Shown here one piece after another: positions 1 to 64,000 of a DNA stretch of 64,000 nt. The notes beneath the pieces were generated by a model that did not search any database, had not been told where the DNA came from, and saw nothing but the letters and a program-made list of their open reading frames with translations. Positions within the stretch are counted from its first letter, which is position 1; the number at the start of each line of letters is the position of its first letter. A program made the translations under genes and the position numbers. Origin of the DNA: Hygrophila difformis (taxonomy: Eukaryota > Streptophyta > Magnoliopsida > Lamiales > Acanthaceae); contig JAOANR010000010.1 in NCBI GenBank assembly GCA_030278955.1, positions 19,312,444-19,376,443 on the forward strand. The letters are read 5' to 3'.

Positions 1-972
1 TCAAACCCGTCCATATACTCCTTCCCTCGACCGGGATTGAGTTACCAAAGTCGGGGGCCGAAAATAAGGTAAGAAATCGTCGAAATATGCAATACGATCG
101 CATACTGCTACTTGGCGCGGTCATGGCGCGGTTTGTGGCTTAGGACCGCGCGGGTCCCGGCTGGGCTGCGGTCCGTGTCGGGCCGTGCGTTCCGCCGGGC
201 CTTTTCTCCTCTCATTCGGGCTTCTGTCCTCCTACGTTTTCGGGTTCGATTTTTCGGGTCATTCTCGGATTATGATTCCTATATTAATCTATTTCGACTT
301 GAAATTGATTTCGTGTTTGAAATCTTAAGTCCGTCGATTTCGGATTTGTCGACTTCCAATTCGTCGTCTTTTGGCTCCCGTGCAATAATTTATCTAATTC
401 AATTATTTCCGACTTCACGGGTTCCTGGAATTAAAATTCTTTTCTTTCTTGAATTTAATTCCAATTCTTTTGACTCGATTCATGGAATGTCTGTGGGCTT
501 CCTTTTCCTCTTTTATTCCATTTTGAATTTTTGAATCTATCGGCGTTTCATTTCCGAGCAATAATTTATTGTGATAAATTATTTTCTTCTTCTCGGAGAT
601 ATTTCGATCTTGATTGGATTAAGAAATAAATTTTATTCCTTTGGACGCCGATAAAAAATCCCGGGTATTACAGTCTACCCCCCTTAAGAATCAACTTCGT
701 CCCCGAAGTTGGGTGTTAGCTTCTCGCGAGCTTGGAACTAAGGTCCTTTCTATTTTGTGCTATTGTTTGTTTGCGTGATTGTATCATTATGTGTTGTTGT
801 TGTTGATGTTGTTTGTATTATTTTATTATATTGTTTGACTGAACCCGGAATTGAAATTTCCAAGTTGCCTACGTACCCGGTGAAGGGATCAAGTCATCAC
901 GTAGTTCAAAACAGTTTGAATTTGTTTATTTGAAATACAAAATATTCGGATTAGAATATTCGGGTCGTTACA
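1..972 (-). mobile_element. LTR of element A, 3' LTR of unit A1 (partial)
   Basis: On the minus strand this starts with TGTAACGACCCG immediately after a polypurine tract (973-988) and runs off the window at position 1. It is very similar to the right ends of the complete LTRs ending at 6022 and 53634. It contains an inner PPT-like site followed by TGTAATACCCGGG (about 660-688) and an inverted repeat at 693-710 (arms AACTTCG/CGAAGTT). The ORF over 112-534 recurs in other LTR copies only because the DNA is repeated. Confidence 0.85.
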
Positions 973-988
973 TCCTCCCCCCCTTAAG
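973..988 (-). promoter_or_regulatory. Polypurine tract of unit A1
   Basis: The minus strand reads CTTAAGGGGGGGAGGA and abuts the TGTAACGACC start of the LTR, the expected site for plus-strand priming. A near-perfect hairpin (about 996-1015, loop GGGA on the minus strand) lies just upstream in element orientation. Confidence 0.85.
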
Positions 989-1107
989 ATTACAATTATG
1001 TCCCCATAACTGCCTATGTATTATTCGCAAACAGGTTCGGGTATCGTTGCCTATGATCCTTCCTCATTGAGCTGGCAAGTCAGCTTGATCGATGTCGTTC
1101 AATCGTC

Positions 1108-2165
1108 CTATGGCTCTTCTGGTTGAGGGTTTACCAAATCTAGCCTTTTCTCAATCCTCTCCTCACGAACATTGCATTCTCTAATCATGTGGCCATCCCC
1201 ACCACATCTATAACAAGTCCTGCGCCTTGGGCCTTCGTGCACCAGATGGGCTTGGTGGCACTGCCGGCAACGTGGTATGACTGTATGACGTATGCCGTTT
1301 CTCCCATAATTGAAACCTTTATTCTTATTCTCCTTAAAATTTCCATTGCTAATGTTTCGATTCTTTTTCTCAAACTCTTGCGAGTTCTTGCTCGACTCAC
1401 CGTTTTCTTTACGCTTCAGTTGCTGGACTCGATCAATTGCTACAACTCGATCGTAAACCGTCTCCAGGTTTGTGAATTGTCCTACTGCAAGTATCTCCCG
1501 AATAGTAAGGTTCAGACCCATCTCGAATTTCTGAGCCTTGTCAGAGTCAGTTGGTACTATCCTTGTAGCAAATCGCACCAATTCCTTGAATTTGGTGTAG
1601 TAATCTTGTACTGTTTGCACTCCTTGTCTGAGGTTGATGAATTTCTCGTATTTCGCAGTCTTGGTGCTCAGTGGGTAGAATCTTTCTCTCAAGGCTTCTT
1701 TAGTCCTTCCCAGGTGCAGGCTTCTTCATCTTCCTCTAAATTCGTTTGTAGGTTTTGCCACCACTCATCGGCTTCGCCTCCTAAGCAGTAGGTCGCTACA
1801 CGTATCTTCTCCTCGTCGGGGCATTTGATAGCGTCCAAAAGTTTATCAAAGGTACGGATCCACCCCTCTAGTTTGGCGGGATCTTCCTCCCCATCATAGT
1901 GTGGTGGTTGATAAGGATTTACCAAAGCTAGATATTTGTTTCGAGCTACTGGCGGAGGTATTGCCGCTTGTGCCCTATGCACCTCGGTGTTTCCTAATGC
2001 TACGAGTACTTCTTCTACTGTCCTTAAACGTTCATCCATGTTGTTGGGGATAGGAGGCGCTCGATCTCGTACGTTCGGAGGAATCTCATTGTTGTTAGGT
2101 GCGTTTGGAAGGTCAGTGTCAGTGCCGTTTGGGCTTACCTTCCTCAATTTTCTTTTAGGTGCCAT
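1108..2165 (-). pseudogene. gag: gag of element A, copy A1 (frameshifted)
   Basis: Structural Gag protein of a Ty3/gypsy element, expected to form the cytoplasmic virus-like particle and bind genomic RNA. It is read in two pieces, 2165-1689 and 1692-1108, with a frameshift near 1691-1706; compared with the intact copy at 53770-54828 one base is missing there. The first piece holds the N-terminus and the start of the Retrotrans_gag domain (YQPPHYDGEEDP, GGEADEWW). The second holds the domain end and two zinc knuckles. The first knuckle has lost its last cysteine (VHEG where A3 has VREC); the second, CYRCGGDGHMIREC, is intact. The start ATG is at 2163-2165. No protease or pol follows, only about 120 bases to the PPT. 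Family assignment is firm; loss of function is inferred from the frameshift and the lost cysteine. Confidence 0.88.
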
Positions 2166-2639
2166 TTTCTGTTATAAAAGTACGCGAATGTGAGTTTCTA
2201 AGTGATCAAGATCTAGGATTAAGGCAAAGTTAGTCTCTAGCAAGCGCTCCTAAGTCAAGGTCATGTCGAGTTCTAAGGAATGTTTCTTAACATCGATAGT
2301 TCACATAAAAGAGTTAAGAGTAAATGTATATATGCAATGCAAATGATGATCCCCCCGAAGCTAATGTATATTTTATATCTATCTTCCATGGGTTTAAAAA
2401 GAAAAAAAGTTTATTCCATGGAGGTAATACTCTAAAAATTAGAAATAATAGTACCTAAAAGTCTTGGGCCTCAATATTGGGCCGAAATAATACACATTTG
2501 GGGTTTATTAAAAATATAGGGATTGGGCCTTTAAAAATAATTGGGCTGAAAAGTTGGGCCCAATTAGTAAGTAAATAATTGGTCGAAGAAAAATACTTGG
2601 GCTTCAAAAATTTTGGGTTTAAAAATAATTTGGGCTAGG
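2166..2639 (-). other. A1 leader, gag-proximal part
   Basis: Untranslated leader between primer site and gag, interrupted by the solo LTR at 2640. It matches 49761-50232 in unit A2. It has several TTGGGCC/GGGCCCAA motifs between about 2460 and 2580, otherwise AT-rich sequence with no coding potential. Confidence 0.75.
2635..2639. repeat. Target-site duplication CTAGG, left copy
   Basis: CTAGG directly precedes the solo LTR; its partner is at 6023-6027. The undisrupted sequence is visible in unit A2 near 50228. Confidence 0.88.
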
Positions 2640-5600
2640 TGTAACACCCCGGATTTGATAACCCAGGCCGGGATGTCACCGCCACACCTCCCAAGCAAGA
2701 CACGACTTCATTCGAGCTCACTTGAAAGATGCAAGGCTAAGGGTATAAGATAATTTTAAACAACCAAGTCCGGAAATACTTATATTTAAAAATAATAATC
2801 ATCCATACACGCAGCGGAAATATAAGTTGTGCAGCGGAAATAAAGTATAAGGGCCGACATGGCCAAAACACGGGTTAAACAGGCCCGTTCATACTATAGT
2901 CTAATGCAAATTTAAAATAAAGAGTTCCCAAAAATTCCCATGCATGTACGTGTTCAGTATAATCCATATGCTCTGTAGGAAAAAGAAGGAAATGGTTTGG
3001 GTCAGCAAAACGTGCTGAGTAAGTTAACACCTAGCATGATTTAGGGGTTTCAAAGCCTTTAATTAAATTTAACAAAACATGCTTGTAGGTAATACACAAT
3101 TTGAGTTAATCATCACTAAAAATTAAATGGCATAATTTAAAACAAAGAAAATATTCAATTCTCTTAATTCTCTCATGATTTCAGGATTTGGTATTTCAAG
3201 GATTTCACTCTTTCACTTTTGTTCGATATGATCTAGTATAATATGTTCTCGGGAAAATGAACCCGCAAGAATTTAAATGCATCCTAGGGAATCAAACCCG
3301 TAGGAATCAACACACGACCTGGGGAATCGAACCCGCAGGAAAACAAACAATCGCCCTTGGGGAATCGAACCCGCAAGAACTCAAATACATCCTAGGGAAT
3401 TGAACCCGTAGGAATCAACACACATCCTGGGGAATCGAACCCGCAGGAAAACAAACGATCGCCCTTGGGGAATCGAACCCGCAAGAACTCAAATACATCC
3501 TAGGGAATTGAACCCGTAGGAATCAACACACATCCTGGGGAATCGAACCCGCAGGGAAACAAACGATCGCCCTTGGGGAATCGAACCCGCAAGAACTCAA
3601 ATACATCCTAGGGAATTGAACCCGTAGGAATCAACACACATCCTGGGGAATCGAACCCGCAGGAAAACAAACGATCGCCCTTGGGGAATCGAACCCGCAA
3701 GAACTCAAATACATCCTAGGGAATTGAACCCGTAGGAATCAACACACATCCTGGGGAATCGAACCCGCAGGAGAACATACAATCGCCCTCGGGGAATCAA
3801 ACCCGCAAGGTAATAGCACATTTCGCAAATTTCACAAGTTTCTCAAAATATAACTTTACACAAGTCGCTGTCTTACTCCGTAATTATTTAAAATTTCATT
3901 TTAAGTCCGAAAACTCTAAAATTTCACCAGTAACTCGAAAACACGGAGACGAACAAGTTTCATGTTTTAAGTTTCTCGATCCGGGTTAAGGAAACGAGCC
4001 AAAAATCAAGTCTTTCACCAAAGTAGCATGCTGTCAGGTTTCAGATTTTGACAAAGCTTCAAAACTCGACAATTTGACACATCAAATGTACTCTAAAAAT
4101 TCTGAACTTTTATATGCACATACTAGACATGATTTTCTACAACTTTCATTTAGATTGTGAAGATCAATTCGGGCTAGAAAATATAGGAACATGCTCATCA
4201 AGTTCGGACATCTACACTGTCAGATTTTCGAAAACATTTTACAAAGCAGTTTATGTTCGGATCGTTTTGGGGTAGCAAACGTTGATGAAAATATCTGAAA
4301 TTTTGACACCACATAGTTTAATGTGTTAGGATCAAAAGTCTAGTTTTGAGTTTTGGGGTTTGAACTCTCGAAATAGGGGTTTTGGTCCGACTTCAAATCT
4401 GTCACAGTTTCAAGTTCGACTTTTAGGGCAGGTTCATTGGAGGCCATTTTCGGATATCAAAACACAATGGAAAATTATGAATATTTTACACAAACTAGAT
4501 CTATGTCTTAGGAACGTTTTTCATGTTTTGAGTTTTACCGTTTGAGCAGTTTTAGTGTTCGAAAAATTCGCACCAATACGCTGCGCCGGGGGTTTTTCGC
4601 GTTGACAGATTTTTGAGTTTCTAAATCTCTATGTTTGGTTACATTTTAAGTCACCCAAAACCAAGTAAGCATTAACTTACAGTGGGGATGATATCTAGGA
4701 GGTCACGGGGTCGTCCGGAATCCACGGGATGTCACGAACGAATCTCCTCAAGTCGATTCTTCTTCCTTTGGCTCCGATTTGTGTTTTTGAGAATAAAAAC
4801 CATAAGTTAGAATCTAAATCCGACGAAAACTATGAAATGAAGTTCAAGACTTCATCTTACCACTATCTAGGGTCTGAATACTTCCTATCCACGTCCTCCT
4901 TTCTCCGGTTTGTTCGTCGGAAATTGATCGGAAGGCAAGAACACAAGAGAATATGGGGTTTTCGGTTTGAGAGAAGTTTGAGAGTTTAGAAGTGGTTTGG
5001 AGGCTGTAAAAATTTGAAGATTAGGGTTAGGGAGCAGCCTAATATCGTCCCAATATCATTCCATAGCCCGGGATTGAGTTTCCAAAGTCGGGGGTCGAAA
5101 ATATGGCAAGAAAATCGTCGGGACGTGTTGTTGCCGAATTCTGGGGGTGTCACGCACCCTTGGCGCGCACCTAGGCTAAAGACCGCGCGGCCAGCGCGCG
5201 GCCTCCGCCGGGACCTCGGTCCGGGCGGGTCCGTGCGATCCGATCGGGCCTTTTCTCCTCTCTTTCGGACTTCTGTGCTCCTATGTTTTCGGGCTCGATT
5301 TTTCGGGTCATTCTCGGATTATAAATTCTTATCTTAAATCAATCTCGTCTCGAGTTAATCCCGTACTTGAAATCTTGAGTCCGTTGCATTTGGATTCGTC
5401 GGGTTCTAATTCGTCGTCTTTTGACTCCCGTGCAACAATTTATCTAATTAATTTATTTCCAACTTCACGGGTTCCTGGAATTAGAATTCTTTTCTTTCTT
5501 GAATTTAGTTTCAATTCTTTTGACTCGATTTCATGGAATGTCTTCAGGCTTCCTTTCCCTCCTTTATTCCATTTTGAATTTTTGAATCTATCGGCGTTTC

Positions 5601-6022
5601 ATTTCCGAGCTATAATTTATTGTGATAAATTATTTTCTTCTTCTCGGAGATATTTCAACCTTGATTTGATTAAGAAATAAATTTTATTCCTTTGGACGCC
5701 GATAAAAATCCCGGGTATTATAGTCTACCCCCCTTAAGAATCAACTTCGTCCCCGAAGTTGGGTGTTAGCTTCTCGCGAGCTTGGAACTAAGGTCCTTTC
5801 TATTTTGTGCTATTGTTTGAATGCATGATTGTATCATTATGTGTTGTTGTTCTTGATGTTGTTTTTATTATTTTATTATATCGTTCGACTGAACCCAGAA
5901 TTGAAATTTCCAAGTTGCCTACGTACCCTGTGAAGGGATCAAGTCATTACGTAGTTCAAAACAATTTGAATTTGTTTATTCGAAATACAAAATATTCGGA
6001 ATAGAATATTCGGGTCGTTACA
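2640..6022 (-). mobile_element. Solo LTR of element A with TSD CTAGG
   Basis: A 3383-bp LTR begins TGTAACACCCCGG and ends GGGTCGTTACA on the plus strand. It is bracketed by the 5-bp duplication CTAGG (2635-2639 and 6023-6027). Unit A2 shows the empty site (GGGCTAGGAAATTTG near 50226), so both ends are secure. No internal region or second LTR is present, so it is a solo LTR, normally formed by LTR-LTR recombination. It carries an expanded B-box array (3251-3810). The inner PPT-like site and TG start at about 5713-5740 lie inside the LTR, showing that the A LTR starts at the outer PPT. Confidence 0.9.
3251..3810 (-). repeat. B-box-like repeat array, 16 units, solo LTR
   Basis: About 16 copies of a motif reading GGTTCGATTCCCC on the minus strand (GGGGAATCGAACC on plus), an exact match to the tRNA TPsiC/B-box consensus GGTTCGANNCC in most units. 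Units alternate with about 15-25 bp spacers and form a higher-order repeat of about 107 bp (three boxes per period, roughly four periods). The other A LTRs have 10 units, so this copy has expanded. No A box or tRNA body was seen. Confidence 0.85.
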
Positions 6023-6027
6023 CTAGG

Positions 6028-6175
6028 AAATTTGAAATAATAATTTGGGCTTCTAAAAATAATAGCTTTAAAGTAATAATAATAATGGTTTAAAAATAAT
6101 AGTTTAAAAAATAATAATGATAATAGTCTTAAAAATATTCCGGCTCTCTAAAATAATAGTTTTAAAATATTCCGA
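6028..6175 (-). other. A1 leader, LTR-proximal part
   Basis: AT-rich leader (repeated AATAATAGTTTAAA-like words) between the solo-LTR insertion and the primer-binding site; it matches about 50233-50379. No coding potential. Confidence 0.7.
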
Positions 6176-6187
6176 GCTCTGATACCA
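6176..6187 (-). promoter_or_regulatory. Primer-binding site (initiator tRNA-Met), unit A1
   Basis: The minus strand reads TGGTATCAGAGC, the standard plant initiator tRNA-Met primer-binding site, three bases after the LTR terminus at 6191. It fixes the orientation of unit A1. Confidence 0.9.
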
Positions 6188-6190
6188 CTT

Positions 6191-8819
6191 TGTAACACAC
6201 CGGATTTGATAACCCAGGCCGGGATGCCACCGCCACACCTCCCTAGCAAGACACGGTTTCTCCGAGCTTGCTAAAGAGATGCAAGGCTAAGGTTTTTCAG
6301 AATTTAAAACATTCAAACAACCCATTGAAATATAACTTGAAAATAGTATCATTAATTTGCAGCGGGAAATAATATTTAGATATAAGTAATGCAGCGGAAT
6401 TTAAATTGGGCCAACATGGCCAAAACACGGGTTAAACATGCCCGTTCATATTATAGTCTAATGCAAATTTGAAATAAAGTGTTCCCAAAAATTCCCATGC
6501 ATGTACGTGCTCAGTATAATCCACATGCTCTGTAGGAAAAAAGAAAGAAATGGTTTTGGGTCAGCAAAACGTGCTGAGTAAGTTAACAACTAGTATGATT
6601 TAGGGGTTTCAAAGCCTTTAATTAAATTTAATAAAAACATGCTTGTAGGTAATACACAATTTTAAATTAGTCATCCACTAATAAATAAATGGCATAATTT
6701 AAAACAAGGATTTCCACGTGATCATAATTCAACTTACATGGTAAAATAATTTGCAAGGCATAATTTAAACAAAGAAAATATTCAAGTCTCTAAATTTTCC
6801 CATGATTTCAGGATTTGGTATTTCAAGGATTTCACTCTTTCACTTTTGTTCGATATGATCTAGTATAATTTGTTCTCGGGGAAATGGACCCGCAAGAATT
6901 TAAACGCATCCTAGGGAATCAAACCCGTAGGAATCAACAAATGTCCTGGGGAATCGAACCCACAGGAAAACAAACAATCGCCCTTGGGGAATCGAACCCG
7001 CAAGAACTCAAATACATCCCAGGGAATCGAACCCGTAGGAATCAACACATATCCTGGGGAATCGAACACGCAGGAGAACATACAATCGCCCTTGGGGAAT
7101 CGAACCCGCAAGAACTCAAATATATCCTAGGGAATTGAACCCATAGGAATCAACACACATCCTGGGGAATCGAACCCGCAGGAAAACAAACAATCGCCCT
7201 TGGGGAATCAAACCCGCAAGGTAAGAACACATTTTACAAATTTCACAAGTTTCTCCAAAATATAACTTTACACAAGTCGCTGTCTTACTCTGTAATTATT
7301 TAAAAGTTCATTTTAGATCCAAAAATTCTGAAATTTCACCAGTAACTCGAAAACACCGAGACGAACAAGTTTCATTTTTAAGTTTCTCGATCTGGGTTAA
7401 GGAAACAAGCCAAAAATCAAGTCTTTCACCAAAGTAGTATGCTGTCAGGTTTCAGATTCGACACCGTTTCAAAACTCGACATTTTGACACAACAAATGGA
7501 CTCCGAAAATCTTGAAATTTTATATGCACATACTAGACATGATTTCCTACAACTTTCATTTAGATTGTAAAGATCAATTCGGACTAGAAAATATAGAAAC
7601 AAGCTCATCAAGTTCGGACCGTTGCACTGTCCGATTTTCGAAAAGTTTCATACCACAGTTTATGTTCGGATCGATTTCGGATAGCAAACGTTGATGAAAA
7701 TGGCTGAAATGTTTACACAACATAGATTAATGTGTTAGGATCAAAAGTCTAGTTTTGTGTTTTTCGGTTTGAACTCTTTAAGTAGAGGTTTTGGTCCGAT
7801 TTCATATCTGTCACAGTTTCAAGTTCGACTTTTAGGGCAGGTTCGTTGGAGGCCATTTTTGGACACAATGAAAAATTATGAAAATTTTACACAAACTAGA
7901 TCTATGTCTTAGGAATGTTTTTCATGTTTTGAGTTTTTCCGTTTGAGCAGTTTTATGGGTTCGAAAAATTCGCACCAAATCGCTGCGCCGGGGGTTTTTC
8001 GTGTTGACAGATTTTAGAGTTGTTAAATCCCTATGTTTGGTTGCATTTTAAGTCACCCAAAACCAAGTAAGCATTAACTTAGAGTGGAGATGATGTCTAG
8101 GACGTCTCTGGATCGATCGGGGCGCCCACGCATGCTATGAACACGTCCCAATTACTTCGTCTCTTCTTCGTTGGCCCCGAAACGAAATCGAAAGTAAAAA
8201 TCTAGGGTTAGATCGGATTTTCGGACTCGAAAACTTAAACGAAAACCTAAGGAAGACTTACCACAATCTGGAACACTAAAGGTGTTGTTCTCCACGCCTC
8301 CTTCGTCGATTTTTGTTGCCGGAAAGTGATCGGAAAGTCGTCGGATCGGTTTTGGATGAACAAGGGAGAAGTTTTGAGAGTTTGGGAGGAATGGGGGCTG
8401 CCACTTCGAAATTTAGGGTTCATTATGAGTGTCCAATCCCCTCAAACCCGTCCATATACTCCTTCCCTCGACCGGGATTGAGTTACCAAAGTCGGGGGCC
8501 AAAAATAAGGTAAGAAATCGTCGAAATCCGCAATACGATCGCATACTGCTACTTGGCGCGGTCATGGCGCGGTTTGTGGCTTAGGACCGCGCGGGTCCCG
8601 GCTGGGCTGCGGTCCGTGCCGGGCCGTGCGTTCCGTCGGGCCTTTTCTCCTCTAATTCGGGCTTCTGTCCTCCTACGTTTTCGTGTTCGATTTTTCGGGT
8701 CATTCTCGGATTATGATTCCTATATTAATCTATTTCGACTTGAAATTGATTTCGTGTTTGAAATCTTAAGTCCGTCGGTTTCGGATTTGTCGACTTCCAA
8801 TTCGTCGTCTTTTGGCTCC
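6191..8819 (-). mobile_element. LTR of element A between A1 and A2, left part
   Basis: Begins TGTAACACACCGG next to the primer-binding site. It is interrupted at 8819/8820 by array B and resumes at 41036. Relative to 50395-53634 it lacks about 275 bp at the resumption point. A possible TATA (TATATGG on minus) lies at 8452-8458. ORFs inside are repeated-DNA artefacts. Confidence 0.85.
6876..7220 (-). repeat. B-box-like repeat array, 10 units
   Basis: Ten GGTTCGATTCCC-type units on the minus strand with spacers of about 20 bp; a few units carry single-base changes (for example GAACACGC on plus at about 7066). Same position within the LTR as the arrays at 3251-3810 and 51080-51425. Confidence 0.85.
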
Positions 8820-9374
8820 TGTAATACCCGAGAATTTTACAACATAAAATAAATAAATAAATAAATAAAAATAATAAATAAACAAACATGATAAATAGAT
8901 AAAGAATCATAAGAGATGAGAAATGGAATTTAAATTAAAAAGGAATCAATATTTCGAGAACCCGGGAAGCCGAAAACAATTTAGTCAAATAAATGGTCAC
9001 ACGTGAACCCAACATCGATGGACTCAATTACTCGAGTCCACATGTAAATTTAGACCCGAATAAAATGACGATAGGAAATAGGAGCCCGAAGATATCCCGG
9101 AAATCCGAATCCGAGAACATAGAGGGATAGAAGTCCGAAAGAGAGAAGGAAAAGCGCGACGGATCGCACGACCCGCCCGGACCGGAGTCCAGGCCTGAGT
9201 GGCGCGCTGGCCGCGCAATTGTTGGCTTGGGACCCGCCACGACCGCGCCAACTGGCAGAAACGCCCCGTGCGAGATTTACTCGCCCAAATCCGGATTTTC
9301 CGACTTCGGTTGAACACCTTGCGACTCAAGACATCCTAGGGCTGCCTTTGGACGACCTTTAGGTCCTTTCCATC

Positions 9375-9382
9375 TATAAATA
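9375..9382 (+). promoter_or_regulatory. TATA box of LTR1, array B
   Basis: TATAAATA within an otherwise TATA-poor GC-rich stretch; the same octamer is at 34081-34088 (LTR2) and 38918-38925 (LTR3). Transcription start is inferred about 30 bp downstream. Confidence 0.7.
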
Positions 9383-9672
9383 ACCATCCTAATCAGCCCC
9401 AAACTCTTTACGAAACCCTACGAAATCTCTCTACACACAAAACCCTAATTCCGGAGTCGTCGGAGGCACAAAACCGAATCAAGGGACTGACTTGGACGAA
9501 AATTAGGAGTCTTCGATCGTCGGGGTAAGATCCGAACCCTTCTTGTCCATTCTTTTCCATTCTTGATTCGAAAACGAATCCTAATTCAATCCTTTTTTTC
9601 TATTCTAAACCCCCGATCCGGATCGAGAACGAAGAACCCGACGAACGGAGAGGATAAACGGTGGACTGGAAG

Positions 9673-9677
9673 CCACG
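9673..9677. repeat. Target-site duplication CCACG, left copy
   Basis: CCACG precedes the LTR start TGATAATGG; the partner at 29520-29524 follows the LTR end TTTCA. The empty site, AAGCCACGCCTTC, is present in LTR2 of array B. Confidence 0.92.
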
Positions 9678-9977
9678 TGATAATGGCCACAAATGACCAT
9701 TATTTTCAATCCATTTCCGTGTCTTAAACGGGCATTTGATCGCATTCCGGTCTTACATTAAGTAAGAAAGCAGTCGAATTGGACTGATTTATGCATAATT
9801 GTAAAAATATTGAGCTGGTGTGAAAAAGACACAAATATGTAATTTTATTACATATTTATGTTAGAAAAATCCAAAAACATGAGAAAAAGAAAAGGAAACA
9901 AAAAGATGGGAAAAAGATAGACAAGCCCACAAAAAGAATATTTTCGGCCCATCTGGCCCAATCCAGCAGGCCCAGGA

Positions 9978-10230
9978 AGGCCTTTGTCGCGGAAGCCCTT
10001 TGGCGCGATGCAGTGTTCCGCGACAAAGGAGGGTTCCGCGACCAAGCAGCCCAGATGAAGAGGAGACCAGCCATGACCTTTGTCGCGATGACCCTTGTCG
10101 CGGTGGCATGCTCCGCGACAAAGGCATGACTCCGCGACCAAGACACCCAATTAGAGACACAAGACCCAGTCGAGAAGCCTTGCCACATGCAGTATGTTCC
10201 GCGACCAAACTTGATGCTCCGAGACAAAGC
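9978..10230 (+). repeat. GTCGCGG/CCGCGAC motif cluster upstream of the LTR TATA
   Basis: About ten short inverted CpG-rich motifs (TTGTCGCGG and CCGCGACAA forms) lie within 250 bp, 70-320 bp upstream of TATAAATA. The same cluster lies upstream of the TATA of the internal F-box gene (20873-21180), which suggests a shared promoter module. Confidence 0.8.
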
Positions 10231-10299
10231 TGTGATGTGTGTGATGTCTTAAGACACAATGGGCTAGAATCAAGGCCCATGGGCTTAGGGTTACACTTC

Positions 10300-10307
10300 T
10301 ATAAATA
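10300..10307 (+). promoter_or_regulatory. TATA box of the Athila-like 5' LTR
   Basis: TATAAATA about 620 bp into the LTR; the same box is at 25432-25439 in the 3' LTR. Confidence 0.7.
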
Positions 10308-10953
10308 TGAGGTGTCACCCATGAGCTAAGGTTGGAAAAATTGGAATTCTGTTGAGCTCTCTTGAAGACAAGCTTAGGAGTTCTTCCTTAGGTAGAGTAG
10401 TTTAGGTTTATTTTCTTGTATTATTTTTGCTCTTAGCTTAGCTTAGTTTAGTGTTTTACTGTTCACAATGATTTAGATAGCCACTTTACACCATGTTTTG
10501 GTTTCTAAACTCTTATTTTTAAGGTTTGTAATACCCAAATCATGGGTATTAACAACACCCCTTCAATAATATGGGAAAACATTCACCATTTGTGTCCCAA
10601 ATCATGAAATGGGTCTCACACCCCATGGATTTATGCTTTCTTTTTCATTTTGGGGTCTTTTGACCCCCATTATGCTGTTTTTATGTTTACTGTTGGCATA
10701 TTATGGATAATGTTGTGTGAATGTGTGATCAAACCCTAGATTAGGACTCTTGCTTTATTTTTAATATTCTGCTCAGCCTTGTTTATTTTTGTTTAAGCAT
10801 GCTCTTCCTTATTTTGAATGTTTCTTGCTTGTTTTTAGCTTAGAATAGCTTTTTAATCTGAAATAGGGTGAGATCACGCTGTTTGCATGCCACTGTTCAT
10901 TTCTGCTTTTTCTGACTTTTGTCCTGAACCACCTCGGGCGCCAACCGCCTTTT

Positions 10954-11480
10954 GGCGCGGAACCACGTTCCGCGACAAAATGGTTGCTCCGCGACCAAGG
11001 TGTCGCAAGACACTTGTCTCCATAATTTAAAACCCTTTGTCGCGGATCACCTTGTCGCGGAGCCACGTTCCGCGACAAAACCTTCCATGCATAGCGACAA
11101 AGGAGCCAAACTCTCGCATTTTGTCTGCATGGCTTTTTGTCGCGGAATCACCTTGTCGCGGAACCACGTTCCGCGACAAAATCTCATTCTGAGACAGAAA
11201 AATTATGCCATGTTCCTTAATCTTTGAACACTTTGTCGCGGAACACCTTGTCGCGGAACCACGTTCCGCGACAAAATTTCCATGCATAGCGACAAAGGTT
11301 CAAATGCCATAGGAATTTTCTGAAAACACTTTGTCGCGAAACACTCTTGTCGCGGAACCACGTTCCGCGACAAAATCTTGCATAGCGACAAAGAGGCGTT
11401 ATGCTGCCAAAAATTCTAAAAACTTGTCGGGATACCCATGTCGCGGACCTCGGACCGCGACAAAATTTATGGTATCGCGA
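10954..11480 (+). repeat. Tandem hairpin array, period about 98 bp
   Basis: Hairpins of the form TTGTCGCGGAAC-CAC-GTTCCGCGACAA sit at about 10954, 11052, 11153, 11248 and 11347. Three have a perfect 12-bp stem and two have one mismatch. Each is followed by a spacer often containing CATAGCGACAAAG. The repeat creates spurious overlapping ORFs on both strands. Confidence 0.88.
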
Positions 11481-14387
11481 CAAAGACTCACTTCTCTCTA
11501 TTTTTAAACAATCTTCATTCTCTTTCTATATTATATTGCAACACTCACATCATAACCCCACGGGTTAAGGTGTAAAACTCTGGAATTACAATATAGGGTG
11601 TTATGCTGCCCAAATTTTGATTCTCCATTTGCATCACTTAATTAATTGAACCCTTGACTCATTAATGATTAAAGATTGAGATTAGCAATAATCAAACTTC
11701 AATAATCATCATGATTAAAGGACATTTGTTCAATTGCCATTAAAACACTCCTCTATAAACAAATTCTTGATGGCTTAAACAGATAATCTGGACTGTAATT
11801 AATTATGGTAGGAAGGATTATTTGAGACCATCAATTGTGGACCCAATCCCCAACCGTGCATGAGAAACCAATGTCTCTCATACACGGAATCTCCTTTTAT
11901 TCCTTATTGGTTTTGTCTTTGCGTGTTGTGTGTAACAATTAGTAAAGAATACATCAGATTAATGTTGGTGGGTATTCCCTCATGGATAACTAGCTCGTAA
12001 TCTGAGTATTAGTTACTAAGTGTTATTTTGCATGGTCTGGATGACTGTCAGTGGAAGCCTTGGCGGTTCACCCATCCGGGGTTATAATAGCTGCTCGGCT
12101 GATTCCCATCCAGATACAGTTTATTTTTCTCATCTTAATTTCCAAACCCAAATTCCAATCTGTAATGGGAGCCAGTTGGCATCAGTCAATGCCAACTGAC
12201 GATCGTTATAGAAGGGAAGTATGTAGGTTTTTATCCGAATTCACAGACAGTGGAGGCCCAACTGGTATTGACACCACCATTATAGGGTCTAAGCTGTCTA
12301 AATTCGCTCATCCGAGTAATTGGGAAATTGGACAGTAGATGTTTACAGTCCACCTGATTATTCTGCCATTACTTTGGTCCCTTGACCACCTCATATCTGT
12401 GTTTCACCTTCTGTCTAGACCCGCATCTATACTTTGGGTCAATTAATTTTACACTTCCCTATATCTTTATGCATGATAATATTATATACTATTGTGGTCT
12501 GTAATTATTTTGGGATCCTTCCCTTGGACAATAGAAGTCTAGATCTTAAACAGATATTGTGTAATAAATTTCCAACAAAAATCTCTTTCTAAAATCCGGA
12601 TCAGAGTAAGGGATAAATTCCTCAGTTATGACTAATTCATATTCTGTCAAGGGTTGTACTTTGGGAAATTAGAAACAGATTCAGCGATTAGGTCTCATCT
12701 AGACTGAAAGGGTCTGTGTTTTAACTGAGAGTCTAGTACCTGATAGGGAATGATTTTCAAATCCATTATTTTCCAAAACTGCTGGTTGTTGGAAATCTAA
12801 GATTGAGTGCTACACCGAGATGGGGCCCACTTGGACTCAAATACAGTGTAGTAAATAATCTTAGAGGAACATCATCCAGGCCTTGGTTACTTTCTAAGAT
12901 AGGGTTGAGTTTTCTTTCAACTGATATCCTCTTCTGCCAAAGCCTACTTTTGAGTCCTGAGTGAGTGCATCCGGAACGAACTAAATCATTAGTTCGTTTC
13001 ATTAGTTTGTATCTCATAATCACCCGGAAGGAAGTGAACACTGCGAGCAATTCACCAAGAGCCGGGAATTCTTGATCCATACCCAGTCATCTTGACTGGG
13101 TGCTGTCTTTTACTACCAGGGTCAGATTTTCAAAACCTCCGAGTGATAGATTTTAAATGCCTTCTTTACTGCTTTCTTTTAACCGCTTTCATTAGAGGTC
13201 ACTCGGTTGTATTGAGAGTTGTGTAACTGCCACTAGGATTGACAGTTAAGGGATAGTTCAGGGCTAGATTAGAATCTTTGGGTGTGACATGGGAGAATGA
13301 TGGTAGTACTTGGCATTTCAATAAATGATGTGTCGGGTGTTGCTTTTCCACCACAGATGAAGTAACACACCCAGGCCAGGGCAGTTACAAATCTGTGGTA
13401 TCTTAGAATTTGCGGTCTTGAGAACATGTAAACTCATATTGTAAGTACCTGTCCGTTAAAAGGGAAAGCATTGTTGAGAGCATGAGAATTAGCTATCTGA
13501 TAGAATTATCCCAAACAAAGATTTGTGTATAAAAATGGAAGTTTAGTATTGCTTTATCTCACTCTTGTCCAATTTTCATTCTTTTCTTCCTGTCCCTTCT
13601 GTCTACATTGTGATCAGCTTCACGGCTGGCACAATGTAGTTCTTCTCTGCTTTCATAGAGAATGTTTACCGCATTCCTAGAATAATTTTTACCCGCTTTC
13701 TAGAATAGACTTACTCGCTTTGTAGAGTAATTTAACTGCTTCCATAATCTAGTTTAAATTCATGTCAGTAGATGTTAATCACTTTTCAAACCTATTGAGC
13801 AATACGAATGGAAAATCTAGTAAAACGACGTGGGCCCTGCTTCTATCGCACATCCTCCAGTGAACGATCCGGTCTTACTATAAATTACTGCAATTTTTGA
13901 CATCGTGCGCTTTCGGGCCACAGTTTCTTAAACACGAGCAATAAAAACATGACTACTTATAAATATATCCCTAATCACAACCCCGCCTTCATAAATTGGT
14001 TTCATTAAATAAAACCTAAACCAGGATCATGATTTTTTTTTGGAAAATACTCATGTAGTGGGAATCAGTCAAAAAGTTTCATGGCAGGGAATCTTATGGC
14101 AAGAATTGATGAGAAGTATCATGGCATATTTGCCGGGGATCCTCAGTGTGACAGGCTGAAGGTCAACCGATCCCGGTTGTGCCATGAGATTTGTCAACAT
14201 TTCATGACAGAGAGGACCACAGCGCCATTTGAAGCCAAAGCACCACACTTGAGTAATAAAAAAGACTAATAATCTTGATATATCCCTAAACCCTTTCCCG
14301 TGAATCATAACTCTTTTCATTTAATAAAATCTAACCTGGTATATTTTAAAGAAAAAGCTCGTGGGACGGAAATTGTCAAAAGTTTCA

Positions 14388-14404
14388 TGGCGCCGTTGCC
14401 GGGG
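14388..14404 (+). promoter_or_regulatory. Primer-binding site (tRNA-Asp type)
   Basis: TGGCGCCGTTGCCGGGG directly abuts the LTR end at 14387. This is the primer site typical of Athila-type elements, matching the 3' end of tRNA-Asp (from established knowledge; not checked against a tRNA set). Confidence 0.85.
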
Positions 14405-14548
14405 AGGATGCAGCGCCGTTTTGTTTAGAGAATTACATTCCTCATTGCTCCTAGATTAGCCTATACATATAATTATAAATATTCACCTTCAGAACCACTT
14501 CTAACCTGGGGATTGTACAGGTACTGTCATTATTGAAGCCGTTGTTCT

Positions 14549-14920
14549 ATGCAAAGGAGGAAGCAGACGCCAGCCGAGATCCCGTTTAATTCAGAGATAG
14601 AAAAGACAGCTCGACGTCTTAGGGCGGAGACTAAACGAAGAAGGGAACGGGAACGACAGGCACTACTTTCGCCAAGCACTAGCAGCGATATTTCCGAGAT
14701 GGCAAACCCTGACATCCCACCAATCATTCAACCCAATCCCCCACTTCACAACATTGAGGAAGATCCCGAAGATGCTGATCACGATGAATTGGATGATCCC
14801 CCTCCCCAGATCATACAAGGAGGTGGGAACCCACCAAACATGGAGCAGCAACACTTCGAGGCACCCCCTCCCAATCCGAACCATCAAAACCCACCAAACA
14901 ACCAGAACCAACCAAATTAG
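14549..14920 (+). CDS. gag: Gag N-terminus of the Athila-like element, before an amber stop
   Basis: N-terminal piece of the Gag-Pol polyprotein, 123 residues. It starts MQRRKQTPAEIPFN, then a basic, arginine-rich helix (about residues 20-37), an acidic stretch and a proline/asparagine/glutamine-rich tail. It ends at TAG (14918-14920). The same frame stays open without another stop through to 20380, so this is one reading frame broken by one stop. The codon after the stop is CAA. A CAG-to-TAG change in a Q/N-rich stretch would explain it; translational readthrough is the alternative. The ATG at 14549 was chosen as the first in frame after the primer site. Confidence 0.8.
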   Translation: MQRRKQTPAEIPFNSEIEKTARRLRAETKRRRERERQALLSPSTSSDISEMANPDIPPIIQPNPPLHNIEEDPEDADHDELDDPPPQIIQGGGNPPNMEQQHFEAPPPNPNHQNPPNNQNQPN

Positions 14921-15013
14921 CAAAATTTCCAAAACCAGCAGAATCAGCAATACCATAACCCCCATCAGAATCCCCCGAATCCGAATGAGTTCAATGATCC
15001 GAGGAACTATTTC

Positions 15014-18000
15014 ATGCCTCAGAACTACTACCCACAACAGTACCAAGGAGGGCCTGAGAACAATCATCAAGCAGCTGCTGCTGCTGATTACATGCAGCCG
15101 ATTTTAGAGCCATATCTGAATATTCCTGGACAAGCTCCATTCTTGGCTAGGAACTTTGAACTGAAACCGGCCCTAATCAATCTAGTCCAGAGCAACCAAT
15201 TTGCCGGAGCAAGCCATGAAGACCCCCATGATCACCTGCAAACCTTCCTAGAATTGTGTGACACGATCAAAAATCGTGATGTACCCGCAAACACTATTCG
15301 ACTAAGGCTATTTCCCTTCTCTCTGACAAGCGGAGCACGAACATGGTACAAGTCACTGCCCGTAAATCAGAAGTCTACATGGGAAGATGTGATCAGAAAC
15401 TTCCTAGCAAAATACTTCCCGGAGTCCAAGGTGGATGAATGCCGCTCCAAAATTGCGGAATTCAAAATGAAACCAGACGAGTCCCTGTATGATGCAAAGG
15501 AAAGATTCTTCAACCTACTCAGAAAGTGTCCTCAACATGGTTTCCATGACTGGGAGAGATTGAGAAAGTTCTACAGTGGTCTGACCCCAGCATGGAAATC
15601 CATGCTCGATGCTGCTGGTGGTCAACATTTGCTTTACATACCGATGGACCAAGCCTGGGCAAAGATTGAAGCCATGAGTGTAAACCGTTCCGTTCTGACT
15701 GATGATGGTAATCTCACTCCCCCTCGTGGTTTATGTGCTGTGAGTACAGTAGAGAAGTCAGACATTGAAAAGCTTCAAGAGCAAGTGGCAGCGTTGTCTG
15801 TAAATCAAGGAGTTGGAAGTTCTGCGCAGGGACAACAAACTGATGTGATCTGTGGACTGTGTCAAGGTGCTCATGCAACTGACACATGCGAGCAAATCAC
15901 AGCTGAGAGCTGTAACTATGCAGGAGCTTTTCCAAATAGACACCCGAATTTGTCTTACTCAAACAACAACGCCTTGAATTCACATCTCTTGAACAAGCCA
16001 CAGCAACAGCAGTTCAACCCTCAGCAGAATCAGGGATTCAATCAGAACAGGGGCCAACATTTTCAGAATCCAGGTTTCCAACCTCAAATCCAGCAGAGGC
16101 CGCCTCAGAATTTCCAGAACTTTCAGCCCAATCAGACTTTCCAGCCTCAGTTTGTCCCAAACCAAGGCCAGTGGAATCAGAATCAGAATCAAAATCAGAA
16201 TCAGAATCAAAAGCCTCCTTCAAGGCTTGAGAATTTGATGACTGATTTCATCACTAGTCAGAAAGAGATCAACAATCAACTGCAAGCCTCCATCAGAAAT
16301 GTGGAGACCCAAGTTACACAGATGGCTAATGAGATGCAGAAAAGGGACAAAGGAACATTGCCAAGCACTGCAGAAAAGAACCCGCAATGCAAGGCAATAA
16401 CCTTGAAATCTGGAAAAGTACTAGCTGGACCAAAGGGAGCAGATACTGGAGCAGAATTTGAAGAAGATGATATTGTTGACAATGCTGGTAAGGAAGCTGA
16501 TAATGAGAATGGAGCGGAAAAAGAGACAGCCGAATTGCAGACTGAAGTTGCGCCTGAAATGGCTGAAACAGATAAGGGTACAGGTGAAGGTACAACTTCC
16601 TTCCCCTCACCACCAAAAATTCCTAATAACAAGTACATGCCCAGGATTCCTTATCCTGCGCGTCTTAAAAATAAAGAACATGATCTTAAATTCAAGAAAT
16701 TTCTGCAACGATTAAAGTCTGTAGAGATAACCATTCCTCTCACCGAAATGATTTCCGAAATGCCCATCTATGCTAAGTTCTTGAAAGAATTGATTTCAGG
16801 AAAAAGGCAGGTTGAGCAAGAAGAGGTAATTATTCTCAATAGCACATGCAGTGCCATCGTTCAGAGAAGAATGCCTGAAAAGAAGGAGGACCCCGGATGT
16901 TGCACACTTCCAGTACAATTCGGAAAGGCCAAAGTGAGTATGGGGCTCTGTGATTTAGGATCAAGCATCAATGTGATGCCACTAGCTATGGCTGTTCGCC
17001 TTAAGCTTGGAGAGATTCAGCCAATCAAGATGAGACTGCAGCTTGCAGACAGATCGATCACTCAGCCCGTAGGAATCCTTAAGGATGTTGTAGTCAAAAC
17101 CGGGCAGATTCTTTTCCCGGTCGACTTCATCATCCTCGACATTGAAGAGGATTCTGAAATACCGCTTATCCTTGGACGCCCATTTCTAGCCACTGGTGGT
17201 GCACTGATTGACGCCAAATCCGGAAAAGTCACCTTAAGGGTCGATGGCGAGGAGATCATCTTTGATATGGAGAAATTGCAGAAATTTCCGAATGACAGTT
17301 CTTGTTTTTCATTTGAAAATGTAATAGTTAGGGAGGAGCTTGACTGCATCGAATTCCATGATGACGCCAACCAAGAGGAAGAAGAGGATCCTGTACTGAT
17401 GCAGGATCCCGAAGGTAAATCTGTTCTCCCACTACCCATTTCTCGCAAACTACTCCCTTCCGTTGAATGTCCACCAGAGCTTGAACTTAAAACATTACCC
17501 GATCATCTCAAGTATGCGTTTCTCGCAGAACATAAAAAGTTACCCGTGATTGTTTCGGCTAAGCTTTCCCAAGAGCAAGAAAATGCTCTGGTGGTCGTTC
17601 TTAAGAAACATGTACATGCAATAGGTTGGACCATTTCTGATATAAAAGGAATAAGCCCTTCTATTTGCATGCACAGGATTCTAATGGAAGAAGAGTTTAA
17701 ACCCTCCCGTCAACCTCAGAGGCGATTGAACCCCCTTATGCAAGAAGTGGTAAGGAAAGAAGTTATCAAGCTCTTAGATGCTGGTATAATCTATCCTATC
17801 TCTGACAGCAAATGGGTTAGCCCAGTGCAGGTCGTACCCAAACGAGGAGGGATGTGCATAACCAAGAATGAGCACGGAGAAGAGGTTGCAACCAGGCCAG
17901 TGACCGGATGGAGAGTTTGTATCGACTACCGGAAGCTGAACGAGGCCACACGCAAGGACCATTTTCCATTGCCATTCATTGATCAGATGCTTGAGAGGTT

Positions 18001-20380
18001 GGCAGGGAGAGAGTTTTATTGCTTTTTGGATGGTTATTCTAGTTATAATCAGATTGTTATTTCTAGTGAAGACCATGATAAGACCACTTTTACTTGCCCG
18101 TACGGCACTTTTGCCTATCGACGGATGCCTTTTGGTTTGTGCAATGCACCTGCTACTTTTCAAATATGCATGATGTCTATTTTCTCTGAATTTATCGAAA
18201 AATGCATTGAGGTCTTCATGGATGACTTCTCTGTGTATGGAGATACGTTCGAAGATTGTTTGACCAATCTTGCTAAGATTTTAAAGAGGTGTGAGGACAC
18301 TAACTTGGTTTTAAATTGGGAAAAGTGCCATTTTATGGTCACTGAGGGCATAGTGTTAGGTCATCGCATTTCTCGTGCAGGCATTGAAGTTGATCCAGCC
18401 AAAGTTTCCATCATTTCCAATCTCCCTCTTCCTAACTCGATCAAATCAGTTAGGAGCTTCTTAGGGCATGCCGGTTTCTACCGGCGATTCATTAAAGATT
18501 TCTCTAAAATTGCCAAGCCGCTCACTAATCTGCTTTGTAAAGAAAATCCTTTCTTAATAAACGAAGCGTGTGTCCAAGCCTTTGACACGCTCAAGAAGAT
18601 GTTGGTTTCTGCACCGATAGTGCAACCACCCGATTGGTCACTGCCTTTCGAGGTAATGTGCGATGCTAGTGGTCTCGCCGTAGGCGCAGTTCTTGGACAG
18701 CATAAGGATGGGAGACATTGTGTAATTCATTACGCAAGTCATGCCCTGAATGAAGCCCAAGTTAACTACACCACAACGGAGAAAGAGATGTATGCTGTAG
18801 TCTTCACGTTTGACAAGTTCAGACAGTATCTAATAGGTACGAAGACCATAGTATACACCGATCATACATCATTGAGATACTTGTTTAGCAAACAAGATGC
18901 AAAACCTCGATTAATCAGGTGGGTACTTCTGTTGCAAGAATTCGACATCATAATAAAAGATAGGCGAGGTCGAGATAATGGTGCTGCTGACCACTTATCT
19001 CGATTAGATAATGATAAAAAGGAAAAAGCCGTCAATGAAGAGTTTCCGGACGAACAGTTGTTCGGATTGCATCTGCATAATCAAGCTTGTCCATGGTTTT
19101 CCGACATCGCTAACTTCTTGGCGTGCGGAATAACCCCACAGTTTTCGAACTATCATCAGAGGAATAAGTTCAAACGAGATGTATTAAGTTACTTTTGGGA
19201 AGAACCTTATCTCTTCAAACACTGCACCGATTCAATAATCAGGCGATGTGTGACCGAGCATGAAGCCTATCAAATTGTCAGAAAATGCCATGAATCAGAA
19301 TATGGAGGTCACCACGGTCCCGCTCGAACGGCCCACAAGGTCCTCGAATGTGGATTTTATTGGCCTCACATCTATGAGGATTGCAGGACATTTGTTAAGG
19401 GTTGTGACAGATGCCAAAGATTAGGAAGCATCTCCAAGAGGGATGAAATGCCTCAAAAGGGGATTCTCACACTTGAGATCTTTGATGTATGGGACATTGA
19501 CTTCATGGGACCGTTTCCACCATCTGGTGGAAACTACTATATCTTGGTAGCTGTCGATTACGTATCCAAATGGGTCGAGGCTGTCGCATTACCGACCAAT
19601 GATGGTAGCCAAGTCATCAAGTTCCTCAAGAACAACATTTTCAGTCGATTTGGCGTACCTAGGGTGGTGATATCTGATGGAGGAACACACTTTATTAATA
19701 AAGGTTTTGAAACTTTAATGAGTAAAAATGGGATCCTCCACAAGATAGGCACGCCTTACCATCCTCAGACTAGTGGTCAAGTCGAAGTATCCAATCGCGA
19801 AATCAAACATATACTCGAAGCCACTGTTGGGATAACCCGTAAGGATTGGGCACGTAAGCTCAATGATGCTCTATGGGCATACCGCACAGCATTTAAGACT
19901 CCCATCGGGATGTCTCCATACAGGCTGGTCTTTGGAAAAGCCTGTCATCTGCCTGTAGAGCTAGAGCATAAAGCTTACTGGGCCGTTAAAACGCTCAACT
20001 TCGATCCGAAAGTTGCTCAGAGCAAACGTAAGTTGGACCTCAATGAAATTGAGGAAATACGAGCGCAAGCTTATGAAAGCTCTCGAATTTACAAGGAGCG
20101 GACCCAGAAGTTACACGATCGCCGGATTAAGCCTAAGTATTTCTATGTTGGTCAACATGTGCTATTGTTCAATACTAGGTTGAAGCTGTTCCCCGGAAAG
20201 CTCAAGTCTAGATGGGAAGGACCACATGAAGTATTAGAGGTGTTCAAAAATGGAGCTGTCAGGATTCGAACTGGCAGGGGCGATATAGTGGTGAATGGAC
20301 AACGATTAAAAGAGTACCTCGGACAGTTCGATCCGGAGAAAGAAAGCCAAGCAGTGGCAGACCCGGCTTACATTCAATAA
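15014..20380 (+). CDS. gag-pol: Gag-Pol polyprotein, Athila-like
   Basis: A 1788-residue frame encoding capsid, protease, reverse transcriptase, RNase H and integrase for copying and inserting the element. Order: capsid domain (about 30-235), zinc-knuckle-like C280-C283-H287-C292, Q/N-rich spacer (about 320-410), aspartic protease with DLGSS at 647, RT with FMDD at 1068-1071, RNase H with catalytic-type D1217, integrase zinc finger (H1426, a second His near 1433, C1464, C1467), and integrase core D1496, D1555, E1591 with the classic 35-residue last spacing. No frameshift or internal stop was found after 14920, and the listed catalytic motifs are present. The true N-terminus lies upstream at 14549 if the amber codon is read through. 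No chromodomain was seen, as expected for the Athila/Tat group. Confidence 0.95.
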
Positions 20381-20500
20381 GAAACAGCATTTAAAAACAC
20401 AAAAATTTCAGTTTATATATAGATAGTATATATTTATAGTATTTATTTCATGACAAGAAAGTACCCAAAGATTAATTAAACATTTATAGTACTAAGACTC

Positions 20501-21196
20501 TAAATGTGAGGATGTTGATATTTGGAGAAAATCTAATGCGTCTTATTTGTCTGTCTTGCAGAAGTTCGGAACCACCAAAAAGACGGAGCAGATAAGAGTA
20601 ACATGGAAAAACCAGGTTCTTGGTTGGATTAGTTCTATAAATCTGAGAAAACGCTTTCGGAAATTGAAGAAATTCAATACCCGAAATAAAATTCACAAGA
20701 TAAATGGAACTGACCCAACCTAATTTTATGCAAGTGGATTATTTAAATTTTCTGCCCAGCATTTTGAATTTACTTGGACTGAATTTATTCAGCCCAAATC
20801 AAATAAAATGGACTCAGGCCCAACATCACACTCGGGCCCAGTCCAAGAAAATTTGAAATTCAAAAATTCTTTGTCGCGGAAGGTCCTTTGTCTCGATGTC
20901 ATGCATCGCGACCAGGCCCTGCTCCACGACAAACTCCCTTTCTTTCTTAACTCTTCTCTGCTGGTTGTCGCGATGCACCTTGTCGCGGAGCATGACTCCG
21001 CGACCAGGCCCTGCTCCGCGACACAACCTGCGTTGACTGTCTCCATACTGAACTTTGTCGCGATAGCCCTGTCGCGGAGCATGACTCCGCGCCCAACTCT
21101 CAGCTCCGCGACCTCTCTGATGTCGCTATGCCTTGTCGCGGAACCTGGTTCCGCGACAAAGTCTCGGATTCCGCGACAAAGATTCTAGTATTTATA
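20501..21196 (+). promoter_or_regulatory. Internal LTR-like U3 and promoter with a second PPT-like site
   Basis: The 20-base word TAAATGTGAGGATGTTGATA at 20501-20520 is identical to 24795-24814, which spans the real PPT and LTR start. The following 670 bp resemble the LTR U3: GGCCCA motifs, then TTTGTCGCGGAAG and a GTCGCGG/CCGCGAC cluster (20873-21180), then TATTTATA at 21189-21196. TATA is about 670 bp from the TG start here and about 620 bp in the real LTR. It lies about 150 bp upstream of F-box exon 1, so it is the likely promoter of that gene (inference). Confidence 0.65.
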
Positions 21197-21343
21197 CCCC
21201 CCACCCCCTCCAGTTTCTTTTCACTTTCTCCTGTCATTTCAACTTCCTCCAACTTCTTCATCTTCTTTCTCCCATTTTTCTCTCATCCGAACGAACACCA
21301 CGTGTTCTTCGCAACCTTAGCACTCTATTTTCAAGGGGAAACT

Positions 21344-23114
21344 ATGGACCGATTTCATGGACTCCTTCCCAATCTTGGATCCGTGCCTAGACCCGAGCCA
21401 AGGAGGAGAGGGTAAACCCTGTTTTCGCCATGTTCATAACACCCATTCGGACCCTTTATTTTGTTTTCATTTTGTTGTGCTCTTGGTGTGGTGTTGTTAG
21501 TGTGCACATTTAACTTTAGATTTTTTTTTTTGAGGTTTTTGAGTGCTCTCGGTTATGAGCACCATTTTGAAACATCTGAAACCCCATTTTGAAACTGGTA
21601 ATGGTTTAAAGATTTTGAAGTTTTAAAACTGGAAAGAACAAGCTGATGAACATTTGGGTATTATTTTGAATATCTTGATGTTGTTGGTTTGATTGATCCT
21701 GATGTGATGTGCACAGTGTTGAGTTGGTGTAATAAAAGAGGTAAGATCTCTTTGGGCACATTTGTCCCCATGTTAGAAATCTCATGGGAATAAATGTTTG
21801 TTTGTTTATGGAAACATAGTACAAACACCCAATGGGAAGCTTCCACTTTTAATAAAAGCAACCCTTTAGAAAAAGACAAAAAGAGTTATTTTTGTTTAAT
21901 GTTTGGCTAGAGCCTTTTGTTCCCAATGGAACACTAGTGTGAGTAAGATAGCAGTATTTTTGTCACCCAAACTGCTATCCTTTTCAAAATCCAAAATGGG
22001 ACCACTCACATCCCAATTTTATTAAATAAAACAAGTCAACCATTTTAAAATTAAAAACAGTGTCTACAAATTTTTGGATGCTTTAACTGTCCAGACAGTC
22101 CAAGCTATCCAGAAATAGCAGATCCGTTCCGCCACGTCTCCATTGCACATTCCAATATTCGAGCACTCCATTTCCATCTGTCCATCCCATTCCACTTCCA
22201 ACAAGTGTCTCGGACTTGTTTAATAAAATTGAAAAAATTTTGGGCCCAATGGCCCATTAAAAAGATTTTAGGCCCAATGGCCAATTTTATTTTATTTTGG
22301 GCTCCTTAGCCCAATTAAAACCAAATATTATTTACATGTGCTTTAAATTAAAATTCAAGTCAGAAATTTAATAATCTCACATTCAGAGCAATGTTGGTTT
22401 CTCAACTTGAATAATTTATAAAAAACTGGATTCATCACTTCTTATCTTTTCAGGGGTAATCCTCCCATTCCAGATCCTGCACCAGAAGGAACCAAGTTGC
22501 TGGACTTACCGGTCGAACTCCTTGGTGAAATTCTCTCCCGGATAGGAGAGGATGAAATCAAGGAGGTGTTTACTGCACAACGAGTATGCAAGAAGTTCAG
22601 AGATGCTGGAAGCCTTGCCATCGTGTACAAGCGATGTGAAGTTAACTCCTCCACTGTGAAGAGATGGCAAGTAAGGATCCGTCGGCAAAAGGAGAGATTC
22701 CTGCGAATGTGCACAGCGGCAGGAAATTTCAATCTCCAGATTATCCCAGCACTCAGGGCTTTTGCAGAACGGAATGAGGGGCACGCCTGTGAACTGCTAC
22801 GCCCAGGACTTGAGGACAACCATAAGGCATCAATCTTCACCCGCGGACTGATGCTTATGAGTAAGACGGACGAAGGCCAAGTTGAGCAGGGAATCAGAAT
22901 GATCGACAGGATGGTGACAGATCGATCAGTTTTTCGGTATACGTCCATCAACGTCCTCGCTTGGATAACTGACAACCCAGACAACCCACAACTGTGGGCG
23001 GACCAAGGAGTCAGAGTCTACTGCCCAAGATGGCATGCACCTCTGAGAAACCGCGATTGGTGCCTGCGTTGTGAGCTTTCCAGCTGTGTCCTCTGGCTCC
23101 GATACATGCCCTGA
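21344..23114 (+). CDS. F-box protein gene inside the Athila-like element (two exons)
   Basis: Predicted substrate-binding subunit of an SCF ubiquitin ligase. Exon 1 is 21344-21411, the intron 21412-22453 (GTAAAC...TTTTCAG, 1042 bp), exon 2 22454-23114. The 68 and 661 coding bases sum to 243 codons with stop, and the frame is kept across the junction. The N-terminal third has an F-box pattern: LPVELLGEILSRIGEDE, then VCKKFRDAG. The C-terminal end is rich in Cys/Trp/His (YCPRWHAP, DWCLRCELSSC), resembling the Cys-rich tail of one plant F-box group (tentative). It sits where Athila-type elements usually carry an env-like frame, behind an LTR-like promoter. The exon 2 frame is open; splicing is inferred from the sequence. 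It could be a captured host gene. Whether it is functional is unknown. Confidence 0.72.
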
Positions 23115-24794
23115 AGAAAGAAGGACGAATCCTAGTCCCATTTTATCCTGCTTTTATTTCAATTCCGTTTTAGTAGTAGTAATCTGCAAGGGACTCCTCC
23201 TTTTGTGTGTGCAGGTTCGTATTAACTGCACGAGAATCCCTTGCCTCGGTTGTATTTATTTGCTTTCCCTAAAATTGGAACTCAGCTTTTGAGGCCACTA
23301 AACATATCTTTACTTGCTTTCCATTTCTAAAAAGATGTCTGTACAGTCCGAGATGAATAAGTGACTGTCAGACCAAAAATATGCTGTTGACATACTCAGT
23401 ATGTCAGCAGTGCTTCTTTACTGCTTTCAATTAAGCAACCAGCAAAAATATGCATAAACCTGTTCTAAATTCACAGGTTGAATTTAGGCTTGTGATTAAA
23501 TTTTCAAACTTTTAAATTGGGATAATATAATTGAAGACATGCATGACATGAATTCCTAAGGTTTTGAGCTATAAAAATTTAATGATGTGATCAGCTTATT
23601 GGGTAATAAATCTGCATGTTAGAGATTTTGATTGAATAAGTTGTTAGAATTAAGTTTTGATTAAATTTGAGAATATTGTATGACATGAATCAACCCAACC
23701 TTGTGAGATTTGAGCCATGAGTCACTTTTACTCATTTATTTTCTTTGATGTGTGAATCATTTTGATTAAAGGAAACTAGAACTTGCAATTGGGACCGATT
23801 CAAGACCATGCCATATTCCCAAAATCGAGCATATGATCGAGGCACCTAGAAAACCCAAAGTTTTGGCCTTCTTTTGAAATCCAAACCCAAAAATATTTTC
23901 CCTTTAAGATTAACCAATTTGAGCCTTAAGCCTAATTTTTCTTTGAAGCCCCCTATATTATTCCTATCCCTACAAAAAGACCAAGAAAATCAAACCCAAG
24001 TGTGCAAGAAGGAATTCTATCAAAGGCATTAAATTTGTGATCATCAGAAAAAGTATTAATCGGTATTTCAATAAACCGATTCAAAAAAAAAAAAAAAAAA
24101 AAAAGAGAGAGAGAGAAAATGTTGAGTTTCATTCAACAACAATAAATTGCAAATGACAAAGCAAATTAGACATAGTCTAATGTCATGCAATAGAAAAGAA
24201 AATCAAAAAGAAAGAAACAATGATGATCATAAATTTTAAATAAAAATGCCAAGTTATGATAGATTAATTCTTGCCACTTCTTAGCCCAATAATTTCCCTT
24301 TCCTACCTAGTGTTACAACCGTATGCCCCGTTATAACCCTTAAATAAGACCTCCTGATCTCGATTTGAAGAAATGAGCCGGTGGCGAGTTGATCTGATTG
24401 CAAGCCTATGGGATAATTTAATTAAAATTGATTATGAGCGTTCAATGATTAAACCCCAATTGAGAGTGAGTGAATTTTCCGATTCTCTTATAAGTGAGGC
24501 TCCGTTTCATTAAGAATGTTCATGTCATGCCTTAATTCTAATTTTTAATCTTTGCATCTTTCAAACATGATATTCATGAAGGATTGATAATAATGTTTGA
24601 TTTGTAGGCCCGATGTAGTGAGCAAGTATCATTTCATTAAACACTGCAATCAAGGGAGTTTAATGCTTGTAGTCTTTGATTGTCTTATTCCAATCCAAAA
24701 AGGATGTGATTTATGAAGCCACGAAAATGAATTGAATATGTAGAGTCCGTGTTCTTACGAACATTGACTCTGACTGCTCGGGGACGATCAGTAT
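23115..24794 (+). other. Non-coding region between F-box gene and 3' LTR
   Basis: AT-rich sequence with no convincing ORF. It includes a run of about 22 A followed by a GA repeat (about 24083-24116) and a short hairpin just before it. The F-box 3' UTR presumably lies at its left end. At 24774-24791 a near-perfect hairpin (CTGCTCG-GGGA-CGATCAG) precedes the PPT. Confidence 0.6.
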
Positions 24795-24809
24795 TAAATG
24801 TGAGGATGT
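24795..24809 (+). promoter_or_regulatory. Polypurine tract of the Athila-like element
   Basis: TAAATGTGAGGATGT directly before the LTR start TGATAATGG. It is a weakly purine tract similar in form to the AAGTGTGGGGAT-type PPTs of Athila elements. Confidence 0.7.
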
Positions 24810-27800
24810 TGATAATGGCCACAAATGACCATTATTTTCAATCCATTTCCGTGTCTTAAACGGGCATTTGATCGCATTCCGGTCTTACATTAAGTAAGAA
24901 AGCAGTCGAATTGGACTGATTTATGCATAATTGTAAAAATATTGAGCTGGTGTGAAAAAGACACAAATATGTAATTTTATTACATATTTATGTTAGAAAA
25001 ATCCAAAAACATGAGAAAAAGAAAAGGAAACAAAAAGATGGGAAAAAGATAGACAAGCCCACAAAAAGAATATTTTCGGCCCATCTGGCCCAATCCAGCA
25101 GGCCCAGGAAGGCCTTTGTCGCGGAAGCCCTTTGGCGCGATGCAGTGTTCAGCGACAAAGGAGGGTTCCGCGACCAAGCAGCCCAGATGAAGAGGAGACC
25201 AGCCATGACCTTTGTCGCGATGACCCTTGTCGCGGTGGCATGCTCCGCGACAAAGGCATGACTCCGCGACCAAGACACCCAATTAGAGACACAAGACCCA
25301 GTCGAGAAGCCTTGCCACATGCAGTATGTTCCGCGACCAAACTTGATGCTCCGAGACAAAGCTGTGATGTGTGTGATGTCTTAAGACACAATGGGCTAGA
25401 ATCAAGGCCCATGGGCTTAGGGTTACACTTCTATAAATATGAGGTGTCACCCATGAGCTAAGGTTGGAAAAATTGGAATTCTGTAGAGCTCTCTTGAAGA
25501 CAAGCTTAGGAGTTCTTCCTTAGGTAGAGTAGTTTAGGTTTATTTTCTTGTATTATTTTTGCTCTTAGCTTAGCTTAGTTTAGTGTTTTACTGTTCACAG
25601 TGATTTAGATAGCCACTTTACACCATGTTTTGGTTTCTAAACTCTTATTTTTAAGGTTTGTAATACCCAAATCATGGGTATTAACAACACCCCTTCAATA
25701 ATATGGGAAAACATTCACCATTTGTGTCCCAAATCATGAAATGGGTCTCACACCCCATGGATTTATGCTTTCTTTTTCATTTTGGGGTCTTTTGACCCCC
25801 ATTATGCTGTTTTTATGTTTACTGTTGGCATATTATGGATAATGTTGTGTGAATGTGTGATCAAACCCTAGATTAGGACTCTTGCTTTATTTTTAATATT
25901 CTGCTCAGCCTTGTTTATTTTTGTTTAAGCATGCTCTTCCTTATTTTGAATGTTTCTTGCTTGTTTTTAGCTTAGAATAGCTTTTTGATCTGAAATAGGG
26001 TGAGATCACGCTGTTTGCATGCCACTGTTCATTTCTGCTTTTTCTGACTTTTGTCCTGAACCACCTCGGGCGCCAACCGCCTTTTGGCGCGGAACCACGT
26101 TCCGCGACAAAATGGTTGCTCCGCGACCAAGGTGTCTCAAGACACTTGTCTCCATAATTTAAAACCCTTTGTCGCGGATCACCTTGTCGCGGAGCCACGT
26201 TCCGCGACAAAACCTTCCATGCATAGCGACAAAGGAGCCAAACTCTCGCATTTTGTCTGCATGGCTTTTTGTCGCGGAATCACCTTGTCGCGGAACCACG
26301 TTCCGCGACAAAATCTCATTCTGAGACAGAAAAATTATGCCATGTTCCTTAATCTTTGAACACTTTGTCGCGGAACACCTTGTCGCGGAACCACGTTCCG
26401 CGACAAAATTTCCATGCATAGCGACAAAGGTTCAAATGCCTTAGGAATTTTCTGAAAACACTTTGTCGCGAAACACTCTTGTCGCGGAACCACGTTCCGC
26501 GACAAAATCTTGCATAGCGACAAAGAGGCGTTATGCTGCCAAAAATTCTAAAAACTTGTCGGGATACCCATGTCGCGGACCTCGGACGGCGACAAAATTT
26601 ATGGTATCGCGACAAAGACTCACTTCTCTCTATTTTTAAACAATCTTCATTCTCTTTCTATATTATATTGCAACACTCACATCATAACCCCACGGGTTAA
26701 GGTGTAAAACTCTGGAATTGCAATATAGGGTGTTATGCTGCCCAAATTTTGATTCTCCATTTGCATCACTTAATTAATTGAACCCTTGACTCATTAATGA
26801 TTAAAGATTGAGATTAGCAATAATCAAACTTCAATAATCATCATGATTAAAGGACCTTTGTTCAATTGCCATTAAAACACTCCTCTATAAACAAATTCTT
26901 GATGGCTTAAACAGATAATCTGGACTGTAATTAATTATGGTAGGAAGGATTATTTGAGACCATCAATTGTGCACCCAATCCCCAACCGTGCATGAGAAAC
27001 CAATGTCTCTCATACACGGAATCTCCTTTTATTCCTTATTGATTTTGTCTTTGCGTGTTGTGTGTAACAATTAGTAAAGAATACATCAGATTGATGTTGG
27101 TGGGTATTCCTTCATGGATAACTAGCTCGTAATCTGAGTATTAGTTACTAAGTGTTATTTTGCATGGTCTGGATGACTGTCAGTGGAAGCCTTGGCGGTT
27201 CACCCATCCGGGGTTATAATAGCTGCTCGGCTGATTCCCATCCAGATACAGTTTATTTTTCTCATCTTAATTTCCAAACCCAAATTCCAATCTGTAATGG
27301 GAGCCAGTTGGCATCGGTCAATGCCAACTGACGATCGTTATAGAAGGGAAGTATGTAGGTTTTTATCCGAATTCACAGACAGTGGAGGCCCAACTGGTAT
27401 TGACACCACCATTATAGGGTCTAAGCTGTCTAAATTCGCTCATCCGAGTAATTGGGAAATTGGACAGTAGATGTTTACAGTCCACCTGATTATTCTGCCA
27501 TTACTTTGGTCCCTTGACCACCTCATATCTATGTTTCACCTTCTGTCTAGACCCGCATCTATACTTTGGGTCAATTAATTTTACACTTCCCTATATCTTT
27601 ATGCATGATAATATTATATACTATTGTGGTCTGTAATTATTTTGGGATCCTTCCCTTGGACAATAGAAGTCTAGATCTTAAACAGATATTGTGTAATAAA
27701 TTTCCAACAAAAATCTCTTTCTAAAATCCGGATCAGAGTAAGGGATAAATTCTTCAGTTATGACTAATTCATATTCTGTCAAGGGTTGTACTTTGGGAAA

Positions 27801-29519
27801 TTAGAAACAGATTCAGCGATTAGGTCTCATCTAGACTGAAAGGGTCTGTGTTTTAACTGAGAGTCTAGTACCTGATAGGGAATGATTTTCAAATCCATTA
27901 TTTTCCAAAACTGTTGGTTGTTGGAAATCTAAGATTGAGTGCTACACCGAGATGGGGCCCACTTGGACTCAAATACAGTGTAGTAAATAATCTTAGAGGA
28001 ACATCATCCAGGCCTTGGTTACTTTCTAAGATAGGGTTGAGTTTTCTTTCAACTGCTATCCTCTTCTGCCAAAGCCTACTTTTGAGTCCTGAGTGAGTGC
28101 ATCCGGAACGAACTAAATCATTAGTTCGTTTCATTAGTTTGTATCTCATAATCACCCGGAAGGAAGTGAACACTGCGAGCAATTCACCAAGAGCCGGGAA
28201 TTCTTGATCCATACCCAGTCATCTTGACTGGGTGCTGTCTTTTACTACCAGGGTCAGATTTTCAAAACCTCCGAGTGATAGATTTTAAATGCCTTCTTTA
28301 CTGCTTTCTTTTAACCGCTTTCATTAGAGGTCACTCGGTTGTATTGAGAGTTGTGTAACTGCCACTAGGATTGACAGTTAAGGGATAGTTCAGGGCTAGA
28401 TTAGAATCTTTGGGTGTGACATGGGAGAATGATGGTAGTACTTGGCATTTCAATAAATGATGTGTCGGGTGTTGCTTTTCCACCACAGATGAAGTAACAC
28501 ACCCAGGCCAGGGCAGTTACAAATCTGTGGTATCTTAGAATTTGCGGTCTTGAGAACATGTAAACTCATATTGTAAGTACCTGTCTGTTAAAAGGGAAAG
28601 CATTGTTGAGAGCATGAGAATTAGCTATCTGATAGAATTATCCCAAACAAAGATTTGTGTATAAAAATGGAAGTTTAGTATTGCTTTATCTCACTCTTGT
28701 CCAATTTTCATTCTTTTCTTCCTGTCCCTTCTGTCTACATTGTGATCAGCTTCACGGCTGGCACAATGTAATTCTTCTCTGCTTTCATAGACAATGTTTA
28801 CCGCATTCCTAGAATAATTTTTACCCGCTTTCTAGAATAGACTTACTCGCTTTGTAGAGTAATTTAACTGCTTCCATAATCTAGTTTAAATTCATGTCAG
28901 TAGATGTTAATCACTTTTCAAACCTATTGAGCAATACGAATGGAAAATCTAGTAAAACGACGTGGGCCCTGCTTCTATCGCACATCCTCCAGTGAACGAT
29001 CCGGTCTTACTATAAATTACTGCAATTTTTGACACCGTGCGCTTTCGGGCCACAGTTTCTTAAACACGAGCAATAAAAACATGACTACTTATAAATATAT
29101 CCCTAATCACAACCCCGCCTTCATAAATTGGTTTCATTAAATAAAACCTAAACCAGGATCATGATTTTTTTTCGGAAAATACTCATGTAGTGGGAATCAG
29201 TCAAAAAGTTTCATGGCAGGGAATCTTATGGCAAGAATTGATGAGAAGTATCATGGCATATTTGCCGGGGATCCTCAGTGTGACAGGCTGAAGGTCAACC
29301 GATCCCGGTTGTGCCATGAGATTTGTCAACATTTCATGACAGAGAGGACCACAGCGCCATTTGAAGCCAAAGCACCACACTTGAGTAATAAAAAAGACTA
29401 ATAATCTTGATATATCCCTAAACCCTTTTTCGTGAATCATAACTCTTTTCATTTAATAAAATCTAACCTGGTATATTTTAAAGAAAAAGCTCGTGGGACG
29501 GAAATTGTCAAAAGTTTCA
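24810..29519 (+). mobile_element. 3' LTR of the Athila-like element
   Basis: 4710 bp, the same length as the 5' LTR, with about 25 single-base differences noted by eye. It repeats the U3 motif cluster (25110-25362), TATAAATA (25432-25439) and the hairpin array (about 26086-26612). It ends TTTCA, followed by TSD CCACG. Confidence 0.93.
26086..26612 (+). repeat. Tandem hairpin array in the 3' LTR
   Basis: Copy of the 10954-11480 array, with the same roughly 98-bp period and the GTCGCGGAAC-CAC-GTTCCGCGAC hairpins. One outer motif differs by a substitution (CGGACGGCGAC against CGGACCGCGAC). Confidence 0.85.
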
Positions 29520-29524
29520 CCACG
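29520..29524. repeat. Target-site duplication CCACG, right copy
   Basis: Matches 9673-9677 and precedes CCTTCAAAATAG, the continuation of LTR1 of array B. Confidence 0.92.
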
Positions 29525-31415
29525 CCTTCAAAATAGACGATCCCGGACATCTACAAATCTGTAAGTTAACGCTTACATGGTTTTGGGAGTAATTAAAACA
29601 CGTAAAATAAAAGCTTCATCAAATCTTTCATAAATCTGTCAACATACGTTTTCTACCGGCGCAACAGTTTTGTCTAATTTTTACGAACCTTAAAACGACT
29701 TCAAACGGAAAAATGTAAAACACGAAAAACGTTCCTATGGCTTAGATCTATCAACTGTAAAATTTTCAGAATTTTTCATGATGATTTGATATATGAAATC
29801 CACTCGAAACCGAAGTGCATTAAATCTGGATCTTGGAATTCGTGACAGAACTCTAGTTCGAACTTGTTGGTGATTTTTACCTTAGTTCTAGACCGATCTA
29901 GGATTGGCGTTGAACATAAGAATTGTAGATCTATGAGTTTAGAACATCTCTGTAAAAGTTTAGAATTTTTTGTTAAGATTTGAATCTCCGAACCTGAGCC
30001 GATCCGATCTGCGTTCGTACCAAAATCAAGAAACTTGAACAAAATTAGTTTCGAACTTGATGACGTTTTTGACATTAGATCTAAACCGATTTGGAACTTT
30101 AGCCGAACATGAAAGTTGTAGGTATATGTCTTAGGTATCTCTCTGTAAAATTTCATCAAATTTGGAGTTATTTTGCTATGGTAGATCTTGAAACCTTGAA
30201 ACTGATGTCAGAATTTTCGGACAGATTAATATCCTGTTAAAGGTTGACATTTTTCCCTACTTCCGTATCTCGGATTGAAAAACTTAAAACATAAAACTTG
30301 TTCATCTTTGTGTTTCGGAGATATCGGTAAATTTTCAGAATGATCCGCCTTAAATGAATTTTTAAATATTTTTGGAGCAAAACAGCGACTAGTGAAATTA
30401 TATGTTGAAACGTGTGAAATTTGTGAAACTTATTTTGACCTTGCGGGTTCGATTCCCCAAGGGCGTCTGAGTCCCTGCGGGTTCGATTTCCCAGGATGTC
30501 CATGTCAAACCTTGCGGGTTCGACTCCCCATGGTGTATGTTTTCCTGCGGGTTCGATTCCCCAGGATGTCCGTGTCAAACCTTGCAGGTTCGATTCCCCA
30601 GGGTGTATGTGAGTTCTTGCGGGTTCGATTCCCCAAGGGCGATTGTCTGTCTTCCTGTGGGTTCGATTCCCCAGGATATGTGTTGATTCCTATGGGTTCG
30701 ATTCCCTAGGATGTATTTGAGATCTTGCGGGTTCGATTCCCCAAGGGCGAACTATACTAGATCATATTGAACAAAAGTGGAAGAATGGAATCCTGAAATA
30801 CTTGAATATGTTCCCTATTTAAATTATGCCTTTAAATTATGTCTTGCAATTATTTATCATGTTGTTGAATTATGATCTTATGGAAATCCTGGTCTTTGAA
30901 TTATGCAATTAAATTATTATTAGATGGATAAAATTAAATCATGTCTTGTATGAACATGTTTTCTTTAAATCTAATTAAAGGCTTTGAAACCTCATAATCA
31001 TGTCTGTGTTAACTTACTCAGCAAATCTTTGTTGACCAAACCATCCTTTTTCCCCAGTTTCTTTCAGAGCTGAAGAATATGCATCATCATATGCATTCAT
31101 GGGAATGTCGGGGAACACTTTATTCTTAAATTTTGTTTTAGACTAGACCTTGCATGAACGGGCCTGTTTAACCCGTGATTAGGCCATGTTGGCCCTATTT
31201 TTATATTCCGCTGCATTATATATGTAAATATTATTTTCCGCTGCAACTTTGATGTATTATTTTTTTAAATTATATATGAATGGGCTGTTTGAATATTTTA
31301 AATTCTGAAAAACCATAGCCTTGCATCTCTTTAGTAAGCTCGGAGAAACCATGTCTTGCTAGGGAGGTGTGGCGGTGACATCCCGACCTGGGTGACCAAA
31401 AACCGGGGTGTTACA
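29525..31415 (+). mobile_element. LTR1 of array B, 3' part
   Basis: Continues the LTR split by the Athila-like element and ends ACCGGGGTGTTACA. It differs from LTR2 by scattered substitutions and indels (for example a 16-bp length difference near 29910) up to about 30892, then is identical to LTR2 to its end. With 8820-9677 it totals about 2749 bp. Confidence 0.88.
30439..30750 (+). repeat. B-box-like repeat array, 9 units (LTR1)
   Basis: Nine units reading TGCGGGTTCGATTCCCC or close variants, spaced about 30-45 bp. The core matches the tRNA B-box consensus. One unit has GGTTCGACTCCCC and one GGTTCGATTTCCC. Confidence 0.87.
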
Positions 31416-31418
31416 GAG

Positions 31419-31430
31419 TGGTATCAAAGC
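31419..31430 (+). promoter_or_regulatory. Primer-binding site, unit B1
   Basis: TGGTATCAAAGC three bases after the LTR end; one mismatch to the initiator tRNA-Met site TGGTATCAGAGC. Confidence 0.8.
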
Positions 31431-32092
31431 CCGACTTATTTTTAAATTATTATTGTTATTTTTAAACTATTAGACTATTATTTTTAAACTACTATTTTTA
31501 AACCATTATTATTTTTAAACTATTATTAATATTTTAACTATTATTTTAAATTTTAAAGTATTATTTCCGTGGAGAAATTTTTATTTTAAAATCCATGGGA
31601 AAAATATATATATAGTGCATAAATCATTTTTGGAGGGAAATCATCATTCGCATTTGCATATTGCATCTCTTTATGTAGAGAACTTAGAATCTTGGCGAAT
31701 TTAACTTAGAATCTTGGCGAAGTTAACCTAGAATCTTGGCGAATATTAACTTAGACCTTTTGCTTGCACTAGATGACTTAGAGGCTTGACATCGAATTAG
31801 GAACGCTAACTAGAGACTAATCTTGCCTTAGTTCTAGATCGCGTTCATCTAAGCGCACGCCTAAGCATAACAAATCTCGGCTTTAGCCATTCCTATCCTT
31901 GTACAAATTAGAAAATTTCCTTATGTGGAACAATAAAAATCAAGTCTTTATTAAAACACTCTCTATTCCAAAAATCTTGTTGGATTCCCAAACAACAAAT
32001 CCGAAAATTTGAAATTAGAAATTTACGAAACGTCTTGTTCGAGCGATCTATCTAAACCAAGATAAGCTAATCTATACACGTTATAACAGAAA
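31431..32092 (+). other. B1 leader with a triple repeat
   Basis: Untranslated leader of about 660 bp, AT-rich with TATTTTTAAAC words. At 31681-31756 a unit containing TAGAATCTTGGCGAA occurs three times in tandem (about 24 bp apart). The same leader is at 36273-36934, and the triple repeat recurs in element C (44918-44995). Confidence 0.75.
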
Positions 32093-33202
32093 ATGGCGCC
32101 TATGAGAAAACCAAGGAAGGTGAGTCCAAACGGCACTGACGCTAACCTTTCCAACACGCCCAACAACGGTGAAAGTCCTCAGAACCTAGGAGTGCATGTG
32201 CCTCAAGCGCCCAATAATATGGAAGCACGTTTAAAAACGATAGAGGGAATCCTAGTAGCATTAGGAAATGCGGAGGTGCATAGGACACCTGCAGCAGTAC
32301 CTCTGCCCGTAGCTCAAACCAACTATCTAGCGTTGGTGAATCCCTATCAACCACCACACTATGATGGGCAGGAGGATCCCGCCAAACTAGAGGGGTGGAT
32401 CTGTACATTTGATAAGCTCTTGGATGCTATCAAATGTCCTGATGAGGCAAAGACACGAGTAGCAACATACTACTTAGGAGGCGAAGCCGATGAGTGGTGG
32501 CAAGACCTCCAGAGGAATTTAGAGGAAGCTGAAGAAGTTTATTCGTGGACTAAACTTAAGGAGGATCTAAGGGACCGATTCTACCCCATGAGCACCAAGG
32601 CGGCAATGTACGAAGAGTTTTTATCACTGAAGCAAGAGGGACGGACGGTGAAGGAGTATTACACCCGGTTTAAGGAGTTGGTACGATTTGCTACGAGGAT
32701 AGTACCAACCGACTCTGACAAGGCTCAGAAATTCGAGATGGGTCTGAACCTTAGTATCCGGGAGATACTTGCAGTAGGACAATTCACGAACCTGCAAACG
32801 GTTTATGATCGAGCTGTAGCAATTGATCGAGTCCAGCAACTGAAGCGTAAGGAAAATGGGGAGTCGAGCAAGGACTCGCAAGGATTTGAGAAGAAGAATC
32901 GAAGCAATAACGGTGGACAAGATAGGAACGAGAATAAGGATTTCTATAATGGGAGAAATGGCATACGTCGTACAGTCGTACCACGTTGCCCACAGTGCCA
33001 CCAAGCCCATCTGGTGCGCGAATGCCCAAGGCGCGGGACTTGTTATAGATGTGGTGGGGAAGACCACATGATTAGAGAATGTAATGTTCGTGAGGAGAAG
33101 ATTGAGAAGAGGCTAGACTTTGTAAATCCGCAACATGGAGATCAAGGAAGAGCTGTGGGATGGTTGAACGACGACGATCAAGCTGACGTGCCAACTCAAT
33201 GA
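32093..33202 (+). CDS. gag: gag of element B, copy 1
   Basis: Intact 369-residue Gag. The N-terminus is low complexity; the capsid-type Retrotrans_gag domain spans about 85-235 (YQPPHYDGQEDP, GGEADEWW, FEMGLNLSIRE). Two zinc knuckles follow: C299-C302-H306-C311 (C-x2-C-x3-H-x4-C) and C317-C320-H325-C330 (classic CCHC), expected to bind element RNA. The last 18 or so residues (GWLNDDDQADVPTQ) align with the start of protease in element D, so the frame runs into a protease remnant before stopping. No protease, RT or integrase follows; the PPT is about 75 bp away. The protein is identical to copy 2. The ATG was chosen because it matches the start of gag A3. Confidence 0.93.
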   Translation: MAPMRKPRKVSPNGTDANLSNTPNNGESPQNLGVHVPQAPNNMEARLKTIEGILVALGNAEVHRTPAAVPLPVAQTNYLALVNPYQPPHYDGQEDPAKLEGWICTFDKLLDAIKCPDEAKTRVATYYLGGEADEWWQDLQRNLEEAEEVYSWTKLKEDLRDRFYPMSTKAAMYEEFLSLKQEGRTVKEYYTRFKELVRFATRIVPTDSDKAQKFEMGLNLSIREILAVGQFTNLQTVYDRAVAIDRVQQLKRKENGESSKDSQGFEKKNRSNNGGQDRNENKDFYNGRNGIRRTVVPRCPQCHQAHLVRECPRRGTCYRCGGEDHMIRECNVREEKIEKRLDFVNPQHGDQGRAVGWLNDDDQADVPTQ

Positions 33203-33524
33203 GGTCGAAGGCAGTGATACCCGAACCTTTTGAGAATAATAAGTAGGCAGTTATGGGGACATAACTGAAGTCCTAAGGGGGAGGGGATGTAATACCCCGT
33301 AAGATAGACATTTATTTTTGACAATATGTATTCCGAATAAATAGATAAACAAATCCAAGTTGTTTTGAACTACGTTATGGCTTGATCCCTTCACAGGGTA
33401 CGTAGGCAGCTTAGAAGTTTTAATAATAAGATCAGTCACAAAATAATAAAATAAATAAAAGGATTACACGAGAAAAGCCGAAACACAACTTCGAGGACGA
33501 AGTTGATTCTTAAGGAGGGTAGAC
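33203..33524 (+). promoter_or_regulatory. 3' untranslated module with two hairpin-PPT cassettes (unit B1)
   Basis: First cassette: hairpin CAGTTATG-GGGA-CATAACTG (33248-33267), then a PPT with CCTAAGGGGGAGGGGA and a TGTAATACCCCG start (about 33289). Second cassette: hairpin AACTTCG-AGGA-CGAAGTT (33487-33504), then TTAAGGAGGGTAGAC and the TGTAATACCCGAG start of LTR2 at 33525. The about 235 bp between hold no ORF. Confidence 0.8.
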
Positions 33525-36257
33525 TGTAATACCCGAGAATTTTACAACATAAAATAAATAAATAAATAAATAAAAATAATAAATAAACAAACATGATAAA
33601 TAGATAAAGAATCATAAGAGATGAGAAATGGAATTTAAATTAAAAAGGAATCAAGATTTCGAGAACCCGGGAAGCCGAAAACAATTTAGTCAAATAAATG
33701 GTCACACGTGAACCCAACATAGATGGACTCAATAACTCGATTCCACATGTAAATTTAGACCCGAATAAAATGACGATAGGAAATAGGAGCCCGAAGATAT
33801 CCCGGAAATCCGAATCCGAGAACATAGAGGGATAGAAGTCCGAAAGAGAGAAGGAAAAGCGCGACGGATCGCACGACCCGCCCGGACCGGAGTACAGGCG
33901 TGAGTGGCGCGCTGGCCGCGCGGTTGTTGGCTTGGGACCGCGCCACGACCGCGCCAACTGGCAGAAACGCCCCGTGCGAGATTTACTCGCCCGAGTCCGG
34001 ATTTTCCGACTTCGGTTGAATACCTTGCGACTCAAGACATCCTAGGGCTGCCTTTGGACGACCTTTAGGTCCTTTCCATCTATAAATAACCATCCTAATC
34101 AGCCCCAAACTCTTTACGAAACCCTACGAAATCTCTCTACACACAAAACCCTAATTCCGGAGTCGTCAGAGGCACAAAACCGAATCAAGGGACTGACTTG
34201 GACGAAAATTAGGAGTCTTCGATCGTCGGGGTAAGATCTGAACCCTTCTTGTCCATTCTTTTCCATTCTTGATTCGAAAACGAATCCTAATTCAATCCTT
34301 TTTCTATTCTAAAACCCCGATCCGGATCGAGAACGAAGAACCCGACGAACGGAGAGGATAAACGGTGGACTGGAAGCCACGCCTTCGAAATAGACGATCC
34401 CAGACATCTACAAATCTGTAAGTTAACGCTTACATGGTTTAGGGAGTAATTAAAACACGTAAAATAAAAGCTTCATCAAATCATTCGTAAATCTGTCAAC
34501 ATACGTTTTCTACCGGCGCAACAGTATTGTCTAATTTTTACGAACCTTAAAACAACTTCAAACGGAAAAGCTTAAAACACAAAAAATGTTTCTAAGGCGT
34601 AGATCTATCTACTGTAAACTTTTCGGAATTTTTCATGATGATTTGATATATGAAATCCACTCGAAACCGAACTGCATTAAATCTGGATCTTGGAACTCGT
34701 GACAGAACTCTAGTTCGAACTTGTTGGTGATTTTTACCTTAGTTCTAGACCGATCTAGGATTTCCGTTGATCTATGAGTTTAGAACATCTCTGTAAAAGT
34801 TTAGAATTTTTCATTAAGATTTGAACCTCCGAATCTGAGCGGATCCGATCTGCGTTCGTACCGAAATCAAGAAACTTGAACAAAATTAGTTTCGAACTTG
34901 ATGACGTTTTTGACATTAGATCTAAACCGATTTGGAACTTTAGTCGAACATGAAAGTTGTAGGTATTTGTCTTAGGTATCTCTCTGTAAAATTTCATCAA
35001 ATTTGGAGTTAGTTGCTATGGTAGATCTTGAAACCTTGAAACTGATGTCAGAATTTTCGGACAGATTAATATCCTGTTAAAGGTTGACATTTTTCACCTA
35101 CTTCCGTATCTCGGATTGAAAAACTTAAAACATGAAACTTGTTCATCTCTGTGTTTTGGAGTTACCGGTAAATTTTCAGAATGATCCGGTTTAAAATGAA
35201 TTTGTAAATATTTTTGGAGCAAACCAGCGACTAGTGAAATTATATGTTGAAACGTGTGAAATTTGTGAAACTTGTTTTGACCTTGCGGGTTCGATTCCCC
35301 AAGGGCGTCTGTGTCCCCGCGGGTTCGATTCCCAGGATGTCCGTGTCAAAGCTTGCGGGTTCGATTCCCCAGGGTGTATGTTTTCCTGCGGGTTCGATTC
35401 ACCAGGATGTCCGTGTCAAACCTTGCGGGTTCGATTCCCCAGGGTGTATGTGAGTTCTTGCGGGTTCGATTCCCCAAGGGCGATTGTCTGTCTTCCTGCG
35501 GGTTCGATTCCCCAGGATATGTGTTGATTCCTATGGGTTCGATTCCCTAGGATGTATTTGAGTTCTTGCGGGTTCGATTCCCCAAGGGCGAACTATACTA
35601 GATCATATTGAACAAAAGTGGAAGAATGGAATCCTGAAATACTTGAATATGTTCCTTATTTAAATTATGCCTTTAAATTATGTCTTGCAATTATTTTATC
35701 ATGTTGTTGAATTATGATCTTATGGAAATCATTGTCTTTGAATTATGCAATTAAATTATTATTAGATGGATAAAATTAAATCATGTCTTGTATGAACATG
35801 TTTTCTTTAAATCTAATTAAAGGCTTTGAAACCTCATAATCATGTCTGTGTTAACTTACTCAGCAAATCTTTGTTGACCAAACCATCCTTTTTCCCCAGT
35901 TTCTTTCAGAGCTGAAGAATATGCATCATCATATGCATTCATGGGAATGTCGGGGAACACTTTATTCTTAAATTTTGTTTTAGACTAGACCTTGCATGAA
36001 CGGGCCTGTTTAACCCGTGATTAGGCCATGTTGGCCCTATTTTTATATTCCGCTGCATTATATATGTAAATATTATTTTCCGCTGCAACTTTGATGTATT
36101 ATTTTTTTAAATTATATATGAATGGGCTGTTTGAATATTTTAAATTCTGAAAAACCATAGCCTTGCATCTCTTTAGTAAGCTCGGAGAAACCATGTCTTG
36201 CTAGGGAGGTGTGGCGGTGACATCCCGACCTGGGTGACCAAAAACCGGGGTGTTACA
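33525..36257 (+). mobile_element. LTR2 of array B (complete, recombinant)
   Basis: 2733 bp from TGTAATACCCGAG to GTGTTACA; TATAAATA at 34081-34088 and AAACCCTAA at 34146-34154. Its 5' part matches LTR3 and its 3' part matches LTR1, as expected for the hybrid LTR made by an unequal crossover. It is followed by a primer-binding site, so it serves both units. Confidence 0.9.
35281..35590 (+). repeat. B-box-like repeat array, 9 units (LTR2)
   Basis: Nine GGTTCGATTCCCC-type units; one has GGTTCGATTCACC and one GGTTCGATTCCCA. Same layout as LTR1 and LTR3. Confidence 0.87.
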
Positions 36258-36260
36258 GAG

Positions 36261-36272
36261 TGGTATCAAAGC
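36261..36272 (+). promoter_or_regulatory. Primer-binding site, unit B2
   Basis: TGGTATCAAAGC, identical to unit B1 and three bases after the LTR end. Confidence 0.8.
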
Positions 36273-36934
36273 CCGACTTATTTTTAAATTATTATTGTTA
36301 TTTTTAAACTATTAGACTATTATTTTTAAACTACTATTTTTAAACCATTATTATTTTTAAACTATTATTAATATTTTAACTATTATTTTAAATTTTAAAG
36401 TATTATTTCCGTGGAGAAATTTTTATTTTAAAATCCATGGGAAAAATATATATATAGTGCATAAATCATTTTTGGAGGGAAATCATCATTCGCATTTGCA
36501 TATTGCATCTCTTTATGTAGAGAACTTAGAATCTTGGCGAATTTAACTTAGAATCTTGGCGAAGTTAACCTAGAATCTTGGCGAATATTAACTTAGACCT
36601 TTTGCTTGCACTAGATGACTTAGAGGCTTGACATCGAATTAGGAACGCTAACTAGAGACTAATCTTGCCTTAGTTCTAGATCGCGTTCATCTAAGCGCAC
36701 GCCTAAGCATAACAAATCTCGGCTTTAGCCATTCCTATCCTTGTACAAATTAGAAAATTTCCTTATGTGGAACAATAAAAATCAAGTCTTTATTAAAACA
36801 CTCTCTATTCCAAAAATCTTGTTGGATTCCCAAACAACAAATCCGAAAATTTGAAATTAGAAATTTACGAAACGTCTTGTTCGAGCGATCTATCTAAACC
36901 AAGATAAGCTAATCTATACACGTTATAACAGAAA
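36273..36934 (+). other. B2 leader
   Basis: Copy of the B1 leader with no difference seen; the triple TAGAATCTTGGCGAA repeat is at 36523-36598. Confidence 0.75.
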
Positions 36935-38044
36935 ATGGCGCCTATGAGAAAACCAAGGAAGGTGAGTCCAAACGGCACTGACGCTAACCTTTCCAACACG
37001 CCCAACAACGGTGAAAGTCCTCAGAACCTAGGAGTGCATGTGCCTCAAGCGCCCAATAATATGGAAGCACGTTTAAAAACGATAGAGGGAATCCTAGTAG
37101 CATTAGGAAATGCGGAGGTGCATAGGACACCTGCAGCAGTACCTCTGCCCGTAGCTCAAACCAACTATCTAGCGTTGGTGAATCCCTATCAACCACCACA
37201 CTATGATGGGCAGGAGGATCCCGCCAAACTAGAGGGGTGGATCTGTACATTTGATAAGCTCTTGGATGCTATCAAATGTCCTGATGAGGCAAAGACACGA
37301 GTAGCAACATACTACTTAGGAGGCGAAGCCGATGAGTGGTGGCAAGACCTCCAGAGGAATTTAGAGGAAGCTGAAGAAGTTTATTCGTGGACTAAACTTA
37401 AGGAGGATCTAAGGGACCGATTCTACCCCATGAGCACCAAGGCGGCAATGTACGAAGAGTTTTTATCACTGAAGCAAGAGGGACGGACGGTGAAGGAGTA
37501 TTACACCCGGTTTAAGGAGTTGGTACGATTTGCTACGAGGATAGTACCAACCGACTCTGACAAGGCTCAGAAATTCGAGATGGGTCTGAACCTTAGTATC
37601 CGGGAGATACTTGCAGTAGGACAATTCACGAACCTGCAAACGGTTTATGATCGAGCTGTAGCAATTGATCGAGTCCAGCAACTGAAGCGTAAGGAAAATG
37701 GGGAGTCGAGCAAGGACTCGCAAGGATTTGAGAAGAAGAATCGAAGCAATAACGGTGGACAAGATAGGAACGAGAATAAGGATTTCTATAATGGGAGAAA
37801 TGGCATACGTCGTACAGTCGTACCACGTTGCCCACAGTGCCACCAAGCCCATCTGGTGCGCGAATGCCCAAGGCGCGGGACTTGTTATAGATGTGGTGGG
37901 GAAGACCACATGATTAGAGAATGTAATGTTCGTGAGGAGAAGATTGAGAAGAGGCTAGACTTTGTAAATCCGCAACATGGAGATCAAGGAAGAGCTGTGG
38001 GATGGTTGAACGACGACGATCAAGCTGACGTGCCAACTCAATGA
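36935..38044 (+). CDS. gag: gag of element B, copy 2
   Basis: 369-residue Gag identical in protein sequence to copy 1, with the same capsid domain, two zinc knuckles (299-311 and 317-330) and protease-remnant C-terminus. Identity of the protein and flanking DNA shows that the unit was duplicated recently. It is preceded by LTR2 and a primer-binding site and followed by the same double PPT module. Both frames are open and could supply Gag, but no enzyme genes lie in the array. Confidence 0.93.
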   Translation: MAPMRKPRKVSPNGTDANLSNTPNNGESPQNLGVHVPQAPNNMEARLKTIEGILVALGNAEVHRTPAAVPLPVAQTNYLALVNPYQPPHYDGQEDPAKLEGWICTFDKLLDAIKCPDEAKTRVATYYLGGEADEWWQDLQRNLEEAEEVYSWTKLKEDLRDRFYPMSTKAAMYEEFLSLKQEGRTVKEYYTRFKELVRFATRIVPTDSDKAQKFEMGLNLSIREILAVGQFTNLQTVYDRAVAIDRVQQLKRKENGESSKDSQGFEKKNRSNNGGQDRNENKDFYNGRNGIRRTVVPRCPQCHQAHLVRECPRRGTCYRCGGEDHMIRECNVREEKIEKRLDFVNPQHGDQGRAVGWLNDDDQADVPTQ

Positions 38045-38361
38045 GGTCGAAGGCAGTGATACCCGAACCTTTTGAGAATAATAAGTAGGCAGTTATGGGG
38101 ACATAACTGAAGTCCTAAGGGGGAGGGGATGTAATACCCCGTAAGATAGACATTTATTTTTGACAATATGTATTCCGAATAAATAGATAAACAAATCCAA
38201 GTTGTTTTGAACTACGTTATGGCTTGATCCCTTCACAGGGTACGTAGGCAGCTTAGAAGTTTTAATAATAAGATCAGTCACAAAATAATAAAATAAATAA
38301 AAGGATTACACGAGAAAAGCCGAAACTTCGAGGACGAAGTTGATTCTTAAGGAGGGTAGAC
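38045..38361 (+). promoter_or_regulatory. 3' untranslated module with two hairpin-PPT cassettes (unit B2)
   Basis: Copy of 33203-33524 with 5 bp missing just before the second hairpin (38324-38341). The first hairpin is at 38090-38109. No ORF. Confidence 0.78.
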
Positions 38362-41035
38362 TGTAATACCCGAGAATTTTACAACATAAAATAAATAAAT
38401 AAATAAATAAAAATAATAAATAAACAAACATGATAAATAGATAAAGAATCATAAGAGATGAGAAATGGAATTTAAATTAAAAAGGAATCAAGATTTCGAG
38501 AACCCGGGAAGCCGAAAACAATTTAGTCAAATAAATGGTCACACGTGAACCCAACATAGATGGACTCAATAACTCGATTCCACATGTAAATTTAGACCCG
38601 AATAAAATGACGATAGGAAATAGGAGCCCGAAGATATCCCGGAAATCCGAATCCGAGAACATAGAGGGATAGAAGTCCGAAAGAGAGAAGGAAAAGCGCG
38701 ACGGATCGCACGACCCGCCCGGACCGGAGTACAGGCGTGAGTGGCGCGCTGGCCGCGCGGTTGTTGGCTTGGGACCGCGCCACGACCGCGCCAATTGGCA
38801 GAAACGCCCCGTGCGAGATTTACTCGCCCGAGTCCGGATTTTCCGACTTCGGTTGAATACCTTGCGACTCAAGACATCCTAGGGCTGCCTTTGGACGACC
38901 TTTAGGTCCTTTCCATCTATAAATAACCATCCTAATCAGCCCCAAACTCTTTACGAAACCCTACGAAATCTCTCTACACACAAAACCCTAATTCCGGAGT
39001 CGTCAGAGGCACAAAACCGAATCAAGGGACTGACTTGGACGAAAATTAGGAGTCTTCGATCGTCGGGGTAAGATCTGAACCCTTCTTGTCCATTCTTTTC
39101 CATTCTTGATTCGAAAACGAATCCTAATTCAATCCTTTTTCTATTCTAAAACCCCGATCCGGATCGAGAACGAAGAACCCGACGAACGGAGAGGATAAAC
39201 GGTGGACTGGAAGCCACGCCTTCGAAATAGACGATCCCAGACATCTACAAATCTGTAAGTTAACGCTTACATGGTTTAGGGAGTAATTAAAACACGTAAA
39301 ATAAAAGCTTCATCAAATCATTCGTAAATCTGTCAACATACGTTTTCTACCGGCGCAACAGTATTGTCTAATTTTTACGAACCTTAAAACAACTTCAAAC
39401 GGAAAAGCTTAAAACACAAAAAATGTTTCTAAGGCGTAGATCTATCTACTGTAAACTTTTCGGAATTTTTCATGATGATTTGATATATGAAATCCACTCG
39501 AAACCGAACTGCATTAAATCTGGATCTTGGAACTCGTGACAGAACTCTAGTTCGAACTTGTTGGTGATTTTTACCTTAGTTCTAGACCGATCTAGGATTT
39601 CCGTTGATCTATGAGTTTAGAACATCTCTGTAAAAGTTTAGAATTTTTCATTAAGATTTGAACCTCCGAATCTGAGCGGATCCGATCTGCGTTCGTACCG
39701 AAATCAAGAAACTTGAACAAAATTAGTTTCGAACTTGATGACGTTTTTGACATTAGATCTAAACCGATTTGGAACTTTAGTCGAACATGAAAGTTGTAGG
39801 TATTTGTCTTAGGTATCTCTCTGTAAAATTTCATCAAATTTGGAGTTAGTTGCTATGGTAGATCTTGAAACCTTGAAACTGATGTCAGAATTTTCGGACA
39901 GATTAATATCCTGTTAAAGGTTGACATTTTTCACCTACTTCCGTATCTCGGATTGAAAAACTTAAAACATGAAACTTGTTCATCTCTGTGTTTTGGAGTT
40001 ACCGGTAAATTTTCAGAATGATCCGGTTTAAAATGAATTTGTAAATATTTTTGGAGCAAACCAGCGACTAGTGAAATTATATGTTGAAACGTGTGAAATT
40101 TGTGAAACTTGTTTTGACCTTGCGGGTTCGATTCCCCAAGGGCGTCTGTGTCCCCGCGGGTTCGATTCCCAGGATGTCCGTGTCAAAGCTTGCGGGTTCG
40201 ATTCCCCAGGGTGTATGTTTTCCTGCGGGTTCGATTCACCAGGATGTCCGTGTCAAACCTTGCGGGTTCGATTCCCCAGGGTGTATGTGAGTTCTTGCGG
40301 GTTCGATTCCCCAAGGGCGATTGTCTGTCTTCCTGCGGGTTCGATTCCCCAGGATATGTGTTGATTCCTATGGGTTCGATTCCCTAGGATGTATTTGAGT
40401 TCTTGCGGGTTCGATTCCCCAAGGGCGAACTATACTAGATCATATTGAACAAAAGTGGAAGAATGGAATCCTGAAATACTTGAATATGTTCCTTATTTAA
40501 ATTATGCCTTTAAATTATGTCTTGCAATTATTTTATCATGTTGTTGAATTATGATCTTATGGAAATCATTGTCTTTGAATTATGCAATTAAATTATTATT
40601 AGATGGATAAAATTAAATCATGTCTTGTATGAACATGTTTTCTTTAAATCTAATTAAAGGCTTTGAAACCTCATAATCATGTCTGTGTTAACTTACTCAG
40701 CTAATCTTTGTTGACCAAACCATTCTTTTTCCCCTGTTTCTTTCAGAGCTGAAGAATATGCATCATCATATGCATTCATGGGAATGTCGGGGAACACTTT
40801 ATTCTTAAATTTTGTTTTAGACTAGACCTTGCATGAACGGGCCTGTTTAACCCGTGATTAGGCCATGTTGGCCCTATTTTTATATTCCGCTGCATTATAT
40901 ATGTAAATATTATTTTCCACTGCAACTTGGATGTATTATTTTTTTTAAATTATATATGAATGGGCTGTTTGAATATTTTAAATTCTGAAAAACCATAGCC
41001 TTGCATCTCTTTAGTAAGCTCGAAGAAATCGTGTC
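38362..41035 (+). mobile_element. LTR3 of array B, 3'-truncated
   Basis: Starts TGTAATACCCGAG; TATAAATA at 38918-38925. Over about 2.3 kb only one difference from LTR2 was seen (near 38793). From about 40702 onward differences are frequent. The LTR stops at about 41035, some 75 bp before its expected TTACA end, and joins A LTR sequence directly. Confidence 0.87.
40118..40428 (+). repeat. B-box-like repeat array, 9 units (LTR3)
   Basis: Identical in layout to 35281-35590, with nine GGTTCGATTCCCC-type units. Confidence 0.87.
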
Positions 41036-41354
41036 ACGCCGATAAAAAATCCCGGGTATTACAGTCTACCCCCCTTAAGAATCAACTTCGTCCCCGAAGT
41101 TGGGTGTTAGCTTCTCGCGAGCTTGGAACTAAGGTCCTTTCTATTTTGTGCTATTGTTTGATTGCGTGATTGTATCATTATGTGTTGTTGCTGTTGATGT
41201 TGTTTCTATTATTTTATTATATCGCTTGACTGAACCCGGAATTGAAATTTCCAAGTTGCCTACGTACCCGGTGAAGGGATCAAGTCATCAAAACAGTTTG
41301 AATTTGTTTATTTGAAATACAAAATATTCGGATTAGAATATTCGGGTCGTTACA
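41036..41354 (-). mobile_element. LTR of element A between A1 and A2, right part
   Basis: Resumes with ACGCCGATAAAA and ends GGGTCGTTACA, matching the last 319 bp of the other A LTRs. It contains the inner PPT-like site (about 41069-41084) and hairpin 41084-41101. About 13 bp present in other copies (CACGTAGTTC area, near 41289) are missing. About 275 bp of LTR were lost between 8819 and 41036. Confidence 0.85.
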
Positions 41355-41370
41355 TCCTCCCCCCCTTAAG
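41355..41370 (-). promoter_or_regulatory. Polypurine tract of unit A2
   Basis: The minus strand reads CTTAAGGGGGGGAGGA and abuts the LTR start. The hairpin CAGTTATG-GGGA-CATAACTG (41375-41394) lies directly upstream in element orientation. Confidence 0.85.
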
Positions 41371-41489
41371 ATTACAGTTATGTCCCCATAACTGCCTATG
41401 TATTATTCGCAAACAGGTTCGGGTATCGTTGCCTATGATCCTTCCTCATTGAGCTGGCAAGTCAGCTTGATCGATGTCGTTCAATCGTC

Positions 41490-42103
41490 CTATGGCTCTT
41501 CTGGTTGACGGTTTACCAAATCTAGCCTTTTCTCAATCCTCTCCTCACGAACATTGCATTCTCTAATCATGTGGCCTTCCCCACCACATCTATAACAAGT
41601 CCCGCGCCTTGGGCATTCGTGCACCAGATGGGCTTGGTGGCACTGCGGGCAACGTGGTATGACTGTATGACGTATGCCGTTTCTCCCATAATTGAAACCT
41701 TTATTCTTATTCTCCTTAAAATTGCCATTGCTAATGTTTCGATTCTTTTTCTCAAACTCTTGCGAGTTCTTGCTCGACTCACCATTTTCTTTACGCTTCA
41801 GTTGCTGGACTCGATCAATTGCTACAGCTCGATCGTAAACCGTCTGCAGGTTTGTGAATTGTCCTACTGCAAGTATCTCCCGGATACTAAGGTTCAGAGC
41901 CATCTCGAATTTCTGAGCCTCGTCAGAGTCGGTTGGTACTATCCTTGTAGCAAATCGCACCAATTCCTTGAATTTGGTGTAGTACTCTTGTACTGTTTGT
42001 GCTCCTTGTCTGAGGTTGATGAATTCCTCGTATTTCGCAGTCTTGGTGCTCAGTGGGTAGAATCTTTCTCTCAAGGCTTCCTTAAGTCCTTCGCAGGTGT
42101 AGG
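41490..42103 (-). pseudogene. gag: gag of element A, copy A2, C-terminal part
   Basis: C-terminal two thirds of Gag, cut off from its N-terminus (49321-49760) by element C at TSD GTAGG. It reads from CEGLKEALRERFYP through FEMALNLSIRE to two intact zinc knuckles (CPQCHQAHLVHEC and CYRCGGEGHMIREC) and ends NRQPEEP. The apparent frame continuing upstream of 42104 is element C LTR sequence, not gag. No pol follows. Assignment by close match to gag A3. Confidence 0.88.
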
Positions 42104-44697
42104 TGTAATACCCGAGAATTTTCCAACATAAAATAAAATAATAAATAAAATAAATACCATAAATAAATAAATCCAGCAAATTAATAAATAAATAAAGATA
42201 AGGAAATGAGAAATGAGATTTTACTTAAAATGGAATTAAAGGAATTTAATTAAATTAAAAGGATGGATTAAAGGTAAATAAATTATACACCGGAACACGA
42301 CACCAATGAACTCGCGAATTCGAGTCCAAACATCCAATTAGACCCGAGTAAAAACTTAGAGAGAAAGTAGAAACCCGAAGAGACCCCGAAGATCATAAAA
42401 CGGGAGCATCGAGGGATAGAAGTCCGAAAGAGAGGAGGGAAAGCACGACGGATCGCACGACCCGCCCGGACCGAAGTCCAGGCGAAGCCGGCGCGGTGGC
42501 CGCGCGGTCGAAGAGGGGAGAGCGCGCCACGATCGCGCCACGCGACAGATTCGCCTGTTGCGTGAATCTCTCGCCCGAACGCGGATTTTTCGACATTCGG
42601 TTGAACATCTATCGGCTCAAGACCCATAGAGGCGGACTTGGACGTCCCCCTAGGTCCTAACCTCTATAAATAACTCTCTTGACTGACCCTAAACCCTTTT
42701 CAACACCCTACAATACTCTCTATACACAAAACCCTAGATCCAGAAGTCTACGAAGGCATCAAAAACCAAGGCAGCAGCTTTTGGACGAAAATCAAACAAT
42801 CTCCGACGTGTGGTAAGTTCTAGTCCATCAGATTCTTTTTTAGTTTCAATCCGAAAACGGATTCTAACCCCATCTCTTTCCTTTCCACACCTCGAATTGG
42901 ATCTAGAACGTAGAACCCGACGGACAGAGAGGAGAAACGGTGACCTGGAAGCCACGCCTTCGAAATAGACGGTCCCAGATGTTCACAATTCAGTAAGTTA
43001 GCCTTACATGATTTTGGGAGGAATTAAAACGTTCGAAACTAAAAGATTTAACAAAAGATCGTAAATCTGTCAACGTATGATTTTTCACGGCGCAACAGTT
43101 TTGCCTAATTTTACCGAACCTTAAAACAACGTCAAACAGAAAAACTTAAAACATAAAAAACGTTCCTAAGGCTTAGATCTATCTACTGTAAAATTTTCAG
43201 AATTTTTAGAGACGATTTGATATGTGAAAACCAACCGAAACCGAACTACTTGAAACTAGATCTTGAAATTCTTGACAGAACTTAGGTCCGATCTTGCTCA
43301 CGTTTTTGACATAGGTTCCAGACCGATTTAGATCGTTGGCCGAACATGAAAGTTGTAGATAAATGTCTTAAAATGGTCTCTGTAATATTTCATTAAATTT
43401 GGAGTTGATATGCTATGGTAGATTTCAATATCTCTAAACTGTGGTCTGTAAAATTCGGACAGATTTGTGGTTCTGTGAAAATTGGTGTTTTTGAGCTATT
43501 TCGGTATCTCGGGTTGAAAAAGTTAAAACACGGAAGTTGTAGATCTCGACGTTTCTGAGTCAGTCGTGAAATTTCGGAATTTTTGGAATTAAATCTGATT
43601 TTAGACGAATTTTAGAGTAAACCGTGGTTTACCGGAAATCAAATCTTAAAATCTTGTTGAAACATGGAATTAACCTTTAGGGTTGAAATAAATTGAAATA
43701 TTATTTTTAAATAAATAAAATTGAAATCAGATTTTTTTGAAGTTAAATCCCCTTACAAACTTGATAAATTAAAATTAGGGGTGAGTGCTCTGCAGGGTGC
43801 CCCCTAACGATTCACTTCGTGCCTTAATGGACGATGGTGACCCCGCGCGCTAAAATTGAGATTTGATATTGCCAAAACGGCATGAGATATAGAGCCTACA
43901 CTCTCGAGAATATCCACATGGGTTTCCCGAGGCTCCGGAGTGGTACTGGGTATGGCTGATACGGTTGCGGCCGCCGGGCTACCGGCTAGACTTGTTGAGA
44001 TTGCGATGCAATCGTGAAATACATGAAATAATACATCTGGGATGTAATGGAGAAACTAAATTAAATTAAATTAAATTAGGGTTGTTGTCCAATTAAATTA
44101 TTTAAATGCTTTACTTAAATTATGGCTTTTATTTTAAATCCTGTGAAAGGTGTTGTTCAATAAAGCCCTGAATTAAATTATGCAATTGGATAGTTGTTTA
44201 GATTAAATTGAGTTATTATGTTTATTATCATGTTTTTATTTAAATATTAAATTAATGACTTTTAAACCCTACGATCATGTCTGTGTTAACTTACTCAGCA
44301 AGTTGTGCTGACCAAACCATTTTTATTCCTTTTTCTTACAGAGTATGTGGAATGAGCATGTATGAGCACGATTCATGCATGGGATTTTGGGAACATTATT
44401 TTGTTTTAATTTCGTACATTAGACTATATTATGAACGGGCCTGTTTAACCCGTGTTTTGGCCATGTCGGCCCTATTTACATTTTCCGCTGCAATACTATA
44501 CTTAAATATTATTTCCGCTGCGCTATGATATTATTATTTTCGAACTATATTGTATGGGCTGTTTTGAATGCTTTAAATGTTTTAAATACTGCAATACCTA
44601 GCCTTGCATCTCTTTAGTAAGCCGGAGAAACCGTGTCTTACTAGGGAGGTGTGGCGGTGACACCCCGACCTGGGATATCAAAAACCGGGGTGTTACA
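42104..44697 (+). mobile_element. 5' LTR of element C
   Basis: 2594 bp from TGTAATACCCGAG to GTGTTACA. TATAAATA at 42665-42672, preceded by a GCGCG-rich palindromic block (about 42470-42545). In place of the B-box array of A and B it has a GC-rich segment (about 43790-44030) containing GCGGCCGC. The last few hundred bases match A, B and D. Confidence 0.9.
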
Positions 44698-44700
44698 TGT

Positions 44701-44712
44701 TGGTATCAGAGC
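44701..44712 (+). promoter_or_regulatory. Primer-binding site (initiator tRNA-Met), element C
   Basis: TGGTATCAGAGC, an exact match to the initiator tRNA-Met site, three bases after the LTR end. Confidence 0.9.
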
Positions 44713-44917
44713 CCGGCTATTTTTAAACTATTATTTTTAAACCATTATTATTTTTAAACTACTATTAATATTTTGACTATTATTTTAAATTTTAAAGTAT
44801 TATTTCCATGGAAAATTTGTATTTTAAAACCCATGGACAAAAAAATATATATATAGTGCATTAAATTATTTTTGGGGGGAATCATCATTTGCATTTGCAT
44901 GTTGCATCTCTTCTATG

Positions 44918-44995
44918 AACCTAGAATCTTGGCGAATTTGAACTTAGAATCTTGGCGAAATTGAACTTAGAATCTTGGCGAATATTAACTTAGAT
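44918..44995 (+). repeat. Triple TTGGCGAA repeat in the C leader
   Basis: Three tandem units containing TAGAATCTTGGCGAA about 23 bp apart, matching the B leader repeats at 31681-31756 and 36523-36598. Confidence 0.75.
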
Positions 44996-45026
44996 CTCTT
45001 GCTTGCGCTAGATAGCTAGTCAGGAC

Positions 45027-45347
45027 ATGATGCAGTTGATGATCAAGATGATGAACGTCCATCTTGATTCCCATCAAACCATAGAGCAAATGAAGTACCG
45101 TATGGCTCAATTGGAGGCCAATTTGCACCACATGGGCAACTTGAGAGTGGCGGATCACCACCGCATAAACCAACTCGAACTCCAAGTCCAAACCCTCACT
45201 ACACAAAACCTAATACTGAAGGAACACATCGATGCCCATGGGCAAGACCTGAACACTATCTTTGACGATCTACTGCCGCCAAGTTCGGAGGAGGAAGACC
45301 CGGAGGAGGATCCTGCTACCCCACCGGAGGACGTCTTGAGACGCTAG
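45027..45347 (+). CDS. Small coiled-coil ORF upstream of gag, element C
   Basis: A 106-residue protein with no recognised family. Residues about 12-75 form a probable coiled coil (heptad-like leucine/isoleucine pattern around QMKYRMAQLEANLHHM and INQLELQVQTLTTQNLIL). The tail is strongly acidic (SSEEEDPEEDP) and ends PEDVLRR. Element D has a clearly homologous frame in the same place (63754 onward), differing by scattered substitutions with no frameshift, which argues that this is a real gene of the family. A role is unknown; oligomerisation or partnering with Gag would be speculation. The ATG is the first in frame after the leader repeats. Confidence 0.7.
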   Translation: MMQLMIKMMNVHLDSHQTIEQMKYRMAQLEANLHHMGNLRVADHHRINQLELQVQTLTTQNLILKEHIDAHGQDLNTIFDDLLPPSSEEEDPEEDPATPPEDVLRR

Positions 45348-45427
45348 AGATTCTATTTTTAGATACTATTTTGCTTGGAAAATATTCCACCTTTGTACTA
45401 AAATTTCTTTTGAGATAATAAAATGCC

Positions 45428-45567
45428 CGATTTATTTATAATAAATCGAAAAAAAACGGACAGACCTGTCCGTACAGCAGTAAAAAAAAATCGAAATAAA
45501 ATAAAACAAATTAAAATAAAACCCCGAAGCGTACGGCGCTTCTTAGTTCGATCGAGCACCACGTGCT
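45428..45567 (+). promoter_or_regulatory. Cluster of four hairpins between the small ORF and gag (C)
   Basis: Perfect inverted repeats: CGATTTATT/AATAAATCG (45428-45448), CGGACAG/CTGTCCG (45457-45472), GAAGCG/CGCTTC (45526-45542) and AGCAC/GTGCT (45555-45567). The same set in the same order occurs in element D (about 63522-63680), suggesting a conserved RNA structure. Confidence 0.6.
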
Positions 45568-45653
45568 AAATTAAAAAACACATATACATTTATAGAAATT
45601 GCTTAAACTATAAGTTAAATTCACAAGTCCTAATCCACCCTATTTGTACCAGA

Positions 45654-46210
45654 ATGGCATCCAGAGGAAGAGGAAGAGGAAGAACTCAACCCGCTCCTCA
45701 AACCACCACTGAAACACCTACCGAAATACCTCCAAATGTCACGGAACCGGCCCAACCTGTAGAGGAACAACCCCAAGGTGCGCAGGACGCCCCCGCACCG
45801 AACAACGTGGGCGATCGTCTTCGGACGATAGAGGAGGTTTTGATTGCGCTAGGAAATGCGCAAGTCAACCAGGGCCAAGCTGCGGCGGTACCTCCGCCCC
45901 AAGCTCGCCCCAACTACTTGGCGATGGTGAATCCTTATCAGCCACCCCACTATGCTGGTGAGGAGGATCCAGCCAAACTGGAAGAATGGATCCGAACCTT
46001 CGACAAGCTGCTGGGAGCAGTCAAATGTCCGGAAGGAGAGAGAGTGCACGTCGCTTCGTACTACTTGGGAGGCGAAGCGGACGACTGGTGGCAGGCGATG
46101 GAATTGATGACGAGCCCTACTCTTGGGCGGAATTGATGGAACTGCTCAGGGATCGATTCTATCCCTTGAGTACTAAATCAGCGATGTATGATGAATTCCT
46201 GTCGCTGAAG
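45654..46210 (+). pseudogene. gag: gag of element C, truncated and frameshifted
   Basis: N-terminal half of Gag, closest to gag D. It starts MASRGRGRGRTQPAPQ, continues through YQPPHYAGEEDP to GGEADDWWQA, then loses about 20 bp near 46095 relative to D, shifting the frame. The downstream frame is recognisable (DDEPYSWAELMELLRDRF through EFLSLK) until 46210, where homology stops abruptly at unrelated sequence. The end of the capsid domain and both zinc knuckles are absent. The start matches the second methionine of the gag D frame and supports that start in D. Confidence 0.88.
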
Positions 46211-46735
46211 CTATATTAGACCTCGATTTCGAATAACAATTTTAAAGGTTAAGTGAATTAATTTTCACTAAGTCTTAAAGACCCACGCAGTGGTCAACAT
46301 AGCGTGACAATCTTTGAGAACTAAAAACTCTGGATTTATTAATCTAGATAATGTTTTGGAATCTTTCTCCCAGTGTTTCCCATAAAGGAATATCGCGAGG
46401 AAGGTCCTGAACATATTTTAAACTTAGTATTTTCCTTCATGCAAAACTCATCCTTGCTTTATTATTGGAATGATGCAAGGAACAAACCTATCAACATAAA
46501 CTCTCGAAAATGTTATTCCAGAACCCACGCTTCATTCAATTGAACAAAGCGAGGGAACATTCTGAGATAGCAACAGAATTGGTTCCTTTTCTTAAGGAAG
46601 CCAAAGACCTTCTCACTATAAATATAAATCACCTATCTTATAAATGGGAATTAAATATTCTCGCTGCATCCTTGACAGATCTGTATTCTCTGTATTAAAT
46701 GGGAGCTTGATTCTCTGTATTACTCTGTATTACTC
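46211..46735. other. Unrecognised 525-bp segment in element C
   Basis: Replaces the rest of gag, any pol and the PPT region between the broken gag and the second LTR. AT-rich; it contains TATAAATATAAATC near 46617 and repeated TCTGTATTACTC/TCTGTATTCTC words just before the LTR. An ORF at 46510-46698 has no recognised domain. It could be a fragment of another element joined by template switching or by later insertion with deletion. Confidence 0.6.
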
Positions 46736-49320
46736 TGTAATACTCGAGAATTTTCCAACATAAAATAAAACAATAAATAAAATAAATACCATAAATAAAT
46801 AAATCCAGCAAATAAATAAATAAATAAAGATAAGGAAATGAGAAATGAGATTTTACTTAAAAAGGAATTAAAGGAATTTAATTAAATAAAAAGGATGGAT
46901 TAAAGGTAAATAAATTATACACCGGAACACGACACCAATGAACTCGAGAATTCGAGTCCAAACATCCATTTAGACCCGAGTAAAAACTTAGAGAGAAAGT
47001 AGAAACCCGAAGAGACCCCGAAGATCATAAAACGGGAGCATAGAGGGATAGAAGTCCGAAAGAGAGGAGGGAAAGCACGACGGATCGCACGACCCGCCCG
47101 GACCGAAGTCCAGGTGAAGCCGGCGCGGTGGCCGCGCGGTCGAAGAGGGGAGAGCGCGCCACGACCACGGCACGCGACAGATTCGCCCGTTGCGTGAATC
47201 TCTCGCCCGAACGCGGATTTTTCGACATTCGGTTGAACATCTATCGGCTCAAGACCCTTAGAGGCGAACATGGACGTCCCCCTAGGTCCTAACCTCTATA
47301 AATAACTCTCTTGACTGACCCTAAACCCTTTTCAACACCCTACGATACTCTCTATATACAAAACCCTAGATCCGGAAGTCTACGAAGGCATCAAAAACCA
47401 AGGCAGCAGCTTTTGGACGAAAATCAAACGATCTCCGACATGTGGTAAGTTCTAGTCCATCAGATTCTTTTTTAGTTTCAATCCGAAAACGGATTCTAAC
47501 CCCGTCTCTTTCCTTTCCACACCTCGAATTGGATCTAGAACGTAGAACCCGACGGACGGAGAGGAGAAACGGTGACCTGGAAGCCACGCCTTTGAAATAG
47601 ACGGTCCCGGACGTTCACAACTCAGTAAGTTAGCCTTACATGGTTTTGGGAGGAATTAAAACGTTCGAAACTAAAAGATTTAACAAAAGATCGTAAATCT
47701 GTCAACGTATGATTTTTCACGGCGCAACAGTTTTGCCTAATTTTTCCGAACCTTAAAACAACGTCAAACGGAAAAAGTTAAAACATGAAAAACGTTCCTA
47801 AGGCTTAGATCTATCTACTGTAAAAGTTTCAGAATTTTTAGAGACGATTTGATATGTGAAAACCAACCGAAACCGAACTGCTTGAAACTAGATCTTGAAA
47901 TTCTTGACAGAACTTAGGTCTGATCTTGATCACATTTTTGTCATAGGTTCCAGACCGATTTAGATCGTTGGCCGAACATGAAAGTTTTAGATAAATGTCT
48001 TAAGATGTTCTCTGTAAAATTTCATTAAATTTGGAGTTGATTTGCTATGGTAGATTTCAATATCTCTAAACTGTGGTCTGTAAAATTCGGACAGATTTGT
48101 GGTTCTGTGAAAATTGGTGTTTTTGACCTATTTCGGTATCTCAGGTTGAAAAAGTTAAAACACGGAAGTTGTAGATCTCAATGTTTCTGAGTCAGTCGTG
48201 AAATTTCGGAATTTTTGGAATTAAATCTGATTTTAGACGAATTTTAGAGTAAACCGTGGTTTACCGGAAATCAAATCTTGAAATCTTGTTTAAACATGGA
48301 ATTAACCTTTAGTGTTGAAATATTATTTTTAAATAAATAAAATTGAAATCAGATATTTTTGAAGTTAAATCCCCTTACAAACTTGATAAATGAAAATTAG
48401 GGGTGAGTGCTCTGCAGGGTGCCCCCTAACGATTCACTTCGTGCCTTAATGGACGATGGTGACCCCGCGCGCTAAAATTGAGATTTGATATTGCCAAAAC
48501 GGCATGAGATATAGAGCCTACACTCTCGAGAATATCTACATGGGTTTCCCGAGGCTCCGGAGTGGTACTGGGTATGGCTGAAACGGTTGCGGCCGCCGGG
48601 CTACCGGCTAGACTTGTTGAGATTGCGATGCAATCGTGAAATACCTGAAATACTAAATCTAGGATATAATGGGGAAATTAAATTAAATTAAATTAAATTA
48701 GGGTTGTTGTCCAATTAAATTAATTTAAATGCTTTACTTAAATTATGGCTTTTATTTTAAATCCTGTAAAAGGTGTTGTTCAATAAAGCCCTGAATTAAA
48801 TTATGCAATTGGATAGTTGTTTAGATTAAATTGAGTTATTATGTTTATTATCATGTTTTTATTTAAATATTATATTAATGACTTTTAAACCCTACGATCA
48901 TGTCTGTGTTAACTTACTTAGCAAGTTGTGCTGACCAAACCATTTTTATTCATTTTTCTTACAGAGTATGTGGAATGAGCATGTATGAGCACGATTAATG
49001 CATGAGATTTTGGGAACATTATTTTGTTTTAATTTCGTACATTAGACTATATTATGAACGGGCCTGTTTAACCCGTGTTTTGACCATGTCGGCCCTATTT
49101 ACATTTTCCGCTGCAATACTATACTTAAATATTATTTCCGCTGCGCTATGATATTATTATTTTCGAACTATATTGTATGGGCTGTTTTGAATGCTTTAAA
49201 TGTTTTAAATACTGCAATACCTAGCCTTGCATCTCTTTAGTAAGCCGGAGAAACCGTGTCTTAATAGGGAGGTGTGGCGGTGACACCCCGACCTGGGATA
49301 TCAAAAACCGGGGTGTTACA
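46736..49320 (+). mobile_element. 3' LTR of element C
   Basis: 2585 bp from TGTAATACTCGAG to GTGTTACA; TATAAATA at 47297-47304. It differs from the 5' LTR by many scattered substitutions and small indels, so C is older than the Athila-like insertion. No purine tract lies directly upstream. Confidence 0.9.
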
Positions 49321-49760
49321 GTAGGCATCTTCATCTTCCTCTAAATTCGTTTGTAGGTTTTGCCACCACTCATCGGCTTCGCCTCCTAAGTAGTAGGTCG
49401 CTACACGTATCTTCTCCTCGTCGGAGCATTTGATAGCGTCCAAAAGTTTATCAAAGGTACGAATCCACCCCTCTAGTTTGGTGGGATCTTCCTCCCCATC
49501 ATAGTATAAGGATTTATCAAAGCTAGATAGTTGTTTCGAGCTACTGGCGGAGTTATTGCCGCTTGTGCCCTATGCACCTCGGTGTTTCCTAATGCTACGA
49601 GTACTTCTTCTACCGTCCTTAAACGTTCATCCATGTTGTTGGGGATAGGAGGCGCTCGATCTCGTACGTTCGGAGGAATCTCATTGTTGTTAGGTGCGTT
49701 TGGAAGGTCAGTGTCAGTGCCGTTTGGGCTTACCTTCCTCAGTTTTCTTTTAGGTGCCAT
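49321..49760 (-). pseudogene. gag: gag of element A, copy A2, N-terminal part
   Basis: N-terminal third of Gag, separated from 41490-42103 by element C. It starts MAPKRKLRKVSPNG (ATG at 49758-49760). A 10-bp deletion near 49505, compared with gag A3, removes the YQPPHYDG region and shifts the frame; the second frame runs from about 49443 (MDAIKCSDEEK through GGEADEWWQNL) to the C insertion. The copy was therefore disrupted twice, by deletion and by insertion. Confidence 0.88.
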
Positions 49761-50379
49761 TTTCTGTTATAAAAGCACGCGAAGGTGAGTTTCTAAGTGA
49801 TCAAGATCTAGGATTAAGGCAAAGTTAGTCTCTAGCAAGCGCTCCTAAGTCAAGGTCATGTCGAGTTCTAAGGAATGTTTCTTAACATCGATAGTTCACA
49901 TAAAAGAGTTAGAGTAAATGTATATATGCAATGCAAATGATGATCCCCCGAAGCTAATGTATATTTTATATCTATCTTCCATGGGTTTAAAAAAAAAATA
50001 AGTTTATTCCATGGAGGTAATACTCTAAAAATTAGAAATAATAGTAGCTAAAAGTCTTGAGCCTCTATATTGGGCCGAAATAATACACATTTGGGGTTTA
50101 CTAAAAATATAGGGATTGGGCCTTTAAAAATAATTGGGCTGAAAAGTTGGGCCCAATTAGTAAGTAAATAATTGGTCGAAGAAAAATACTTGGGCTTCAA
50201 AAATTTTGGGTTTAAAAATAATTTGGGCTAGGAAATTTGAAATAATAATTTGGGCTTCTAAAAATAATAGCTTTAAAGTAATAATAATAATGGTTTAAAA
50301 ATAATAGTTTAAAAAATAATAATGATAATAGTCTTAAAAATATTCCGGCTCTCTAAAATAATAGTTTTAAAATATTCGG
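49761..50379 (-). other. A2 leader
   Basis: Undisrupted leader of about 620 bp showing the arrangement split in A1 by the solo LTR. It contains TTGGGCC motifs (about 50065-50160) and AT-rich AATAATAG words. No ORF. Confidence 0.75.
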
Positions 50380-50391
50380 GCTCTGATACCA
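50380..50391 (-). promoter_or_regulatory. Primer-binding site (initiator tRNA-Met), unit A2
   Basis: The minus strand reads TGGTATCAGAGC, three bases from the LTR terminus at 50395. Confidence 0.9.
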
Positions 50392-50394
50392 CTT

Positions 50395-53300
50395 TGTAAC
50401 ACCCCGGATTTGATAACCCAGTCCGGGATGCCACCGCCACACCTCCCGAGCAAGACACGGTTTCTCCGAGCTTGCTAAAGAGATGCAAGGCTAAGGTTTT
50501 TCAGAATTTAAAACATTCAAACAGCCCATTGAAATATAACTTGAAAATAGTATCATTACAGTTGCAGCGGAAAATAATATTTAGATATAAGTAATGCAGC
50601 GGAATTTAAATTGGGCCAACATGGCCAAAACACGGGTTAAACAGGCCCGTTCATACTATAGTCTAATGCAAATTTGAAATAAAGTGTTCCCAAAAATTCC
50701 CATGCATGTACGTGCTCAGTATAATCCACATGCTCTGTAGGAAAAAGAAAGAAATGGTTTTGGGTCAGCAAAACGTGCTGAGTAAGTTAACACCTAGTAT
50801 GATTTAGGGGTTTCAAAGCCTTTAATTAAATTTAATAAAAACATGCTTGTAGGTAATACACAATTTTAAATTAGTCATCCACTAATAAATAAATGGCATA
50901 ATTTAAAACAATGATTTCCACGTGATCATAATTCAACTTACATGGTAAAATAATTTGCAAGGCATGATTTAAACAAAGAAAATATTCAAGTCTCTAAATT
51001 TTCCCATGATTTCAGGATTTGGTATTTCAAGGATTTCACTCTTTCACTTTTGTTCGATATGATCTAGTATAATTTGTTCTCGGGGAAATGGACCCGCAAG
51101 AATTTAAACGCATCCTAGGGAATCAAACCCGTAGGAATCAACAAACGTCCTGGGGAATCGAACCCGCAGGAAAACAAACAATCGCTCCTGGGGAATCGAA
51201 CCCGCAAGAACTCAAATACATCCTAGGGAATCGAACCCGTAGGAATCAACACATATCCTGGGGAATCGAACCCGCAGGAGAACATACAATCGCCCTTGGG
51301 GAATCGAACCCGCAAGAACTCAAATACATCCTAGGGAATTGAACCCATAGGAATCAACACACATCCTGGGGAATCGAACCCGCAGGAAAACAAACAATCG
51401 CCCTTGGGGAATCAAACCCGCAAGGTAAGAACACATTTTACAAATTTCACAAGTTTCTCCAAAATATAACTTTACACAAGTCGCTGTCTTACTCTGTAAT
51501 TATTTAAAAGTTCATTTTAAATCCGAAAATTCTGAAATTTCACCAGTAACTCGAAAACACCGAGACGAACAAGTTTTATGTTTTAAGTTTCTCGATCCGG
51601 GTTAAGGAAACAAGCCAAAAATCAAGTCTTTCACCAAAGTAGTATGCTGTCAGGTTTCAGGTTCGACACTGTTTCGAAACTCAACATTTTGACACATCAA
51701 ATGGACTCCAAAAATATTGAAATTTTATATGCACATACTAGACAAGATTTCCTACAACTTTGATTTAGATTGTAAAGATCAATTCGGAGTAGAAAATATA
51801 GAAACAAGCTCATCAATTTCGGACCGTTGCACTGTCCAATTTTCGAAAAGTTTCATACCACAGTTTATGTTCGGATCGATTTTGGGATAGCAAACGTTGA
51901 TGAAAAGGGCTGAAATTTTTACAAAACATAGATTAATGTGTTAGAATCAAAAGTCTAGTTTTGAGTTTTTCGGTTTGAATTCTTGAAGTAAGGGTTTTGG
52001 TCCGATTTCAAATCTGTCACAGTTTCAAGTTCGACTTTTAGGGCAGGTTCGTTGAAGGCCGTTTTCGGATATCAAAACACAATGAAAAATTATGAAAATT
52101 TTACACGAACTAGTTCTATGTCTTAGAAACGTTTTTTATGTTTTGAGTATTTCCGTTTGAGTAGTTTTAATGGTTTGAAAAAATTCGCACCAAATCGCTG
52201 TGCTGGGGGTTTTTCGTGTTGACAGATTTTAGAGTTATTAAATCCCTATGTTTGGTTGCATTTTAAGTCACCCAAAACCAAGTAAGCGTTAACTTACAGT
52301 GGGGATGATGTCTAGGACGTCTCTGGATCGATCGGGGCGCCCACGCTTGCTACGAACACGTCCCAATTACTCTGTCTCTTCTCCGTTGGCCCCGAAACGA
52401 AACCGAAAGTAAAAATCTAGGGTTAGATCGGATTTTCGTACTCGAAAACTTAAATGAAAACCTAAGGAAGACTTACCAAAATCTGGAACACTAAAGGTGT
52501 TGTTCTCCACGCCTCCTTCGTCGATTTTCGTCGCCGGAAAGTAATCGGAAAGTCGTCGGATCGGTTTTGGATGAACAAGGGAGAAGTTTTGAGAGTTTGG
52601 AAGGAATGGGGGCTGCCACTTCGAAATTTAGGGTTCATTATGAGTGTCCAATCCCCTCAAACCCGTCCATATACTCCTTCCCTCGATCGGGATTGAGTTA
52701 CCAAAGTCGGGGGCCGAAAATAAGGTAAGAAATCGTCGAAATCCGCAATACGATCGCATACTGCTACTTGGCGCGGTCATGGCACGGTTTGTGGCTTAGG
52801 ACCGCGCGGGTCCCGGCTGGGCTGCGGTCCGTGCCGGGCCATGCGTTCCGTCGGGCCTTTTCTCCTCTCATTCGGGCTTCTGTCCTCCTACGTTTTCGGG
52901 TTCGATTTTTCGGGTCATTCTCGGATTATGATTCCTATATTAATCTATTTCGACTTGAAATTGATTTCGTGTTTGAAATCTTAAGTCCGTCGGTTTCGGA
53001 TTTGTCGACTTCCAATTCGTCGTCTTTTGGCTCCCGTGCAAAAAATTATCTAATTCAATTATTTCCGACTTCACGGGTTCCTGGAATTAAAATTCTTTTC
53101 TTTCTTGAATTTAATTCCAATTCTTTTGACTCGATTCGTGGAATGTCTTTGGGCTTCCTTTTCCTCTTTTATTCCATTTTGAATTTTTGAATCTATCGGC
53201 GTTTCATTTCCAAGCAATAATTTATTGTGATAAATTATTTTCTTCTTCTCAGAGATATTTCGACCTTGATTGGATTAAGAAATAAATTTTATTCCTTTGG

Positions 53301-53634
53301 ACGCTGATAAAAAATCCCGGGTATTACAGTCTACCCCCCTTAAGAATCAACTTCGTCCCCGAAGTTGGGTGTTAGCTTCTCGCGAGCTTGGAACTAAGGT
53401 CCTTTCTATTTTGTGCTATTGTTTGATTGCGTGATTGTATCATTATGTGTTGTTGTTGTTGACGTTGTTTGTATTATTTTATTATATCGTTTGACTCAAA
53501 CTGAACCCGGAATTGAAATTTCCAAGTTGCCTACGTACCCGGTGAAGGGATCAAGTCATCACGTAGTTCAAAACAGTTTGAATTTGTTTATTTGAAATAC
53601 AAAATATTCGGATTAGAATATTCGGGTCGTTACA
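50395..53634 (-). mobile_element. LTR of element A between A2 and A3 (complete)
   Basis: 3240 bp, TGTAACACCCCGG to GGGTCGTTACA, flanked by a primer site (left) and a PPT (right), so shared by two units. It contains a 10-unit B-box array, a possible TATA (TATATGG on minus at 52667-52673), the inner PPT-like site (about 53316-53345) and hairpin 53349-53366. It is the best reference LTR for family A. Confidence 0.9.
51080..51425 (-). repeat. B-box-like repeat array, 10 units
   Basis: Ten GGTTCGATTCCC-type units on the minus strand, with the same order as 6876-7220. The apparent ORF at 51088-51342 is the repeat read through, not a gene. Confidence 0.86.
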
Positions 53635-53650
53635 TCCTCCCCCCCTTAAG
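53635..53650 (-). promoter_or_regulatory. Polypurine tract of unit A3
   Basis: The minus strand reads CTTAAGGGGGGGAGGA next to the LTR start. Hairpin CAGTTATG-GGGA-CATAACTG is at 53655-53674. Confidence 0.85.
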
Positions 53651-53769
53651 ATTACAGTTATGTCCCCATAACTGCCTATGTATTATTCGCAAACAGGTTC
53701 GGGTATCGTTGCCTATGATCCTTCCTCATTGAGCTGGCAAGTCAGCTTGATCGATGTCGTTCAATCGTC

Positions 53770-54828
53770 CTATGGCTCTTCTGGTTGAGGGTTTACCAAA
53801 TCAAGCCTTTTCTCAATCCTCTCCTCACGGACATTGCATTCTCTAATCATGTGGCATTCCCCACCACATCTATAACAAGTCCCGCGCCTTGGGCATTCGC
53901 GCACCAGATGGGCTTGGTGGCACTGCGGGCAACGTGGTATGACTGTATGACGTATGCCGTTTCTCCCATAATTGAAACCTTTATTCTTATTCTCCTTAAA
54001 ATTGCCATTGCTAATGTTTCGATTCTTTTTCTCAAACTCTTGCGAGTTCTTGCTCGACTCACCGTTTTCTTTACGCTTCAGTTGCTGGACTCGATCAATT
54101 GCTACAGCTCGATCGTAAACCGTCTGCAAGTTTGTGAATTGTCCTACTGCAAGTATCTCTCGGATACTAAGGTTCAGACCCATCTCGAATTTCTGAGCCT
54201 TGTCAGAGTCAGTTGGTACTATCCTTGTAGCAAATTGCACCAAACCCTTGAATTTGGTGTAGTACTCTTGTACTGTTTGCGCTCCTTGTCTGAGGTTGAT
54301 GAATTCCTCGTATTTCGCAGTCTTGGTGCTGAGTGGGTAGAATCTTTCTCTCAAGGCTTCCTTAAGTCCTTCCCAGGTGTAGGCTTCTTCATCTTCCTCT
54401 AAATTCGTTTGTAGGTTTTGCCACCACTCATCGGCTTCGCCTCCTAAGTAGTAGGTCGCTACACGTATCTTCTTCTCGTCGGGGCATTTGATAGCGTCCA
54501 AAAGTTTATCAAAGGTACGGATCCACCCCTCTAGTTTGGCGGGATCTTCCTCCCCATCATAGTGTGGTGGTTGATAAGGATTTACCAAAGCTAGATAGTT
54601 GCTTCGAGCTACTGGCGGAGGTATTGCCGCTTGTGCCCTATGCACCTCGGTGTTTCCTAATGCTACGAGCACTTCTTCTACCGTCCTTAAACGTTCATCC
54701 ATGTTGTTGGGGATAGGAGGCGCTCGATCTCGTACGTTCGGAGGAATCTCATTGTTGTTAGGTGCGTTTGGAAGGTCAGTGTCAGTGCCGTTTGGGCTTA
54801 CCTTCCTCAATTTTCTTTTAGGTGCCAT
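53770..54828 (-). CDS. gag: gag of element A, copy A3 (intact frame)
   Basis: Complete 352-residue Gag. Low-complexity N-terminus, Retrotrans_gag domain about 85-235 (YQPPHYDGEEDP, GGEADEWWQNL, FEMGLNLSIRE), then zinc knuckles C300-C303-H307-C312 and C318-C321-H326-C331. It ends NPQPEEP. A remnant of the protease start (GRLNDIDQAD) follows in another frame, after which only about 120 bp separate gag from the PPT, so the element is gag-only. It is about 80-85 percent like gag B by eye. It is the only undamaged A gag in the window, but its leader is interrupted at 54868, so autonomous packaging of this unit is unlikely. Confidence 0.92.
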   Translation of the reverse strand: MAPKRKLRKVSPNGTDTDLPNAPNNNEIPPNVRDRAPPIPNNMDERLRTVEEVLVALGNTEVHRAQAAIPPPVARSNYLALVNPYQPPHYDGEEDPAKLEGWIRTFDKLLDAIKCPDEKKIRVATYYLGGEADEWWQNLQTNLEEDEEAYTWEGLKEALRERFYPLSTKTAKYEEFINLRQGAQTVQEYYTKFKGLVQFATRIVPTDSDKAQKFEMGLNLSIREILAVGQFTNLQTVYDRAVAIDRVQQLKRKENGESSKNSQEFEKKNRNISNGNFKENKNKGFNYGRNGIRHTVIPRCPQCHQAHLVRECPRRGTCYRCGGECHMIRECNVREERIEKRLDLVNPQPEEP

Positions 54829-54868
54829 TTTCTGTTATAAAAGCACGCGAAGGTGAGTTTCTAAGTGG

Positions 54869-55881
54869 AAAAAAGGATAAATAGGTCCTTTTTCTTTTCA
54901 AAAAATTCAAATCAGTCATTTTTCTATTTTATTACCAAAACAGTCCTCTACAAATGCTAATTATGTCCAAATCAGTCCTTTATTCACTAATTATATTCTA
55001 ATTGCTGACGTGGCAAGGGTTTTAATTTAAACCTGACACGTGTGCATAATATTAGTCCTTTTTCTTTTATCTTTTGCCAATTCAGTCCTAAACTTTTATT
55101 TTGTTCTATTTAGTCCTCTACCCCAATCACTCATTTTTATATTAATTGGCCTCAAACCTTTCAAATTATTTCATTTTAGGCCCAGAACCTTAAATTTTTT
55201 TATTATTACTAATACATTTATCAAATAAATGCCCAACATACTTCCGTAAATAAAATTAAATACCAAACCTCATACATTGGGTTTGACCGCCTTGTTACCG
55301 GGTCTTCGAAGTTCCGAATTTTACGGACTCTCTCTAACCACCCGACCGTAACGATGGTTCATTGGTTCTGGTTTCCTTCAGCAACAATCAGCACAATCAT
55401 ACTTTGTGGACAATAAAATTCAGGCTATTTTTTAATATTTTTAATAATATTATTATTTTTCAATAAAACCAAGGCTTCCTGTATCCATAACCTTCCAAAA
55501 ATTCAAGTTAAATCATTTACTCAAATATTGCTACATCCTAAGGTAGGACGCAAAGTAAGATTATGTTGATTGTTACTGAAGGAAACCAAAACCAATGAAC
55601 AATCGGTTGCGGTCGAGTGGTTATTAGAGAGAGTCCGTAAAATTTCGGTACTTGAAAGACCCGATAACAAAGCAGTCGAACCCAATATATGAAGTTTGGT
55701 GTTTAATTTTATTTAAGGAAGTATGTTGTGCATTTATTTGATAAATGGATTAGTAATAATAAAAAATTTAAGGTTCTGGCCCTATAATGAAATAATTTGA
55801 AAGGTTTGAGGCCAATTAATATAAAAATGAGTGATTGGGGTAGAGGACTAAATAGAACAAAATAAAAGTTTAGGACTGAAT
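54869..55881. mobile_element. Foldback (long inverted repeat) element, right arm cut
   Basis: The segment 55067-55408 is the imperfect reverse complement of 55550-55881, so most of the element is a palindrome with a central loop of about 140 bp (55409-55549). The left arm continues outward to about 54869 (GGAAAAAAGGATAAATAGG); the corresponding right part is displaced by element D, which begins at 55882. There is no transposase ORF, so it is a non-autonomous long-TIR DNA element (MITE or Mutator-like by form only). It lies in the A3 leader; its target duplication cannot be read. Confidence 0.75.
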
Positions 55882-58478
55882 TGTAACACCCCGGTTTTTG
55901 GTCACCCAGGTCGGGATGTCACCGCCACATCTCCCTAGTAAGACACGGTTTCTCCGAGCTTACTAAAGAGATGCAAGGCTGGGTATTGCAGTATTTAAAA
56001 ACATTTAAAGCATTCAAAATAGCCCATACAATATAATTCGAAAACAATAATAGCATAGTGCAGCGGAAATATTAAGTTTAGTACAGTATCGCAGCGGAAA
56101 ATATAAAAAGGGCCGACATGGCCAAAACACGGGTTAAACAGGCCCGTTCATAATATAGTCTAAGTACGAAATTTAAAAGCAAAATGACAATCCCCAAAAT
56201 CCCATGCATGAATCGTGCTCACACATGCTCATTCCACATATTCTGTAAGGAAAGGAATAAAAATGGTTTTGGTCAGCAAAATTGCTGAGTAAGTTAACAC
56301 ATGCATGATCGTAGGGTTTAAAAGCCATAAATTTAATAATTTAACAAAAGCATGATAATAACATAATATTTAGTTTCATCTAATCCATATCCAATAGCAT
56401 AATTTATCTCAGGCTCTATTTAATAACACATCTCACATGGTTCAAGATAATAGCCATAATTTAAATAAAGCATTTAAATAATTTAATTGGACAACAACAT
56501 AATTTAATCTAATTTAATTTAATTTAGAATCCCCATTACATTCCCGATTTGGTATTTCAAAGTTTCACGATAACATCGCGATGTCAACAAGTTTAGCCGG
56601 TAGCCCGGCGGCCGCAACCGTATCAGCCATACCCAGTACCACTCCGGAGCCTCGGGAAACCCATACGGATATTCACGAGAGTGTAGGCTCTAAGTTTCGC
56701 CGTTTAGGCAATCCATATCTCAAATTTAGCGCGCGGGGTCACCATCGTCCATTACGGCACGAAGTGAATCGTTAGGGGGCACCCTGCAGAGCACTCACCC
56801 CTAATTTTAATTTATCAAGTTTGTAAGGGGATTTAGTTTTTAAAATCTGCCTTCCATTGTATTAATTTAGAAATAATATCTCAATTCGTTTCAACCCTAA
56901 AGGTTAATTCCATGTTTCAACAAGATTTCAAGATTTCGTTTCGGTAAATCACAGTTTACTCCAAAATTCGTCTAAAATCAGATTTAATTCTAAAAATTCC
57001 AAAATTTCATATCTGACTCGGAAACATCAAGATCTACAACTTTCGTGTTTTAACCTTTTCAATCCGAGATACCTAAGTAGGTCAAAATTACCAATTTTCG
57101 CATAAGAAGAATTCTGTCCGAGTTTAATATGTCACAGTTTAAAGATTTCAAATTCTACCATATCAATTCAACTCCAAATTTAATGAAATTTGACAGGGAT
57201 CATCTTAAGACCTTTATCTACAACTTTCATGTTCGGCCAAAGATCTAAACCAGCCTAGATCCTATGTCAAAAACGTGATCAAGATCATTCCTAAGTTCTG
57301 TCCAAGATTTCTAGATCTAGATTCAAACAGTTCGGTTTCAACGGGTTTTCACATATCAAATCAACTCCAAAAATTCCCAAAAGTTTACAGTAGCTAGGTC
57401 TAAGTCTTAGGAACGCTTTTCGTGTTTTAAGTTTTTCCGTTTGAGTTCGTTTTAAGGGTCAGAAAAATTCAACAAATCTGTTGCGCCGGTAGAAAGTAAT
57501 AATTGACAGATTTTCTATTTCTTGTTAATCCTTTAGTTTGAATGTTTTAATTCATCCCAAAACCATGTAAGAGTTAACTTACTGAGTTTATGAACATCGG
57601 GGATGTCTAATTCGGAGGCGTGGCTTCCAGATCACCGTTTCTCCTCTCCGTTCGTCGGGTTCTACGATCTAGATTCGATACGGGGTGTAGAAAGAGAAGA
57701 ACCGAAGTTAGAATCCGTTTTCGGATTGAAACGTGAAAAGATTTATCTGACTAGAGCTTACCACAATGTTTGGAGACCTTGGATTTTCGTCCAAAGCTGC
57801 TGCCTCCGTTTGGTGCTTTCCGTCGACTCCGAATTTAGGGTTTCGAACGTATAGAAGGTTGTAGGGTTTTGTAAACTTGTTTGGGGCTCCCAATGGGCTT
57901 ATTTATAGAATTCTCAATCCCTAGGGCGTCCACAACTGACCTAAAGGTCTTGAGTCGAGAGATGTTCAACTGAAAGTCGAAAAATCCGCGTTCGGGCGTG
58001 AGATTCACGCAACAACCAAATCTGTCAAGTGGCGCGGTCGTGGCGCGCTAATCGCCATCCACCGCGCGGCCACCGCGCCGACTTCGCCTGGACTTCGGTC
58101 CGGGCGGGTCGTGCGATCCGTCGTGCTTTTCCGCCTCTCTTTCGGGTTTCTATCCCTCTATGCTCCCGAATTCCGATTTTCGGGGTATATTCGGGTTCAT
58201 ACTTTCTCCCTAATTTTATTCTCAGTCTATTTGGATGTTTTGGACTCGAATACTCGAGTTCATTAGTGTCGGGTTTTGGTGTACCATTTATCCATCCTTT
58301 TATTTAATTAAATTCCTTTAATTCCTTTTTAAGTAAAAATCTCATTTCTCATTTCCTTATCTTTATTTATTTCTTTTATTTGCTGGATTTGTTTATTTAT
58401 TTATAGTATTTATTTTATTTATTATTTATTTATTTAATTATTGTTTTATTTTATGTTGGAAAATTCTCAGGTATTACA
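55882..58478 (-). mobile_element. 3' LTR of element D
   Basis: 2597 bp. On the minus strand it starts TGTAATACCTGAG and ends CCGGGGTGTTACA. TATAAATA (minus) is at 57900-57907, with a GCGCG-rich block upstream in element orientation (about 58028-58090). It has the GCGGCCGC-containing segment (about 56560-56830) like element C rather than B boxes. Confidence 0.9.
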
Positions 58479-58706
58479 GTCTACCCTCCTTAAGAATTAA
58501 CTTCGTCCTCGAAGTTGTGTTTCGGCTTTTCTCGTCTCGTGCTAAGGTCTTGTGTTTGTTTTATTATGTTGTGACTGAACTTAGAATTAAAACTTCTAAG
58601 CTGCCTACGTACCCGGTAAAGGGATCAAGCCATAACGTAGTTCAAAAGTTTACAAAAATGCACGAAAAATAGGTGGTATGACATCCTCTCCCCCTTAAGA
58701 TTGCAG
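58479..58706 (-). promoter_or_regulatory. Double hairpin-PPT module of element D
   Basis: Inner: TTAAGGAGGGTAGAC next to the LTR, with hairpin AACTTCG-AGGA-CGAAGTT (58499-58516). Outer: CTTAAGGGGGAGAGGA (about 58683-58697), with hairpin CAGTTATG-GGGA-CATAACTG (58704-58723), which overlaps the pol stop codon. Same layout as in element B. Confidence 0.8.
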
Positions 58707-61343
58707 TTATGTCCCCATAACTGTGTCGGTATCGGTTTGGAACAATGTCGGGTATCGTTCCCTCATATCGGATTCTACTTCCCAAGTTGCCGTCTCACTT
58801 TCGTGATTTGACCAAAGGACCTTGATCATTTTGACGGTTTTGTTCCTCGTTACTCGTTCCTTAGTATCGAGAATACGCACTGGGACTTCCTCGTAAGTCA
58901 AATCTTCATCGAGCTCAATTATCTCCGGTTGAAGTACATGTGTCGGGTCCGGCACATACTTCTTTAGTTGCGAGACATGGAAGACATTATGAACTCTATC
59001 TAAGTGTGGCGGTAAAGCCAATCGGTAGGCTAGAGTTCCGACTCGTTCTAGAATTTCGTAAGGTCCTATGTATCGAGGACTTAACTTCCCTCGTTTGCCA
59101 AAGCGCATCACCCCCTTCATGGGTGATATCTTTAGCATGACCCTATCTCCCACTTGAAATTCTAGGTCTCGTCGTCTCACGTACGCATAACTCTTTTGAC
59201 GGTCTTGAGCGGCTTTCATCTTCCCTTGGATCACTTTGATTTGTTGAGCCATGTCTTCGATAAGTTGTGGTCCCACTACCACGGACTTATCGTTTTCTTC
59301 CCAGCTCAAAGGGCTTCGGCACTTTCGTCCATACAATGCCTCGAAAGGTACCATGCCGATACTAGCATGGTAACTATTATTATAGGAAAACTCAATCAAG
59401 GGTAAATGAGATTCCCAATTTCCTTTGAATTCCAACACACATGCTCTCAGCATGTCTTCTAGTGTTTGGATTGTTCTCTCGGTTTGTCCATCCGTCATCG
59501 GGTGGAATGCGGTGCTCATTTTGATTTGAGTACCGAGAGCTTTTTGTAACTCCGTCCAGAAATGAGAGACAAATCTACTGTCTCTATCGGAAATGATATC
59601 ATGTGGTACTCCATGTCGTCGTACCACATTATCAATGTAGGCTCGGGCCAATTGGTCCATAGTCCACGTGTCTTTCATTGGGATAAATATGGCTGTCTTC
59701 GTTAGCCTATCCACAATCACCCAAATCTTGTTCATGCCTTTAGGTGATCGGGGTAATCCCGAGACAAAGTCCATTGAGATGCTATCCCACTTCCAACTTG
59801 GAATCTCTAGTGGTTGCATCAATCCTAAGGGTTTATGTCGCACTGCCTTAACCTTTTGGCAGGTGAGACATCTCGCCACGAAATTTGCCACTTCCTTCTT
59901 CATTCCCGGCCACCAATAGATCTCCTTCAGATCTTTGTATAGCTTGTCACCTCCGGGATGTACGGAATATGGCTTGTTGTGCCCTTCCTCCATCAACCTT
60001 TGCTTCAACTCGGCACATTTAAGAGGCACACACCATCTACCTTTAAAACGGATGCTTCCATCCTCGTGGACAGCAAATCCTATTGCCTTTCCTTCGGCAA
60101 TATACCCTTTTATCTTCTCGAGTTTCGGATCGCCCAGTTGAGCGAGTCGAATCTCGTCCAATATTGGAGTTTCTATGACCATGGCATTGAGTGTTTCTCT
60201 CACTGTGCCAGGATGCACAAGTTCTAACTCCAATCTTGCCAAATCCATGTACAATGCCGGCGGAATTACCAACGAGTTTGTCACGTGTTGGGTTTTCCGA
60301 CTTAGGGCATCGGCTACCACATTCGCCTTCCCCTCGTGGTATGCTATCTCTAAATCGTAGTCTTTAATAAGTTCCAACCACCTTCGCTGTCTCAAATTCA
60401 ACTCCTTTTGAGTGAATATATATTTCAAGCTCTTGTGGTCGGTGAACATTCGACACTTCCGCCCATAAAGATAATGTCTCCATATCTTTAGAGCGAAAAC
60501 GACCGCTGCCAACTCCAGGTCATGTGTCGGATAATTTTCCTCGTGAGGTTTTAGTTGGCGTGATGCATAGGCTACGACTCTCGAGTCTTGCATCAAGACA
60601 CAACCTAAACCTTCCTTCGAAGCATCGCTATATACTTCGAAGTCACCATTCTCTGATGGTAATGTTAATACGGGTGTGGTTGTGAGTCGTTTCTTCAGCT
60701 CTTGAAACGAAGTCTCACATGCTTCGGTCCACTCGTATTTTGCTCCTTTCTTAAGTAGCTGGGTCAAAGGACGTGCAATCCTTGAAAAGTCCTTCACAAA
60801 TCGTCTATAATATCCGGCTAATCCAAGGAAACTCCTTATTTCCGTTGGACTTTTCGGAGTTGCCCATTCAGTTACGGCAGAGACTTTTGCCGGATCTACT
60901 GATACTCCATCAGCGGATACTATGTGTCCGAGGAATGCCACTTCTTTCAGCAAGAAGTCACATTTGGACAATTTGCCGTATAGCTGATTTCTTCGCAAGA
61001 TTTCTAACACTTGATGTAAGTGTTTTGCATGCTCTTCCTCGCTCTTTGAGTAGATCAGGATGTCGTCGATGAACACTACGACACACTGGTCTAACAATTC
61101 TCGGAACACGTTGTTCATGAGATTCATGAACATGGCCGGAGCATTTGTTAACCCGAAGGATAACACTGTGAACTCGTAATGGCCATATCGCGTTCGAAAT
61201 GCCGTCTTCGGAATGTCCTTCTCGGCAATCCTCAATTGATGATACCCAGATCGCAAATCGATCTTCGAGAATACTGAAGCTCCCTTCAGTTGATCAAACA
61301 GATCCTCTATTCTCGGTAGGGGGTATTTATTCTTAATGGTCAC
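58707..61343 (-). pseudogene. pol: pol of element D: RT, RNase H, integrase, chromodomain-like
   Basis: 878-residue frame downstream of a frameshift. RT core with FIDD at 91-94; RNase H with YSDAS (D240), TDH (301-303) and DALSRK; integrase zinc finger H455, H462, C492, C495; integrase core D525, D586, E622 (35-residue last spacing); C-terminal chromodomain-like segment about 818-868 ([19 protein letters not shown], then RERYPTLF). Chromodomains of this type are thought to guide integration to particular chromatin. The frame begins inside RT; the N-terminal RT segment is in another frame at 61333-62172. Apart from the shift, domains and catalytic residues look complete. Substitutions include FHPMTDGQ where FHPQTDGQ is usual. 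Confidence 0.93.
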
Positions 61344-62172
61344 TTGGTTTAGTCCTCGGATCTATGCAAAGACGTAGTCCTCCGTCTTTCTTCTTGACAA
61401 ACAAAACCGGTGCTCCCCAAGGGGATGTACTCGGTCTTATGTAGCCTTTTCCCAATAGCTCCTCGAGTTGTTCCTTTAACTCCTTCATTTCCAGTGGTGC
61501 CATCCGGTACGGAGCTTTTGAGACAGGCTCTGTCCCCGGAATGAGATCTATCGTGAATTCAAGATCTCTCTCAGGTGGCATGCCCGGAACGTCTTCAGGG
61601 AACACGTCCGGGTATTCTCTTACCACTGGTATGCTATCAACCTTGTTCTCTTCCGCCTCAAGGTTGTGCACATAGCACGCATATAGTTCATACCCCTTAC
61701 GCATCAAGTTACTTAGTTTAAGTGCACTAACGATTTTGTTACTTTTCTTAGGGGGCTGAGAGTAAAAGATAACTCTCTTTCCCCTACTTTTTGACAAGGT
61801 GATCTTTTGCTTTTGGCATTCGATCACCGCTTTATACTGGGATAGCCAATCCATCCCCAGTATGATGTCAAAGTCTCTTAAGTTAAATTCTACCAAGTTC
61901 GCGAAGAATTCGACGTTCTTTATCACTATAGGAATTCCGCTATATCGTTTAGAGCAAGACACTACTTCTCCAGAAGGCAATTGAATTCCTAAGCTAATTC
62001 TCTCGCACTTAGGTAGATCTAACTCAGACACTATTCTTGATGCTATAATTGAGCAACTAGCTCCAGAATCAAATAGAACTCTAAGGGGTGTATTCAAAAC
62101 GTGAAATGTACCTGCCATCACTTCTCCTTGCGCAGGCACGTCCGCTTGGTTCACCACGTTCAGCCTCCCCAT
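61333..62172 (-). pseudogene. pro: Protease and N-terminal RT of element D
   Basis: 279 residues. Retropepsin-type protease with active-site FDSGAS (D35) and a GMDW motif typical of this group near 111, then the linker EYPDVFPEDVPGMPPERD and the RT N-terminus (GYIRPSTSPWGAPVLFVKKK). The frame ends early because of a shift near 61360: two bases appear to be missing relative to the usual motif after LCID. The frame is the same as gag; the in-between segment 62173-62337 is open and Q/N-rich, so gag and protease form one frame separated only by the TAG at 62338-62340. Confidence 0.9.
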
Positions 62173-62337
62173 AGGGCGTCCCTGATTGCCCTGCTGATTC
62201 GCATTCGGCTGCTGATTTTGTCGCTGGTTTTGATTCTGAGGGGGCGGAGGTCGTTGGTTCTGGTTCTGGTTTTGCGGCCTATTTTGAGGGGGTCTGTACC
62301 CTTGGTTGTTCCCGTTTCGCCCGTTTTGATTTTGAGG

Positions 62338-63435
62338 CTATTCTTGCCCTGCGACCAAATCGTCCCTCTTTGTTGTATTCTCGAGCCTAGTTCGGCAATC
62401 CCGTCGAACGTGACCCATTCGACCGCATCGGTAACAGGCGCCTTGTTGCGGGCATCCCCTTGCCAGATGTGGTCGTCCACATCGCGGGCAAGGCGGTACC
62501 GGATCTTCTTGATTGAATCTCCTCCCAGTGTTGTTTTGTTGGGGCCTATTCGACCCTCTGCGCTGCTCGTTCCTTCCAGAGTTGTTCTCGTTTCTTGAGT
62601 CTGGGCTTCTCTTGTCTTGAGGACCCCTGCTGGACTCCCCACTCACCCTTCTTTTCAGCTGCTGCACGCGTGCTACCGCTACAGCGCGATCGTATACGGC
62701 TTGCAAATCGGGGTAGTGTACCCCCGCGATCACCTCGCGCACAGACAGGTTCAGTCCCATCTCGAACTTCTGTGCCTTTTCCGCATCAGTAGGCACTAGC
62801 CTTGGTGCGAACCTCACCAGCTCCTTGAAGTGTGTGTAGTATTCTTGCACCATTTGGCCTCCCTGCTTCAGTGACAGGAATTCTTCGTGCATGGCAGCTT
62901 TAGTACTCAAGGGATAGAATCGATCCCTGAGTAGCTCCATCATCTCCATCCACGAGTAAGGCTCGTCATCTTCAGTCAGTTTGGCTTGCGTTGCTTGCCA
63001 CCAGTCATCAGCTTCGCCTCCCAAGTAGTATGAAGCGACATGTACCCTCTCTCCTTCCGGGCATTTGACCGCTCCCAGCAGCTTGTCAAAAGTCCGGATC
63101 CATTCCTCCAGTTTAGCTGGATCCTCCTCACCAGCATAGTGGGGCGGCTGGTAGGGATTCACCATCGCCAGGTAGTTAGGGCGAGCTTGGGGCGGAGGTA
63201 CCGCCGTAGCTTGACCCTGGTTGACTTGCGCGTTTCCGAGCGCAATCAACACTTCCTCTATCGTCCTAAGACGATCGCCCACATTGTTCGGTGCGGGGGC
63301 GTCCTGCGCACCTTGGGGCTGTTCCTCATCAGGTTGGTTTGGTTCAGTGACGTTTGGTGGTGTTTCAGTAGGTGTTTCAGTAGTGGTTTGGGGAGCGGGT
63401 TGGGCTCTGCCTCTTCCTCTTCCTCTGGGTGCCAT
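62338..63435 (-). CDS. gag: gag of element D
   Basis: Gag of 365 residues from the methionine at 63435 (MAPRGRGRGR). The frame is open from 63477, but the inner start matches the gag start in element C and is preferred. R/G-rich N-terminus, Retrotrans_gag domain about 85-235 (YQPPHYAGEEDP, GGEADDWWQAT, FEMGLNLSVRE), then knuckles CPRCGRPHLARGC and CYRCGRMGHVRRDC (about 334-347). It ends VAGQE at TAG, after which the same frame continues into a Q/N-rich linker and protease. The stop could be a CAG-to-TAG mutation or a readthrough site. Confidence 0.9.
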   Translation of the reverse strand: MAPRGRGRGRAQPAPQTTTETPTETPPNVTEPNQPDEEQPQGAQDAPAPNNVGDRLRTIEEVLIALGNAQVNQGQATAVPPPQARPNYLAMVNPYQPPHYAGEEDPAKLEEWIRTFDKLLGAVKCPEGERVHVASYYLGGEADDWWQATQAKLTEDDEPYSWMEMMELLRDRFYPLSTKAAMHEEFLSLKQGGQMVQEYYTHFKELVRFAPRLVPTDAEKAQKFEMGLNLSVREVIAGVHYPDLQAVYDRAVAVARVQQLKRRVSGESSRGPQDKRSPDSRNENNSGRNEQRRGSNRPQQNNTGRRFNQEDPVPPCPRCGRPHLARGCPQQGACYRCGRMGHVRRDCRTRLENTTKRDDLVAGQE

Positions 63436-63521
63436 TCTGGTACAAACGGAAGAGATTAGGTCTGGGGAATTTAACATATAGTCTAAGCAATTTCTATAAA
63501 TGTATATGTGTATTGCGATTT

Positions 63522-63680
63522 AGCACGTGGTGCTTTGTTCGAACTAAGAAGCGTCGTACGCTTCGGGGTTTTATTTTAATTTCTTCTTATTCCAATTTTT
63601 TTTTCAGGGCTGTACGGACAGATCTGTCCATTTCTTTTTTTTTTCTTTTTTTTTCGATTTATAAAAGAAATTAAATCGGG
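63522..63680 (-). promoter_or_regulatory. Hairpin cluster between the small ORF and gag (D)
   Basis: Inverted repeats AGCACGTGGTGCT (63522-63534), GAAGCGTCGTACGCTTC (63548-63564), GGACAGATCTGTCC (63616-63629, fully palindromic) and an AT-rich stem (about 63655-63680). Same set and order as element C 45428-45567. Confidence 0.6.
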
Positions 63681-63753
63681 CATTTTATTTCCTCAAAAGA
63701 AATTTTAGTACAAAAGATATTTTCCTAGCAAATAGAATCTAACAATAGAAGCT

Positions 63754-64000
63754 CTAGTGTCTCATGACATCCTCCGGTGGGGTAGCAGGATCTTCCTCCG
63801 GATCTTCCTCCTCCGAACTCGGCGGCATCAGCTCATCAAAGATAGTGTTTAAATCCTGCCCGTGGGCATCGATGTATTCTTTTAGTATTAAGTTTTGCGT
63901 AGTAAGGGTTTGGACTTGGCGCTCGAGTTGGTTTATGCGGTGATGATCCGCCTCTCTCAAGTTGCCCATGTGGCGTAAATCGGCCTCCAATTGAGCCATA
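63754..64000 (-). CDS. Small coiled-coil ORF upstream of gag, element D (partial)
   Basis: C-terminal 81 residues; the frame is open to the window edge. It aligns with the element C frame at 45027-45347 (MAQLEADLRHMGNLREADHH, then a leucine-rich coiled-coil stretch, SSEEEDPEEDP and PEDVMRH). There is no known family. Conservation of reading frame and acidic tail in two diverged elements suggests a real family-specific protein. The true start lies beyond the window. Confidence 0.7.
   Translation of the reverse strand, partial: MAQLEADLRHMGNLREADHHRINQLERQVQTLTTQNLILKEYIDAHGQDLNTIFDELMPPSSEEEDPEEDPATPPEDVMRH

Follow-up and report, generated by a model that had tools for sequence, protein, structure and literature searches.

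Plants silence retrotransposons by means of small RNAs and DNA methylation, and to our knowledge few plant elements have proteins that push back against that silencing. SCF ubiquitin ligases have their targets held by F-box proteins. Among the closest described systems is the Athila lineage of plant Ty3/gypsy elements, in which an env-like ORF lies between pol and the 3′ LTR (available parts of PMC6317226 and PMC7264820). A different type of example is provided by Gypsy elements of Phalaenopsis, which carry an AlkB-type m6A demethylase with a proposed role in host conflict (available part of PMC9289625, whose main text has no mention of an F-box). From outside the retrotransposons, the P0 protein of poleroviruses is also pertinent; according to the available portions of its literature it has an F-box-like motif, is a silencing suppressor and can target AGO1, with autophagy contributing to AGO1 loss. 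A full-text literature search, judged by titles and the starts of abstracts, yielded no F-box-bearing LTR retrotransposon lineage; supplements, subscription papers and a Prunus review with eight F-box mentions (PMC13359793) lay outside its scope.

The locus dealt with here is in a window (the whole stretch of DNA analysed, 64,000 nucleotides) of Hygrophila difformis contig JAOANR010000010.1, and positions are those of the window. LTR comparison, end signals and the target-site duplication place an element at 9678-29519. Its 5′ LTR (9678..14387, + strand) and 3′ LTR (24810..29519, +), both 4710 bp, align without gaps and with 25 mismatches, i.e. 99.47% identity; their termini are TG...CA, and the 5-bp duplication CCACG is present at both flanks (9673..9677 and 29520..29524, no strand assigned), so that the perfect duplication and near-identical LTRs of a preliminary description of this DNA are borne out. 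Next to the 5′ LTR is a primer-binding site read from the sequence, TGGCGCCGTTGCCGGGGA (14388..14405, +), which we take to be of tRNA-Asp type. A single gag-pol frame of 1788 aa (15014..20380, +) has profile matches for gag, protease, RT, RNase H and integrase, that for the aspartic protease scoring 21.7 bits, under its Pfam cut-off of 24.3. Two LTRs, their TG...CA ends, the duplication and gag-pol together are the features of an LTR retrotransposon. The RT motif and the tRNA-Asp primer-binding site are presumably marks for placement in Athila as opposed to Tat. With Pfam, at E up to 1, no second RNase H (aRH, the Tat marker) was found besides the RT-linked type, and absence of aRH is what separates Athila from Tat in the available part of PMC6317226. 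The earlier view of the element as young and Athila-like is supported. Its gag-pol order is that of Athila, and like Athila it has a further gene on the sense strand, placed behind pol and ahead of the 3′ LTR; the difference is that this gene is a spliced F-box/TPR_27 gene and not an env-like or Athila ORF-1 frame.

Some further features of the window and of related copies are recorded here as observations in their own right. Short repeats with palindromes, TTGTCGCGGAAC...GTTCCGCGACAA, are abundant in the LTRs (11029-11378 and 26162-26510) and before the F-box gene (~20900-21180). Many of the integrase-ranked matches listed from the same genome have a longer gag-pol open frame (~1990 aa) than that of the window (1819), which suggests a subfamily with an extended N-terminus. 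Elsewhere in the window, identical 369-aa gag frames at 32093-33202 and 36935-38044, with a spacing of 4842 bp, are accompanied by a second identical frame pair (33640, 38477) of similar spacing, pointing to another LTR element arranged in tandem.

The F-box gene consists of exon 1 (21344..21411, +; 68 nt, 22 codons plus 2 nt), a phase 2 GT...AG intron of 1042 bp (21412..22453, +) and exon 2 (22454..23114, +). Joined in frame, the exons give 242 residues and then a stop; the coordinates, intron and product in the preliminary description are all correct. In the exon-2 protein (P0002) the F-box occupies approximately residues 15-51 and TPR_27 residues 74-157, with a Cys-rich C-tail following. 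The F-box that had been read as a pattern is recognized by Pfam, as PF00646 scores 22.4 bits on exon 2, above the cut-off of 20.5, and F-box-like PF12937 scores 23.2 bits, below its cut-off of 24.3. The plant TPR domain TPR_27 (PF23310; 31 bits, cut-off 27) had been overlooked. By profile scores the protein belongs to the F-box family and to the plant F-box/TPR_27 proteins. AlphaFold, run on exon 2 as a single sequence, gave a model too poor for use in a search (mean pLDDT 39.5), and no PDB sequence matching the F-box protein was found. About 150 nt 5′ of the exon 1 ATG there is a TATA-like TATTTATACCC (21189..21199, +). Since a TATTTATA/TTTTTATA motif is present in this region of 27 of 29 aligned copies and, by reading, a TATA-like motif at comparable spacing also precedes two genes of the second family described below, an internal promoter is possible.

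A search of the same genome (915 Mb, 246 contigs) with the exon-2 protein gave 6331 first-look candidates and at least 150 copies, the window included. The best 150, which were listed, are all full length or one residue short and 92-100% identical; in this ranking by the window protein, 145 are stop-free and five are broken. The best 30 of the at least 150 loci were taken for splice and context tests. Intron sequence was matched in all 30, in some partly, and exon 1 was findable in 29. Both junctions keep GT and AG in each of these 29 (GT donor 29/29), with an open 242-aa joined product in 26. For ten copies chosen from the best 30, the integrase end is upstream (in two pieces in two of the ten) and the 3′ LTR start is at the corresponding downstream place in every case.

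Because ranking by protein score favours intact genes, two further samples were drawn. Sample (a) was ranked by the non-coding DNA behind the gene, and 20 of the 40 listed matches were taken (rows 2-17, 19 and 21-23; the window itself ranks first, the loci of rows 18 and 20 were already in use, and rows 24-40 were left out). Exon 2 is present in all 20 and open throughout in 14; there is a stop in four (L066, L077, L078, L081) and a frameshift-type indel in L076, and the first 7 bases of exon 2 are absent from the piece of L082 that was analysed. Sample (b) was ranked by the integrase end, for which there were 25712 first-look candidates and at least 134 matches, all 99-100% identical at the amino acid level because so ranked; eight loci were used (rows 4, 16, 28, 40, 52, 64, 76 and 88). 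Exon 2 is in place in all eight. In seven it is full length and open, with 68-94% identity to the window protein, and in L111 an internal deletion has left only exon-2 residues 147-218. Of the conditions that the preliminary description named as refuting it, a missing F-box profile hit and absence or decay of the gene in all other copies were both checked, and neither holds: the profile matches, and the gene is present and mostly open elsewhere. The window copy did not itself pick the gene up, as a gene found in all three copy samples is not one captured by a single copy (transduction). The gene is instead a long-established part of the element family, with diverged cassettes.

Constraint on the encoded protein is evident from the codon pattern. 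Mean pairwise dN/dS for the 30 protein-ranked copies is 0.168 (435 pairs). With L076 and L082 dropped, the means for sample (a) are 0.255 for the 21 pairs of its group 1 (seven sequences, one of them that of the window), 0.170 for the 66 pairs of group 2 (12 sequences) and 0.273 for the 84 pairs that span the two groups. Measured against the window copy, sample (b) has dN/dS values of 0.15-0.23 at dS of 0.18 to 1.15. A simple neutral simulation yielded a mean dN/dS of 1.01 (2.5-97.5%: 0.56-1.81) and 1.5 stops per copy. As low dN/dS persists over deep divergence in sample (b), the constraint is long-lasting. At family level the F-box gene is under purifying selection, which shows that it is used, not for what. 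An intact and selected gene in many copies suggests that the element uses its F-box gene rather than merely carrying it as cargo. Non-coding flanks among copies are also fairly conserved, and the selection argument therefore rests on codon pattern and open frames. Median identity to the window copy is 95.9% for exon 2 versus 90.9% for the intron; intron-versus-exon conservation was dropped as a selection test, column conservation across 29 copies being similar over most of the intron. The majority residues of groups 1 and 2 in sample (a) differ at none of the 12 N-tail sites, one of 48 F-box sites, eight of 100 sites in the TPR region and 26 of 59 C-tail sites, a distribution in which the F-box, the putative docking domain, is fixed and the presumed target-facing C-tail variable.

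The F-box exon and pol have different depths of divergence. Compared with the window, L113, L115 and L117 have dS of 0.15-0.19 in the last 300 bases of pol and 0.99-1.15 in the F-box exon; for L116 against L113 the values are 0.095 in the pol end and 0.98 in the F-box exon. From this contrast, in a comparison that covered four copies, deeply diverged F-box cassettes stand behind near-identical pol ends. On sequence reading, L082 resembles a hybrid of groups 1 and 2. Old, selected cassettes appear to have been reshuffled among elements, for which recombination among co-packaged element RNAs is a likely route.

A second family came to light in addition. A TPR_27 search of the same genome gave at least 150 matches, with stops in 3 of the 150 listed, and 20 loci of 3.1-3.3 kb each were cut out. 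Nineteen of these contain a pair of frames that are relatives of the window protein, with 30-38% identity over the main matches (in L042 one member of the pair is partial); the twentieth, L047, is considered below with the question of origin. Neither the pol end of the window nor its exon 1, intron, exon 2 or 3′ region has a DNA match in the 20 loci, and three of the 20 have matches of 42-67 bases to the repeat-rich stretch of the window at 20381-21343. Larger stretches show the context. In stretch B (L061+L062, 16 kb), whose RNase H-integrase part is 69% identical to that of the window, five frames related to the window protein are behind integrase and are followed by frames that include a PF20167 match. 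Frame 1 of stretch B starts with an ATG, is without an intron and, by reading, has an early stop in that copy. When the window protein and four B frames are aligned, F-box-type profiles match all five and TPR_27 four of the five; for the four B frames alone the counts are four and three (E up to 0.1 throughout). Stretch A (L059+L060, C11:18050001-18066000) has gag and protease and then directly the region behind pol, with four frames related to the window protein, one of them in two pieces. No match to RT or integrase was found in stretch A, and from its sequence the copy looks non-autonomous.

First exons of the form ATGGC...AACAA(T/C)CC/GTAAGC are present at B 3651, B 5640, A 4043 and A 5875, and by reading the acceptors of B frames 2-5 are phase 2, the same as that of the window. 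As no first exon of the ATGGC...GTAAGC type is present before B frames 4 and 5, in gaps of <190 and <125 bp, splicing of these frames from further upstream is suggested, with another type of first exon also possible. Second-family frame 4, which was not the frame used to rank these loci, has a dN/dS of 0.121 (171 pairs, 18 loci plus reference, with the partial L042 dropped), and frame 5 one of 0.114 (190 pairs, 19 loci plus reference). Frame 4 is nonetheless interrupted by a stop in L056, and L039 and L049 have frameshift-type indels in it; frame 5 has stops in three loci (L040, L043 and L045), with an indel as well in L043. By all appearances of its frames, the F-box-type exon is multiplied in the sister family.

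With respect to origin, capture from the host is plausible, given that the same genome contains L047, a host-like F-box/TPR_27 gene (TPR_27 52.7 bits; F-box and C-terminal Cys motif by reading). An F-box, TPR_27 and C-terminal Cys are common to it and the element gene, but by reading the introns of L047 fall within the part that the element carries as a single exon. That, and the lack of a tblastn match between the window protein and L047, led to its rejection as direct donor, and no direct host donor gene was found. The search with L047 gave 75 matches, many of them broken; some, which share a recurring frame length, come from a Helitron-like repeat. Two loci, L107 (C2:15356000-15360500) and L108 (C5:43724200-43728700), are 99.6% identical over 4.5 kb and have an L047-type (TPR_27) exon near a frame which we take to resemble a Helitron helicase-like domain; a second type of transposon may have taken up the host gene family of L047. 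Further afield, viral_contigs yielded no close relatives of gag-pol or exon 2. In a set of 5.8 billion proteins the 242-aa protein gave 373 candidates, none at E <= 10, and a five-member profile 2058, none at E <= 1. Plants are represented in that set, since a gag-pol control returned 7956 scored proteins and those named among the 120 listed are mostly plant; both searches depend on annotated frames and on 5-residue words in common, and their negative outcome does not establish absence elsewhere.

Parallels with the systems mentioned at the outset are partial. Like the AlkB elements of Phalaenopsis, as the available part of their description presents them, the present ones are large gypsy elements from a diverse lineage that has kept a host-type domain; unlike them, the domain is an F-box and not a demethylase, and there are a retained intron, discordant cassettes and the tandem frames of a second family. 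Polerovirus P0, again from partial accounts, is likewise a parasite-encoded F-box-type protein and so a possible model for mechanism, but it comes from an RNA virus, and the parallel drawn is one of F-box type. The explanation towards which we lean, if only somewhat, is that the gene encodes an accessory SCF substrate receptor, a standing gene of an Athila-like lineage that serves the element, likely by acting against host silencing or defence. Host SKP1 would be bound by the N-terminal F-box, and the target by the TPR_27 region together with the Cys-rich C-tail. Synthesis would be from spliced mRNA, produced from an internal promoter, by splicing of the RNA of the element, or by both. The receptor would direct ubiquitination of an element-limiting protein, most probably a host factor of silencing or defence, and this would help the element to spread. 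Purifying selection would arise because elements losing the F-box gene leave fewer descendants, and cassettes would recombine among elements, with the exon multiplied in the sister family. Survival of the intron through RNA-based copying implies that genomic RNA must usually escape splicing there.

A bolder proposal, put forward tentatively, is that of a plant lineage with a swappable arsenal of SCF substrate receptors, in which a near-constant pol is combined with exchanged old, selected cassettes that may disarm host transposon silencing. The up to five tandem F-box-type exons of the sister family, of which at least two lack a visible first exon, would then be as if alternatively spliced, like retroviral accessory genes.

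Other explanations differ in how they fare against the same evidence. Simple passenger DNA, i.e. a trapped gene fragment carried without function, was left as an option by the preliminary description. Gene trapping by plant LTR elements is known (available part of PMC7264820), and single broken copies do occur (4/20 with stops and 1/20 with a frameshift-type indel in sample (a)). At family level it is nonetheless very unlikely, given the mostly open frames and dN/dS of 0.15-0.27, at dS to 1.15, in samples not ranked by the F-box, splice sites kept in 29/29, reshuffled cassettes, and related tandem frames in the second family at dN/dS 0.11-0.12. A better candidate, though still an improbable one, is that the F-box protein acts on the life cycle of the element itself, in turnover of Gag, integrase or particles, or in expression timing. 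Selection and conserved position fit it equally well, and other conserved extra ORFs of plant LTR elements have been suggested to matter for retrotransposition (PMC7264820, available part). Against it, a protein whose partner is a constant self protein should vary less than the seven F-box exons do, which are 68-94% identical in amino acids to that of the window while the integrase ends are 99-100% identical. This argument is weak because the copies were ranked by integrase.

The modest F-box score of 22.4 bits leaves some room for a gene that is real and selected but whose F-box no longer binds SKP1, the TPR_27/Cys part having another role in the env position. It is doubtful, as the F-box is the best conserved domain between the cassette groups (1/48 differences) and F-box-type profiles match 5/5 aligned members. 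Just as doubtful is selection at the level of the host, with the plant using some element-borne F-box genes and the intact copies deriving from recent bursts of a few masters; bursts of this sort yield intact frames for free, and many copies are intact, but constraint between deeply diverged cassettes (dN/dS about 0.2 at dS about 1) and the conserved place of the gene in dispersed elements speak against it. An intron kept through RNA-based copying is a clean puzzle, and a lineage that keeps, shuffles and multiplies a selected F-box gene would allow one to ask directly whether plant retrotransposons, like some viruses, hijack ubiquitin ligases.
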